A DNA stretch of 64,000 nucleotides. It comes from Sipunculus nudus (taxonomy: Eukaryota > Annelida > Sipuncula > Golfingiida > Sipunculidae). Each line of letters starts with the position of its first letter. Position 1 is the first letter of the stretch. Shown piece after piece: positions 1 through 64,000 of the stretch. The translations under genes were made by a program, and so were the position numbers. Location: assembly GCA_026874595.1 (NCBI GenBank), contig CM049310.1, positions 33,605,558 to 33,669,557 on the forward strand, written 5' to 3'. The notes beneath the pieces are model-generated. The model made no database searches and was not told where the DNA came from. It saw nothing but the letters and a program-made list of their open reading frames with translations.

Positions 1-663
1 AAATTATCTTTGGTTAAAAGAGTCCCTGTCCAAATCTACTTCAGTACCAGGTATTCATGCTGTGGCAGTATCCTCTAACATCATATTAATCATTTTACTC
101 AAATTCTTTGAAATTTATGGAACTGATTTCTAACTTAACAGATAATTGAATCATCCACTGACCTTTATCAACATTAATCAATTTATCAATATTAATCAAG
201 CTTTAGTAAAAATCTGGTCTAAAATCAAATAAGCATAATTTATTGAAAATTGGATGAAGTCAACTTAGAAAATGAACAGACTCTCATTCTAGGCTAGTGC
301 ACATCTTTCTGATAACTTGTAGATGATATTATAAATATAATACTTCTAAATAATTTTTAGTTAAAATCAAATATTCATACCATGTATATTGTCATGAAAG
401 TGAGTATACCTAGGTCCTATATGTTATATTAATACTAGAAGATATAATTTAGGCTAGGCTATATCAGTAAACTGATACCAATATTCACAATAATGAGAAC
501 CTGTGCATGCATGCATATCCCCAGTAACTATCATAGGATATAATTTTAACTGAGGGCAGTGAGGCAGTGTAAGTGATCAAGATCTTATAACAGTAATGGT
601 CATATTTATATTAAATTTCGACTATTACAGATTTAATCAGGTTTGATAAAACTACACTAACAT

Positions 664-666
<3 letters not shown>

Positions 667-699
<33 letters not shown>
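667..699. repeat. (GA)n microsatellite
   Basis: About 16 uninterrupted GA dinucleotides, lying roughly 260 bp before the CRE/kB-like cluster. Confidence 0.95.
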
Positions 700-703
<4 letters not shown>

Positions 704-956
704 GATTTAAATGTTGTTCTGACGTACACAGCTGACAGCTCGGGCTCTTGTTTTGGTGACAACATGCACGTTACAGTTATCAATAATACTTACTCTTTTA
801 CCACAAAGAACGGATCTTCAAGTGACATCGTACATCAGTTATATATAATCCACATAAATGTTCCACTTAAGGCACATAAGTCCGGTGATAATTCCACTTA
901 TCCTATAAGTCCGACTGTCGCATCTTCTTGGTTGAAACATGGAAGATAACAAGGTA

Positions 957-997
957 TGACGTCACATGCCGGGGGATTTTCCACATAGGGGATTCCC
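957..997. promoter_or_regulatory. CRE plus two NF-kB-like sites in 41 bp
   Basis: A perfect palindromic CRE (TGACGTCA, 957-964) is followed by GGGATTTTCC (973-982) and GGGGATTCCC (988-997). Both of the latter fit the kB consensus GGGRNNYYCC. The surrounding 900-1150 block is less AT-rich than its neighbours and is open in frames on both strands. This could be a promoter or enhancer of a gene lying to the left of the window, but no transcript start is visible. CRE half of the call is exact; function is inferred. Confidence 0.4.
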
Positions 998-3900
998 ATT
1001 CCAAATTACCATACTTACTCGTTGCAAAGGGCTGTTCCATGATAATACGTTTCGACGCATACGGCCTGATGGTGTCATTTACCTTATTATTTGAGGCCAC
1101 AAACTTCACTGTTAATTTGGTTGTAGAAATGGTAACGATCAAATAAATATTTATAGACTTTTAAGCGTGTTACACATTTTTTTTTGTCAAACTAAAGCAC
1201 AGTTAAAAAGAAATAGGTTTTTACCGTCTTACAGAGTAATGTGCTTATGATTTTTCAAACTTCAAACTTGAACTGAAACATATACCAAGATACATACTCA
1301 AAGATATTCATACCCTTAACCACTAGCAGAAGCAAAAAAAAAAAAAAAAGATAATAATTAATGCAACAAGGTGTACATTTTTTTTTAAAGCAACTGGATA
1401 TATTTTCCCCAATAAATGTTTCTTATATTTCCTTGGATTTATTTTTTTTCTTCAAAATTAAAACCGGCATAATGGTAACAAAATTATCTGAAAAGTCACA
1501 TAATTTATATTTTAAACAGGGAAATATTGATTTTGATTATTTATCAGAGTCAGTTGAAAAATTAAAGGTTTCAGAGGCTTCAACCAGGATTTCCATGTAT
1601 TGTTCAACATATATGATCAAGACCTCTGCTCTAAATAAAGTGTAATGAAGTCCGTTTAAATTATCATCATAATAACTTTTATAATCATTATAATCATTAT
1701 GCCCCCCCCCTTAGGAAGGTTTAAGGGGTTGATGAGTTTATTTTTATATCATTTTTTTTTGTTGGTGGACATTCTTAGGCCAACACTATTCAGTTGGTCA
1801 GACAAGGTGTATAACACAGGCATTTGAATTGGTAGATTGCATAAAAATAGGTGACCAAGCTTTAACTTCATATAGGTGGCTCTGATGTTTTTGATAAATG
1901 GGAGTCCAGTTCATATTATGTATGTAGAAATGATGAAATTTCACACAACTAATTCATTTTTATTTCAACCGTACATTTAAAGGGACTCATTTATATAGCA
2001 AGTATGTTAAATATACAAAAAGTACAGTGTTTTTTCCATAAAATATTATGGAAATGGCAATATTTTGTTCTTTTGCTTGAAAACTTTTGTATTCAGCCAA
2101 AACAAATTAATAGAGTGAGATATTATATACCCATATTACTGCATATGTTTAACATATATAACAAAGATACATTAATGTTATGTCAAGGGATTCACTGGAT
2201 TTACATGAGAGGTATGTTAAAACAACACTCGGGTTTCAGTAAAGTCTTTTATTCATTAATATCACAGTCTGCATATAAGAAAAATTAAAATAACATCCAA
2301 GCCTCAAAACTGAAGTGAATCTACCATACTACACAACCAGATTTTGGTAAATTCCTTAATACAACTTGAAATGCAAAAACACAAAACTGGAGGTAGAAAA
2401 GCTGAATAAATATAAATATATACATATAATATATGCACACATTTTTATAACACCAGTTATAAGGATCCAGCAAATATTTCATTGATCATTTTTCATTTCA
2501 TTCAACAATCTGTATTACCAAATTGACCATAACATAAGTGACCAGCAAGTGGTGATCCTACTTTGTTAGCAGGCACTGAATTAGATATCTGGGATATGCA
2601 AAATATGAAAGCCAACCAAGACTAATGGTATGTCAATAAATTGATTACATAGATGATCGGTCATTTCTTTTCATAACCAATTTAACTGGTTGCATCTTTA
2701 TATAATCAATCATAAAATATATCAACATGCAAAGAAGTATTATTATTAAAAAAAATATTTCAGTTCTGTCAGAGATACACAGATGCTGGGATACAAAGTA
2801 GTGAATATCATTAAAACTGAACTGTTATCTGCAGACAAGTGTCAACAATTAACCACCTGCCGGCTATAGTTACCTGTATATAAAGTGAAAAACACATTAT
2901 AACGTATGATTTCTACAATAACATGATTTATCGAGAGTTTATGTTATGTGAACACCGGCTTATACAGAAGATTTCACATAAATACAGAAGGTAATTGAAT
3001 AACTGATTAATAATCAGTTGGTTTATCCTTCAGCCATAAAACACAATTTTACAACCAATTCTAATACTAGTCAAGACCAAAAGACGTGGGTCAGAGCTGG
3101 TTCAGTAGCTTTGCTGGTTGTTAGACGTGAATACACTGCAAAAAAATTTGGAAAATACAATATAAGGATTTTCAATGACTTCCTCCTAACTTGTTTGAGA
3201 AATTTCAAGAACAATTTGAGGCAACATTAGATTTTCTGTAGGTTATTGTAACTAAGACTAAGATTGAAACCCATAAAATCAGTCAATACATTCACCTGCC
3301 AGTGGGAAAACTACACAAACTCCAACAGATAGAATTTACAGATAACAGAACCATCTACATGCACAAAAAACATTTTATCAGAAGGCATTTAAACATGAAT
3401 GACTGTGACTGGTAGAAAAAAGATAAGCCTTTTTTTGAGGCAGCTGAATAGAATCTCAATTACTTTTCCTGGAATAATGCATATTTTCAAAAATGATAAT
3501 TAAAATTCAACCTTTTCAAATCAATGTAGGCCCGGCAAACTAATTTGGGGTTAAAACTGCACAAATACACTAGCTAATCATAATTAAAAAGCGAGGAATA
3601 TTATGTTGGGTTCATAAATCATTTTGAGTTATTGATCAAAACACCAAGATGGCATGCAATAAAATCACAAGCTGCACAGTAGGGATTGCAGTTTAATCAT
3701 GATTAAAATTTGTTACTGAAAGCACAGTTTAAGATTTGATGATGATTGGCTTATGTGTCCATGTGTATTTCTTAAGAGCAGATAACACTTCTGTATGGGC
3801 AGGAAACACTAAGAAAATCCATTTTCTAGATGTACTGCATGATACAAGGAAAATATATCTGATTCATAAGCTTAACTGAAGCCACATGCAAAGATCTGCT

Positions 3901-5890
3901 TTCTTGTTTTTTTTTTATGAATCAACTGATTAGATATCAAATAGATAAAACATACAAAATCATACTGCCTTTCAGTATTTTTAATCCGTTATTAAAAAAT
4001 GAGCAAAGTATAAAACACAACTAAATATTAACAGGCATGAGCTCATCAATACAGGTGTTGGGATTTTTTTCTGGGGGGGGGGGGGGGGTGTTAGTTCTCC
4101 ATTTAGGGCTGCCATAACTCATAGCAGAAATGTGCCTGTGATTCATTTTGTTATGTATACAATGAACTGTAGTATTCCAACTGGTTTAATCATTTTACAG
4201 ATGTATCAGAAAGAGAATGAGCAAACTGCATGTCAACAAAAATTAGACATGAAGCATTATTTCAATTAACACTGCAAAGTAATTACTTTCCCACTTTCTT
4301 CAAAGAGACAACCCAATGGTGTGTAAGACTATCCAATATTTGAGGCAATTAGCTCCAACTGCTAATGAATTAAGAAAAAGTTAAGTATTCAATAAAAAAA
4401 GGCACTACATGTACATGTATTACTACTTCATTAACAGTAATTCCGTCTACCGGGTACTTCCTATCATCTACTCTCTTGTATCAGGTGTTAAAAGTATATT
4501 TCGTTGAAAGTAGCATACTCAACACATAACATCTTTTACTCATTATTATGATTTAATTATGTAAATTTACAAGTTCCTAATGCAACTGTTCCAGCTTGAC
4601 AAGATGCCTGCAAATAATAATTTAAAAAAAATGTGGTACTGTTAATAAGAAACTATCAATTGGTATAATGTTGCCAAAAAGGCAGTGGAAACCTCATATA
4701 TAAAAAATAATATAACAATCCTGAAAGGTAAACTAGTTGCAAACAATGCAAATGATAAAATCAAAAGCTGTGAATAATGCCCACATATGTTCTCTTGTTG
4801 TGTAAAATATTTAGTAGGAGTTCTGATATCAATTTGAAGAGTTAAAATGATAAAAAATGTCACTTGATTTTGTTAAATCAAAATAACCACAGTGGTGCTT
4901 CCAATACCAGATTTTACAAACGAAATATTCTGATTAACAATTACCAGATATTATTTAAATATTAAATAAATTTCTATTTAAAAAATCTGAATAAACAAAA
5001 TTTTGTATGATCAGTTAAAAAAAAAGAAAAAAAAATGAATTTTAGAATACACAGAAAGAAGTTTAAAAACTATGACTCTACCATCTTCACCTGGTATACA
5101 ACACACTCTTCCCCCCCCCCAAAAAAAAAAAATTTGTGTGGTGCATTGTTAATGGGATCTGAGTGACATATTAAACCAAAGTTTATTGTTACAAATAAAG
5201 TGAAATCAAGAAAACATGGGTTATCGTTTCAATAATTTTCAATAGATGGCACTGGTGTTTGATAAGAGAAAAAGTTGAAGTGTAAAACATGCTTTGTTTA
5301 AAACAGCCATAAAACAATACATTATTAAAGGGGTAGTTATAAGGCCTGATTTCTTACTCACAACACCCTCCAATATAAAAACTATGGAAATATGTAGGTG
5401 ATAAAAATGAATACCTCTATTTTACTTTGAAACATTTTATGAGATTGCACCATTGTCAATTAAATGCACTTCTGACACCGATAACGTAATAGGTACCGGT
5501 AATATATTATTATTCAAGACAAAGTGATTTTGGTGTCACCAGTTTACCGAATAAGTTTTTTTTTTCTACTGGATTCAAAACCTGTTTGAATAAATAATTT
5601 TTATCTCTATAATTCATACGCAGATCTGATTAAGATGACAACAATTTAATCCACATATAAAAGGTTAAATCTAAATGGAGTCAATTCTGGCCATGTTTGA
5701 TGAGCTCACTGTATTGTCCAAATTATACTGTTGAATGTAATATTTGGGAAGTATTTCGACAATGTGTGAATACATTCATAACCGGTCATTTATAATAGAT
5801 CGTGAAATTATATACATATCCATATACAGTATATACCTGAATAAAAAGGTACAATTCAAATGCCATAATAACTTGGCAGTCCCCATTAAA

Positions 5891-7939
5891 ACAAGGGACC
5901 CATGGGTCACGGCGCTCAGCTTAAGTTTGAAATTTTTGCAAATGCAAAATATGCAAAATATTCTATTGTGACAGGCATGGAAAAATACTACATTCAAACC
6001 GAGCCAAATTGCAGTTGTAGGCACACTTGGCCATCTGTGATCGAATAACACTGGATTTTGAAAGGGAGGGGGGAGGGTTTAAACTGAAGGGTCAGCAGTT
6101 CAGAGTATTGTGTATTTGGTCAAAATAGTTAAGATCATTCATTTATATAAGCATATGAGAACCTAAGAGGAAATGGGGGCCTCCTACTTGGTTATAGTAT
6201 AGTTCTAAATATATGATTGCAAACTAATACTCTGACAAGACTGTTCTGAAGAAAAACAGTAAAAGTTTTGAGATACTGTGATGCATATGAAAAATTTACA
6301 GATGGACAGGCAAGTGGACAGAATGGACTAATACCTTTATTTCACTTTCAAGGGAAAAATGCATTTAAGTTTATATATATAAGCCTATTTTTTTAGCATA
6401 TACACTTTTTCCATTAATAGTTTTTTTCTGATTCATTTTTTATATTTACAAGTTTTATTAATTTGTAATAAAAAAAACTGAAAATGTAAGTTAAAATTTT
6501 AGAATTCTAAGTTGCAATCATTATATATCCAGAGTGTAGCTCAAATTGGGTCATATTATGCATACACATATTTTATTATTTTTAAATCACAAATGTTTAA
6601 ACAGAATTTGAAAGAAAATAATGCCACAACATGGCATCTACAAGATTATTCCTTGAATGAATATAAAAAAGTTTTGCACATTGGAGTTTTCAGTACATGC
6701 TTAATTTTATTCACAGAAATAAAATAAAAGATTAAGTAAATTTGATAAAATAAAATCATCTTTTCAAATAAAGTATACACACTGTGGGTTGAATGAGGGA
6801 CAAACAATATCATTATGATAATTACAATCTCAGCTATAATTTATTACTTGAATTAAAAGTCAATTTCACACCTGGTGAAGTTTTCACTCTTCTGAAGTAA
6901 GGAATTACTTATCTGATGAACACCCACACTTTCATAGCAATACACAACTTTGTGGACACAATTAAATGTGCTCTTTAATCATTGTAACCCTGGTGGTACA
7001 AAACAAAATCTAAAATGCACCATAGCCAAGAATAAAATAAAATACAGAAAATTATAACATTCATCTAGTTAAAGCACCATCTGGGGGGGGGGGGGGGTGC
7101 AGAGCAGAGGGGAAGCCTGCTAATAGTGGCCAAGCTGAACCAAGGCAAGCTGCCTGGGGTGGGTTACATAATGCAAGTGAAGGCTGTACTACTAGGTGGG
7201 CTAGATGTAAACAACACTTGACATGGTGTATGAAAACTTGAATAAAAGCTACTCTTTTCAATCAATTCCTTTGAAATTTCAGATTTTAAAAGATTAAATC
7301 CTTATGTATATATGCTGTGAAAATTAAATCAACAGTGCTTACAGGGAAAAAACGTGCTATTGCCAAAGTTGGACAAAATTTAAGGTATTGATTTTTTATT
7401 TATGCTAATAACTTGACAAGTTTGCAAAATTCAGATATAATTTTGGGTAAACAATTGAATCATGATTAAATAAAGTGATATTCCTGAAAAAAAGTCTCCA
7501 GCTTCTGCATTTCTCATGTTAGGTGAGTAAATATATTTCCTGATTTTTAAAAAAATTGCATTATATTTGGGCCCATAACTTAAAAAAAAAATCCCCAATA
7601 CTGACCTAATTTTTGGTATGTTCATAGAAAATGTATGTAAGAATATGAATACCAAATATGATCAAAAACAGACCAGTGGTTTTGATATTAGGCAGCCTTG
7701 AAGTGTAACAATGGTTTTTTTATGGATAACGGAGGTTTTTCCTTAATATCTCAAAGGAACAAAGTCCTAATGACCCAATTTTTGGTATGGTAGGAGATTT
7801 TTGGGACATCTAATGGTATGCAAAATTTTGGATTCGCAGAACCAACGGTTTTAAAACGTGCCCTGTTAACGGCCGGCCGGACGACTGACAAAGGACCACG
7901 ACTATAGCTCAGATGACTTATAGTCAGCTGAGCTAAAAA
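5891..7939 (+). mobile_element. Palindrome-ended non-autonomous element, copy 1
   Basis: It starts with ACAAGGGACCCATGGGTCAC, whose core GACCCATGGGTC is a perfect palindrome. It ends with a hairpin TAGCTCAG...CTGAGCTA followed by AAAAA, preceded by an ACGG-type tetranucleotide stretch near 7870. The last 650 bp (7270-7939) closely resemble 10420-11077 and 27340-28040. There is no coding capacity. The structure recalls pearl/Helentron-like non-autonomous elements described in bivalves, but I cannot confirm the class. Confidence 0.6.
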
Positions 7940-8640
7940 GAGATAGGCTTGGGGTAGTTTCAATGATTGACACCAGGTGCCACCACTATTTGATAACATT
8001 TGACCACATGCCTTCATGTGACCATATGAAAAATTTTGGAGTAAATGTAAAATACTCCTTATAACCTAAAAAAAAAATGAAGCAATACCTGGACATAGCT
8101 GACTGTGCAATTTGTATCAGTTACCATGATCACAATGGATTTGTACCTGAGCCTACATGGGTTATTTAAATTTTATCACTCACTGCTTAAAAGCAAACTA
8201 AACTGATAAACCGATCAACACATTTCATATAATACTGTTCTTATATATAACATCAGCCTGTTGTAGCAGATTAATATTCATTACTGATGTTATTATAATT
8301 TTGGAGATTCATGGTGTCATTTAAGATGAATCCATATAGCTATTCATTGGAATCTCTTGATTGTAAACATGTCACCAAAATGGAACAAAATAATACAAAG
8401 TTTACTTCCATGACCTAGGTCCATTTTCATTTGTTTCAGCTGATGCCAATATATGTAAACATGCAAACTGTGAAAGAAATCTGTCAAATTTTATAATGGT
8501 TATCCCTGAGTTATAGTTTTACTGCAGTGGTGTCAATACTACAAAAGACATATTATTCCTGACATCCATGACTGGGAATACAATAATCAATATATTTTAA
8601 AAATAATTTGTATCCCATTTTAATGACATACTGAATTACA

Positions 8641-9269
8641 CTATCTGTCAGGTTGTATGTACTGAATATCTAACACTGGGATAAGATTTTCTGTCCAAAG
8701 TTCTGGAGTTCTGTCTATGACTGTTAATCTGTCTGTCACACCCTGTTCATTGTTTGTAATATTATTTTGAGCACTTTCTTCTGGGAGTGACATTACGTCA
8801 GACTCTTCAGAACAATAAGCAACATCTTTATCATCAAGATGTTCTGAAGCTGAATCAGTCAGTGACATTTTGCTAGCACCAATGGCAGTATTTTCACAAC
8901 TAGGTCCTGGTATAGCTTCATAATTACTTGCACCTATATTTTCCTTCTTTAATGCAAATGGTTCTGAAACTGCTTTAAGTTTTCTTCTATTTCCTGGATC
9001 ACTTAATGTTTTCCCTGCATTCTGTTTTACTTTTCTCCCATTTAGATTTTCACCCATTTTCTTATTTGGTTTTTCCATACTTGGCTGATGTCTCTTTTGC
9101 ATTTTTGTTTTTTGTGAAGATGTACTCTTGCCATATTTGGTCATGGGACCTGCATGAAGGTTCTTCCTGGCTGATGTTTCTGGATGTTTTCTCATTCGGT
9201 TTTCTCTGTTTGAGAGCACTGGAGCTGACCTCAAGGGTTTCTTGTCACCAAATGAGACATACCATGTAC
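8641..9269 (-). CDS. BTBD8: BTBD8 exon 10 (Ser/Lys-rich tail, stop)
   Basis: Acceptor CTGTTTTTGTAG|G. The exon opens GTWYVSFGDKKPL, then a basic Ser/Lys/Asn-rich stretch, then an acidic Ser-rich one, ending IQYIQPDR and TAG at 8643-8641. Human BTBD8 has a comparable GDDRRLGKKP turn followed by a far longer tail. The short end is either the true C-terminus or one isoform; no further exon is evident downstream. Confidence 0.75.
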
Positions 9270-12200
9270 CTACAAAAACAGATGTATAATGCGTAAAAGT
9301 AGGTGACAGACTAGTGGAAAAACTCAATTTCAGGAAATGTAGAAAAACTTATTTTCTGTAGTAATGACATTACAACTATTGGTAGGCAATTACACAGGGC
9401 TAAATAAAATAAAACAAGGGACCCATGGGTCACATCGCTCAGCTGAATTTCGGAAAATATAAGTAACTGCAAAATATTTTTATTTCTTTTGGTTTTTTAT
9501 GTATATTATCATTAGAAAAGCTATGAGAAAATGGTCCTGCTAAAATGAAACTCTGTAAATTATAGAATAATGGACAAGAGCTAAACCATTTAGTGATGCA
9601 CCAAGGGAACAAATAGGCCTACGGTAAGTGTTATATAAAAGTAACATTTCATAAACAAATAATGTGTGAAGGTAACTAAGTTTTCAAAAGTTAAATATAT
9701 GGCCATATGAGTTAAAAAATAATCCCACAAAGTTTGACCAATATTCCTAATTTTAATACTAAGTTAAAAGTGTTATTCACACCTAGGCCCCACCAACTTT
9801 AAGAGATATGAATGAAATGCTACAAAGTATTTATATCTATTTAAATCTTGTCAGTTAGCACTTACATTAGATCCTTATATTTTATCACATTTGAAGATAA
9901 GGATTAAATTCCTGAAGTTTTTTTCTTAAAAAAAATCAAAATTTTTCAAGTCTCAGCAAAAAGAATTTATTTAACATTAAAATTATAAGATTCATCTTGT
10001 TTATTAGTCCTGTGTTTTGAAGGGGTGGGAGTGGGGGGGGGGGGGGGGGAGGAGTCTCCGTTGTTACTGCTCCTTGCTGAAAAAAATGTTAATTTTAAGA
10101 TTCATCTAGTTCATAGTACAGGTCTGTCAATAGAATGGGTTGGGGGGGGGGGGGGGGGGGGAGAGAGAAAAAGACTCCCTGTGGTATGGTATTAACTGCA
10201 GACAGCCTGATCAAGCTCAACTTAGTGAAGAGAGGGCTTGCCCTAGTGATGGGATTGCATAACATTATGCCAACAGCTTGGGAGCATAGAGAGCTGCACT
10301 GAATGACCTACAGTGACCAAAGTGGACTGCTTGACAATGTAAGGGAATATAACAAGAGCCTCCAAAAAAAAATTCAATAACTAGCCTAATTTTGCAGCTT
10401 TTATTTTCAAATTTCAGATTTTAACAGATTAAATCCTTATGTGCAGCTGCTGTGAAAATTAAATCCACAGTATTTACAGGAAAAAACGTGCCGTGGCCAA
10501 AGTTGGGCAAAATTTAAGGTACCAATTTTTTATATTTGCTAATATTTAAAAAATTTTAAAGATTTTGATCTAATTTTGGGTATACAATTTAATTTTGATT
10601 AATTACTGGAAAAAAGTCCTTAGCTTTAACATGTTTTGTGTTAAGCGATCAAATATCTTTCCTGATTTTTTACAAAATGCATTGTTTGAGCCCATAACTT
10701 TTTTAAATTATATAATACAGACCTGATTTCTGGCATGTACATAGGAACTTTATAGAGAAATATTTATGGTAAATATGAGGAAAAACAGAAGAGTGGTTTT
10801 GATATTAGGCAGTCCTGAAGTGTGAAAATAGGTTTTTAATAAAAAAATTGAGGTTTTCCCTTAATTTCTCAAAGGAATGAAGTCGCAAAGACCCAGTTTT
10901 CGGCTTGGTAGGAGATCTTGGGGACATCTAACATTATGCCGAATTTTGGATTCCTAGGTCTTACGGTTTCAAAACGTGCCACATCTACGGACGGACAAAC
11001 GGCAAGACAGACGGACAGAGGACGGATAATGGACAATGACTATAGCTCAGATGACTTATAGTCAGCTGAGCTAAAAATAAAACAATTTCTCTGTATCACT
11101 GCTGACCAGATCAATAACTGATCAAAACACCCATGATGTTAACTAATAATAACATTACTCCCAGTAGCAAGTCAAAACTGAGAGAACAAGAAGTTAATAC
11201 TCCTCCCTTCAACAAAATTAAATAAGTAGAACACTGACAGGTCTGGAAGGGCCCAACAAAGGCCCACAGACTTCCAGTGTGGGCTGAGTGATGCTTGAAA
11301 AAATATAATAAATGACCTAACTACCTGCTGAGACAGAGAAATGACTCAAAACAGTATTTAAACAACTGAACAAAGAGGTTCAGGTTTCAATGAATCAGAT
11401 ATAGTGTATAAAGATATAGGTTTGGAGCATCCCGAGCAAAAGAACAAAATTACATCCAATGTATTAAAATGTATGCCTGGTCAGCATGCAGTGACCTTGA
11501 CCTTTGATATTTGGATCTCAAAATCTACAGTGTTCTTCCCCTACAGGTAGGTGAGCAATATGTAAAAGATGGAAGGTTTGGGATGAAAGGTTTGATTTAC
11601 AATGCATCCACAACTTTTTTAAAGATGTGGGTCCTGTGACCTTGACTTTTGACCTTGTGACATCAAAATAAAAAAGAATCTTCCTCTACTGGCAGGTGAG
11701 CTATATGTGGAAGATGAAGGTTAGTAAGGAGTTAGTTAAATTAAAATGCATCTATTATCTTTTTAAAGATGTGGGACCTATGACCTTCACCTTAGACCTC
11801 ATGTCCCAATAATCATAAGGGTTCTTACTTTAGTGGTAGGTCCTATATAAATCCTGTTGAAACCAAATACGCTCTTTACACCCGGCTTTACCTAAAGGCC
11901 TACTACCTATATCATAAGCGCTGTTTGTTATGACCTTGTATCCTGAATTGCTACACCAGAGGGGAGCACTGTGTTTTTGTCCAATCAGATGAGACCTTGT
12001 GCTGGAAGACACAGCCAAGCAAAAAATAAAAGGAGCCAATGTTGTTGATTTCGTTTTGAGTGACAGCTCATCGCCTGGGTAACCGTCTGAACAGGCCACA
12101 GGCTCAGAGAGAAAGGCCCCAGATGTGGTTTGCTTAGGGCCCTGGGCACATAGGATGCCTGGCCGGTGAGCTGTAATTCAGACGAAACGTAACAACAAAG

Positions 12201-15200
12201 GCTGCGTGCACACCTCACTGGCTGGTTTCAGTTCTGCAGACAACAGATACAATGGCTATGCTAACACAGTCATAATGTCAAAATCAAATAGGTCGATGAT
12301 GCGAGAATGCAGAGGGAGCAATTAAAATTCGACCATAAACTGTCATGAAGCGGCGCCTGAAGGGCAGCTATGGGTGGAGCCAGGATGCCTGTCGAGTGTT
12401 TGTTTATATGCATCTGGTTGGCTGCTTGTCACATCATACGCACATTTTTTTTTCAGCGGACAACTAACCGCCATCTGGTGTCTAAATGTATCATAAACGG
12501 TCAAAGCAGGCAGCATGAAAAAATCAGTTGCTTCTTTAGAAGCGCAAGATTTTGCTGCCTCGGGAGCATAAAACCAATATGTCAAGCCAAACTGAAGTTA
12601 TCATCCATGAAGAAAATTTGTGGACAGATGGCCAGTGAACTTCACCTTTGACCCTGTGACCTCAAATCAATAGAGTTCTTCCCCTACTGGCAGATGATCA
12701 ATATTTGGAAAATGGAAGGTTTGGGATGAGAAGTTTGGCTTAAACTCCCTCCACAATATTTAATGAAGTGAGTCCTGTTACCCTGACCTTTGACCCCAAA
12801 ATCAAAATGGTTCTTGCTCTGGTGTTATGCTATATATAAGTCCAGTTTGAAACACACAGGTCAATCCAAACTGGATTTATCATCCAGAAATGAATTTTTT
12901 GGATTGGCAGACAGACACACAGATGGACAGGGTGATTACTATAGAGCACCCACTCATTCAAGCAATGAAGGCCCTAATAATTCTGTTTTTCCTTGTATTA
13001 TGAATATGACTAGTTGGAGGAACAAACTGTGTTGTAATGAAGGTCTGCTGAGAGTTCAATGAAAATAATATATTTATAAAAGAACTTAAATCAATTATCT
13101 CACCCTTTTCATTCTCCTGGTGCCTTGTCACATCCGCCAAACCATTTGACCCTTAAAAATAAAAACTAAATAAAATTAAGAGTGTGCTTGATAGAGCACT
13201 GCTTGTTTCTCACTATGCATTATAAGTTTAATTGGCCGGTTAAAAATTCTTTCATTCAAATTAAGAAAGATAATAACACTTTGGTCATACTGACTATGTT
13301 TATCTTGGTCTGCAATATTTACAGTTTAAAAAAGAAGAATTTATTGTATGAGGATTAGAAAATGAATCCCTGCTTGTCATACAGAGTTTCCTTACACAGA
13401 AAGCATGTTACTGAATTAACAGATGCATCCATGAAGCTGCAAACGAGTGCTTTTGCATGTTGATCATTGTCTTTTCTCTAAAAGGGCCTATTCCTAATAA
13501 AAGTAGGTAATAAAATGCTATTCCTAACGTACAAAGCTTTTTGGTTTTTATTCATAACCATTTGTTTATAACATGTGAGGGGTCCATCAAAAAGAATCCA
13601 AAAAAATTCAAGAAGGGAATCTGCTGGCAAAGAGTTTTGCAAAGAGCATTTAGCAAAAAAATGACATTTCAACTTCTGCAAATAAGCAAACAGCCACCTT
13701 CTGAAATGTTATTCTGTTTATCAACATAGATACATGTACTTTTTCACTAATACCTCACAGAGGCATTATAAGAACCTTAAATAGCAAGAAATACCCCGAG
13801 TTCATTCATATATATGCAGAGAAAGCCAGAATATGAGGCAGATAGCCAGCTTTAAATGTAAGCATGCTATTTATCTAGGTAAATAAAACATCTTTGTTTT
13901 TTTATTCTGCAAAATCTAATACAACTAATTATATCCATAATAAGAAGCCATGGGCTTCATTTGAGGGACCAAGAATTTCAAAAGTGCCACATGCGAAATT
14001 ACTCGACCACTTGTGTATCAATATGATTGTAAAGGTCATAGCAGGAGCAAAATTTCACCAGACCATTTACAAAGGAACTTAAGCACAGATCCATAATGAA
14101 TGCACAGAAAGATTGTATTGCATGCTGTTTGAGTAACAATGCTAGGGCTGTAATGCATTTATAAGCCAAACTACCCAGCAAAATGAGGTTTTGCACAGCT
14201 ATATATTTTAATAGGTCTTTGAAGGTCATTTTCATGGTAACATCTACAAAAACAATGCCTTGCTCTAAATCTGACTGTTCTGTGTGAAAACTGTTAAATT
14301 CATTTCATCTTCATTTTGCATGTGTGACACTGACCTGATCTGATCATTTCCTTTGACATCAGCTCCCAGTCTCGAGTGTGGCACAGTCTGTGCTCATGCA
14401 CACGCAGGTACTCCTCACACTTATCCTTTAATCGCCTGATCATCTCACAGAAATTCTGTAATTACAAGAACATTTTGCACAATATGCAAATAATCTAATT
14501 AAAATCCATGGGATAATAGACAATTAAATGTGAATAAGCATGGGTTTTCCTTGGATCATGTTTTTCCTTGTATCACTAATAGATCTTTAGTATTCACTAA
14601 CATTAATTACATGATAATGATCATAACTTAAGCTGTGAATCTCAAACTTGAGGATATATATCATTTTTTGTGATAGAAAAGAAAAATGTTTATTAAAATT
14701 TGCTGATGGTTGGAGCTATGAAAACTATGGCTATATTTAAGAAATGCTGTCAATGGAAAAACATTTCTAATATGAAACCACTATTCCAAGGCAAGCTGAA
14801 TCTAAATGCACAATATTGCATTTCTCATTGAAAGCAGTTATTATGACAGTAAACATTAATACATTTATTTTATGTACTGTTTATGTAAGCATTTGCTAAA
14901 GGTAAAAACAAATACCTCACTCCAAGAACAGTGTTCACTGTGTGTCCCCTTCTCAAGGTTTCTGAAGGTCATGTAAGTGTGGCAGGCTTTCTCTGTTGCC
15001 ATAGTGATGATGGCCTGAGTCAGCACGTTCTCCAGGGTGACCAAACCCCACTCTGATCCGCCCTGCAGTAATGAGAATAAGGAGGTGGTACAGACAAACC
15101 CCACTCTGATCCGCCCTGTAGTAATGAGAATAAGGAGGCTGTGAACAGACATGTATCAACAAACCCAACTCTGATCCGCCCTGCAGTAATGAGAATAAGG

Positions 15201-18200
15201 AGGCTGTGAACAGACATGTATCAACAAACCCCACTCTGATCCGCCCTGCAGTAATGAGAACAAGGAGGCTGTGAACAGACATGTATCAACAAACCCCACT
15301 CTGATCCACCCTGCAGTAATGAGAATAAGGAGGCTGTGAACAGACATGTATCAACAAACCCCACTCTGATCGGCCCTGCAGTAATGAGAATAGGGAGGCT
15401 GTGAACAGACATGTATCAACAAACCCCACTCTGATCCGCCCCGGTGTAATGAGAATAGGAGGCTGTGAACAGACATGTATCAACAAACCCCACTCTGATC
15501 CACCCTGCAGTAATGAGAATAAGGAGGCTGTGAACAGACATGTATCAACAAACCCCACTCTGATCGGCCCTGCAGTAATGAGAATAGGGAGGCTGTGAAC
15601 AGACATGTATCAACAAACCCCACTCTGATCCGCCCCGGTGTAATGAGAATAGGAGGCTGTGAACAGACATGTATCAACAAACCCCACTCTGATCCACCCT
15701 GCAGTAATGAGAATAAGGAGGCTGTGAACAGACATGTATCAACAAACCCCACTCTGATCCGCCCTGCAGTAATGAGAATAAGGAGGCTGTGAACAGACAT
15801 GTATCAACAAACCCCACTCTGATCTGCCCTGCAGTAATGAGAATAAGGAGGCTGTGAACAGACATGTATCAACAAACCCCACTCTGATCCGCCTGCAGTA
15901 ATGAGAATAAGGAGGCTGTGAACAGACATGTATCAACAAACCCCACTCTGATCTACTCTGCAGTAATGAGAATAAGGAGGCTGTGAACAGACATTTATCA
16001 ACAAACCCCATACTGATCTGCTCTGCAGTAATGAGAATAAGGAGGCTGTGAACACACGTATCAACAAACCCCACACTGATCTGCCCTGCAGTAATGAGAA
16101 TAAGGAGGTGGTATAGACATTTATAAAAAAAAACTCTACTCTGATCCGCCCTGTAATCAGTAGATATGCATATTTATAAAACTCCCAATCTTTTACTTAC
16201 TGGCAAAAAGGGAAGCTTAATTTCCAGGATGCCTACACACCCTGCATCTGTAAACAGTGTACAAGTGACCAAAACAACTAATGACATGCAAAGTGCCACT
16301 TCTTCCACTAAGTTAGCTATAAACTGAAGATCAATTATATTTAGGTAAACCTCAATAAACCTCATATGTATTGTATTAAAAATAGTGATACATTAATACC
16401 ATACAATCATGTACTGCTAAAGAACTACTATCCCTAAAGAGCATAAATGTAAAATACACCTATCTCACTTAAACAACCACTTTCATAGCCCCAGACGGTC
16501 ATAATGGTGATGTTTATTTCAATACAGTTGAGCCCACTTTGTGTCATATCGGTTAATAGAAAATCCTGTTTATGGTCACATTAATCTGAAATCACAAACC
16601 ATTTCCTATAAAAACATAGGTAAATCTGACCGTTTAATGTCATGGAATATTGTCATAATCCTGTTTATTGTCATGCTTGAAACCCTTGGCAGTGATACCA
16701 GTTCGCAGTTATTATCACATCAGACACCAACACGGCGATCAACGAGGCCAAGAGCCTGTAATCGGTCAGGCGTATCGAATGATCACATCTCCCACCTGTG
16801 TGCGGCTGGCAGTGATGCATGCAGGTCACTCCCTGTCAATTAACTAATTAACGTCTAAAGATACCACAGTAATCCAGTTCACTGAGTTTCTTCTAACGTT
16901 AACAAGGGCGATGTTTGCCATCACATGTCATACATAATGAACTCCCAGCCTTTGCAAGGCCGTGGTTTACACCTCGGTGACGTTTCGCCGAAATGATATG
17001 AAGCACTAGATCTAAACGTTGCTTACGACTGGAAATCCCCTTTAAGGGTCCATGAAAAGCTGGAGGTTTTGTGAGCCCTGGAGGAGATACCCGGTCCAAA
17101 ACCTCAATCGCGGCGAAACTTCAGAAAGTTGACAATGGCATGACGATGCCCGCTCCCTAACAGTCCTATCATTAAGACGATCATGGAAGTTTGAGATATT
17201 AATAAGATATCAGGAAAATAAGGCGCAATAGTCGGGGAAATAATTATTTAGTAAAATAATTTGCCTAGGCATAACGTTATAACTGTGCCGCATATTTCCA
17301 GACATGTGACCTCATGACCCAGACGCTACGTCTCTTTCTGTTGGCAAGTTGGATTTTTGTCAGTTATTGCGGCATGCAGCACAAAACTGACAGGAAATAA
17401 ATTGTCAGGTGCGCATAAACATAATTTTATATGCCACTGTGCAATAAAAATATTCATAAACGGTTCTGTTTTCTTTTTGTCGACTATTTATTAAATATCA
17501 TTTGAGACATAACGCTCCTTCAATGACTCAAAAGGACATGGATGTTGAAGCCCACATAATGTAACATCCCGGTTATTATCATAATTTATGCATGCACCAA
17601 CACATGACAATAAGCGGGCTTGACTGTACATATCTATATGCTAATGATTAGCACAAAACTAGATTTGAATTTACCATGGCCAGGTTCATGAAGTGCCTAG
17701 TATGTAAAAGGTCGGAGATGTGAATGCTGAGCCAGGCAACACAGGCTTCCCTGAGCTGTCCTGCAAAATCTCTGATCTTCTGAGCCCAGTGGACACTGGT
17801 CAAGCCATTCAGTAGATGTTCAATGTCCACCACCATGTTAAACACTGTAGAAGTGCCCTGAAATAGTCAAATTTAGGGATAACTAAGTCTTTTTGGATTA
17901 ACCAGCTGTATCAGATGGAGAGATATAAGGCTCATGGCTCCAAAATGAAGCATTAACATAAAACATGTACATTTTCATAAACTGTTATAGCAGAGAGTAT
18001 CTTGAGAAGAAAATTTTATCATCTGTATTGCAATATTGATACTATTATTCTGCTGAGATGATTTAAGCAAATTTAATGTGACTGACAACTCCAGTCTTTA
18101 TATCCTTCAAAGTTCTATTGCTCAAGCACACCTATCTTACAGAAAGACAATGTTAACTAAGTAAGTTTTACAGATTGTTTTATCTTACAAATATCAATTT

Positions 18201-21200
18201 TATTTTACTAATAATCAATCACACTACATTTTCCAATAATCAATAGGATATTTCTCCTTTACAGCAAGCCCAACTTGCCTTTCCATGTATACATATAATT
18301 AATTCACTTAAATATGTCTAACTTAAGATAGAGTACTTTGAGATTTAGCAACAATCAAAAACTTAGCTTGTAAAAATGACCAATGATAGCATTACATTAC
18401 ATAATTTGGATATATTCAATCATGCAAATTAAACAATGAAAACTAAATAAACATATACTATTTCATCTTTTGCTGCCTGTAAACATTTGGACAGTATTTC
18501 ATCTGGAAGCAGGGCGAATGCCTTGGTTGATGCAACTCGACTCAAGTTCCTAATTGTCCAACTGAGCGCCCTTTGCAGAAGTTCCGTCAAACCATATGAG
18601 TACATCAATGGTATCATCTCCATCACACTACTGGCACAATCCTGGCATGGCTAAAATAAACATAAGTCACAAGTTATTTATTTTACATACCTATCTGGAC
18701 TAGGGTATATACCAGATTAGCAGTTACTAGAGTATTTTTTTTTTAATTTTATGGTGAAGTATAATATTTCAGGGATATTGGATTTTCTGTTTTGTGGTAC
18801 TTTTCCCTCTGGAATCAAATGTATTTCTTCTTGTGATGCATGGATGTGCTAACTTGTATTCAACTAAACCAGCCCATATGTGTTTGTGGCCTTCGCAAAT
18901 GACAGGTCATGTAGGGCCACAAAAATAATTTATGAGGTATCACTGATTGCTGGAGAATCTTTCGCCTTTACCCTGGTAAATTAAACTTCAAGGGGACATC
19001 AACGCATTATATGGGCTGATGGTACCTTTATTTAGACTTTATACAATACAATCAACTAAACCTCTAATTAAGACTCCTACATTGATGTTCAGATCGCCTG
19101 TCCTCCCTGCTGATAATAATATATGCACAATTGTGCCTGTCTATTGCCAAAAACTTGCCATATGAAATGATTACAGAACAAGTGGGCCATGAGAAACTTT
19201 GCACCGATACACTGGCCAATAAAATTTCAATGGGACATCAAAAGGTTATGTAAGACTACCGTACTCTTTGTGATAAAACTTTTATTAAGACTTTATACAA
19301 CGACCGTCAATTAACAACAAAACCTTTAAATAAACTATCCCTGTGTCAATGTTCAGACTGCCAGTCCTCCCAAGGCACTGCCAAACCATAATATATGCAT
19401 GTTAGTGCCAGAACCACTTGCTGGCAAAACCTGTTATATTAAATGATAACAGAACTAGCTGGTTCTGAGGTTATGAATTTTGAGCACCATCTATCAATAA
19501 TGTGATGAATGAAGAAGTATCCAAATGCTTAGGAAACTTAACTGCCACATAACATGTGGTATTTGGCTATCTTTTCTTTTATTTTAAAAGAAAAGACTTA
19601 TGTTCCAGGAATATCTAAAAATCATGTTTTACTTATACTGCAGCCCTGCTAAAATTTAGGTACAACATTTAAAGTGTGTAATTTGGTTAGTAACTAGAAT
19701 ACATGTAGTTGACAAGCGACTATCTGTATCCGCCGAAACCAGAGTGGGACGGGCGAAGTGAGGCATGGATTGAATGGCAAGGGGAAATAGGGAGAGGAGT
19801 TTTGCATATCAGCATGGAGGTTTGCAGCAAAAATGTGTAAATACTTGGCACAACCTGCCACAAAATTTAGAAATTTATCCAAGTTGTATACAATTGCAAA
19901 ATTATTGGCAGATAAGTCAAACAACTACCAAGATAGGAGTGATTTTATCCCATGGCAGACAAACAGACAGACACTGTGCAAAAATGGTGCATGCATAAAT
20001 TATGATAATAACCGGGATGTTACATTATGCGGGCTTCAACATCGATGTCCATTAGAGTCCTAGAACTAGAAGAAGCGTTATGTCTCAAATGATATTAAAT
20101 AAATTGCAACAAAAAGGAAACAGAAACATTTATGAATATTTTTATTGCACAACACCGTATCAAATTACGTTTATGCACATCTGACAATTTATTTCCTGTA
20201 AGTTTTGTGCTGCATGCCGCAATAACTGAAAAAAATCTGACTTGCCAACAGAAAGAGATGTAGCATCTGGGTCATGAGGTCAAATGTCTGGAATATGTTG
20301 CACAGTTATAACGTTATGCGTAGGCAACTTATTTTATTTTACTATATAATTATCTCCTCGACTATTGCGCCTTATTTTTCGGATATTTTATTAAAGACTC
20401 TTGATGATCATCTTTATAATAGGACTGTTATTGGAGCGGGCATCATAATGCAATTGTCAACTTTCTGCAGTTTCAACTCGATTGAGGTTTTGTCTGAGTA
20501 TCTCCTCCAGTGCTCACAAAACCTCCAGCTTTTTCGTGGACCCTTAAAGGGGATTTCCAGTCGTAAGCAACGATTAGAGCACGTGCTTCATATATCTCGG
20601 CGAAATGTCACCAAGGTGTAAACCACAGCCATGCAAAGGCCAGGAGTTCATTATGTATGACATGTGATCGCAACCATCGCCCTTTAACATAAGAAGAAAC
20701 GCAATGAACTAGATTACCGTGGTATCTTAAGACATTAATTAGCTAAATAAATCACTGCACTTGCCTGCCGCACACAGGTGGGAGATGTGATCGTTCCATA
20801 CGCCTGACCAAATACAGGCTCTTGGCCTCGTTGATCGCTGTGTTGGCGTCTAATGTGATTTTAACTGCGATCTGGTATCACTGCCAAGGGTTCCAAGAAT
20901 GACAATAAACGGGATTATGACAATATTCCATGAGATTAAACGGTCAGATTTACCATTATTTATATAGGAAATGGTTTGGGATTTAAGATTTATGTGACAA
21001 TAAATGGGATTTTCTATTAACCCATATGACACAAAGTGGGCTGGATGTACATACAAAATTTTAGGCAGATAAGTCAAACCACTGCTTAGATATGAGTGAC
21101 TTTATCCAACAGCAGGCAAACAGAGGGAAGCTGTGCAAAAACAGTTTCAGGTGGCACCACCAATTTTGTGCATGATAAAGAGCTATGTGAGATCTATACA

Positions 21201-24200
21201 CTTGCAAAATTTCAGGAGTATATGTTCAACCAGTCCTGAGATATAAGCCTGAATGTCTGTAGCCTGAACATGAAAGTAGGTGGCACCACCTGCCACAAAA
21301 TCAAGAAAGTTATCCAAGTTGTATACAATTGCAAAATTTTTGGCAGATAAGTCAAACCACTGCAGAAATATGAGTGATTTTATCCCATGGCAGACAAACA
21401 GACGGACACTGTGCAAAAATGTTTTTAAGGTGGCGCCACCAGTTTGCGTATGATAAAGAGCTATGTGAGATCTATACACATGCAAAATATCAGGAGGATA
21501 CGTCAAACCAGTCCTGAGATATAAGCCTGGATGTCTGCAGCCTGAACGTGAAAGTAGGTGGCACTACCTGTCATAAAATCAAGAAAGCTATACAGGATGA
21601 ATACACATACAAAATTTTAGGCAGATAAGTCCATTCACTGCAGAGATTTGAGTGATTTTATCCCAAGGCAGATGAAGAGATAAACGTTGTGCAAAAATGG
21701 TTGCAGGTGGCACCACCATTTTTTGTGTATGTTATAAAGCTATCCAAGGGCTACATTTGTGCAAAATTTTTAGCCTGATTGGTCAAATATTTTTTAAAGA
21801 TATATGGGTTTATGTGTGGAAACTGACACAAAAATGGACCCTTGGCAGAGAGGAATGGTCAGAGGTCAACCAAAAATGAGGGCCAAGCAGAAAACATGTG
21901 ACCCAAACATAATTCTGAATTAAAAAAATTCTGCCCAGTGGTTACAGAGGAATTCTCCGAAAAACCTATGCGGTGGCGGCGGCATTGGACTGAAAACATA
22001 GTATCCACAAACTCTGTTTTGGCCGATACAATAATAGATGCTCAAACATTTCCTGCTTACTCAGCCTGTCTCAAGTTGTGTGGTTCATAATTTACAATGA
22101 TATTTTAACTGATATTTGTAGATAATTTAGAAATGAGATGCCATATCACCCGAGTCTGAGGTCATAGTTAAAGAAAACAAAGGAGAGAGGTTAGCATCAT
22201 GGGACAGCAGTGGCCATGTTTGGAGCATCTTTGCAAGCTGATATATGCTTCATGATATATTTTGCTGGGTGTGAAGCTGACCTTGTGGAAGAAGTGGCAC
22301 TTTTCAGCTTTGATTGTTAACTCAATGATTCCCCTCATTTCAAGCAGACCATACATGTCAGACAGCACTGTCAGCTCAGTCAGGCTGCAGCCAGACACTA
22401 GATCTACAACAGCTCCATAGATATACTGCAGCACCTGGTCTATAGCAGCCGGGCTTACCCTAAAAAAGACACAGACTTAAATATTTTACACTTTACATTT
22501 ATTAGAGAGACAACACATCAGTGAACAACCTTTTTTTAATTCACACTTAATACTTTGAGTGTATCTGAAATTTTATTTAGATTTAAAATATTAAGTTAAG
22601 ATTTTAGTCCCAAAAATGTCATATTCAACGTAAAACTTCTATAATTAGCTAAAAATATATCCCATGACATTTCAGCAGTTATAACAAAACAGCCAGTAAG
22701 CTCCACATTTGCATATCTATTTGTAAAGTATTTATACAATAAATACATAATGAAACATAACTGTCAATAATACATAAAGCAAAAGCATATAATAGATACT
22801 TAAAACATGGACAGATTTTATTGGCACATACTGATGGGTGTAGGATAAAATGAAATGTTTAATGTTACACTTTTTCTTATATTTCTTATTTCCTAATACA
22901 GGTTATACATTATGGGTAAATTTCTCCATGAGCATGCTATTATAAACATCTTAAAGATGTTGCTTACATACAAGGCATACTGACTGATATATATATATAT
23001 GGAATATTGCAATAAACATCACCTTACAGTCATTTAATAGAATATAGATATGGCATACATGATGAATTAAGATAATATAAAAAGGCCTTACAATAATATA
23101 AAAAGGCCCAAAACACTTAACACTACATACTAATGTTCAATGTGGCAATAACCTACCCTTCCAGAGTGATTTCATCTGCAGTGCTCTCACACCACACCCC
23201 TCCCAACATCACACAGAAGTATTCTGATCTGCAGCAAAGCAGAGCCCTAACAAAAGAAAATACACACATGAAAACCTCTAAAATGAACCACTAAAAATAT
23301 ACTATATAATACTGCCACAGGACCCGGGCAGAAAAGAAAACATGGGAAAACCTCCAAAATTAAGCATGGAAAATACATGAGGTAATACTGTCATGCTTGC
23401 TGGGAAGGGGACACTCATAAGTCCAGCATTCAGAAACATTTATAAACATGTTACAACCATGTAATAATCATCTTACATGATTCCAAAGAGTACACTATAT
23501 GTTTGCTGGATGCACCCACATTTTTTATCTATGGTATGACAGCAACTATTTTTTCATATTTGATAGGTGGACAGAGTCTGTGTTATGAAATTTGCTCAGG
23601 GCATATAATAATATGGATGGTGTGTTAACATGATGTATAACTACTACATATTTAACTGTTTCTTTCTGAAAAGCAAACAACATAACAGTCAATAGTTACA
23701 AACTTTGAGAGCTGTTCCAGAAAATCTGCCATGATTGGAATAAACTTGTTTGTTTGACTTGTTTACAACTCATCATCTCATCAGATAGCATGTTTCTATT
23801 TCAAACTTACCTGTGCACCTGAAACTTCTGGTTCTGAACACAGACTGTCAGGTCTGATAGCATGCCTGAGTCCAACATCCGTAGCAGGTCATTTCCTAAA
23901 TCTGAGCCAGCCTTTGTGTTCAGTTGACCGGGGTTGGTCTGATCACTTTCACCAGTTACTACATCTGATGCTTTGTTTACACTTTGTTTATTTTGTGGAT
24001 TGCCTGTATCTTCCTTTGGGTTTACACTGTCTGGTTCTGTAGCCACAGCCACAGAACATGTATCTCCACATGATGTTCCACACTGACAAGTGCCAGAGTA
24101 ATCTATTTTTCCATCTAAGCCTTGACCACTCGTTGATTTACAAGTTTTTTGTTCATTCTTCATGTCTTTGTCACGATGATGACACTTTGTGCAGCAGTTA

Positions 24201-27200
24201 CCACATGCATCTGAATAAGAGTTCATGTTTTCTAAGTTTGCACACATGCTGAGGTTTTCATCATCTGAAGCATCACTAGCCACCTCTGCCTGGGTTGATT
24301 GCGAGATGCTGTTTGATTGATGCTGCGTCTTGCTTTTGATCAACCTCATCAGCTGAGTTGCTGCATCTGAGCTGTCATCTCCTGTGTACAGCTTCCTAAA
24401 ACATGTCCGACACAATCAGACCCTTGTTAACAAAACAGGGATGATAAGTGGTAGAAATGTTGATGCTGATTATCCACCAAGATTTAGCTTTTAGTTACTG
24501 ATAATGTTAGAGCTACTACAATTATAAGCAAAAAAGTCTCCACAAATATTTGTATGTATGTGATAAGAGTATGCAAAACTGTTTCAAATCAATGCATCTA
24601 ACAGCAAAAGAACCATAATTAATAAAGGCTCTGCATTGTCTGATAAAATCAGCTAAAACACTGCATGTTTGAATGCACCTGATTTACCCTGAAATACATC
24701 TTGAAGACTATGTCAGTCTTCTGTAGGGGATGTAAACTATGATAAATATAACAACAGGCTTATTTTTCTGCTTCAGAGCCACTGATAAATGAATCAAATT
24801 TTTGTCAGAATCACCTATAGTCATACCCATCCTTGTTACAGGTATCAATAATCTTAACTATATATTATATATGGCCAGAATCACTGATATCTATATATTG
24901 GTATATTTCCATTAAGCAATATATTTTGATATGTTGACACACTGCAAGAGGCCTAGAACAAACCAATTTTTTTACACTACTACGTGTGACCCAAGTGGGT
25001 ATTTGATAAAAAAACATAACAAAGCACACTTACAGTTGACTGGTCAATTTGATAAAAACTTATTTCATCTAATTGTGGTTTAAACAATAAAAGCCTTATG
25101 GTCTAATTACTTTGGTTAATATTAAAGATGGATAATTAAATATTTGTGATTATCATCTAGAGATGTTATCTTATTTTATCAACTGACGTGCAACTTAATA
25201 CCATTTTAGGCAGATGAACAGTTCAAAATTTTCATGATTTCTTTCAGTTTTCTAAGAATATCAATTCTTTTAAGTAATACCTTACCCAAAAATAACACAA
25301 AAATATGCTATTTAAGTTCATCAACATGAACAAATCTGAAAAAGTATATAAGCAAGCAAAAAGATTACTAGTACTTGTACAACACAAGGGACCCATGGGT
25401 CATGGCACTCAGCTGTTATATATCATAAAAAATATGATTTGGGAAAGAGGCACATGCTTGTCTTGTGTGGTAATAAATATAAGCTTTATTATGAGTTGTT
25501 GGTGTTTAGCTTATGTATGATTTTGATAGTATCTTTGGAGACAGGGAAGAGGATTGATTTCATTTATTTTATTAACAAATGGAGTGCTATTGTCACACAG
25601 ATTTTGACTTGGCCTTATAACTTATAAGCAGCACATATTATAAAAGAGTTTAACTATTTATTAAAATTTAATAACAAATATTGTGCCAATATAATTTTTA
25701 TTAAAAAAAATAATAAGAAAATCATGTGATTTTTTAAAATAAAATATAACTGAAATGATTTTTGAAATAATATTATAGAATATATTCATGAATGCATTCA
25801 TGAATACATTTTGAAAGTATCTGCACCGGTATTCAAATACTTTCATTTTTACCTGAATTCCGATTCTTATGCAATAAAATTTTTTAATGCAGTACATATT
25901 CATATTTGTATTCAAATACATTTGCAAAGCATTCGCACCATGTCTAGTATTTATTCAGTTTTAGCCAAACAAAGATGTTGAGAATCCAGAATATACAAAA
26001 TTCACAAATTTAAATAATGATCATAAGTACCTGGTTTTATGGCTTTTATTTATATTAAAAAAAAATAAATGTAATATATTCACTTTGGACTACTTTCATA
26101 TCAATCTACACACTAGACACAGTAGGAATCTAGATTAATATTATCAACTGCATCTTTGTCTATCATTAATTTCCTTCATATGATCCCTAATGATTAGTAA
26201 TGAATAATATGATTTATTTTTTTATCATTAAAATTTCACTGAAAAATACCATAGGTGACTGCATGGTGTTATTTGGAATAACATTGACATTGATATTCTA
26301 TCCATCCATACAAGATTCTTACATCATCAGTAACTGCAAGTTAATTTTCTGTTACTCATCAACTAACAAATTCCTTTTCTATTAATTTTTCTTTAATTTG
26401 TTATTAAAAAAAATACAAAATTATTAATTTATTGTTTATTGTTATGTTGTTTTTCAAAATAACTACTAGATGAGTTGGGTTGGACACCTGGATCAACTGT
26501 GGCTAGGCATTAGCTGCCTGGCTGCCCCAGTTTATGCTTCGCTCAAGCATGCATAATCTGATGAAAGGTCAACATACAGGTGACTCAAGAGGGGCTGGAT
26601 TAAGCCTGGGTCTGACATGGTCTCATATAAACAATAATAAAAGCTACAATATTTGGCCAATTTCTTTCAGCTTTCTAAACTACAAAGATGAAATCCTTAT
26701 GTGTGCATGATATGAAAATTATATGAACAGTGCTCTCAGGAAACAAACGTGCCATGGTCAAAGTTGGGCAAAATTTAAGGTACTAATTTTATATTTATAC
26801 TAATAACTTATAAAATTTAAAAAATTCAGAACTAATTTTTGGTATTCAATTGAATCTTGATTAAATAATGTTACATCCCTGACAAAAAAAATCTCTAGCT
26901 TCAGCAATCCTCTTGTTAAGGGAGTAAATATATTTCTTGATTTTTTAAAAAGTGCATTATGTTTGGGCCCATAACTTAAAACAATTACGCATTACTGACA
27001 TCATTTCTGGCATATGCATAGCGAATGTATGGAAAAATATGTATATTATATATGATCAAAGTCAGATTAGTGGTTTTGATATTAGGCAGTCTTACAGTGT
27101 AACAATGGGTTTTTAATGGAAAAATGAAGTTTTTCATTAATATTTCGAAGGAATTAAGTCCTGGCATGGTAGGGGATTTTGAGACATCTAACTGTATGCT

Positions 27201-30200
27201 AAATTTAAGGAACTTAGAGCTGAATCTGGGGAGCTGAGCTCTAGCAAACTACATAACACTAGCTTGATGTAAACTTGATGTGACATGGTGCTTGAAAACT
27301 TGAATAAAATCTACAGTTTTTGATCAACTAGTTTCAAATTTTTGGTGTTAACAGACAAAATGTTAACAAAAACATGCTGTGAAAATTAAATCCACAGTAC
27401 TTACAGGAAAAAAAAACGTGCCATGGTCAAACTTGGGCAAAATTTAAGGTACCAATTTTATATTTTTGCCAATATTTAAAAATATATATAATAAAATTTA
27501 ACAGATTTTGATCTAATTTTTGGTATACAATTAAATTTTGATCAATTAAAGTTGTATTACTGAAAAAAAGTCCCTACCTTTAACACTTTTGGTCATAAGT
27601 GACCAAATATCTTTCCTGATTTTTTTACAAAGTCCATTATGTTTGGGCCCATAACTTTTTTAAATTAAATAATACTGACTTAATTTCTGGCATGTACATA
27701 GGAACTATTTAGAGGAATATTTATGGTTAATATGAAGAAAACCAGATGAGTGGTTTTGATATTAGGCAGTCCTGAAGTGTGAAAATAGATTTCTAATAAA
27801 AAATTGAGGTTTTCCTTAATATCTCGAAGGAACGAAGTCCTACTGACCCAATTTTCGGCATGGTAGGAGATTTTTGGGACATCTAACTGTATGGCAAATT
27901 TCAGATTCGTAGATCCAATGGTGGTGAAACTTGCCAGTCTTACGGACGGACAGACGGACAGACGGATAGACAGACGGACGGACTACGGACAATGGACCAC
28001 GACTATAGCTCAGATGACTTATAGTCAGCTGAGCTAAAAACACATATTGACTTTATACCTGATAATGCTTGCAACTTGTGTCTGAGTACCAGAAACACTG
28101 ATGGATGACTGGCTTTCTGAGATGGTCAAGCTGCTGTCCTGTAGCAGAACTGAGGACCCAGGTACCCTGGCTGCCAGCATGAACCTATGACAGGCTACTC
28201 TGCCATCAGCAGCAACAAACTCCAGATCAGGGGATATCTCCTCATCTATCAGTCTGAGAAAAAACAAAAGATAGAATAAAATAGTAGTACGTGTACATAT
28301 ACTGGTACAATCTCCCTCTAGTCCTGGTGGCTTGTTTGGCTGATTACAGATTCTGATAACTACCAAGGTCTGGTCTTGAGCTTTGCACGGGTAGGCAAAT
28401 GTTCCTGGTCAAGAGTCACATGGAACATCCATAATTTCTTGGTGGACTGCATTTGACAAAAACTAAATTTATGAAACCACAACATTTATTTTTACACAAA
28501 AATACTCTTATTATTTATACAACTTTATTATTTGCCACACAATAAACAGACAGAACTTTTTTTTATATTTTATTTCTGAATAAATAATCAGTAATTAAAA
28601 CTCTTGATCAGATGAATGCAATCACACCATCTTGCACTGGTTTGTATTAACAAGGATTCAGCAGATTTTTAGTTATATCAAAGAGTTAAATTGGGTTTGC
28701 TAGAAGAGACCTAATCTGACCGGGTGCACTGATATATTTCAATAAACTAGTAGATTCAAATACTGTATCATTATCATCTGACCTCTTTTATTGATATACT
28801 GATGATATATGGTTAGCCTATGGAATGTGGCAGGTGATATTTGATAACAGTTTCTCAAAGCCATTTAAAACAATACATAGTTCTAAGCATCAGTAGTCAG
28901 TTTTTAGCTCAGCTGACTTTCAGTCATGCTGGGCTATAGCGATGGGTCTTTGTCTGTCGTCCTTCCGTCTGTCCGTCCGGCCGGCCGTCCGTCCGTTAGC
29001 AGGGCACAAATCGTAACCGTAGGGGCTAGGGCCATGAAATCTATGCAGTCTTAGAGGTTCTAAAAAGATCTCCTTGCAAATCTGAAATTAGGTCACTGCG
29101 ACCTATATTCTCGAAGTTTTGGGGTGTGTTTGCACCCCCCAGAAATAATTCTTTTAGCCAAAATTTTCATCCCAAACCTTACATCTTTCAAATACAGCTC
29201 ACCTACCAACAGGGGAAGAACCATAATTTTTTTTAGGTCACAAGGTCAAAGGTCAAGGTCACAGAACCAACTTCTTTGAAAAGCCTGTGGATGCATTTTA
29301 AGCCAAACCTTTCATCCCAATTCTTTGATCTTTCACATACAGCTTACCTACTAAGTGGGAGAAGAATCCTATAGATGTTGAGGTCACAAGGTCAAAGGTC
29401 AGGGTCACAGGATCCACTTCTTTGAAAAGGTTGTGGACACATTTCAAGCTAGACCTTTCATTCCAAACCTTTCAGCACTGATATCGCTTCTCTGCCAACA
29501 GGGGAAAAGACCTGTTGATTTTGAGGTCAAAGGTCAAGTTCACAGCACCCTCTTCTTGCGTGGAGTCATTTTCAGGCAAACTTTTCTATCTATACTTTCC
29601 ATCTGTCATATATGGCTTACCTACCAATAGGGGAAGAAGCCTATTGATGTTGAGTTCAAAAGGTCATAGGTCAAGGTCACAATATTGTTCTTAATGCTTG
29701 TGAACATATTTCAAGTGAAACTGTTCAACCCAAACCTTCAGTCTTTCACATATGCCACATCTATGCATCACTAAGTGTGATTCAAACTTCATATTTATGG
29801 GTCTTTTTGCATGAAGAAATAACTAATTGATTTTGAGGTCAGCTGGTCAGGAGGTTAAAGGTTGCAGGTCTAAGTTATTCACTTATTGGTTGCCAAGTAA
29901 TTACACCCGGCCAGATGTAATTGGTTAGTAGTTACCCATCATTTAGAAAGAATCCAGTTGATATGTGGGCAAAAGGCTAAGGTCATAGGTCAGGTCAACT
30001 TATTTTGTAGACCATCTCTATTTTTCTTGTATATATAAGCTTGCACTCCAGCTGGTACATCTCACCGTGTGGCTGTAATTGTGAGTGACACTGGTGACAT
30101 ATGACTCCCTTTTGTATCAGGCTATTAAGTGATAAGGCTGAGTGATAAGTACCTCGTTACTGCATAACAAAACACTGTTGTTGGAATACTTCAGCCAGGA

Positions 30201-31834
30201 ATTAACACTATGAGAGTATAGTATTAAGGTTTAGCTACTGATTTATAAGATGATGGGAACATTTTGCAGTTTATTTTATGGAATCATAGCAATAAACTTA
30301 GTTTCCTAGATATCTGAATATTTTTTTATAAATCACCACATATAAAAGCAAGTGTTTGTTCTCATAATATGTGGATGTGTACTTGATTTAGGATGGCTTT
30401 ATTTTATTACAAGACTCTTAGTCATGCTTTCTGCATTTCTTTTCTTTCAGGTTTTGCAGTTTACCAACCCTGCTGACCCCATTGAAAAGCAGAGTGATAA
30501 TAAAAAATATTGGACCTACACTTTTACATTTGCACATCTATAAATCTGATATGAGTGCCTGAACATGCCTTTTGAATTGTTTTGGACATTCATTACTGTA
30601 ACATCATTTGGAGAATTTGCCCCAAGTTAGGTCTCTTATTGGAGGATGTGTGATATTAAATTTCAGACTTGTCAGAAATCCATTATGTCTGCCAGTTACC
30701 CACCTTAGAAATCTTTTTTTTTCAGTGCAGTTTCAGTAATTTTCCTTCAATTTTTGGTCCGATTTAGAGAATGGTTGTTGTCTGATTTCAGACCTGTCAG
30801 AAGTCAAAAATGGCCACCAGGCAACCATCTTTAAATTCCTTTTGATCATATTATCTCAAGAACTATTAAAGTGAAGGCAGTCGGACGTATATTAATGTAA
30901 TCTTGCAAAGGATTGGGTCAAATATTTCTTAATAAATATTATCATCATATATGAAATTGCATTACAGTTGGCTTGTATTAAATAAAAATTCATACAGAAG
31001 CACCTGTTTCTCAATAATTCTTGCATGGATTTCCTTGATTTTTTGCTATATATTTTGATCTTATATTTGCCCTTTGTGGTGTTCCTTTTGAGACTGACAG
31101 GTATCAAGTAAGCTATGGGAATAGTTCTGGATACCTTAACAATCATACATTTTCCTCAGACCATCAATTCACTGTGTTTTAACCAGACATAGGTGATATA
31201 TATTTCTGTTGTCGTAGAAAATTTCAACAAATTGGTTCTTCAAAATTTGACTGGAAGTTGTGAATCTCAGCCCATGATGTCGCAGGTCATGCTTGGCAGC
31301 TGAGCGTCATGACCCATGGGTCACTTGTTTATATATACAATGATTAAAATAAGTAACCTTATATGTATCATGCTTTGAATTGTTACACTCAGTTCTTAAT
31401 AATGTAAGGAATATATTCAGTTTATTAACTGAAGGATCTGTACAAAATTAAAACTGATGGAACAAGGGGGGGGGGGGGGGTGTATTTTATCTTCTGGTAC
31501 TGGTATTATTAACTGCTGCTCTTAACTGTTACTTTGAAATACCCTGGCTAGAGTGAAATAGTGAGGTACATGAGAAGAAAGGAATGATTTTATCTGAGCA
31601 CACCTGGACTGACAGCAGCTGGGGACTCGATCAAACAACAACACATATTAGAGTTCATTGTTAATGGAGTATTATTTTAATGGCCAGACATCGCAAGTAG
31701 AGTTACCTTACAACATCCTGATGCAGACTGACTGCAAGCCTCTGTGTCAGCTTCTTCAGACTGCTGTCATATTTCTCTTGAAGTGCTGCAGTCCATCTTT
31801 TACCAAACCGTGATTCAGTCTTGGGCCTTGCCAT
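8641..31834 (-). CDS. BTBD8: BTB/POZ domain-containing protein 8 (BTBD8), ten exons
   Basis: Spliced model of 815 residues from exons 31834-31707, 28253-28059, 24395-23811, 23246-23157, 22459-22282, 18650-18459, 17857-17675, 15062-14916, 14455-14335 and 9269-8641. Every junction is GT-AG and in phase. BTB1 covers about residues 41-120, BTB2 about 277-375 (MLSDLTVCVQNQKFQVHR, then QYIYG and SDMYGL). A helical BACK-like region runs about 376-600 and aligns stepwise with human BTBD8 (HTRDWELMS against HTESWKLMS). The tail is Ser/Lys-rich. In vertebrates the long form of BTBD8 binds AP-2 and acts in clathrin-mediated endocytosis and synaptic vesicle recycling, while a short form has been placed in the nucleus; this is knowledge of the family. 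Here the tail is only about 208 residues, so the long vertebrate AP2-binding region is absent or lies in exons I did not detect. An in-frame ATG at 31879 would add 15 residues. Confidence 0.85.
9414..11077 (+). mobile_element. Palindrome-ended element, copy 2 (BTBD8 intron 9)
   Basis: It starts ACAAGGGACCCATGGGTCAC and ends with the TAGCTCAG...CTGAGCTA hairpin plus A-run. ACGG/ACAG tetranucleotides at about 10986-11025 precede the hairpin. It contains poly-G runs at 10033 and 10142. It lies 145 bp from the acceptor of exon 10. Confidence 0.6.
11470..12955. repeat. Diverged tandem array with AGGTCA half-sites
   Basis: Units of about 120-130 bp recur (11480-11860, 12635-12930). Each has a GACCTTGACCTTTGACC core followed by 'ttcccctac-ggcaggtgag' and 'gatggaaggtttgggatga' segments. 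The same unit family, reverse-complemented, makes up 29200-29760. The array lies in BTBD8 intron 9. Confidence 0.6.
11866..12573. mobile_element. Insertion interrupting the tandem array
   Basis: The array unit 'cctgttgaaac' at 11865 resumes as 'tcaagccaaactgaa' at 12574, by comparison with the intact unit at 12840. The roughly 700 bp between is GC-richer and has no array similarity. Clear terminal repeats are not visible, so its class is unknown. Confidence 0.35.
13141..14334. other. Proximal part of BTBD8 intron 9, featureless
   Basis: AT-rich sequence with two short opposing ORFs and no repeat or exon that I can recognise. Confidence 0.5.
14335..14455 (-). CDS. BTBD8: BTBD8 exon 9
   Basis: Acceptor TGTAATTACAG|A, donor ATCAG|GTCAGTG, 40 codons plus one base. 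It encodes LKDKCEEYLRVHEHRLCHTR then DWELMSKEMI, aligning with human [20 protein letters not shown] and SWKLMSTDDQ. Confidence 0.87.
14916..15062 (-). CDS. BTBD8: BTBD8 exon 8
   Basis: Acceptor CATTACTGCAG|GGCGGATC, donor GAG|GTATTT, 49 codons, phase 0. It encodes LENVLTQAIITMATEKACHT, corresponding to human [20 protein letters not shown]. The first 22 bases of the exon and its acceptor form one unit of the adjacent 65-bp minisatellite. Confidence 0.82.
15041..16154. repeat. 65-bp minisatellite carrying the exon 8 splice acceptor
   Basis: About 18 copies of a 65-bp unit, counted by the motif ACTCTGATC (for example 15049, 15102, 15167). In gene sense each copy reads CTTATTCTCATTACTGCAG followed by GGCGGATCAGAG, which is the acceptor and first bases of exon 8. 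The edge copies carry a GGTGGTA variant; the internal ones carry GGCTGTGAACAGACATG. A three-unit higher-order duplication of 194 bp is visible through the variant CGCCCCGGTG at 15437 and 15631. The many ORFs through it are by-products of the repeat. Confidence 0.92.
16525..17626 (+). mobile_element. 1.1-kb pogo/mariner-like non-autonomous element
   Basis: TIRs CAGTTGAGCCCACTTTGTGT and CAGTCAAGCCCGCTTATTGT (reverse complement of the right end), flanked by TA at 16523-16524 and 17627-17628. CAGT ends with TA duplication are typical of Tc1/mariner/pogo elements. No transposase is recognisable. It sits in BTBD8 intron 7. Confidence 0.7.
17675..17857 (-). CDS. BTBD8: BTBD8 exon 7
   Basis: Acceptor GACTATTTCAG|G, donor GCCATG|GTAAAT, 61 codons, phase 0. 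It encodes VHWAQKIRDFAGQLREACVA, matching human [20 protein letters not shown]. A transposon copy ends 48 bp beyond the donor. Confidence 0.85.
17858..18458. other. BTBD8 intron 6
   Basis: About 600 bp of AT-rich intron without recognisable repeats. Confidence 0.7.
18459..18650 (-). CDS. BTBD8: BTBD8 exon 6 (BACK-like helices)
   Basis: Acceptor TTTATTTTAG|C, donor GAAATA|GTATAT, 64 codons, phase 0 at both ends. It encodes MYSYGLTELLQRALSWTIRN, then LLPDEILSKCL. These align with human [20 protein letters not shown] and IPPEIQKSCL. It lies with exon 7 between two inverted copies of a 1.1-kb transposon. Confidence 0.85.
18890..19400. repeat. Tandem duplication of about 265-290 bp
   Basis: Two diverged copies share 'aaatttcaa-gggacatcaa', 'tttattaagactttatacaa' and 'atgttcagactgcc-gtcctccc' (near 18980-19105 and 19225-19370). 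It lies in BTBD8 intron 5. Confidence 0.55.
19700..21760. repeat. Tandem array of about 280-bp units, interrupted by a transposon
   Basis: Units contain 'ggcagataagtcaaacc', 'gagtgattttatccca', 'cagacaaacagac' and 'aggtggcaccacc'. They recur at 19908-19985, 21060-21170, 21340-21440 and 21625-21720. Nearly identical blocks at 21190-21294 and 21469-21572 set the period at about 279 bp. The inverted pogo-like copy (19987-21048) breaks the array. Confidence 0.65.
19987..21048 (-). mobile_element. Inverted second copy of the pogo/mariner-like element
   Basis: Reverse complement of 16525-17626, roughly 90% identical where compared by eye (for example across ATCAACGAGGCCAAGAGCCT). Its left end lacks the last 35 or so bases including the TIR, so it is truncated; its right end is a degraded TIR (GGGCTGGATGTA). 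Confidence 0.75.
22282..22459 (-). CDS. BTBD8: BTBD8 exon 5 (end of BTB2)
   Basis: Acceptor CTTTTTTAG|G, donor CACAAG|GTCAGC, 59 codons after the split glycine. It contains VLQYIYGAVVDL and VLSDMYGLLEMRGI, equivalent to MHFIYGG and NMADMYGLEGLKEV in human. It ends KCHFFHK, like YCNFFQK. The frame happens to stay open past the donor for about 38 codons, which I treat as intron. Confidence 0.85.
22460..23156. other. BTBD8 intron 4
   Basis: AT-rich intron with a short TA run near 22988 and a small direct repeat 'aatataaaaaggcc' around 23080-23106. Nothing else is seen. Confidence 0.6.
23157..23246 (-). CDS. BTBD8: BTBD8 exon 4 (second BTB domain)
   Basis: Acceptor TTTTGTTAG|G, donor GAAGG|GTAGG. 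It encodes RALLCCRSEYFCVMLGG and a following W-C-E-S turn, matching the BTB 'L-R-S-YF--ML' signature of human BTBD8 (AILSARSSYFAAMLSG). Confidence 0.88.
23811..24395 (-). CDS. BTBD8: BTBD8 exon 3 (end of BTB1, Cys-rich linker, start of BTB2)
   Basis: Acceptor TTTTAG|G and donor CACAG|GTAAG. It begins RKLYTGDD (end of BTB1) and ends MLSDLTVCVQNQKFQVHR (start of BTB2). Between them, residues 159-221 hold ten cysteines and a His pair, notably CGNCCTKCHH (172-181) and CQCGTSCGDTC (211-221). I know of no such cluster in vertebrate BTBD8. The remainder of the linker is Ser/Asp/Asn-rich and probably disordered. Confidence 0.88.
25383..28040 (+). mobile_element. Palindrome-ended element, copy 3 (BTBD8 intron 2)
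   Basis: It starts ACAAGGGACCCATGGGTCAT and ends with the CTGAGCTAAAAA hairpin. It contains two tandem versions of the internal block (26690-27210 and 27340-28040) and ACGG/ACAG tetranucleotides at 27940-27990. It ends 18 bp from the donor of exon 2. Confidence 0.6.
28059..28253 (-). CDS. BTBD8: BTBD8 exon 2 (first BTB domain)
   Basis: Acceptor TTTTCTCAG|A and donor CAG|GTATAA, entering in phase 2 and leaving in phase 2. It encodes residues 44-107, including DLEFVAADGRVACHRFMLAA, the BTB signature D-V/E-F...H+..L.AR. A repeat element ends only 18 bp beyond its donor. Confidence 0.88.
28901..31329 (-). mobile_element. Palindrome-ended element, copy 4 (BTBD8 intron 1), inverted
   Basis: It begins TTTTTAGCTCAGCTGACTTT with GTCC/GTCT tetranucleotides at 28955-29000 and ends CATGACCCATGGGTCACTTG. 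The interior (29200-29760) is made of 125-bp units with AAGGTCAAAGGTCAAGGTCA. Orientation is opposite to copy 3. Confidence 0.6.
31707..31834 (-). CDS. BTBD8: BTBD8 exon 1 (start codon exon)
   Basis: ATG at 31834-31832 opens MARPKTESRFGKRW and runs to the donor AAG|GTAACT, phase 2. The frame stays open upstream through a second ATG at 31879 to a possible acceptor (CCCCTGCAG) at 31897. The true start could therefore be 31879, or the exon could be internal. The residues are basic and helix-forming, like the stretch preceding BTB1 in human BTBD8. Confidence 0.7.
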
Positions 31835-31906
31835 GGTTTTGTTCACCTCTTGACCTTGGGTTGACAAAAGAGTACACATTTGTTTAAAGATCTGATTCTG
31901 CAGGGG

Positions 31907-31992
31907 TTCAATGTCACAGGTTTCCCCTCAGTAATTGATGGACAAAATATTCAATGTCACAGGTTTCCCCTCAGTAATTGATGGACAAAATA
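31907..31992. repeat. Perfect 43-bp tandem duplication
   Basis: Two identical adjacent 43-bp copies, each starting TTCAATGTCACAGG (31907 and 31950), just upstream of BTBD8 exon 1 and overlapping its possible 5' leader. Confidence 0.95.
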
Positions 31993-32187
31993 ATGTATCA
32001 TATTACTGTCAAATAATATATCAATACCTTTGCATTATAGAATGGATGGAAAGAAGGTGGTCCAACGAAAGGAAAGACCCTGTTGACTTGACATGTATTT
32101 TTAAAGCACTCTGCCAAGTCAGTTACCCATTTTGTCAGATTGGTCTTTACGTAATTGCTTTGACTTTTATGGTTTCATTTAATATGC

Positions 32188-32785
32188 AATGCTGGGGCCA
32201 GGTACTTGTACCTGTACCTGTACCTAGGTACATAATTCAGAGTACCTGTACCTGGCTGTCGTAAGTAGGAAGTACCTTGTACCTGAACCTGTACCTGGAC
32301 TAAAGTACTTGTACCTGGTAAAATGTACTCCAGGTACAAATTTGATACTGGTACTTGAAATGGATACCAGGTTTGGGTCAATTGCATGTCAGGGCAGTTC
32401 TTAGGCTATCTTAGGCAGGGGTAATTACAAAGCATTTATCCCTGCTGCCTTTGTAGCTAGCTTCCTGGCTAGCAACCTGGTCAACCTCCAGCCTCTATAC
32501 AGGAAGTTCATTGCAGCATTATATTATCAGCACAAATATGCAGCAACCAACAAACAATAGAGGGGGTTGCCTACATGTGATCATTTAAAATTTTTTAATG
32601 ATATATTCTGCCATTCTGTTATAACTTATTATTGCATATCTAGATGAATTTAATGCAATTATCATCAGCTCATATATCTTAAAAATGTACCTGTATCCAG
32701 GTACTTTACAAAAATACTGTACCTGTATCTGTACCTGACCATTTCGCAAGTACCTGTAAATGTACCTTGCCCTAACCCTGTTAAT
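32188..32785. repeat. GTACCT-rich palindromic element
   Basis: Dense GTACCT/AGGTAC hexamers at both ends (32200-32350 and 32690-32770) surround an unrelated centre. The hexamers are self-complementary between strands, so both ends could fold together. The V-P and Y-R dipeptide ORFs here are artefacts. Confidence 0.5.
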
Positions 32786-34998
32786 ATGAAGCTCAAATTA
32801 AAAAAGTCAAGTTACCAATATCTATGGTGGTCACTGGTTATTACATTCATTTTTATTGTAAAATGTGGTGTTAGATTGGAGAGTTAATATCAGGGTTGGC
32901 AAGTTTCTGCCATTTACATTTCTGCCATGGTTTCTGCCTTGCAACTGCCATGCGGCAGAAATACTTATCTGCCCATGTTAATGCCATAAGGGCAGAATTA
33001 CCCTGAAAACTGCAATAAAATAAATATATTATAGCTGACCAATTTAAACATGATACAGCAAATACAGCAGAAATATAGCAGTAATGAAAATGAATGTGTA
33101 TAAACTTATGACAAAATATAAAAAAATGACTGGGGGTCCCAAAAGAAGACCTGAGAAACCTAAACTATAAGACAAGGCAAGGTTCCTGGGCCAAAAACAG
33201 AAGCTCTGTTAGCATCATCATAGTAACCATTATGTCATATAAAATATCTAATTTGGTAAATCAGCACTATATTGTCAGCTCCATGCATAATAAAAATGGA
33301 CAGTTTTGAGTATCACACTGAAACTCTGCAATAGAGCATGCATTCATTTGCCGGCAGTTTAGCGTGTGGGCTTGACAGCCGTTTAGCCACTTCCTATTTA
33401 GCCACCATACATTCATATAAAATTTTATGTTTCCATCGCAGTAAATTATCCAGCGGCAGCCTAAATGTTTCTCAATTTTTTTTTGTGTTTTTCCTTTCAT
33501 TATGTGCAACCCTGGTTGAGGGTTGTGCGGCAGTTGTTTTTCCTTATATAGTGTGCATGACCGAGTGAGAGCCTGACTCAGTCATGGTACAGGTTAGCCC
33601 ATAGCCTCCGTGCCCTCTCCTTACTCTTTGTTTCCCTCCATAGTAAGAGGTGTTTGAAAACTGGAGACATGCCCCTGGATAATAAAACAATAATATCCCA
33701 GCTAAAAATGTGTCATACTTTAGAATACAAACATATTTGTATCATATGGTAACATAAAATACCACTTTAAAATTGTTATGTACCTTATGTTTCCCAATGG
33801 TTCCCCCACATAAAACATCATATCCCTGGGGGTTCCCCCACATAAAACATTATACCCGTTATCAACCTCCAGCACAGAGTCAAGATATGTTGTTTATCAT
33901 TGACATTAATGATAATGCTTCTGTACAGAGAATGATGCATGACACGTGCCACCTGGTGATTGTCCCAACTTTAGGAACTACTGTTAAGTCCAGGGAAGGT
34001 AAACTTTTAAAGTGAGTATGGTGTAGGCTCTAAAGTAGGAATTACAACAAAACTTCTTGTTCAGGGGAAAACTTTACCATTTTCTGCCCCTGAATGCATA
34101 AGTTTCACTGGTAAACAACACAATATTTGATTTTATAGGAATTTTTGTCCGGTACAGGATTGACATTCTCCAGTTTACTTGAAGCTTCATATGCGGCAGG
34201 GTAATGAGGGTATCCATGGAATGGATACATATGCGGCATTATCAGTGATTATAACGTGCAGTTAGCCTATTAGGTACAGGACAAAATATATGGGTCTGGA
34301 TATAGAATACCTCAAGCACCTAAACCAGCAAACTGAAGTGGCAGACCCTGTCTGTTGCAAGACATGTATGTACTTTGTAACACATACTTTCACTTATAAG
34401 TGTATATTTGTCCATTCCCTCCGATTTCTCTATCATTTGTATCCTGTATTGCTCCTGCACCCTGTTTGTTAAACCAACACAGCCTGTCACCGAAGGGTTC
34501 CCCCAGTTTGCCATTATGTCATCAGGAAACACCTTTTCACACAATCTAACACATTCACAATCTCGCTACACTTCAGGTTGTACCTCTGCCATTTTTTACT
34601 ATGATCTTTTATTTATACAGCTACTGGTATATTCATCCATAATTAATCCCTACCTCCCACAAGTGGGGGCTTGGGGGGTCTCCCCCCAATTATTCTACAT
34701 TAATTCTCATTTCATTATTATGTCTGTAACTCCCACAAGCCCCAACTATTCTACATTAATCATCATTCCTTTTTTCTGTCACATTAAGTTATTACTTCAT
34801 GTTACTACTACACATTTTCATCTCAAACACATTAGACGATTTGGTATCAGGACGATTTTGCCAACTATAAATGATGTCATCACTACTGGGGATTCCCCCA
34901 CTACATGACAACGAGATTAACTCACGTGATCATGATCATTCACTCATAAAGATCTTTTGTCTAAACTTTAATTCCCCCATTTTCCAAAAGCTCTCATC

Positions 34999-35072
34999 AA
35001 GCCTTAAAGGCTCAGTAGTAGAGCTCAGGACTTCTCCGCAGACGGTCCCTGGTTCGAGTCTCGGTCATGCAT
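34999..35072 (+). repeat. tRNA-like sequence (SINE head or tRNA relic)
   Basis: D-arm-like GGCTCAGTAGTAGAGC (35009-35024) and B-box GGTTCGAGTC (35051-35060) at tRNA-like spacing. The anticodon stem does not pair and no acceptor stem closes, so I call it a tRNA-derived repeat and not a tRNA gene. Confidence 0.4.
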
Positions 35073-36263
35073 ATGTTCATTGAATGCCATGTATAATAAT
35101 CACATATATCGGTCTCTTCCAGATTCAGCAGTAAGTGACGTCAGATATGTACCAGACACGCATGACAGTAAGATACTTAGAAGTTAAAGAGTCACATAAC
35201 AAGTATGCTATTATTTAAAGTGAACCCCAAAGAGACTATACCCCATTTTTCCTCTCTACCCCATCAAACGTATCGCCCTCTTCAGGACGTTCTCCTAACC
35301 AGGGTGTATATATGTATTCTATATTCGCTCCCAAATATGTATATCTAGCCGCCTTTTCTAGTTGTATAAAAAATGTCTGTAAAATACTTCAGGCTTTACA
35401 AAGGAGCATGCTTCAATCTGTTCAAAGAGTTATTTGTGTTATTGTGTAGCATGACTCATAAAGTTTGCCCCCCCCCCCCAACAAACACACTGACAGTGTC
35501 ACTGTCTGACAGGCCACATTCACTGGGTCAATAATATAATACATGATGAGTACATCTAATTACATATATTCCTTACCTGTTTCAATGTGTCCAAGTTTAA
35601 TGTTTTAACCAGGATGAGTCATGAAATGGAAATAAGTATTGACAAATAGCCCTTACAGGTCCCTTTCAGATCCTTGGCCGTTGGTCATGTTAACAGTTAC
35701 CGGTGAGGACGGTTGTTTTGGTTGGTGAATAGTTTGCGGTAATCAGGAAACGACAAAATATGGGACCAATTGAATATTTCTAAGGTTACGCGGCATTCTC
35801 CGGCAGATGTCTCTGGCGGAAAATAGTTGCGCGGGGTAATTATACTGTACTCCGGCTGTTGATCTATTCTGTCCTAAAACTTTGAGACCTGTAGGCCTAA
35901 TTGTTTTGTTATTATATAAAAAGTCATGGGGTCTTTCAAGACATTCTTTGTATGCTGAGCATTCCTTGTGGTGGGACTTGTGGCGTACATTTGAGTGACG
36001 TCACAGTGTATAGGATATTCCATCAGCCCTTTCACTCTTCCAACGGGACACCCTATCTGGGAAAAGGGGCTGACTAAGCTAAAGTTTGGTCTTTAGCGTG
36101 ATAAGGAGATGGATGGGGTTCAGCGGCGGGAAGCGTAAAGTTTCCCCTGCGACAGCAGAGACGGGATCCAGGGTGTAGAAAAAGGGAGGGATGTCCAAAC
36201 CGGAGAAAGGTCTCCAGGTCCGAAAAAGGGGAGAATCAGTCCGCAAAGAAAAAACAATTAAAA

Positions 36264-36287
36264 GGGGGGGGGGGGGGGGGGGGGGGG
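36264..36287 (+). repeat. Poly-G run of 24
   Basis: The longest of eleven plus-strand G runs of 13 or more (others at 4073, 7083, 10033, 10142, 31466, 38162, 46642, 46777, 53399, 62725). Confidence 0.9.
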
Positions 36288-38136
36288 TCCGGACATCTGT
36301 TATATTTTATGCTTCCTGGAAAGTATGTATTGAAAGTGTCATAAATACGTAGAATTCGCTGATATTAGGTATTTCTCGTTACACATAGGGGTTTCTCTTT
36401 AGCTGGCAACAAATCACACAACCGTTTTTTTTTTTGTTGTTGTAGAAAAAAAAGGAAAACTGGGTGCAAAGGTTATGCAGAATCAATATTGATATTTCTT
36501 TTCTTTGTTTTCTTGGCAGATTTTTAAGATGATAATGTAATGAGATTTTGAGTAGGTTTTAAAGTGGACGGCTCCCTCCTTCGTGAAGTCATCCCCTGCT
36601 CATTCAGGCCATTTTCCATTGATCGTACATATATGGATAAAAATAATCTGGAGTACCTGTTCATAACAAATACTAGTAAACAAAACAAGAACAGGTGGAG
36701 AGGGGTATTGGAACGAAATGGGCCCGGCAAAAGTTTTGTTCATTAGAACAGAGCAATCATCATTAAATGTCAGCATATCAAATATTTAGTCACTACACCA
36801 ACTTTCAGGCACTAGTTGTAAATGTTTTACAAAAATTTTACTGCAGCTGCCAAGAACTTGTACCCATCAACATGGAGGATTTGTGAAGGTATGGATCTCC
36901 CGAATAACTTCACGTCACATTGTTATTTCAACAACACTACTTCAATTTCCATTAATCATGAGTCTGGAATTTCGAGATTGTTCTAGAGAATTTTATCATA
37001 AACGGTAGTCTTTAATTATTAAAAAAATATAATGTCTGGAACTCTAGAACTTTATTCCTGATTTAAGGGGCTCGAATGTTCGATCGTTTCTCGCACAGAA
37101 TATGTCCGCATATGTTACTTTTTCAGATATCTAAGAATGTATATGTAAATACTTTTTTGGAAGTCCCTTTTACTATCCTATATAGTTATCTCCTATATAC
37201 ATTATTTTTATTGACTATTTCATGGATTTGTATCTTATTTGAGAAAGATTTACCTGTGACAAATATATGGACAGATGCTAGTTCTTAATGTTAGTTAACG
37301 AAAGAAAAATTTTTCTCTATCGGGTTTTTATACAAATAACGATAAAAATGCTTGATAATTTTAAATTAGTCATACATGCTAAAAAGAAAAATATTTTACC
37401 TTTAGCCCAAATTTCTTACGTCTTTCCTGTCCTAGCGGCTTTAATTAAGACTTGTACAACCGACATATGCATAATGAAAATTTTAATACACCATATTTTT
37501 AGTTATAAACCAGAATGATATAATAATTGTTATTTCATTTGATTCTGCCACATCTTTTTGCAAAATGCCACTGTACCTTTAAAATTCTTTTGATGTTTTA
37601 TTTTTTTATTTATAAAATATCAATGTTAAAAAAAAAATGATTTCGATAGAATTAGGTAAACACAAGTGTCCCCTGCAATTTCAGACGAACATAGCACAAG
37701 AGAACTGCTGTGCTTTCAGCTACAATCTATCATACTGATGTATGTAAACGAACACGTGTCCTAAAACCTGTTAAAATAAGAAGGTGGAATTAAAAGAAAG
37801 GGTTGCGTAAATAATTTTAATGAAGCTAGTGTATCAAAATTAGGTAAAGTGGCACCTCTGATTGCATTAAATAAACACCATTTTCCACATACCATTGTCC
37901 TAGTTAGAACCCTGCATGTATATTAACCTATTCTATTTTTTTAAATATTCTTACCGATGTTAGTTGATAAAATGACCGATTTCCTGCCCTTTTGACATTT
38001 CCAGAGGGGCCATGTTTTGAAATATCATATTTATGAAATACCTTACCAGAGAGTGACATTAAATAATACTGACAGGGGTGAAGGAAACTTGAAATTTGGG
38101 GCATTTTCTGTTATTCTCAAAACGGGCCTTGAGACT

Positions 38137-38286
38137 AGTGGCGTCAACTTAGCTTCCGGTAGGGGGGGGGGGGGACCCGCAGGCGTGGAAGGGTAATAAA
38201 ATTTGGGACAATTTTCGATACAAACACACACACTCTCACACACGTAAATATGTATATATACACACACGCACATATTGACGCCCCTG
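38137..38286. mobile_element. Short MITE with GGCGTCAA ends
   Basis: Left end AGTGGCGTCAACTT and right end TTGACGCCCCTG are inverted repeats. The interior has a poly-G run and a CA/TA-rich stretch. Confidence 0.5.
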
Positions 38287-39337
38287 CCTGAGACTATCAA
38301 TAATAAAATGCTTCTTTTAAACCCAGCAGTCACAAGAATCAATTAACAGACTAAAGCCAGTCCATGAAAAGTGTATATTTTCAATTCTCAATCTTGTTCA
38401 GCATTAAAAAGGAGTTAAATTATGTTTATTTCATTATATCAGGAACAATATTCACGTAAGGACATTGTAATTGGTTTCCAGTTTTCTAGCACAATTCCCT
38501 CCCTTCTGATGTATAATTTTTGGCTTTTATTGCTGTTTAATCAAGACAGCCACCTCTTGAAAACTGATACTATCAATGTTTATTATTTATGGAAATCTGA
38601 ATGAGAAAACTTGGGTCCCCCACCACTTTGTTTTGGTCATTCCTTCTTTTGACTGAACTCGACTCTGTGGCGGCATCCGCCTCAGAATTAATTGGGACAT
38701 AACTAACCTTTGTTTTACAATTTCAGTACCGTGATCCACAACCACAACCAATTTTTAAAAGATCGTTCAAGGCTGACACAGCCAGAACAAAGCACCTCTT
38801 TTTCTTTAAACCGCGGGCACATGAAAACTTCTAACGGACCTCGAGAGTTCAGTCAAGTGTTAAATGGCCAGACCTATTACTCACGGTGGGGATGGAGGGG
38901 GGTGGGATCCCCTTAATGAATTCATATTGCCCTTTTTCTTTATAGTTTAATAATCTATGAAGGATCTATAAGGCTTGAGTGAAATCATTAATTAAACATA
39001 TTTATAAAGACATAAATTTAACTATAAAACTGATATATTCTTGAACTGGCCCCAGCCTTCCATCCCCATTCTACTTCTTAAGCCTATAGTCGTGGTCAAG
39101 CCACCGGTTCAAGTCCGTTCTTCTGTTCATGAGGTTGGTGAGTAGGCGAAATATTCAAATTTTCAGACCTGACGTTTAAGAATCAAACATTGACAATGAT
39201 ATATTAATATTTTCACAAGTGATAACTAAATAGGTAAAGACTTTCTTGTTAAAGACATAGAATACATCTTAAATGGTTGTCCGCTCATATTTTTATTGTT
39301 ACGGATGTTTTAAATATCGATAAACTTGAGCGATACA

Positions 39338-39530
39338 TTTTTAGCTCATCTGACAGTAAGTCATCTGAGCTATAGCGATCAACCGTTGTCCGTCGTTCGT
39401 TCATCCGTTAACAAGGCACAAATCGTAACCGCGAGACCTGGAAACTTCCAACAGAACATCCAGGGAGGTCCTATATATAAGTAAATCTCCTTGGTGACCT
39501 ATATCTGCGAGATACAAGTACAAACTATGA
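39338..39530 (-). mobile_element. Fragment of the palindrome-ended family, copy 5
   Basis: Only the hairpin end is present: TTTTTAGCTCATCTGACAGT, a GTCC-type tetranucleotide patch, then 'ggcacaaatcgtaaccg' as in copy 4. The other end is not found. Confidence 0.5.
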
Positions 39531-40530
39531 CTTTGAACACCCAGAAAGCTGCTGTATAGGTAACGCTTGACCCACAGGGTGCAAGCGTTACATAGGAGTA
39601 CGGTAATGAGTTAATATGATGTAATATGAGTTTAAACATGTATATGTGCATAACAAAATGCAAATATGACAATCACTGAGGATAACACATACAATATGCA
39701 CACTTCTTTCCAATATGGTCTTCGAAATAGCAAAAGGATATTTGGACAACAGCAGACTGGTTAGAAAAACAATTTTTTAGTCAGGCAATGTTTAGTTGGT
39801 AGTTGAAAATCATTCCAATGTCAGTACAATGTGAACCAAACAAACGTTACAACACGCATATTCAGTTTGCATTTCCATTGATTATATTATACATATCACC
39901 AATGAAAAATTTTTAAATGGCTCCACTCTATAATGAACAGGTAACAACTTCACATGGTCCAATTCACCAACACAAATATGTGTTCTCGGTGGTACATTTA
40001 ACATATAAATTATATTATTTTGGACACCTGTAATCTATCCTCAATTTTCTTAGACAGCCAAGTGCGCCCGCATAAACGTAATGGCATTGAATTAATTATA
40101 GCAGACACTAGTAATGTCCTAGTTTTAATATTAAATGTACTGCTGTTACGATAAAGGAATACGAGTTTTTTTATCTCTTTTAACCAAAATATTCACCTGG
40201 CCATAAGGTAATTGTTATAAATATATGCCTAAATATGTGACAGTGGATTTGAATTTAATTACATTACCCTTACAAGACACGTTCAGTCAGCCAGCCTTAC
40301 GCTTCAGTAGTATAATTGAATATAGGTTAATATATATTTACATAGCTGAGCTATTCATTGATTTCAGAATTATACAACAGAAAACTACCTTTTGACTAAA
40401 ACAACTGGTCGGCTCATTCAAGTGTTTTTCTTAAGAGCGCCAGGACTGTTTAGTCTGTGAAAAAATATATATACAATGTAGAATATGCCTCATTTAGTTT
40501 TACAACAGTCAAAGCACCTGTCTTTTGTTT

Positions 40531-40603
<73 letters not shown>

Positions 40604-40607
40604 CATA

Positions 40608-40782
40608 CAGTGGAACCCCACAATTACGACAAACCTTGGGGACTGACCAAAGTGGTCGTCATTTGGGGGTGGTCGTATTTGTGGAACTTTAAGTTACGTG
40701 CATCGTATATTCGGGACCAAGAAAAGTGGTCGTAATTGTGGGGGTGGTCGCAATTGCGGGGTGGTCGCTAGGCGGGGTTCCA

Positions 40783-40785
<3 letters not shown>
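40608..40785. mobile_element. 178-bp MITE inside a (TA)n microsatellite
   Basis: Ends CAGTGGAACCCC and GGGGTTCCACTG are perfect 12-bp inverted repeats flanked by TA. The interior repeats GTGGTCGTAATTG-type motifs. (AT)n tracts lie on both sides (40539-40607 and 40786-40855). This fits a pogo/mariner MITE that chose a TA target. Confidence 0.8.
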
Positions 40786-40857
<72 letters not shown>

Positions 40858-42064
40858 AGGCCTACGTGAGAACAGAAGGCGCCATACTCAATATTAAAAT
40901 TTTTATGTGGAACTCAGGTTTTTGTTATAGGTGCAATAGCCAGTTACTAAGTCGAAAAATAGCGTAATAGGCTTTGCTTGCCAGTTGATGGTTTGCAATC
41001 CCCTGCGAATCATTTCATACAGTTTGCTTTTCTGTGATGCAGGGTTCACTCCACACCTTCATTGCTATGTTGTAAATAGGTGGAAATAGTTTATTTAATT
41101 AAATATAGTTTAATTAATATTTCATATCAATTTTATTTTCTTCATTTTAAAATTACATGATTTAAATCCTCTATTTCATGTCCACACAGAGTACATGCAG
41201 GGTAAAAAAATTGAAGTATGTGCTTGTTAGCTGAAGGTATCAGTTAAGAGGCTCGCTTGTAGTCTGTCTATGTTAACCGCAAAAGGATTAAGTTAACATT
41301 TGGAAGGTATTTCTGATATTATGAGTCTCAATGATTTTTTTGTCCTCTGGCCTCGAGGTCCATTTTTAAATTTCAATATTGTGATACTCTCTCCGTTAAT
41401 ATTCTTTCCCATTCTGTTAGTTTCGGTGGATATTGCAGTAGAATATGTGGAGATGTTAGGTTTTATTTTAAGTTAATTTAAATAATTCTATAAATCCAGA
41501 AAAGGGATAGTTATCTGTAGTCTTACTGATTAAGCCAAGCTACATCAGCGAGGATGAGAGGAACAAAACTGATTCAAAAGTCACCGGGTGACAACAAGTG
41601 ATATTTTAAATACAGGACGAATGCACCGATTGGTTGAAAAATAGAGGAACAACATCAGTGATGGTTCATCATCTTTAAGTCTGTCTGGACAAGGATGAAT
41701 ATACTAGCTTTCAAATCATATATATTAATTCCTTGCAGTCAGGGAATAAAATGAGATTCACAATTCCATGGCACTTTTAAAAGTTCATTAAAATCAGTTT
41801 CATGAATTCATTAAATTCTATTACACACACACACACACATATATATATACATATATATACATACATATTGTATATACCGATATATGCATTTTTGTTTCTT
41901 TCTTTGTGGGCAAACAAATATACAGTGCTGCTTTATCCTTTCATTCATTGGCAAGTATATGTACTGTGTGGTAATCTATAGCATTCCCATTGAGTAATTT
42001 AGTGTATTCCCATCAAGGCGCACGGTGAATCTCCAGGTAGATTGACTGAAAACAACCTACGAGG

Positions 42065-42400
42065 TTAAGGAGCCACTGACCCTGTAGCTGGTGTTGCTGG
42101 ATGCAATGAAACTGCCGCCTGGGTTGGCACCTGTCTGGTTGGCGAGGTTAAAGCAGCTGCCATGGTTACGGGGGATCTATTGACCCTGGAGCTGATGTTG
42201 CTGGATGCAAAGAAACGATTGCCTGGGTTGGCACTTGTCTTGTGGCTGGGTTGGAGGCAGCTGCCTTGCTAGCAGGGGACCCACTGACCCTGAACCTGGT
42301 GTTGCTTGATGGTAAGAAGCAGCTGCATGGGTGGGCACTGCTTTTGGCAGGGTAAGAGACAATGTCGTGGTGGCAGCTGCCTTGGTTGTAGGGGAGCCAA
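42065..42400. repeat. Tandem repeat of about 118 bp, GC-richer
   Basis: Three units share 'ccactgaccctg-agctg' and 'gttgctggatgcaa', then 'gcctgggttggcac'. On the minus strand the units read as Pro/Thr/Ala-rich peptide (VPTHAAASYHQATPGSGS), but the frame breaks between units. Confidence 0.6.
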
Positions 42401-44389
42401 CATCCAATACTGCCTGGTCAGTCTGTTGCTCATTGCTGATCCTTACACATGCTTTTGTACCATAGATTTTCAACTTTTCACATGTCATTTAACTTTCATC
42501 AACAGAAAATCAGTGTAGTATTTCCTAATCAGTCTGACTGCACAAGTTGCCTTTTTTCTTTACTTTCCACATGAATATTCTTTAACATGATGTTCCAACA
42601 TGAACATTAGACCATCTACCATTTTACTTTCCCAAGCAGTACCAACATCTAGTGTTGCCTTGTTACTATTTCAGTCTTTCATATACTGTTTCACTTTCAT
42701 CAATCGTACCACTATCTACTGTTGACTGGTTTGCATTTTCGAACTTCAATATAACATTTTACTTTCACCAATAGTTCCAGTATATATTTTCCAGTTTACT
42801 GTTCACAGTGAATATTAAACCGTATCTACCATTTACCATTCTACTCATAACCGTAACACTATCTTGTATTACCTGGTCAGTCTGTTGCACATTGTTCGGG
42901 TCTTTTACAAGAATAGAAAGAAAATGTCAACCTTTCATATAATATTGGACTTTCGCCCACCGTATCATTAGCACGTACTACCCGGTCAATCTGTTAAACG
43001 CTGTTTGTTTCTTTTACCTGCCTTTCCACCATGAATTTACAATTCTTCATTAACAGTTCGACTATCAAGTGTTGCCTGGTCAGACTGTTGCATATGTTGT
43101 TTCTGTAATTTTACTTTTCACCATGAATATTAAAGCTACTTCTACAATTATACCATATTACTTACAATAATACCACTATCTAGTATTGCCTGGACAGTCT
43201 GTCACACGCCGTTTGGGTCTTTTTTCACTAATTTCCTACATGAGTATTAAACCTTCATGAGCCATGTAACCATTCTACTTACAACAGTACGACTATCTCG
43301 ACTTGTCTGAGCAGTCTCTTGCACAATGTCTTTTTTCTTTCACCTGGATATCCACCATGTACATAAGACCATCTACCACTTACTGTCACCAACAATAATA
43401 CTGTCTAATATTGCCTGGTCAGTCTGTTAAATATTGTTGTTTATGTCTTTTCCAGATATTGCCACCGTGCATATTAAACCTTGAGCTACCATTGTGCCAT
43501 TCCGTTTACAAGCAGCACTATCTACTATTGTCTGGTCAGTCTGTTAAACATTGTTGTTTATGTATTTTCAATATTTCCACAAAGAATATTATACCTTAAT
43601 CTACCGTTACTTTTCTACTCACAAAAATACCACCTTGAATATTAAACCACCATCTACCGTTTTACCATTCTACTTTCAACTAGTATTACCCGGTCAGTTT
43701 GTTACATGTGATTGTTTTGTGTCTTTCCCAGACTTACTACCGTGATTATTAATCCTTTAACAGCACTATTCCCTAGTACTGCCTGGTTAATCTGTTGTAC
43801 ATTTTGTTCGCGTCTTTTTACACTAATTTCCAGCATTAATATTAAAACCCCATCTACCATTTTACCATTCAACTGATAACAGTACCACCATCTCATATTT
43901 CTCAATCTTTTGCACATCGTGGTTTATTTCTTTCACACGCATTTTCACCACGAATATTAAACCATCTATAATTTTACTGCCACCAACAATACCACCATCT
44001 AGTATTACCAAAATACATTTTTAAATGGGATTTTTGTATTAAGTCCTTGACAAAAACAAAAGCCAATGGCATAAACAAGCGTTCATGAAAGTTGGAAACA
44101 TCACCAAATAAAGATAATCACCAATAATTTTCAGCATTTCATATACCATTTCACTGTCACCAACAATACCACTCACTAGGATTGCTTGATCAGTCTGTCG
44201 CAAATTATTGTTTCTGCTTTCATATATGATTTTCCACAATGAAAATTTAACCTTCCACTACCATTTTACCATTCTTCATACAACAGTACCACTCTCCAGT
44301 ATTGCCTAGTTAGTCTGCTGCACATTGTTCCACACTATTTTCCAACATAAAAAAAAACCCTTATCTACCATTTAACCATTCTGCATACA
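42390..44389. repeat. Degenerate tandem array, left part
   Basis: At least a dozen diverged units of about 100-160 bp carry 'tattgcctggtcagtctgttg-acattgtt', 'tctttcacc-tgaatattaaacc' and 'atctaccattttac'. In minus-strand sense a unit reads QQTDQAILD, but many units have stop codons (for example TAA in place of CAA). I therefore treat it as non-coding or decayed. Confidence 0.65.
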
Positions 44390-45005
44390 CAAGGTTCGTA
44401 CGTCCCTAAAGAGACACAATTATTGAGATTTGAAAATTCCGTACTTAAGAAGAAATTTCTCAAAAGTCATGAAAAAGTCATGAATTTTTAATTTCTTACT
44501 GTCTAAAAATATTTTTTTGTCAACTTTATTATATTTATTAAAGTATTAACATGACACATGGAAACCACCTTAACGCGGCTAAACCTGGGCATTTCTCCCC
44601 TAAGCTTGCTGTTCTAACCTAGGTTCTTTCCTCTCTGGGTGGTAACCCCCCCCCCCCTTTGCCCCCTCGCCATTCTTACGAATATTTTCACATAATACTA
44701 AAACTATGCCATCGCACTCTTCATTCAGCTAAACATGAGTTCATGATTCAGAGTTTCAAGTTTTGCCTGGTTTCTGTAGAATACCATGTGAACAAAATTC
44801 TCAAACTTTTCCTTATTGGCGTATTCATTGCAACAACATGTTTTTTTTTCCTAGTGCATTTTCACATCACAGGAGCGAAGCTTAAATGCTGCCTGTAAGA
44901 CGAATAAATGGTTGGTATTTTCACTGTAATTTGCACTGAAAAAAAATTATTTAAGCCTACGAGCATAAGATGTTATAATCATAAATAAAATATTTTTTTA
45001 TATAT

Positions 45006-45159
45006 TGTTACGGTGACATAAAAGGGGACCGAACCGTTTCGCTAGTGAAGCTTGCTGTGCTAGCGAAGCGGTTGGTACGCCGGACTTGTGCGCCACCGTT
45101 ATGGGTTCGAATCCAGGATCGGCCCAGGATTTTCTCCTCAATTATTTGTCTTCGTAACA
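45006..45159 (+). repeat. Left LTR with Pol III-type A and B boxes
   Basis: TAGCGAAGCGGTTGGTACGC fits a tRNA A box (TRGCNNAGNGG) and GGTTCGAATCC is a perfect B box, at 45061-45080 and 45104-45114. TG...CA ends. Confidence 0.7.
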
Positions 45160-45289
45160 AAATGGGGGCTCGTCTAACGTGACGTTTAACTTTGTGGCCC
45201 AGGGAATAAGCTCACCAAAGTGTGACTCCTGGGATAATTAGTCTTGTTCTGATAGCAGAACACTCTTAAGAGGCTCTTAAGAGGGGGTT

Positions 45290-45446
45290 TGTTACGGGGT
45301 GACATAAAAGCAGACCGAACGGTCTCGCAAGTGAAGCTTGCTTTGCCAAGCGAAGCGGTTGGTACGCCGGACTTGTGCGCCACCATTATGGGTTCGAATC
45401 CAGGATCGGCCCAGGATTTTCCCCTCATTTATTTGTCTTCGTAACA
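45290..45446 (+). repeat. Right LTR with Pol III-type A and B boxes
   Basis: Same organisation as the left LTR, with the B box GGTTCGAATCC conserved and the A-box segment AAGCGAAGCGGTTGGTACGC. Both boxes are retained although other parts have diverged. Confidence 0.7.
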
Positions 45447-46614
45447 ATATTTTACGGGGATGCAAGACTTTCATGTTTTTAAAAATAAAACTTAAAAAGT
45501 GTTAAAAATAAAAAAAAAAATGCTTCCATTTTCAAAATATTAAAAATAACAATGTTACTTTCAAAATTATTACAATGGTAATACAATAAGAGACTTCATA
45601 GCTCCCTTTTTCCGGGAGCCTATCGAGTGTTGATACTAAATTTCTGACCTCATGGCGGTCTATTACATCGTGAATTCGTTATGTTTATGCTGGAAATGGT
45701 CGTATATCACTCAATGTTTATCAGTGGACATAACGGATAAATACTTGTTACACATTGGCATTGAGTAACATTTCGTGGCCCGTGCATGCCATATAGCATT
45801 CTCTACACAGCAGGACTATCTTTGAATGTCAAGGATTAACCTCCTGCACACATTCATTCACACAGCATGCACACTTTTACGCCGAAATCGAGCTATTGCG
45901 CCTGGGAATTGTAAATTGCAATAATTAAGGCAATCGAGCAAATATAGAGCACGCATTGTCAAAATTAATTCCAAATGTAATGGTTATAAAGAATATTAAT
46001 TATTGTTTGAAATCTCGTTTTACGGATGAACTACATTGCGGTGTTATTTTGTTGACGTGGCGGTGTCAATGTATATAAACAGTATCACGTGCAACCCGGT
46101 GTAAATACTTGTTTTGGTAATGGGCGTAATTCATGTGTTGTCTGGGTCCATATGGTCCGCAATGTTTTTATACAGTGATTGGCCCAGCAATCAGGGTCAG
46201 TTTTAAGGAAGGCCTCTGAAGTACCGTGCTGGGTGATCAAGCTCCTCTCATCTGCCTCGGCAGATCTTGATCCTGTGTGCAAGGTGCAGAGGTTGCCCAT
46301 ATGGTTTGGGCGGGAACCGTTTCCGCCTATACCTGCTTTCACAGATAAGGCCCGTACCCCTAGCAGAAATATCGGGAAGTTATGAAATCATGCACAAGCC
46401 GGTCTGCCGGGCTGCCAAAATCAAGAGTTAAAAAATTTAAGGCTTTAAAATATCGAAATGGAGCATTTTCCAAGAAATTTACCTGAAAGGTATCGCAGAA
46501 AAAGAGCCACGGTCTACATAAATGGAATGAGTCAACAACACTAAGAACGCCAAAGTCTTCCGCCTTATTATTTACCGGTAACTTCAAATCTTTTTCATGC
46601 TTCTAAACAATATG

Positions 46615-46831
46615 CAGGGGCGGATCCAGGATTTAGGAAAAGGGGGGGGGGGGGTCCAACCCAGGAGGACAAATGAAAACCCTAAAAAAAAAGGTCCTCA
46701 GGTCTGAAAAAGGGGGGGTCCAGGCGGCAAAATTTTGTCTGAAGCCCTTAAAAAAAACGTTGTTTCTGGTGAAAAAGGGGGGGGGGGGGGGTCCGGACCC
46801 CCTGGACCCCCCCCCCCTGGATCCGCTTCTG
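46615..46831. mobile_element. 217-bp MITE with GGGGCGGATCC ends
   Basis: Left CAGGGGCGGATCCAGG and right CCTGGATCCGCTTCTG are inverted repeats. The 5-bp flank ATATG is duplicated (46610-46614 and 46832-46836). The interior holds two poly-G runs and one poly-C run. Confidence 0.7.
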
Positions 46832-47206
46832 ATATGTATTATTCAATCATCTGCAATTTACGCGGTGTTTAAAATCAACTGTAATCCCAATACTATGTCC
46901 TGTGTACAGCCGGTTCAAGCGTGCGTAATGGCTGACGGCAAGAAATATTATGACAGGACGTGAACGCTTAGGAACCAGCCAAACACTTAAAAAGGTGTAT
47001 TTTGCTGTTATTTTATCTAAGAACATATTTTATTTCATGACTGTATAGGAGCATCCACTGTTATTGTTTACTTGCCCCCATCCCCACGCATGCGCACTGG
47101 CTGGAAGGCAAAAGCCTACCCTGTCCACTGCAGTGTCAAGTGCTGTTTATATGGCTGGGCCAGCTTTGTTTTCTGTGTAGTTTCCCTATGCTCTGCACAC
47201 GCAAAT

Positions 47207-47347
47207 ATGCCGCAGTTATACAACTTACAACACTATGTGGACACTTTAGATCAGACATCAAAGGAGAAGTATTTATACAAATTTCATATGAATGAGGAAT
47301 CAGTAGCTCTGCCTGACCCATACAAGCTTGAAGAGGGCTGGTGTGAG
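47207..47347 (+). pseudogene. First-exon-like remnant of a repetitive invertebrate gene family
   Basis: An ORF from ATG 47207 encodes MPQLYNLQHYVDTLDQ, then SKEKYLYKFH, then LPDPYKLEEGW. The 'KYL-KF-------DPY-L--GW' pattern recalls the opening of multi-copy, transposon-like uncharacterised proteins common in molluscs and cnidarians. Continuity is lost after GWCE, and no partner exon is seen. It lies inside the 5.4-kb insertion, which could be its parent element. The family link is from memory and weak. Confidence 0.35.
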
Positions 47348-47589
47348 ATAATATGGAAGCTTAGCCTGACAATGGCCACATTCACCAGTAACTTATTGAC
47401 CGGCCAAATCCTTTTATAAATAGGCCCAACAAGGCATACAGGTCCCTAATTACTTCAGGTGTGGAAATGCTTCCTCAAGACAAAGGTCATACCATCACAA
47501 AATGTTAATAAGAAGCCTCATGATATACATTTTATTTTATTACACTTTGTTAATAGTGATAATTGCATTCAATAACCAGGCTACAATAA

Positions 47590-47945
47590 AACATACTCAA
47601 AAGACTAAAACAACAACTATAAATATATAAATATATATATATATATATTTTATTTTATATATGATAGAGGGCCCTACTCTTCTGGTGCAGGCTTCCTAGC
47701 AGAATTGTGTTATAAATAGATAAATAAATAACTATATATGCATATATGTATTAATTATGTATATATATATATATACTTACACATATATATATATTATGAA
47801 ATATATTGATTTTAAATTATATTAATGTATATTAAATATAGATATATTATATAAATAATGAATATTTATTAATTATATTTATATTGTATATTTACACTTG
47901 AACATATTACATATTTTTATATATTATATATTTATATACAACATG

Positions 47946-47995
<50 letters not shown>

Positions 47996-48011
47996 TTATA
48001 TACAACATGTA

Positions 48012-48049
<38 letters not shown>

Positions 48050-48470
48050 CATATATTTATTATATATATAAATGAATATAAATAATATTGATTACATAAT
48101 TGATATAAATGTTTCATATAATATATTATATATATTAATTAAACAACATACATATTATATATATTAAATTATTTAATTATATTTATTACAAAATTGATAT
48201 TAATGTTTTATATTAAAAATATTATATTTATATAGATCAAACAAAATATTTATAAATATTAATTGTTAAGATTTAGTTTATTATGAAATATATTTATTAT
48301 TAATTATAATACTCTTATATTATATATATTGTATATATTAATATATACATATTCATTATATTTTTACTGCATATTTACATGTTATACATGTAATTCTATA
48401 CATATATTAGTTACATATTGTATATTTCTATTTAAATATACATGTAAAAGAAATATATGTATATATATAA
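47590..48470. repeat. Extremely AT-rich block with (TA)n tracts
   Basis: Nearly all A and T, with long TA runs at 47948-47990 and 48016-48044. Poly-Ile/Tyr ORFs here are artefacts. Confidence 0.85.
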
Positions 48471-49748
48471 AAAAGAAAGCTAATTCCTGCCTCCTCCTTG
48501 TGTCTGTTTGCTAGAGCACCCAATAGTTGTTGCGGAATCTTAACTGATGATTAACACATTGTTGATGGAGAGGAGCAGAGCGAATAAAGCATCTTTGGAT
48601 GAGACAAACCCAATGGCAACAATGCTTTTGGGCTTATTAAATGGTTGGAGAAGTACTTTACAATTGGAAATTAACCGTAAAATTTATGACATAACCAAGA
48701 TAAAGACAGAGCAGTAAGGGCCAGTCAGTAGTGTAACACCATACAGCAAACATGGTTGGCTGGGTCAGCAGCTCAGTGTCTTGCCTACCAGCCCTTCAGC
48801 TGTCAGCAGGCAGTGGGGGATGTGACGTCACTGTGGAAGCTCCTTAGTAGCACAACCATATTAGTAGTTAGCTGATGGTACTGGATATCTATTAAAAAGG
48901 TAAAATTAACTACCTTAATCAAGATCCTTTTTTAATTCCATAATTCAAACTAACAAATTTGTTAAACATTAAAAAATTTTAATACATGTGGTAAAAGAAG
49001 AAAGTAGCAAGTAAAATAAGCTACTGAAAAAATATATTTTATTACACTACTGTAGTATTCAAATTAAGTAGTTTAATAGGCAAATGTGTGCGTGTTAAAT
49101 GGGCAGATTAGCTGGAATGACAAACTTTTGAATTTTAGGCACTTAACATTGACCTGAATGGGGCTGTTCTTGCTAACCTAAATTAAACAGTGCATGTCTT
49201 TTCATATCATATACCACACTGTGTTCACTCTTTGGTCATTGTCACCTCTCTATTTGAAGGTATTTAATTAAAAGTTTTAAGTTTTATATTTTTTTCTCAA
49301 CGTCAAGTGATCTAAGAAATGTTTTCATTTAAACTTTGAATCTAAAAAAAAACACTGTGCAAGACTGAACTGTTAAACATTTAGCTCTTGACTTAACGAT
49401 TCCATGTGTTCGTTTTTATGGTTTAACAGCTTAAACACAAAGCGTATGCAACCAATATTATCTTACAAATAAGAGCGGATATATCCACATTTTTATGCCT
49501 CCTCTCATACATGAACAAAAGTGCATATTTAGCTGCTGAAATAATTACTTGTAAATGTAGTTAACTATATATGTATTGCTTTAGCTTTATTCTTCGTATG
49601 TAAATGATCAAGGGTAAACTGCATCAAGTGTTTCCTAAGTAACATTTACATGTCAAAGTGACGAGGGAAAAGTTATGATTTTTTTTGTCGCAGGTCATGT
49701 TCAGTTAAAATCATGAAATTTTAATTTTCTCAAAGTGTATGAACCCTG

Positions 49749-50260
49749 ATATTTAATTCATACAACTGTACTACTATCTCGTATTGCATGGTCAGTCTAA
49801 TACACTTCGTTGTTTCTTTCGCCGTGAATGTTAAACCAATCATCATTTTACTGTCACCTACAGTACCACTATCTATAGCCATGGGAACACGACTCAGTAG
49901 CCATTTATATTTGGCGGGTATACCTGACGTGACAATACGCTGGTCGTAGATCTTCCAATTATTTTTCCAATCGTTTCCATATATTTCAACCATGAATATT
50001 TTACCTTCGACTACCAGTTTACCATTCCACATACGACTGCCATTTTATCATTCCACATACAACAGGACAGTCTGTTGCACACCATTGTTGTTGCGTTCAC
50101 GTGTGTTTCCATAATGAATATTAACCCTTCACCTGCTTCATCTACGCTAACAACACCACCTTGAACATATTATCTTCATCTACCATCAACATTAAATATA
50201 CAACGATGCCACACTCAAGTTATTGCCTGGTCAGTCTGTTGTGCATTGTTATTTGCCAGT
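49749..50260. repeat. Degenerate tandem array, right part
   Basis: The unit motifs 'tcgtattgcatggtcagtct', 'gaatgttaaacca' and 'tattgcctggtcagtctgttg' resume here after the insertion, for four to five units. Confidence 0.6.
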
Positions 50261-53157
50261 TCCTTTGGCACTGTTACAAATATCATTTATGCATATCATT
50301 TTCATTGTTTTACATCCTCCTAAAATTGTCATCTGTCTAGTCAATGCAAACAATGTTTTTTTTTTTTTTTTTTTTTTTTTGCTTTTCTTCATTACCATTC
50401 ATCTTTATATGAAGGGAGATGAATAACAGTTGCAATCTAAAAGATCGCCTAATCAGGTGGGATCAACTAGACTGAAATTAAAATATCACAGATTTGCATA
50501 ATTATATGCATGATTGGGATCATGAACCAAACTCATTGAATGTTGCTTATTTATTGTTCTAGGAATATTCTTTTTTATAATTGTCAGGAAAAACTACAGT
50601 AGCGACATGGGCTATTATACTACTAAAATCCAGTATTTTAACCAATAAAACCCTGCTTTCATATGGTACTCAAGTTTTGCTGAGACTTACCGTCTTAGGT
50701 GAGCGGGTTGATGATTGGTAACCTTAGCAACCTGTCTTTGGAGAACCTGTAGGTCTTTGGATTATATCTGAAGATGCCTTAGGATTCTCTGGTACCGAGT
50801 TCTTGAAGTTTTTTATTCGATGGCATTTTTCTGAGTATGAGATAAAACTATCAAAGATCTTTGAACATACAAAATGTCAGGCTGATACGTTAATCATCTC
50901 TTTTGAGAAATGTGCATTTGGGATAAGAGCTGCAATAAATTTTGCTACTCCTTGTCATGTACAATATTGAGTTAATGTGAGACGTGCATATACATTCCCG
51001 CCGACACAGTTCAATGTCATTAGGTGCAAAATGAAACATAACATCCATTTATTAGTGTATACTGTTTTCTCGTCTTAAAAAAATGCGCTCAAAAGGAAGC
51101 AGAATACCATTACATATTTTCTTCTGTACTCAACTGCTGCCAGTGTAATTGATTCTTAAACAGTGAAGACACTGTTACGGAAGCTCATATAAATAGATCA
51201 CGTATGCGTGATGAACACAAATTTTGTAATGGAGATAAAACAAATCAGATTCTGTAACTCTAGGCAGCGTGAAATGTCTAGGGGGATGAATGAAGAAGTC
51301 AGTGGTTTTTAGTTATCAAATAACTATAATTTTTTCTTAAAACAACCCTAACTTTACAGTACACTAAATCAATACAATTACAAAGTACAATAACAGTATA
51401 ACATCAAATCAATATAATCACACAGCCTAATAAGTGCACAGTACCTGGATACCACCAAGGCCACAACGACAAGTTCTTTAAAATGTATACTCTCGGAGAA
51501 TAACAGTCCAATGTAAAGCTCTTGTACAATCCAGAAAGGAAACTGAAGACCAAACAAGACCCGTCACAAAATCCAGGAGAAAATCTAAAGAAAATCTATA
51601 ATTGCCGCACTCATCGGAATAGGTACCACAAACTGACACACACGCTTCTGTGTCCGCTGGAATCTTCTCTCCTCTCTCTCCCGGCTCTAAAACACAGCCA
51701 GCCCCTTTATAAAACTTTTCACCCCAAGCCGAGAATTTTCCACTTCTCGAACATTCTAAGGTTAGGGTAATTAGGGTTCCCACGTGAGCTCGCCCCGGCT
51801 CTGCCAGGCGAGAAAGCCCCAAGCTAGCATGTCAACGAGAATTCAATCAGTACGGATTAAACTGAGAGTGCAACACGCGGCCAGGCAAGAGCGCTACATC
51901 ACGAGTTACGCCCGTGTCACACAAAAAAAGGGCACCTGTAACAACACCTGTGGATTGTTCCTCATCTGTCCATTATGTTTCATGTTATCTGGTTATATGG
52001 CCATTGACAGGGTACAGATTCTAACCTCTGGAAGGTCAATGCAAGGATATTCCTGTAATCGTTTTTGAAACCATGAAACCATACAAAAGGTAATTTTTCA
52101 CTCAGTAAAGAGAGTACTGGTCATTCTAAAGTCTTTTCCTATTCATGTGCTCTTCTGGTAAGCAATGTGGTTTTTACCAATGGTTTGTACCATGGCTATG
52201 AATACTAAGTCTATATGATGTTTTTTCCTTGACTGTGTTCAACTTTCATAATATAGGACATGCTTGTCAGAATTGGGAAAACGGGCCTATTTTGTCTGCA
52301 GATTGATAACCTTTAGTTGTAAGCCCTCCAGAATTGTAACAAAAGCTTGTTCTAATCTCCCTCCTCTTCTGCTGCAGCTTCACCTAACAGGATGCGGGAC
52401 CTTATGTTGTGTCTCTCCAAGAAGGACTAAAGCCACCCATTAGTCGCAGCAAAACTTTGTCTAGTGCATGAGAACTTCTTGTATAATGGGTCTTGTGACA
52501 GGGATATTCTTTGTTCTTGCAGGTAAAACCAACCCAGGGTACAAAACCAGCCCAAAATGTCTTGCTTGTGGTATTTTTGTGGCCTTTCTAACTTTGAATT
52601 TAACATTGCCATTTTAGTTCAGCCAACTGAAAGCCAGTCTTAGAAGGCTACATAAAAATCTTATGAGCCTATTTCTCGGGAACCAGGGAATGGCTCATTA
52701 TGAAACGTGGAGTGATTAATCGCATTGAAGATCAAAAGAAGGCAACACAGGAACTTATTTCTTTATAGCAAATGCATAATAATAATATCAAATTTGAGAT
52801 TGGTCACCTTATTCATAGACGAAAAATCTGATCAGCGTATTTCTCGGGAACCACTGATTGAATCATTATAAAACATGGTGCGAATATTGGTCTTCATGTT
52901 CTGTAACTGCTTCTCTGGTACGAAGATGGGCCATTTGTGTCCACACATGTTGGTAAACACATTTTGTTATACAAGTTATTCCCTTCAAATTCTTTATCAT
53001 CATCATATCACCTTGTCACCAGACTTGCAAGGGTAATACACGCCTCTCAGTTGCATGAACCCTACTGTCACAGATGTATCAAACCACAGCGCCTTAAGGG
53101 TTGTTTCAAATTCTGAGGGCACAGTGCAGGAGCTTCTATCCACTGTTTCTTCTTGCA

Positions 53158-53495
53158 GTAGCGTCAATTTGTCTTCTTGGGTGGGGGATGACTTGCAACT
53201 TCACACACACACACACACACACACCATGTATTACAATTAAGTATAAGGTTTTTAAAAAATAAGGTATGTTTCCAGTATATGGTTATTCTAAATCGGGTTT
53301 AGATATATAATGTTTCATACTAAACTCCGAAATGGGTATATAATTCTATTTAATAATATATTTCATTTCCAATATATAAATAATATTCTCTGAATATCGG
53401 GGGGGGGGGGGGGGTACATTGATCAATCCTTACCAAAAAGTAGGGGGTATACATACACCCGCCCATCTCCTCCCACCCTTGTACTGACGCTCCTG
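53158..53495. mobile_element. MITE with AGYRGCGTCA ends
   Basis: Left AGTAGCGTCAATTTG and right TACTGACGCTCCTG are inverted. The interior has (CA)n at 53198-53223 and poly-G at 53399-53414. Same family style as 38137-38286. Confidence 0.45.
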
Positions 53496-54788
53496 TGTTC
53501 CTGCATCAGGCACGGGCAGAGCATGTGGTGCATCTATCTTTGAAGTGCAGTGGTTGCGACCCTATATTTCCTCCTTTTGAAACCTTTCCCATTCATCAAT
53601 GAAAATATAAGCACCATTTCTTCTGCATTCAACATATATATCATGATGGACCCAAATCTGAAACTGTTCTTTTTTTTATTTTCTGGCCCCACACAAGATT
53701 CCTTGGTGTGCCTCGGCGTATTCACTCCCAGACGGGCCGTCACTGCCTTTCAGTCGTTGATTAGACATATTCATCATTTTTTTCACTCATGACAAACTAA
53801 TTAAATAAAAAAAAAATGAAAATACTATTTAACCATAAAATATCTTTAAATCGTATATCTAATTGTCTCCATAAATATGCATATCATCCTTGTCGATGAA
53901 CCCTTATTTTGCGAAATTCTTATAAAATTCGCCAAGGTCTTCTGGTTGCGGACATTTTAAAATCCTCCATGGTGGAATTTTTGTACCATCAGCTCTGATT
54001 GGCAGTACAGTAGTAAAGTACTTCTTTTCGCTGTTGGTGCTGTGGACAGTTAGATTAAGGTCATGTCAAATCAAATAGTCTAAAGTTTTCAGTAACTCTT
54101 TGCCTATGCCTGCCTAGGCCGCTGATTGATCTGTCAGTCACGAACCTGACGAACAGGTTAGATTTTCGGCCCTCTAGAACCCGCACCTGGAAAAAGGGTG
54201 GCATCCACTAAAAATATGGCTGCCTTTCCACACGTGGGTATTTGTCCGTGCGAGACCCGCGTGAGTCCCTTCATGCGGGGAACCGCTTTCCATATGTGCG
54301 GATGACCCATTTATTGTTGTAAACGCATGAGCTTATAATTATAATTTCTTAAAGTTTAGTGTAATAATTTAAGCAAATATAAAGTCAAACATGCATGCTT
54401 GCGACTAAAGGCTTGAGGCGGGTATCTCATCAGCCAGCTCGCATCAGCCTTTAAGCACTCTCCGCTCTTTTATCTCTTTAGTCAACTCCTTCAGCCCCCG
54501 TAGAAATCCAACACTGCTGGATCGGCATACGGGACCCGCGCGGGGGCAGTTTTTTAGAATTAGGGACAGTGATATTACATTTGTTGGAGAGTATCCGTGC
54601 GAGGAACCGCATGTACGGAAAGGCACCTTTGGGCCACCATAGAAAAGCATCATTGGGAAGATTTGTTTTAGCTGGCATAAGGCGGCGTCTTCATTTCCAA
54701 GAATACAGTCCTTGTATCAGCCTTAGTGTGTCTGTGTACTTTTTATACTTGTTTATACCTCAGTTTTACAGTCTGATAATGGTTCATG

Positions 54789-55060
54789 TTTTAAGCTCGT
54801 CAAGCGCTCTTGGCTGAATAAAGTCTGGGACCTCCGCCTAGGCGCTCCTTTAGCCGAGTTTGAATTTTGATGGAGCCAATAGAGGTGATGCCGCCCAATC
54901 CTAGAAGGAAGCCGCTATAGACCGCCACCGTTTTCCCGTACTGGCGACTGGGGAAAGCTACAGCACCACAGCCCAAAAGTCCAAGGCAGGATACAAACCG
55001 ACACAGAATCAGCGGCAAAGCCGCACCAACCCAGAGTGCAGAACCCTTGCTAATGTTAAG
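54789..55060 (-). other. GC-richer ORF with a hydrophobic peptide; identity unknown
   Basis: The minus-strand frame is open across about 55060-54800 and encodes LPLILCRFVSCLGLLGCGAV, then SGFLLGLGGITSIGSIKIQT and a basic end. Codon and base composition differ from the surroundings. It could be a transposon or retrocopy fragment. I do not recognise the family, and there is no supported start or splice site. Confidence 0.25.
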
Positions 55061-55439
55061 AGTAGGCGATCATTATTTTTCTCATCATTGAAAAGGTTAA
55101 TGTTTAGAGCTTTATGGTGTTAAACCATATATACGTGTTTATTTTTGTTCTTTCAATTACCTAGGTCGAGTGAATATATTTTATCCTGTCGACAGAATAA
55201 GAAGTATGCTACAATATTTCTCAAGTATGCCAATTACATAGAGCGGCATCCACCCTCATACTGTCATACTCTTAAATGAACAACGTCATTAAGTATGCCA
55301 GAGTGCCAGTTTTCATAAATTTTTATCAAAGATTCCATCATGTGCAACAGTGTGCCACCAAGGTCTCGTAAAGGTTCGAAAATTGGGGACCTTGACCCTA
55401 TCTTCAGCAGTGTTAAGGGTGTTACATGTCTAACACTCA

Positions 55440-55761
55440 GATTATCCTCTCTCTTTGAATGAACACGAATAATTATTCAGACATACATCTAGCTTACAGA
55501 CGAATGTAATTTGATAACAAATATAACTAGACATGCAGGGCTAGAATTGTGAATGCGTCATTTATTAAAGTGCAATACAATTTATAAAAAAACATGCAAA
55601 GTATCATTACAGAGGACATGCGTCAGGATAATGTCAGGAACTTTGAAATGCGATATGAAATGCTGTTATTACTGTAAGGAAACTTTTAACTCATGTCTGC
55701 AGTATTGGATTCAGTTTATTTGGATATTTGCAGTATATGTCTGCTGTTTGGGTTTAAGACT

Positions 55762-55823
<62 letters not shown>

Positions 55824-56292
55824 CATGTCTGCAGTCTGTTGTTCCAGACTTCAGTAAAAGTATTATGAAAATTGGAGGGTCAAACCCCGGAAGATCTGCT
55901 ATAGTTTGGAAGGGGGCCAAGTGTTAAGCCTAGGTTTCAGACTTTGTGGTAAATTATGTTCGAAGCCTAGGTTTCAGACTGTTGAATATTTGTCGCAAAA
56001 CGTTCGAAGTTTAGGCTTCAGACTTTTGGGATATTCCAGAAGTGAAACCAGATAGCTGGTCCAGGGATTCCGGATTCCCTCTTTTTTTTACAGCCGCAAC
56101 AACTTTTTTTCAGGGTTTTAGACCAGTTTTTTTAGGCCTGGACCCCGCCTTTTCTAAATGTTTTTTAGGTTTTCTAATATAATTTCCTGGGTTGGAAAAT
56201 TCTAGGTCCTCCCCTGTATTTTAGTACATGATTCCAGGCAGAGTTGCAGACTTTTTGAAATTGTAGTAAATGTTCAAATCTAGGTTTCAGAA
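55440..56292. repeat. Direct repeat, copy A, beside the HPGD-like gene
   Basis: Contains 'agcttacagacgaatgtaat', 'catttattaaagtgcaatac', 'gaaatgctgttattactgt', then tandem 'ctaggtttcagact' units. The same order occurs at 63292-64000 in the same orientation. A (TA)n run lies at 55765-55820. It begins about 20 bp past the stop of the HPGD-like gene, so it would form that gene's 3' UTR. Confidence 0.8.
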
Positions 56293-56312
56293 TGTTCATG
56301 CGTTTAAGACGT

Positions 56313-56439
56313 CTACAGCCTGGATTTCATACCGCGTGGGTATTTGTAGTGCAAGCCCTTTGGTGTAACTACCAGTACTCCGCCATTGTTGCCATCATTT
56401 ACGACCAGCTCATGGAAGCCTTTAACAACATCACTCACC
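56313..56439 (-). CDS. HPGD: HPGD-like exon 7 (C-terminus)
   Basis: Acceptor TTTTGTTGTAG|G. Encodes NGGVLVVTPKGLHYKYPRGM and ends KSRL, TAG at 56315-56313. Matches human NGAIMKITTSKGIHFQDY. Confidence 0.87.
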
Positions 56440-59400
56440 CTACAACAAAAAGGTTTGCACTGAGCATAATTGTTCTGGTCAGTTTACTCTCTTACTACCA
56501 CACTGTACTGTCATATTGTTGTATTTTTTTTAGAAATGAGCTAGATTTCTCTAATGTTCTGGATAATACTTTTAATTATGCTGCTGCTTCTTCATTTTTT
56601 TGCAAATTCTTGAAAATATATACTCTGTTCATACATCAGCCCACGGTGTTTATATTACGGGCAAGGCGTTGGTCGATGGCATGGGACTATGAAGCTAAGG
56701 CCCCTGTTTCAAACCGAACAAGTGCCTCAATTACAAAACAATGAAATCTTTACTTCCGATATACACACTAAAGTCTTGATTATTTCCAGCATAATGTATA
56801 AAAATTACAACCAAAAGGCTTAATAATAGTAAATAACATATTATTCTTGTTATGTAGTTACTTTCTTTTCCATTCAGTTGACCGTGCCAGCAAGAGCCTG
56901 ATATTTATTCCTCATATCATAACTCATTGATACAAATTTAACCAATAACGGAAAATAATTGTCATCTATATGATTAATGTTTGAATGAGCAGACCTCATG
57001 ATTCCGATACTGTTCATCATTTTTGTGTGAGTTGCAGAAGTGATGTCGTTTTTTTTAATAATTCTCTCGTAAGTTGCCATCATCTCCGTTTTTGTGAAGG
57101 ATGGACATAGACAAGTGACTCGTATCCTGTGATCCTCCCCACTCTCATCCAGATGCAGCTGGTGCGTTGAAATACCAAATATTTAAAAACAAGAGCGTTA
57201 TTTATAATTTAAGCACAAATGATCAATAATCCACATTTTAAGTTAGTTTCCTTTGGTAGTCATATTTGGCTTGATTCGAAAGTGTGAAAATAGATGTAGT
57301 TTATGGTGTAGGCTTCAATGATTCAGAAATAGATTTATTACGTTTCAAGTACAACGGCACAGGTAATGCAAAGTAACGCATAGCATCTTTTTTTCTTCAA
57401 GCATTTAATGATTTTTACTTTTTTTTTAACCCAATCATTTCCCTCTGCAAGTTGCAGGTCTTTACTGTTAAAATGAATCGCTATGAAAATTACAGTGGCG
57501 TAATTTAAACAGTTAACAGGAATAAAAGCCAATAGGAATAAAGAATAACACAATGCCTTGGTCAGATCACACTTGTAGAAAAGGAGAGGGAAATGCACAA
57601 ACCAGTAATTAAAACTATTTTCATTAATTTACTTAAACTGTTTATTCTGAAACATACAGATTCACAAGAACAACAGTCTTCTTGTAAATGTCCATCGTCC
57701 TTTTTTTCGTAACATGAAAATCTTGTAAAATCTTGTATATGCTTTACATATCTTTTGATAATCTAAAAATCTTTTTCATCGTAGTTGTATGCATGAAGTA
57801 AAAGCACAGGGATCGTATTTCAGTGCCCTGTAAGAAAGTGAGGGTATTCTATTTTTCGAAGGTCACTTCTGATCAGCTTTATGTTAGCTGGAAGTTTAAA
57901 GCACCCTAATTCCATCACAAAATTATAAATAAAATCTGCCCCCGCTGTGAAAATAAATAGCCATCAGGAAAACAGGAGCGTTTAATAATTGTAAAATCTA
58001 ATTATCAATACAGTACCTGAAGACTTCTTGAAAAGCCAACAACGCCATATTTGGTTGCTGCATATACAGGGTCGAATCCAAATGGAACGATTCCTGTAAA
58101 GTACCCATTTACCCCGCTTGCAGTCAACTAATATTTATAAAAGTATAAAACATAGAAGTTTTTCTGTTCATGGAATACCTTGTAGGAGGAAAAACATTCA
58201 CAAAGGAAAAACTTCTTAAAAATTACCTAAAATTTCCACGAGTTTGTTTGTGGAGCTTTTTGGTGTAAAAATTGAGCAGGCGTTTTATCTGAAGAATTAA
58301 TGAAGATGAGCAATATCATTTTAAGTCAGGAAACTAGTGGAATTAAATTTCCATCTTTTATATGGCACTACAAAGTTGCATCATGTAATACATTAAACAT
58401 TTGCTTATTTGAAACAAATTCTGTCACTTTAATTTAGGAAAGGTGGTCCTCTCACTGGCATCTGGTGACTTAGCCAAAGCATAAAACATATGTTCACATG
58501 TACAATAAATATGACAAATACACATTAGCAGGTAGAGCTGGTCATCAGGAACAAATGCATCAATTTTCAAATTTGGGATAAACTACATGTATTGATTAAA
58601 ATAAATAAAATTATTCAGTCGGAAATAAGTCATGTTTATTGAAAAAATCATGATCGCTTTGTCAACACTGAAAATTATAACACAACAAAAAATTGAATTC
58701 ATTGGATAATATTGTAATATGTATGAGCATATTGTATGAGTAAAATCTGAATTCAAGTTGTTTTACGGTAGCTGTTATTTAAGATCTTTATCACCTCTGC
58801 TTACCGCCAGTGCTGCCCATATTAACAATCAGTCCTCCACGACCAGACCTGGCTTTACTCAGGTATTCCAGTCCCAAGTGACAGCCCTTGATCAAACCTG
58901 TCTGACAAGGAAGATATTATATATGTACTGGTACTGCTTCACTTAAATTTTGGTAAATATTTCTGTGAAATATACTTATACTTGCATTTCATATGATTGT
59001 GTCCTGCACAGTGAATTGTCCTGCAGTTAAAGTGCATCTGACCACTGTCAGTCTTTTATTTTGTCTCAATAATAGGACTGGCAACCAACATTACGTTGAT
59101 AGAGGATGGGCACCCCTCTCTTTGATCATATATCATGTTCCAAATCATCACCTAATAATTCATATGAAACTTACCAAATTAATGTTGACCAGTAATTCGT
59201 AATCTGGTATATCAAACACGGCAGCATTATTCACCAAGATATCAAGGCAGCCGAAGTGATTCACAGTTTTTTCTAGGGCCTCTGGAAATAATAATAAAAG
59301 AATAGACCACGTCTCCCTATCCAATAACACTAGCAGAATCAGTCAATAAATGAAGCTTTTGGTATTCGTGGTTGGATGGTGGACGCCACACTGCCACACC

Positions 59401-61208
59401 AAAGTCTCATCAGGCCTATGGCTGAATGAGCTAAAATTACAACGAATAAATGAAATTAATTTATGTTTCACCAGATTATAGCAATAAAAATATCCGACCT
59501 TTAAAGCAATGAATCAACAACAAAAAATCCTTTAAATATATAAATTTTGTATTTCACCCTAAGTTTCACTGGTTTGTTTCTTACCAACATTACGCAAAAA
59601 ACCCAAAAAAAAAAACTTATAGTCATGAACAGAATTTAATGAAAATTGTGGAGGTTCAGGGAAATTCAAAAGGAATATCCCATAATATTAGGGGGTAAAT
59701 TACAAATTAATTTCGAGTTTAAATGATTCTAAAACATAGCTAGTGTCAGAGAAATATGATATCGAAGTTAATGAGCGTAAAACAGCTGCTCCGGTCCCAA
59801 CCATGCCTGTATCCCTAGCATTGGCCTACCTTTAAAACTGTTTTCTTCAGCCACATTACAACGGACAAACAAGACGCGATCAGAACCATATTTGTGTTTT
59901 ATCTCCTTTTCTGTCTCCGTGCCAAGAGCTTCGTTTATGTCCGCCACGCACACCTGCAAATGACGAGTTTATATACATCCCTGGAGAGGCATGTGCTAAA
60001 GCTCACATTTACATTTTCTACTTACCGATGTTACTATTTGAATATATACCCAAACATATCTCCCTCTTGAGAATATGGTCGTTTGTACCATCCAGTCGAT
60101 ATTAAGGCCGTTTCACCAACATCCTACTAAATTTAAAAAGTGATGATATTTATTAATAATATTTCTTTTAAACTTTCAAAATGCAGGGGCGGTTACAATA
60201 TTCAGAAAAGAGGGGGCTCATTTGTTCCATTCAATGACGGGAAATATTTCTCAGCGTCCTTATGCATTGTTTATATGTTATTTATGAACAAGAGAGCATA
60301 TATTTTAGCCGAACATGCTATTCAAAGCCAATTTGAATAAATATGTTTAAATCCACACCCTGACATATGAAAACAAGGTGCAAGTAGATTTAATACACGT
60401 CTCACCTGCAGTTTAGTTTTGAAAAGAAAACGGATATAGAATTGAAAATACTGTTTTTCAGTAAGAAACCTATATTATTCTATTTTCCACATTTATTGTT
60501 CGATATAGATGTGTGTGTGTGGGGGGGGGGGGCAACACCTGAGGCCCCCTCTAAATCCGCCCCTCTCTAAATACGCCTCTGGATTCATGCCAAAAAATGC
60601 ATAAATCTCCATTCACATGAAGAATCATATTTACATATATATCAAGATTGTAAAAATCAATGTGTTTGAATTGTTCAAATAATAATAAAAGGAGCTGTAA
60701 TATTTACAGTTTAGGACTTAAACACACTTACTTCTGGGAGGGTCGAACACAAGTATGTGTGTTTAAGTCCTAAACTATATACATGTATATATAATTTTAG
60801 TTTATATTTTTTAATATATATTTACAAAAAATAACTAATATTTAATTCGAGATGCCTTTGCAACTTCTTAGGCCTTAATCATGTTTATATTCAGCCAATA
60901 TAGACTCTAATCGAGCACTGATTACAAGTCATCTTACAGATGTATAAATGAAATGTACAATCCTTATCGGCATTACCATAACAAATAAACAAGTTTATCA
61001 AAAGGCAGAGCAGAATAAATTGGATTAGATGCTGCTGTGGGTTACTGCTTAGTATATCAATATCTTGGTTATAATACGTAACCTTCTGGTTCGAGCATGT
61101 AGTGTACAAGTGGCGTAAGTTTATTTTCAAGGAAGGGGGAGGGGATTAATTCCCAGAAACGTGAGGGTAATTATCGAAATTTTTTATAAACATATATATA
61201 TATATAAC

Positions 61209-61257
<49 letters not shown>

Positions 61258-61732
61258 CAATTGTTATATTTCATTTCCCACATATAAATGTCAGGGGGAT
61301 GATAACATTGACCATTCCCGCCTTGCTAAAAAGTGTGTGTGTGTGTGTGGGGGGGGGTATACCCCCCCCCCCCTGTATTGACGAGACAATAGTGTACGGA
61401 GTTGGAGGTAGTTGGACTTTCCCGAGAAAACCACAGATCTTTCACGGGCCACTACAACCCACACTCCGGGATGGAACCAGCGAAGAGAGCTGAGCTTTTA
61501 CCCACAGCACTCCCAATACCACTCCCTAATAGTAGGCTATTTCATGCCAGAACATGATACTAACCTTGTACCAGAGAATTCTAGCACTTATCATATATCT
61601 ATATCCACTACCATGCCGTTTTTAATATGAACCCCTTACCTTTCCTCCTCCTTCCAGCAGGTGCTCAGCGAATCCCCTGCCCAGCCCCCTGGCGCCCCCT
61701 GTGATAAAGCCCACGCTGCCAGTGATCCGCAT
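56313..61732 (-). CDS. HPGD: 15-hydroxyprostaglandin dehydrogenase-like SDR, seven exons
   Basis: Spliced model of 262 residues (human HPGD has 266) from exons 61732-61640, 59953-59830, 59281-59175, 58901-58805, 58093-58017, 57158-56995 and 56439-56313, all GT-AG and in phase. It is a classical short-chain dehydrogenase: TGGARGLG nucleotide loop (11-18), Asp36 for NAD preference, NNAA (90-93), Ser138, Tyr151 and Lys155 (YAATK). All numbers match human HPGD. The family oxidises 15-hydroxy groups of prostaglandins and related lipids, using NAD in the cytosol. Differences: NNAG is NNAA, CPGF is CPSF, and Gln148 next to the active site is Asp148. The substrate may therefore not be a prostaglandin. 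Start context is AACAAAGATG. No frameshift or stop interrupts it. Confidence 0.88.
56995..57158 (-). CDS. HPGD: HPGD-like exon 6
   Basis: Acceptor CGCACCAG|C, donor ATGAG|GTCTGC. Encodes IRVTCLCPSFTKTEMM, the counterpart of human VRLNAICPGFVNTAIL. The frame stays open past the donor to a stop at 56874, so an alternative read-through end is possible. Confidence 0.85.
58017..58093 (-). CDS. HPGD: HPGD-like exon 5 (catalytic Tyr151, Lys155)
   Basis: Encodes IVPFGFDPVYAATKYGVVGF then SRSLQ. I chose the acceptor TACTTTACAG|G because only it keeps phase and gives the 13-residue Ser-to-Tyr spacing. An upstream in-frame extension exists but breaks phase. Donor CAG|GTACTG. Confidence 0.85.
58805..58901 (-). 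CDS. HPGD: HPGD-like exon 4 (catalytic Ser138)
   Basis: Acceptor CTTGTCAG|A, donor GGCG|GTAAGC, leaving one base. Encodes GLIKGCHLGLEYLSK and GGLIVNMGSTG, with Ser138. Confidence 0.88.
59175..59281 (-). CDS. HPGD: HPGD-like exon 3
   Basis: Acceptor TTTCCAG|A, donor TTTG|GTAAGT. Encodes VNHFGCLDILVNNAAVFD and ends LLVNINL, matching human VDHFGRLDILVNNAG and LQINL. Confidence 0.9.
59830..59953 (-). CDS. HPGD: HPGD-like exon 2
   Basis: Acceptor TTTGCAG|G, donor AAAG|GTAGGC. Encodes VCVADINEALG...VLFVRCNVAEENSF, matching human VALVDWN and TLFIQCDVAD. Asp36 binds the NAD ribose. Confidence 0.9.
60708..60776. repeat. 69-nt hairpin, 26-bp stem and 17-nt loop
   Basis: Left arm AGTTTAGGACTTAAACACAC plus TTACTT pairs with the right arm 60751-60776 with one mismatch. 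It could be a fold-back MITE remnant or a small-RNA precursor. Sequence alone does not decide. Confidence 0.7.
61192..61255. repeat. (TA)n microsatellite
   Basis: Two TA tracts separated by 'actataaa'. Confidence 0.9.
61640..61732 (-). CDS. HPGD: HPGD-like exon 1
   Basis: ATG at 61732-61730; encodes MRITGSVGFITGGARGLGRG then FAEHLLEGGGK; donor AAAG|GTAAGG, phase 0. Carries the glycine-rich NAD-binding loop. Confidence 0.9.
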
Positions 61733-63291
61733 CTTTGTTTTATTCTCCTGTCACGGACCCTCCTTAGCCGTCTCAAGCGACGACACGTCTTATAATACCT
61801 TCAACGAACCACTGTTTCAGATTTATAAAAAATTTTAGTCACTCTGGACCTAGTGCTAACGATCTTCTGTGAACTTCATTTGAACGACTATCTTTACAGG
61901 AACGGTTTACACAGGCGAGATCAGCTGTTTTGTTCGTCCTTGGCCATGGTACCAAAGTTCAACATGTAGTGCGCTAGCTGACATTGACAGCACCAAGGTG
62001 ATTACAGTATATGATATAGGCCGACAGTACACACTTAATCATGCATCACTGGCTGTAGGACGTTTTATATACCTATGCTGACACCTGCTGGTAAAATATC
62101 GAACTATTTTCATTTGTTTGGCGGAACTTGATAATCATCCTGCTGATTTAGAAATCTGTATATCAGATATATTATAATATCAGATAATTTGATCTTGGAA
62201 ATTAAAAATCGAGATGTTTTCCATTGATTCATATACATGCATTTAGCCCCGTATTTATAGAGGATCACTTAACTATTATCCATGCGATTAAGTGCCTCGC
62301 GCTATTTGGTGAATTTAATTTGCAACATGCAGGCTCATTCCCGGTCGTCTGCTTTTTAATATGTCATCCTTGTGGATTCTGATAAATGAAACTGTATTAT
62401 GTATTTACTTGTATGTTGTCGGTTATAGAAATAGGAAAGGGGTATAGCCAGAATGTAAGGAATGGGGTTGCCGACGGGGGATTGGCATGGGCGATGGGGG
62501 TACAGCATATTCGGCCGAGGGTATACACACGTCTTTGTCTACATTCTAAGACTGAAAACAAGAGGAAAAGTTTATTACCTTGATATGATAGTGTAAAGTA
62601 TTTAAACGACGTAAATATGTCTGATATTTCACTATATTTATAATTAACTTTATTCTTTAATTTGTTAGCAGGTAGTTTTCCTCTGCATTACATGCAACGT
62701 CGAGTTCGGGGAGTGTGTGTGTGTGGGGGGGGGGGGGGGGGGGGCTGCGGCACACTCCTCGACACGCCCCTGTAGGGTCTTTAGAAAAAAAGCCTGAACA
62801 CAGTGCCATTTGAAAACAGATGTTGCCAGATGAAGGAAAACGGAACAGGCCTGTTATAATCTTTTTTACCTGTGTCAGTCGCTAATAGATGTCGCCAGAT
62901 GAAGAAAAAAGTAACACACCTCTTTTATTTGTGCGGGTGTCTGGGGATAAACATTGAATCCCTTGTCATCGACGGTGTATGAAAGTAACTTGTGTAAGGA
63001 ATGTCAGCTCGTTACCACGACAAAGAATGGTGCAAACATTATACTTCTTTGAAGATTTGATAGCCCATCACTTTACATAACTAAATAGAAATCGCCATGA
63101 GAAGGCAAGGTCTACCAAATATGTTTGCAGTTACTGCCTATTGAACTTTCATATACCTCATCATCAAACCTCCCTGACTTTCCGGATACCACGCTGAAAA
63201 CATCACAAGCTCGTTAGAACAGAACATCACAAATATACTATATATATTGAACAATATAACATATCCAAACAAGATTGAAATCATCCAACAG
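61733..63291. other. Upstream flank of the HPGD-like gene
   Basis: Should hold its promoter, but I see no TATA box at a convincing position. Includes a poly-G run (62725-62744) followed by 'gacacgcccctg', typical of the GGGGCGT-ended repeats. No other gene is seen. Confidence 0.5.
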
Positions 63292-64000
63292 AATGATTCG
63301 AGACATACACACTTCAGCTTACAGACGAATGTAATCTAATCATAAATACAACTAGACATGCAAAACTAGTATGGTGAATAAGTATGTCATTTATTAAAGT
63401 GTAATACAATTTACATAAAAAACATACAAAGTATCATTACAGGAGACATGAGTCATGATAATGCCAGGAACTTTGATATGCGATATGAAATGCTGTCATT
63501 ACTGTGTGGAAACATGTAATTCAAGTCTGCAGTATGGGTTTCAGACTGTGTGGATATTTTTTTTGTATTTCTGCTGTTTGGGTTTTCCAAGGGTTCCGGA
63601 CGCCCTCCTTTTGAGAAGCAATAACCATTTTTCAGGGGATTAAAACAACATTTCCCATACTGATCTTTTAAGGTTTTCCTATATGATTTCCTGGATTGGG
63701 TCCTCCCCCTTCCAAAATCCTCTCCTGTTGTGTAGTACATGTGTGCAGGCAAAGTTGCAGACTGTGTGGAATTGTAATAAATGTTGAATTGTAGTAAATG
63801 TTCCAGGTCTAGATTTCAGACTGTGTGGAATTTTAGTAGAGGTTCAAGGTCTAGCGTTCAGACTATGTGGAATTGTAGTAAATGTTCAAAGTCTTGTTTC
63901 AGACTGTGTGGAATTATAGTAAAGCTTCAAAGCTTAGGTTTCAGACAGAGTGGAATTGTAGTAAGGGTTCAAATTCTAGGTTGCAGACTGTGTGATATTG
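63292..64000. repeat. Direct repeat, copy B, runs off the window
   Basis: Same sequence order and orientation as 55440-56292, followed from 63760 by tandem units of about 55 bp with 'cagactgtgtggaattgtagta'. Confidence 0.8.

Follow-up and report, generated by a model that had tools for sequence, protein, structure and literature searches.

In the genome analysed here, a 441 bp TRIM with a tRNA-like region in each of its LTRs has recombined repeatedly with a coding element that resembles Gmr1-like Ty3/Gypsy retrotransposons. The two elements have an identical exact 18-nt PBS, similar LTR ends and target-site duplications of equal length, and several of their hybrids are enclosed by exact duplications. 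On this basis we consider it probable that the TRIM, which appears to be of the Helenus kind, gives rise to a Pol III RNA that would be co-packaged with the RNA of the Gmr1-like element and then copied and inserted by the enzymes of that element.

The window, i.e. the whole stretch of 64,000 nucleotides that was analysed, contains one copy of this TRIM at positions 45006-45446, which is built as follows.

45002..45005, + strand: left target-site duplication ATAT, from reading the locus
45006..45159, + strand: 5′ LTR, 154 bp, TGTTAC...GTAACA (TG...CA ends)
45160..45289, + strand: internal region, 130 bp
45163..45174, + strand: PBS TGGGGGCTCGTC, 12 nt against the tRNA-Pro 3′ end
45279..45287, + strand: polypurine tract AAGAGGGGG
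45290..45446, + strand: 3′ LTR, 157 bp, TG...CA ends
45447..45450, + strand: right target-site duplication ATAT

These data confirm the complete miniature LTR element of the preliminary description in all its parts (TG...CA LTRs, PBS, purine tract, ATAT flanks and the length of 441 bp); the ATAT/ATAT flanks of this one copy are in themselves little proof because the DNA is AT-rich. The LTR pair displays 91.7% identity by BLAST, and the internal region has approximately 11 bp extra ahead of the purine tract compared with other copies such as L003, L004 and L006. The PBS of both the TRIM and its partner is of the tRNA-Pro type; the match extends over 12 nt in the window copy and over 18 nt in some other TRIM copies, e.g. 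L061. T-arm/acceptor stretches matching tRNA-Pro were found 24 times in the genome, three of them exactly, including a regularly spaced run of eleven at G000:C14:19081317-19119779, which, with a spacing of about 3.65 kb and one gap of 5.6 kb, resembles a tandem tRNA gene array.

We searched the 1.43 Gb assembly containing the window with two patterns, for which the counts represent matches to a short motif and not whole elements: a B-box-region pattern gave 2188 matches against none in the reversed control, and an LTR-end plus PBS pattern gave 2615 against 14 in the control. The first 30 exact B-box matches by position (L009-L038) were taken as a sample, and 19 of these loci were found to have the order LTR-internal-LTR, with some of the LTRs partial, the internal piece being present in 21 and absent in nine. 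Paired, tandem and solo copies were all found, including a tandem array of five LTRs (L002), and one locus that was first read as another element (L051) is actually a short TRIM fragment. The preliminary description had proposed full-length and solo copies and 4-5-bp duplications as a check, and both kinds of copy are indeed present among the sampled loci. The duplications were scored on 78 arrays in 68 loci, of which 37 had no two usable ends and were left out; exact 4-bp duplications flank 21 of the 41 two-ended arrays, far above the 7.9% obtained with mismatched flanks, although six of these 41 arrays are followed by a PBS and so do not truly end at their right flank. When one base of difference is allowed, the figures are 32 of 41 arrays and 27.9% respectively.

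It is highly improbable, in the light of these data, that an ordinary tRNA-derived SINE, paired by chance or by local duplication, underlies the 155-bp unit. Such a SINE would share with the unit its A and B boxes and their tRNA-like spacing, and would account for the nine of 30 sampled loci in which there is no internal piece, but it would not account for the LTR-internal-LTR order of 19 loci, which also contradicts a unit found mainly alone, or for the TG...CA ends, PBS, purine tract and 4-bp duplications. In addition, the five single-LTR arrays that do not precede a PBS (L020, L021, L024, L028 and L037) have flanks such as solo LTRs would have, with exact 4-bp duplications in two and duplications off by one base in another two. 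A tRNA-derived SINE, with mostly single units, a LINE-type tail and longer duplications, does not match the copies in the sample, and we rejected this class. Among 22 two-LTR elements the LTRs within one element are 83-95.5% identical (median 90%), and the median identity between LTRs from different loci is 87%, from which we judge the sampled copies to be old.

As an observation on the assembly itself, contigs C60, C61, C62, C66, C72, C74, C75 and C89 of G000 gave nine near-equal matches to a bacterial-type COX1, which has 52-58% identity with that of distant bacteria (80 relatives kept); three 4.4-kb stretches of these contigs have 37-38% GC. From their sequence these contigs seem to come from a poorly known bacterium associated with the host, perhaps as several strains.

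The tRNA-type boxes of the two LTRs, and the sites relevant to their possible transcription, are located as follows.

45047..45047, + strand: LTR position 42, predicted RNA 5′ end (Pol III start) from the A-box distance and junction reads, and breakpoint of the fused hybrid family
45061..45071, + strand: A box TAGCGAAGCGG of the 5′ LTR, at LTR position 56, starting 43 nt ahead of the B box
45104..45114, + strand: B box GGTTCGAATCC of the 5′ LTR, perfect
45130..45133, + strand: TTTT, candidate Pol III terminator, in the 5′ LTR
45348..45358, + strand: A box AAGCGAAGCGG of the 3′ LTR, first T lost
45391..45401, + strand: B box GGTTCGAATCC of the 3′ LTR, perfect

The window (64 kb) contains the B box twice, where 0.02 matches would be expected, and the data support the view that a tRNA-type A/B-box region lies within the LTRs of a real TRIM, in a manner comparable with Cassandra. 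The further claim that both boxes survive in both copies is correct for the B box, which is perfect in both LTRs, but not for the A box, which has lost its first T in the 3′ LTR. Selective survival of the boxes relative to other positions is only weakly indicated: over 90 LTR copies the mean majority frequency is 0.913 for the A box and 0.921 for the B box, compared with 0.902 for all positions, and we found box conservation unconvincing as proof of selection. We also noted a strong predicted hairpin in the LTR at 45030-45075, the 3′ arm of which takes in the A box (z = −4.4 for the LTR fold).

The RNA of the TRIM would most likely be a Pol III product starting near LTR position 42. The alternative, a Pol II transcript of the TRIM in which the tRNA-like region is a functionless relic, seems unlikely, yet has a real chance of being correct. 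It would fit the modest conservation of the boxes, the damaged A box in the 3′ LTR of the window copy, and the finding of no functional tRNA either by ARAGORN in the window (0 matches) or by Rfam in 44000-46500 (at E values up to 5). On the other hand, the spacing of the A and B boxes is tRNA-like, the least conserved position of the B box (LTR 106; 0.76 compared with 0.84-0.97 at the other positions) is precisely the one that is free in the consensus, a TTTT has been kept in 75 of the 90 LTR copies, and the break in the fused hybrid family described below lies 14 nt ahead of the A box. One point against a Pol III RNA with this start and stop is that the window copy has the TTTT in its 5′ LTR too, which Pol III would need to read through.

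In its described features, the window element fits a TRIM of the Helenus kind (TRIMp3). Helenus (Kojima 2024; PMC10886601), which was the sole match in a literature search for Helenus TRIM retrotransposons, comprises, in the text available, TRIMs 311-1263 bp long that have a PBS, a PPT and, within each LTR, a tRNA-like sequence; 4-bp duplications are given for animal members, tRNA-Pro is among the bivalve primers, and tandem arrays are reported for LTR-11_DR of zebrafish. The window element is likewise a short non-coding two-LTR element, with tRNA-like A and B boxes in each LTR (apart from the T missing from the second A box), a 12-nt PBS following the 5′ LTR and a PPT ahead of the 3′ LTR, and it shares with Helenus the tRNA-Pro primer, the tandem arrays and, at the frequency given above, the 4-bp duplications. 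The preliminary description had considered such an element to be a distinctive hybrid; tRNA-type TRIMs, including those of bivalves, were already published in 2024 (PMC10886601), so that the kind of element is known and the hybrids with a coding partner, which the available text of that paper does not describe, are the new part. The same source reports Helenus within Mollusca only from Pteriomorphia, leaves Pol III transcription unproven, and deduces Gypsy helpers for the animal elements from PBS similarity and duplication length. Plant Cassandra elements are similar in having a Pol III-type promoter inside the LTRs, a PBS and tandem LTR-internal arrays, but their promoter is derived from 5S rRNA (PMC7215508, PMC10886601), and no autonomous partner is indicated for them in the text available (PMC10886601). 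The biv-TRIM of bivalves is also small and also forms tandem arrays and solo LTRs; however, as far as the available text goes (PMC6934838), its LTRs are 202-218 bp long, it has no unambiguous PBS, its PPT is GGGGAGA in most copies and no tRNA region is described in its LTRs, and membership was rejected on account of the differences in LTR length, PBS and PPT.

The exact 18-nt PBS occurs 529 times in the genome. We read 20 of these sites, 17 on C1 outside the listed exact TRIM LTR-end plus PBS matches and three from C3, and in 13 of them the PBS is preceded by the LTR of another element, ending in CCGTAACA or one base off. The others are a hybrid (L075), two TRIM copies (L080 and L087) and four sequences of some other type (L073, L078, L079 and L083). 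Sites combining the LTR, PBS and interior of this partner number 439 in the genome and none in the control. Its LTR starts with TGTTAC and ends with GTAACA, as do the ends of the TRIM LTR, and its target-site duplication, at 4 bp, is of the same length. The window itself holds one solo LTR of the partner:

51173..51943, − strand: partner solo LTR, 771 bp, with duplications GTGT/GTGT

The interior of the partner was read in separate stretches, in L092, L093 and L097. By Pfam, L092 has the order rve (2764-3123), RVT_1 (3708-4370) and RNase H (4723-4995); L093 has an integrase C-terminal match (E 1.1e-5, just below the Pfam cut-off) followed by RVT_1 in one frame; and the gag region of L097 matches SCAN (E 1.3e-11). 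Among PDB chains, those of the Ty3 type come closest to the reverse transcriptase. An integrase ahead of the reverse transcriptase is the gene order of the Gmr1 clade (PMC6238403, PMC8220671) and SCAN resembles the gag of Gmr1-like elements (PMC4592553), at least in the parts of these papers available. We therefore call the partner a Gmr1-like Ty3/Gypsy element, a name that comes from its domain order and SCAN-like gag rather than from placement in a tree; the likeness belongs to the coding partner and not to the TRIM. TRIM queries gave no BLAST match in L093 at E values up to 1e-4, and the two elements thus look unrelated beyond their ends and PBS. There may be helpers besides the Gmr1-like element, because other sequences also carry the 18-nt PBS stretch (L073, L078, L079 and L083).

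The first hybrid was L075 (lying within L092), in which a TRIM LTR is joined at the PBS to the interior of the partner. A junction search with the Gmr1-like element as the sole partner queried gave nine exact TRIM-LTR/PBS/partner-interior junctions and 27 at up to three mismatches, in 29 distinct places, compared with none in the controls; reciprocal junctions, which were read to the junction only, numbered four against none in the control. We read the eight hybrid loci that cover the nine exact places; one more of the 29 lies in L064. Among the eight, L097 consists of a TRIM 5′ LTR, the partner interior and the partner 3′ LTR with the flanks ATAC/ATAC; L092 is built in the same way, but within an AT run; and L099 is rearranged. 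A hybrid of another kind was seen in L042, where 34 bp of TRIM interior, preceded by a TRIM LTR, are joined directly to a partner LTR in inverted orientation.

Two of the hybrids, L094 (flanks CTCT/CTCT) and L098, share a second junction, at which the partner interior runs to position 717 and is followed by the TRIM LTR from position 42, the internal region and an LTR. This junction was found at 11 places at up to two mismatches, which include L098 but not the more diverged L094, and three further rows at three mismatches go on differently; the fused form thus seems to have spread as a unit. In L198 and L190 the partner part starts approximately 30-35 nt past a TATA-like box in the partner LTR. 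Both this start and the break at LTR position 42 would be natural RNA 5′ ends, at which reverse transcriptase had run off its template. However, the position-42 junction lies inside a 6-nt microhomology, GAAGCT, common to both elements and may for this reason not mark an RNA end; it may also reflect one ancestral event, as may the start in L198 and L190.

In a second class of recombinant the PBS passes immediately into a reverse-complemented TRIM LTR, entered near position 113; such forms were found at 17 places compared with none in the control. All 17 were examined, 14 of them in 381-bp windows, and L046/L047 are a local duplicate. Several have U3 ends at both termini. At the inverted joint, pairing is possible between TCCGGGAT, the PBS end copied from the primer, and ATCCCGGA in the T-arm of the LTR, an 8-nt stretch that is present in 34 of 90 LTR copies, with only 4 nt matching in the window copy; in this respect our element differs from those of the Helenus paper, in which, in the text available, no complementarity was found between the LTR tRNA-like region and its own PBS (PMC10886601). 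In three of the 17 (L185, L190 and L192) the LTR adjoining the PBS is that of the partner: L192 has a partner LTR, PBS and inverted TRIM LTR between GTAT/GTAT, and L190 has GGTA/GGTA flanks. Among these three, the partner parts differ by 10-15% and the TRIM parts by 12-13%, which is no more than the approximately 13% between TRIM copies in general, and so either one event or several may have produced them. Among six clearly incomplete inverted copies, four break near LTR 78-82, in the anticodon region, with the sequence continuing as partner in L181, L193 and L194 (in L194 the switch is inside a 7-nt microhomology) and returning to TRIM sequence in L191; L188 and L184 break elsewhere.

We propose tentatively, and with rather more doubt than confidence, that the tRNA-like region has a role beyond that of a promoter. 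Pairing of the T-arm with the PBS end that has been copied from tRNA-Pro would allow the plus-strand strong-stop DNA of either element, TRIM or Gmr1-like helper, to prime on a TRIM LTR; the product would be an inverted LTR-PBS-rcLTR molecule with two U3 ends that integrase would accept, and the breaks near LTR 78-82 might reflect a folded or cut tRNA-like RNA as the template.

Altogether 26 hybrid or inverted loci were read (eight hybrid, 17 inverted, and L050, which is inverted with a deletion), of which 12 could be scored for 4-bp duplications. These are exact in eight, off by one base in three and without a match in one (L062), and with the 7.9% null the binomial tail for eight of 12 is 5.8e-7; without L050, the ATAT/ATAT flanks of which carry low information, it is 4.9e-6 for seven of 11. 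The TRIM-partner hybrids (exact in L097, L094, L192 and L190; off by one in L100 and L185) and the TRIM-only inverted forms (exact in L046, L182, L184 and L050; off by one in L189; none in L062) each contribute four exact cases out of six. Given this excess over the null, the data favour the insertion of recombined cDNAs as units over later exchange between DNA copies.

Post-insertion recombination between TRIM and Gmr1-like copies, for which the common 18-bp PBS would provide the homology, is in our view an improbable source of these structures. Tandem arrays do show that exchange between copies is frequent, some hybrid loci are rearranged, as in L099, and 14 of the 26 loci read could not be scored. 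However, recombination between two separate insertions should leave flanks without equal 4 bp, and the TRIM-partner hybrids have equal flanks in four of six cases and flanks off by one base in the other two; moreover, the inverted joints lie exactly at the site of PBS-end/T-arm pairing, several with two U3 termini.

Insertion of recombined cDNAs has parallels in other LTR elements. Complex or recombinant insertions arising by template switching in reverse transcription are known from Triticeae (PMC1950507) and from ONSEN of Arabidopsis (PMC5668417); as far as the available texts of these papers go, ONSEN recombines within one family, whereas here a TRIM has joined an element with an unrelated LTR, and there are inverted forms with two U3 ends. 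Among the literature matches listed, no title concerned TRIM-helper hybrids and one concerned pararetroviruses. Dasheng/RIRE2 reportedly offers a precedent that bears on TRIM/partner hybrids.

Taken in order, the steps that we propose are that Pol III would begin transcribing the TRIM near LTR position 42 and would stop at the TTTT that lies around position 125 in the 3′ LTR; that this RNA would be packaged along with Gmr1-like Ty3/Gypsy RNA, primed by tRNA-Pro and reverse-transcribed by the Gmr1-like enzyme; and that the cDNA would be inserted by the Gmr1-like integrase with 4-bp duplications, the enzymes thus being used in trans. The simplest route to the hybrids would be a transfer of plus-strand strong-stop DNA between the minus strands of the two elements, via their shared PBS, in one particle.

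The genome described here bears on how TRIMs with a Pol III-type promoter are mobilized, as it keeps recombinants between such a TRIM and a coding element, several of them with duplications that show the insertion of fused cDNAs. These hybrids point to a testable helper and predict RNA 5′ ends for both elements. If the proposed pairing of the T-arm with the PBS end is correct, this genome would preserve traces of the reverse transcription, in one particle, of one RNA made by Pol III and another made by Pol II.
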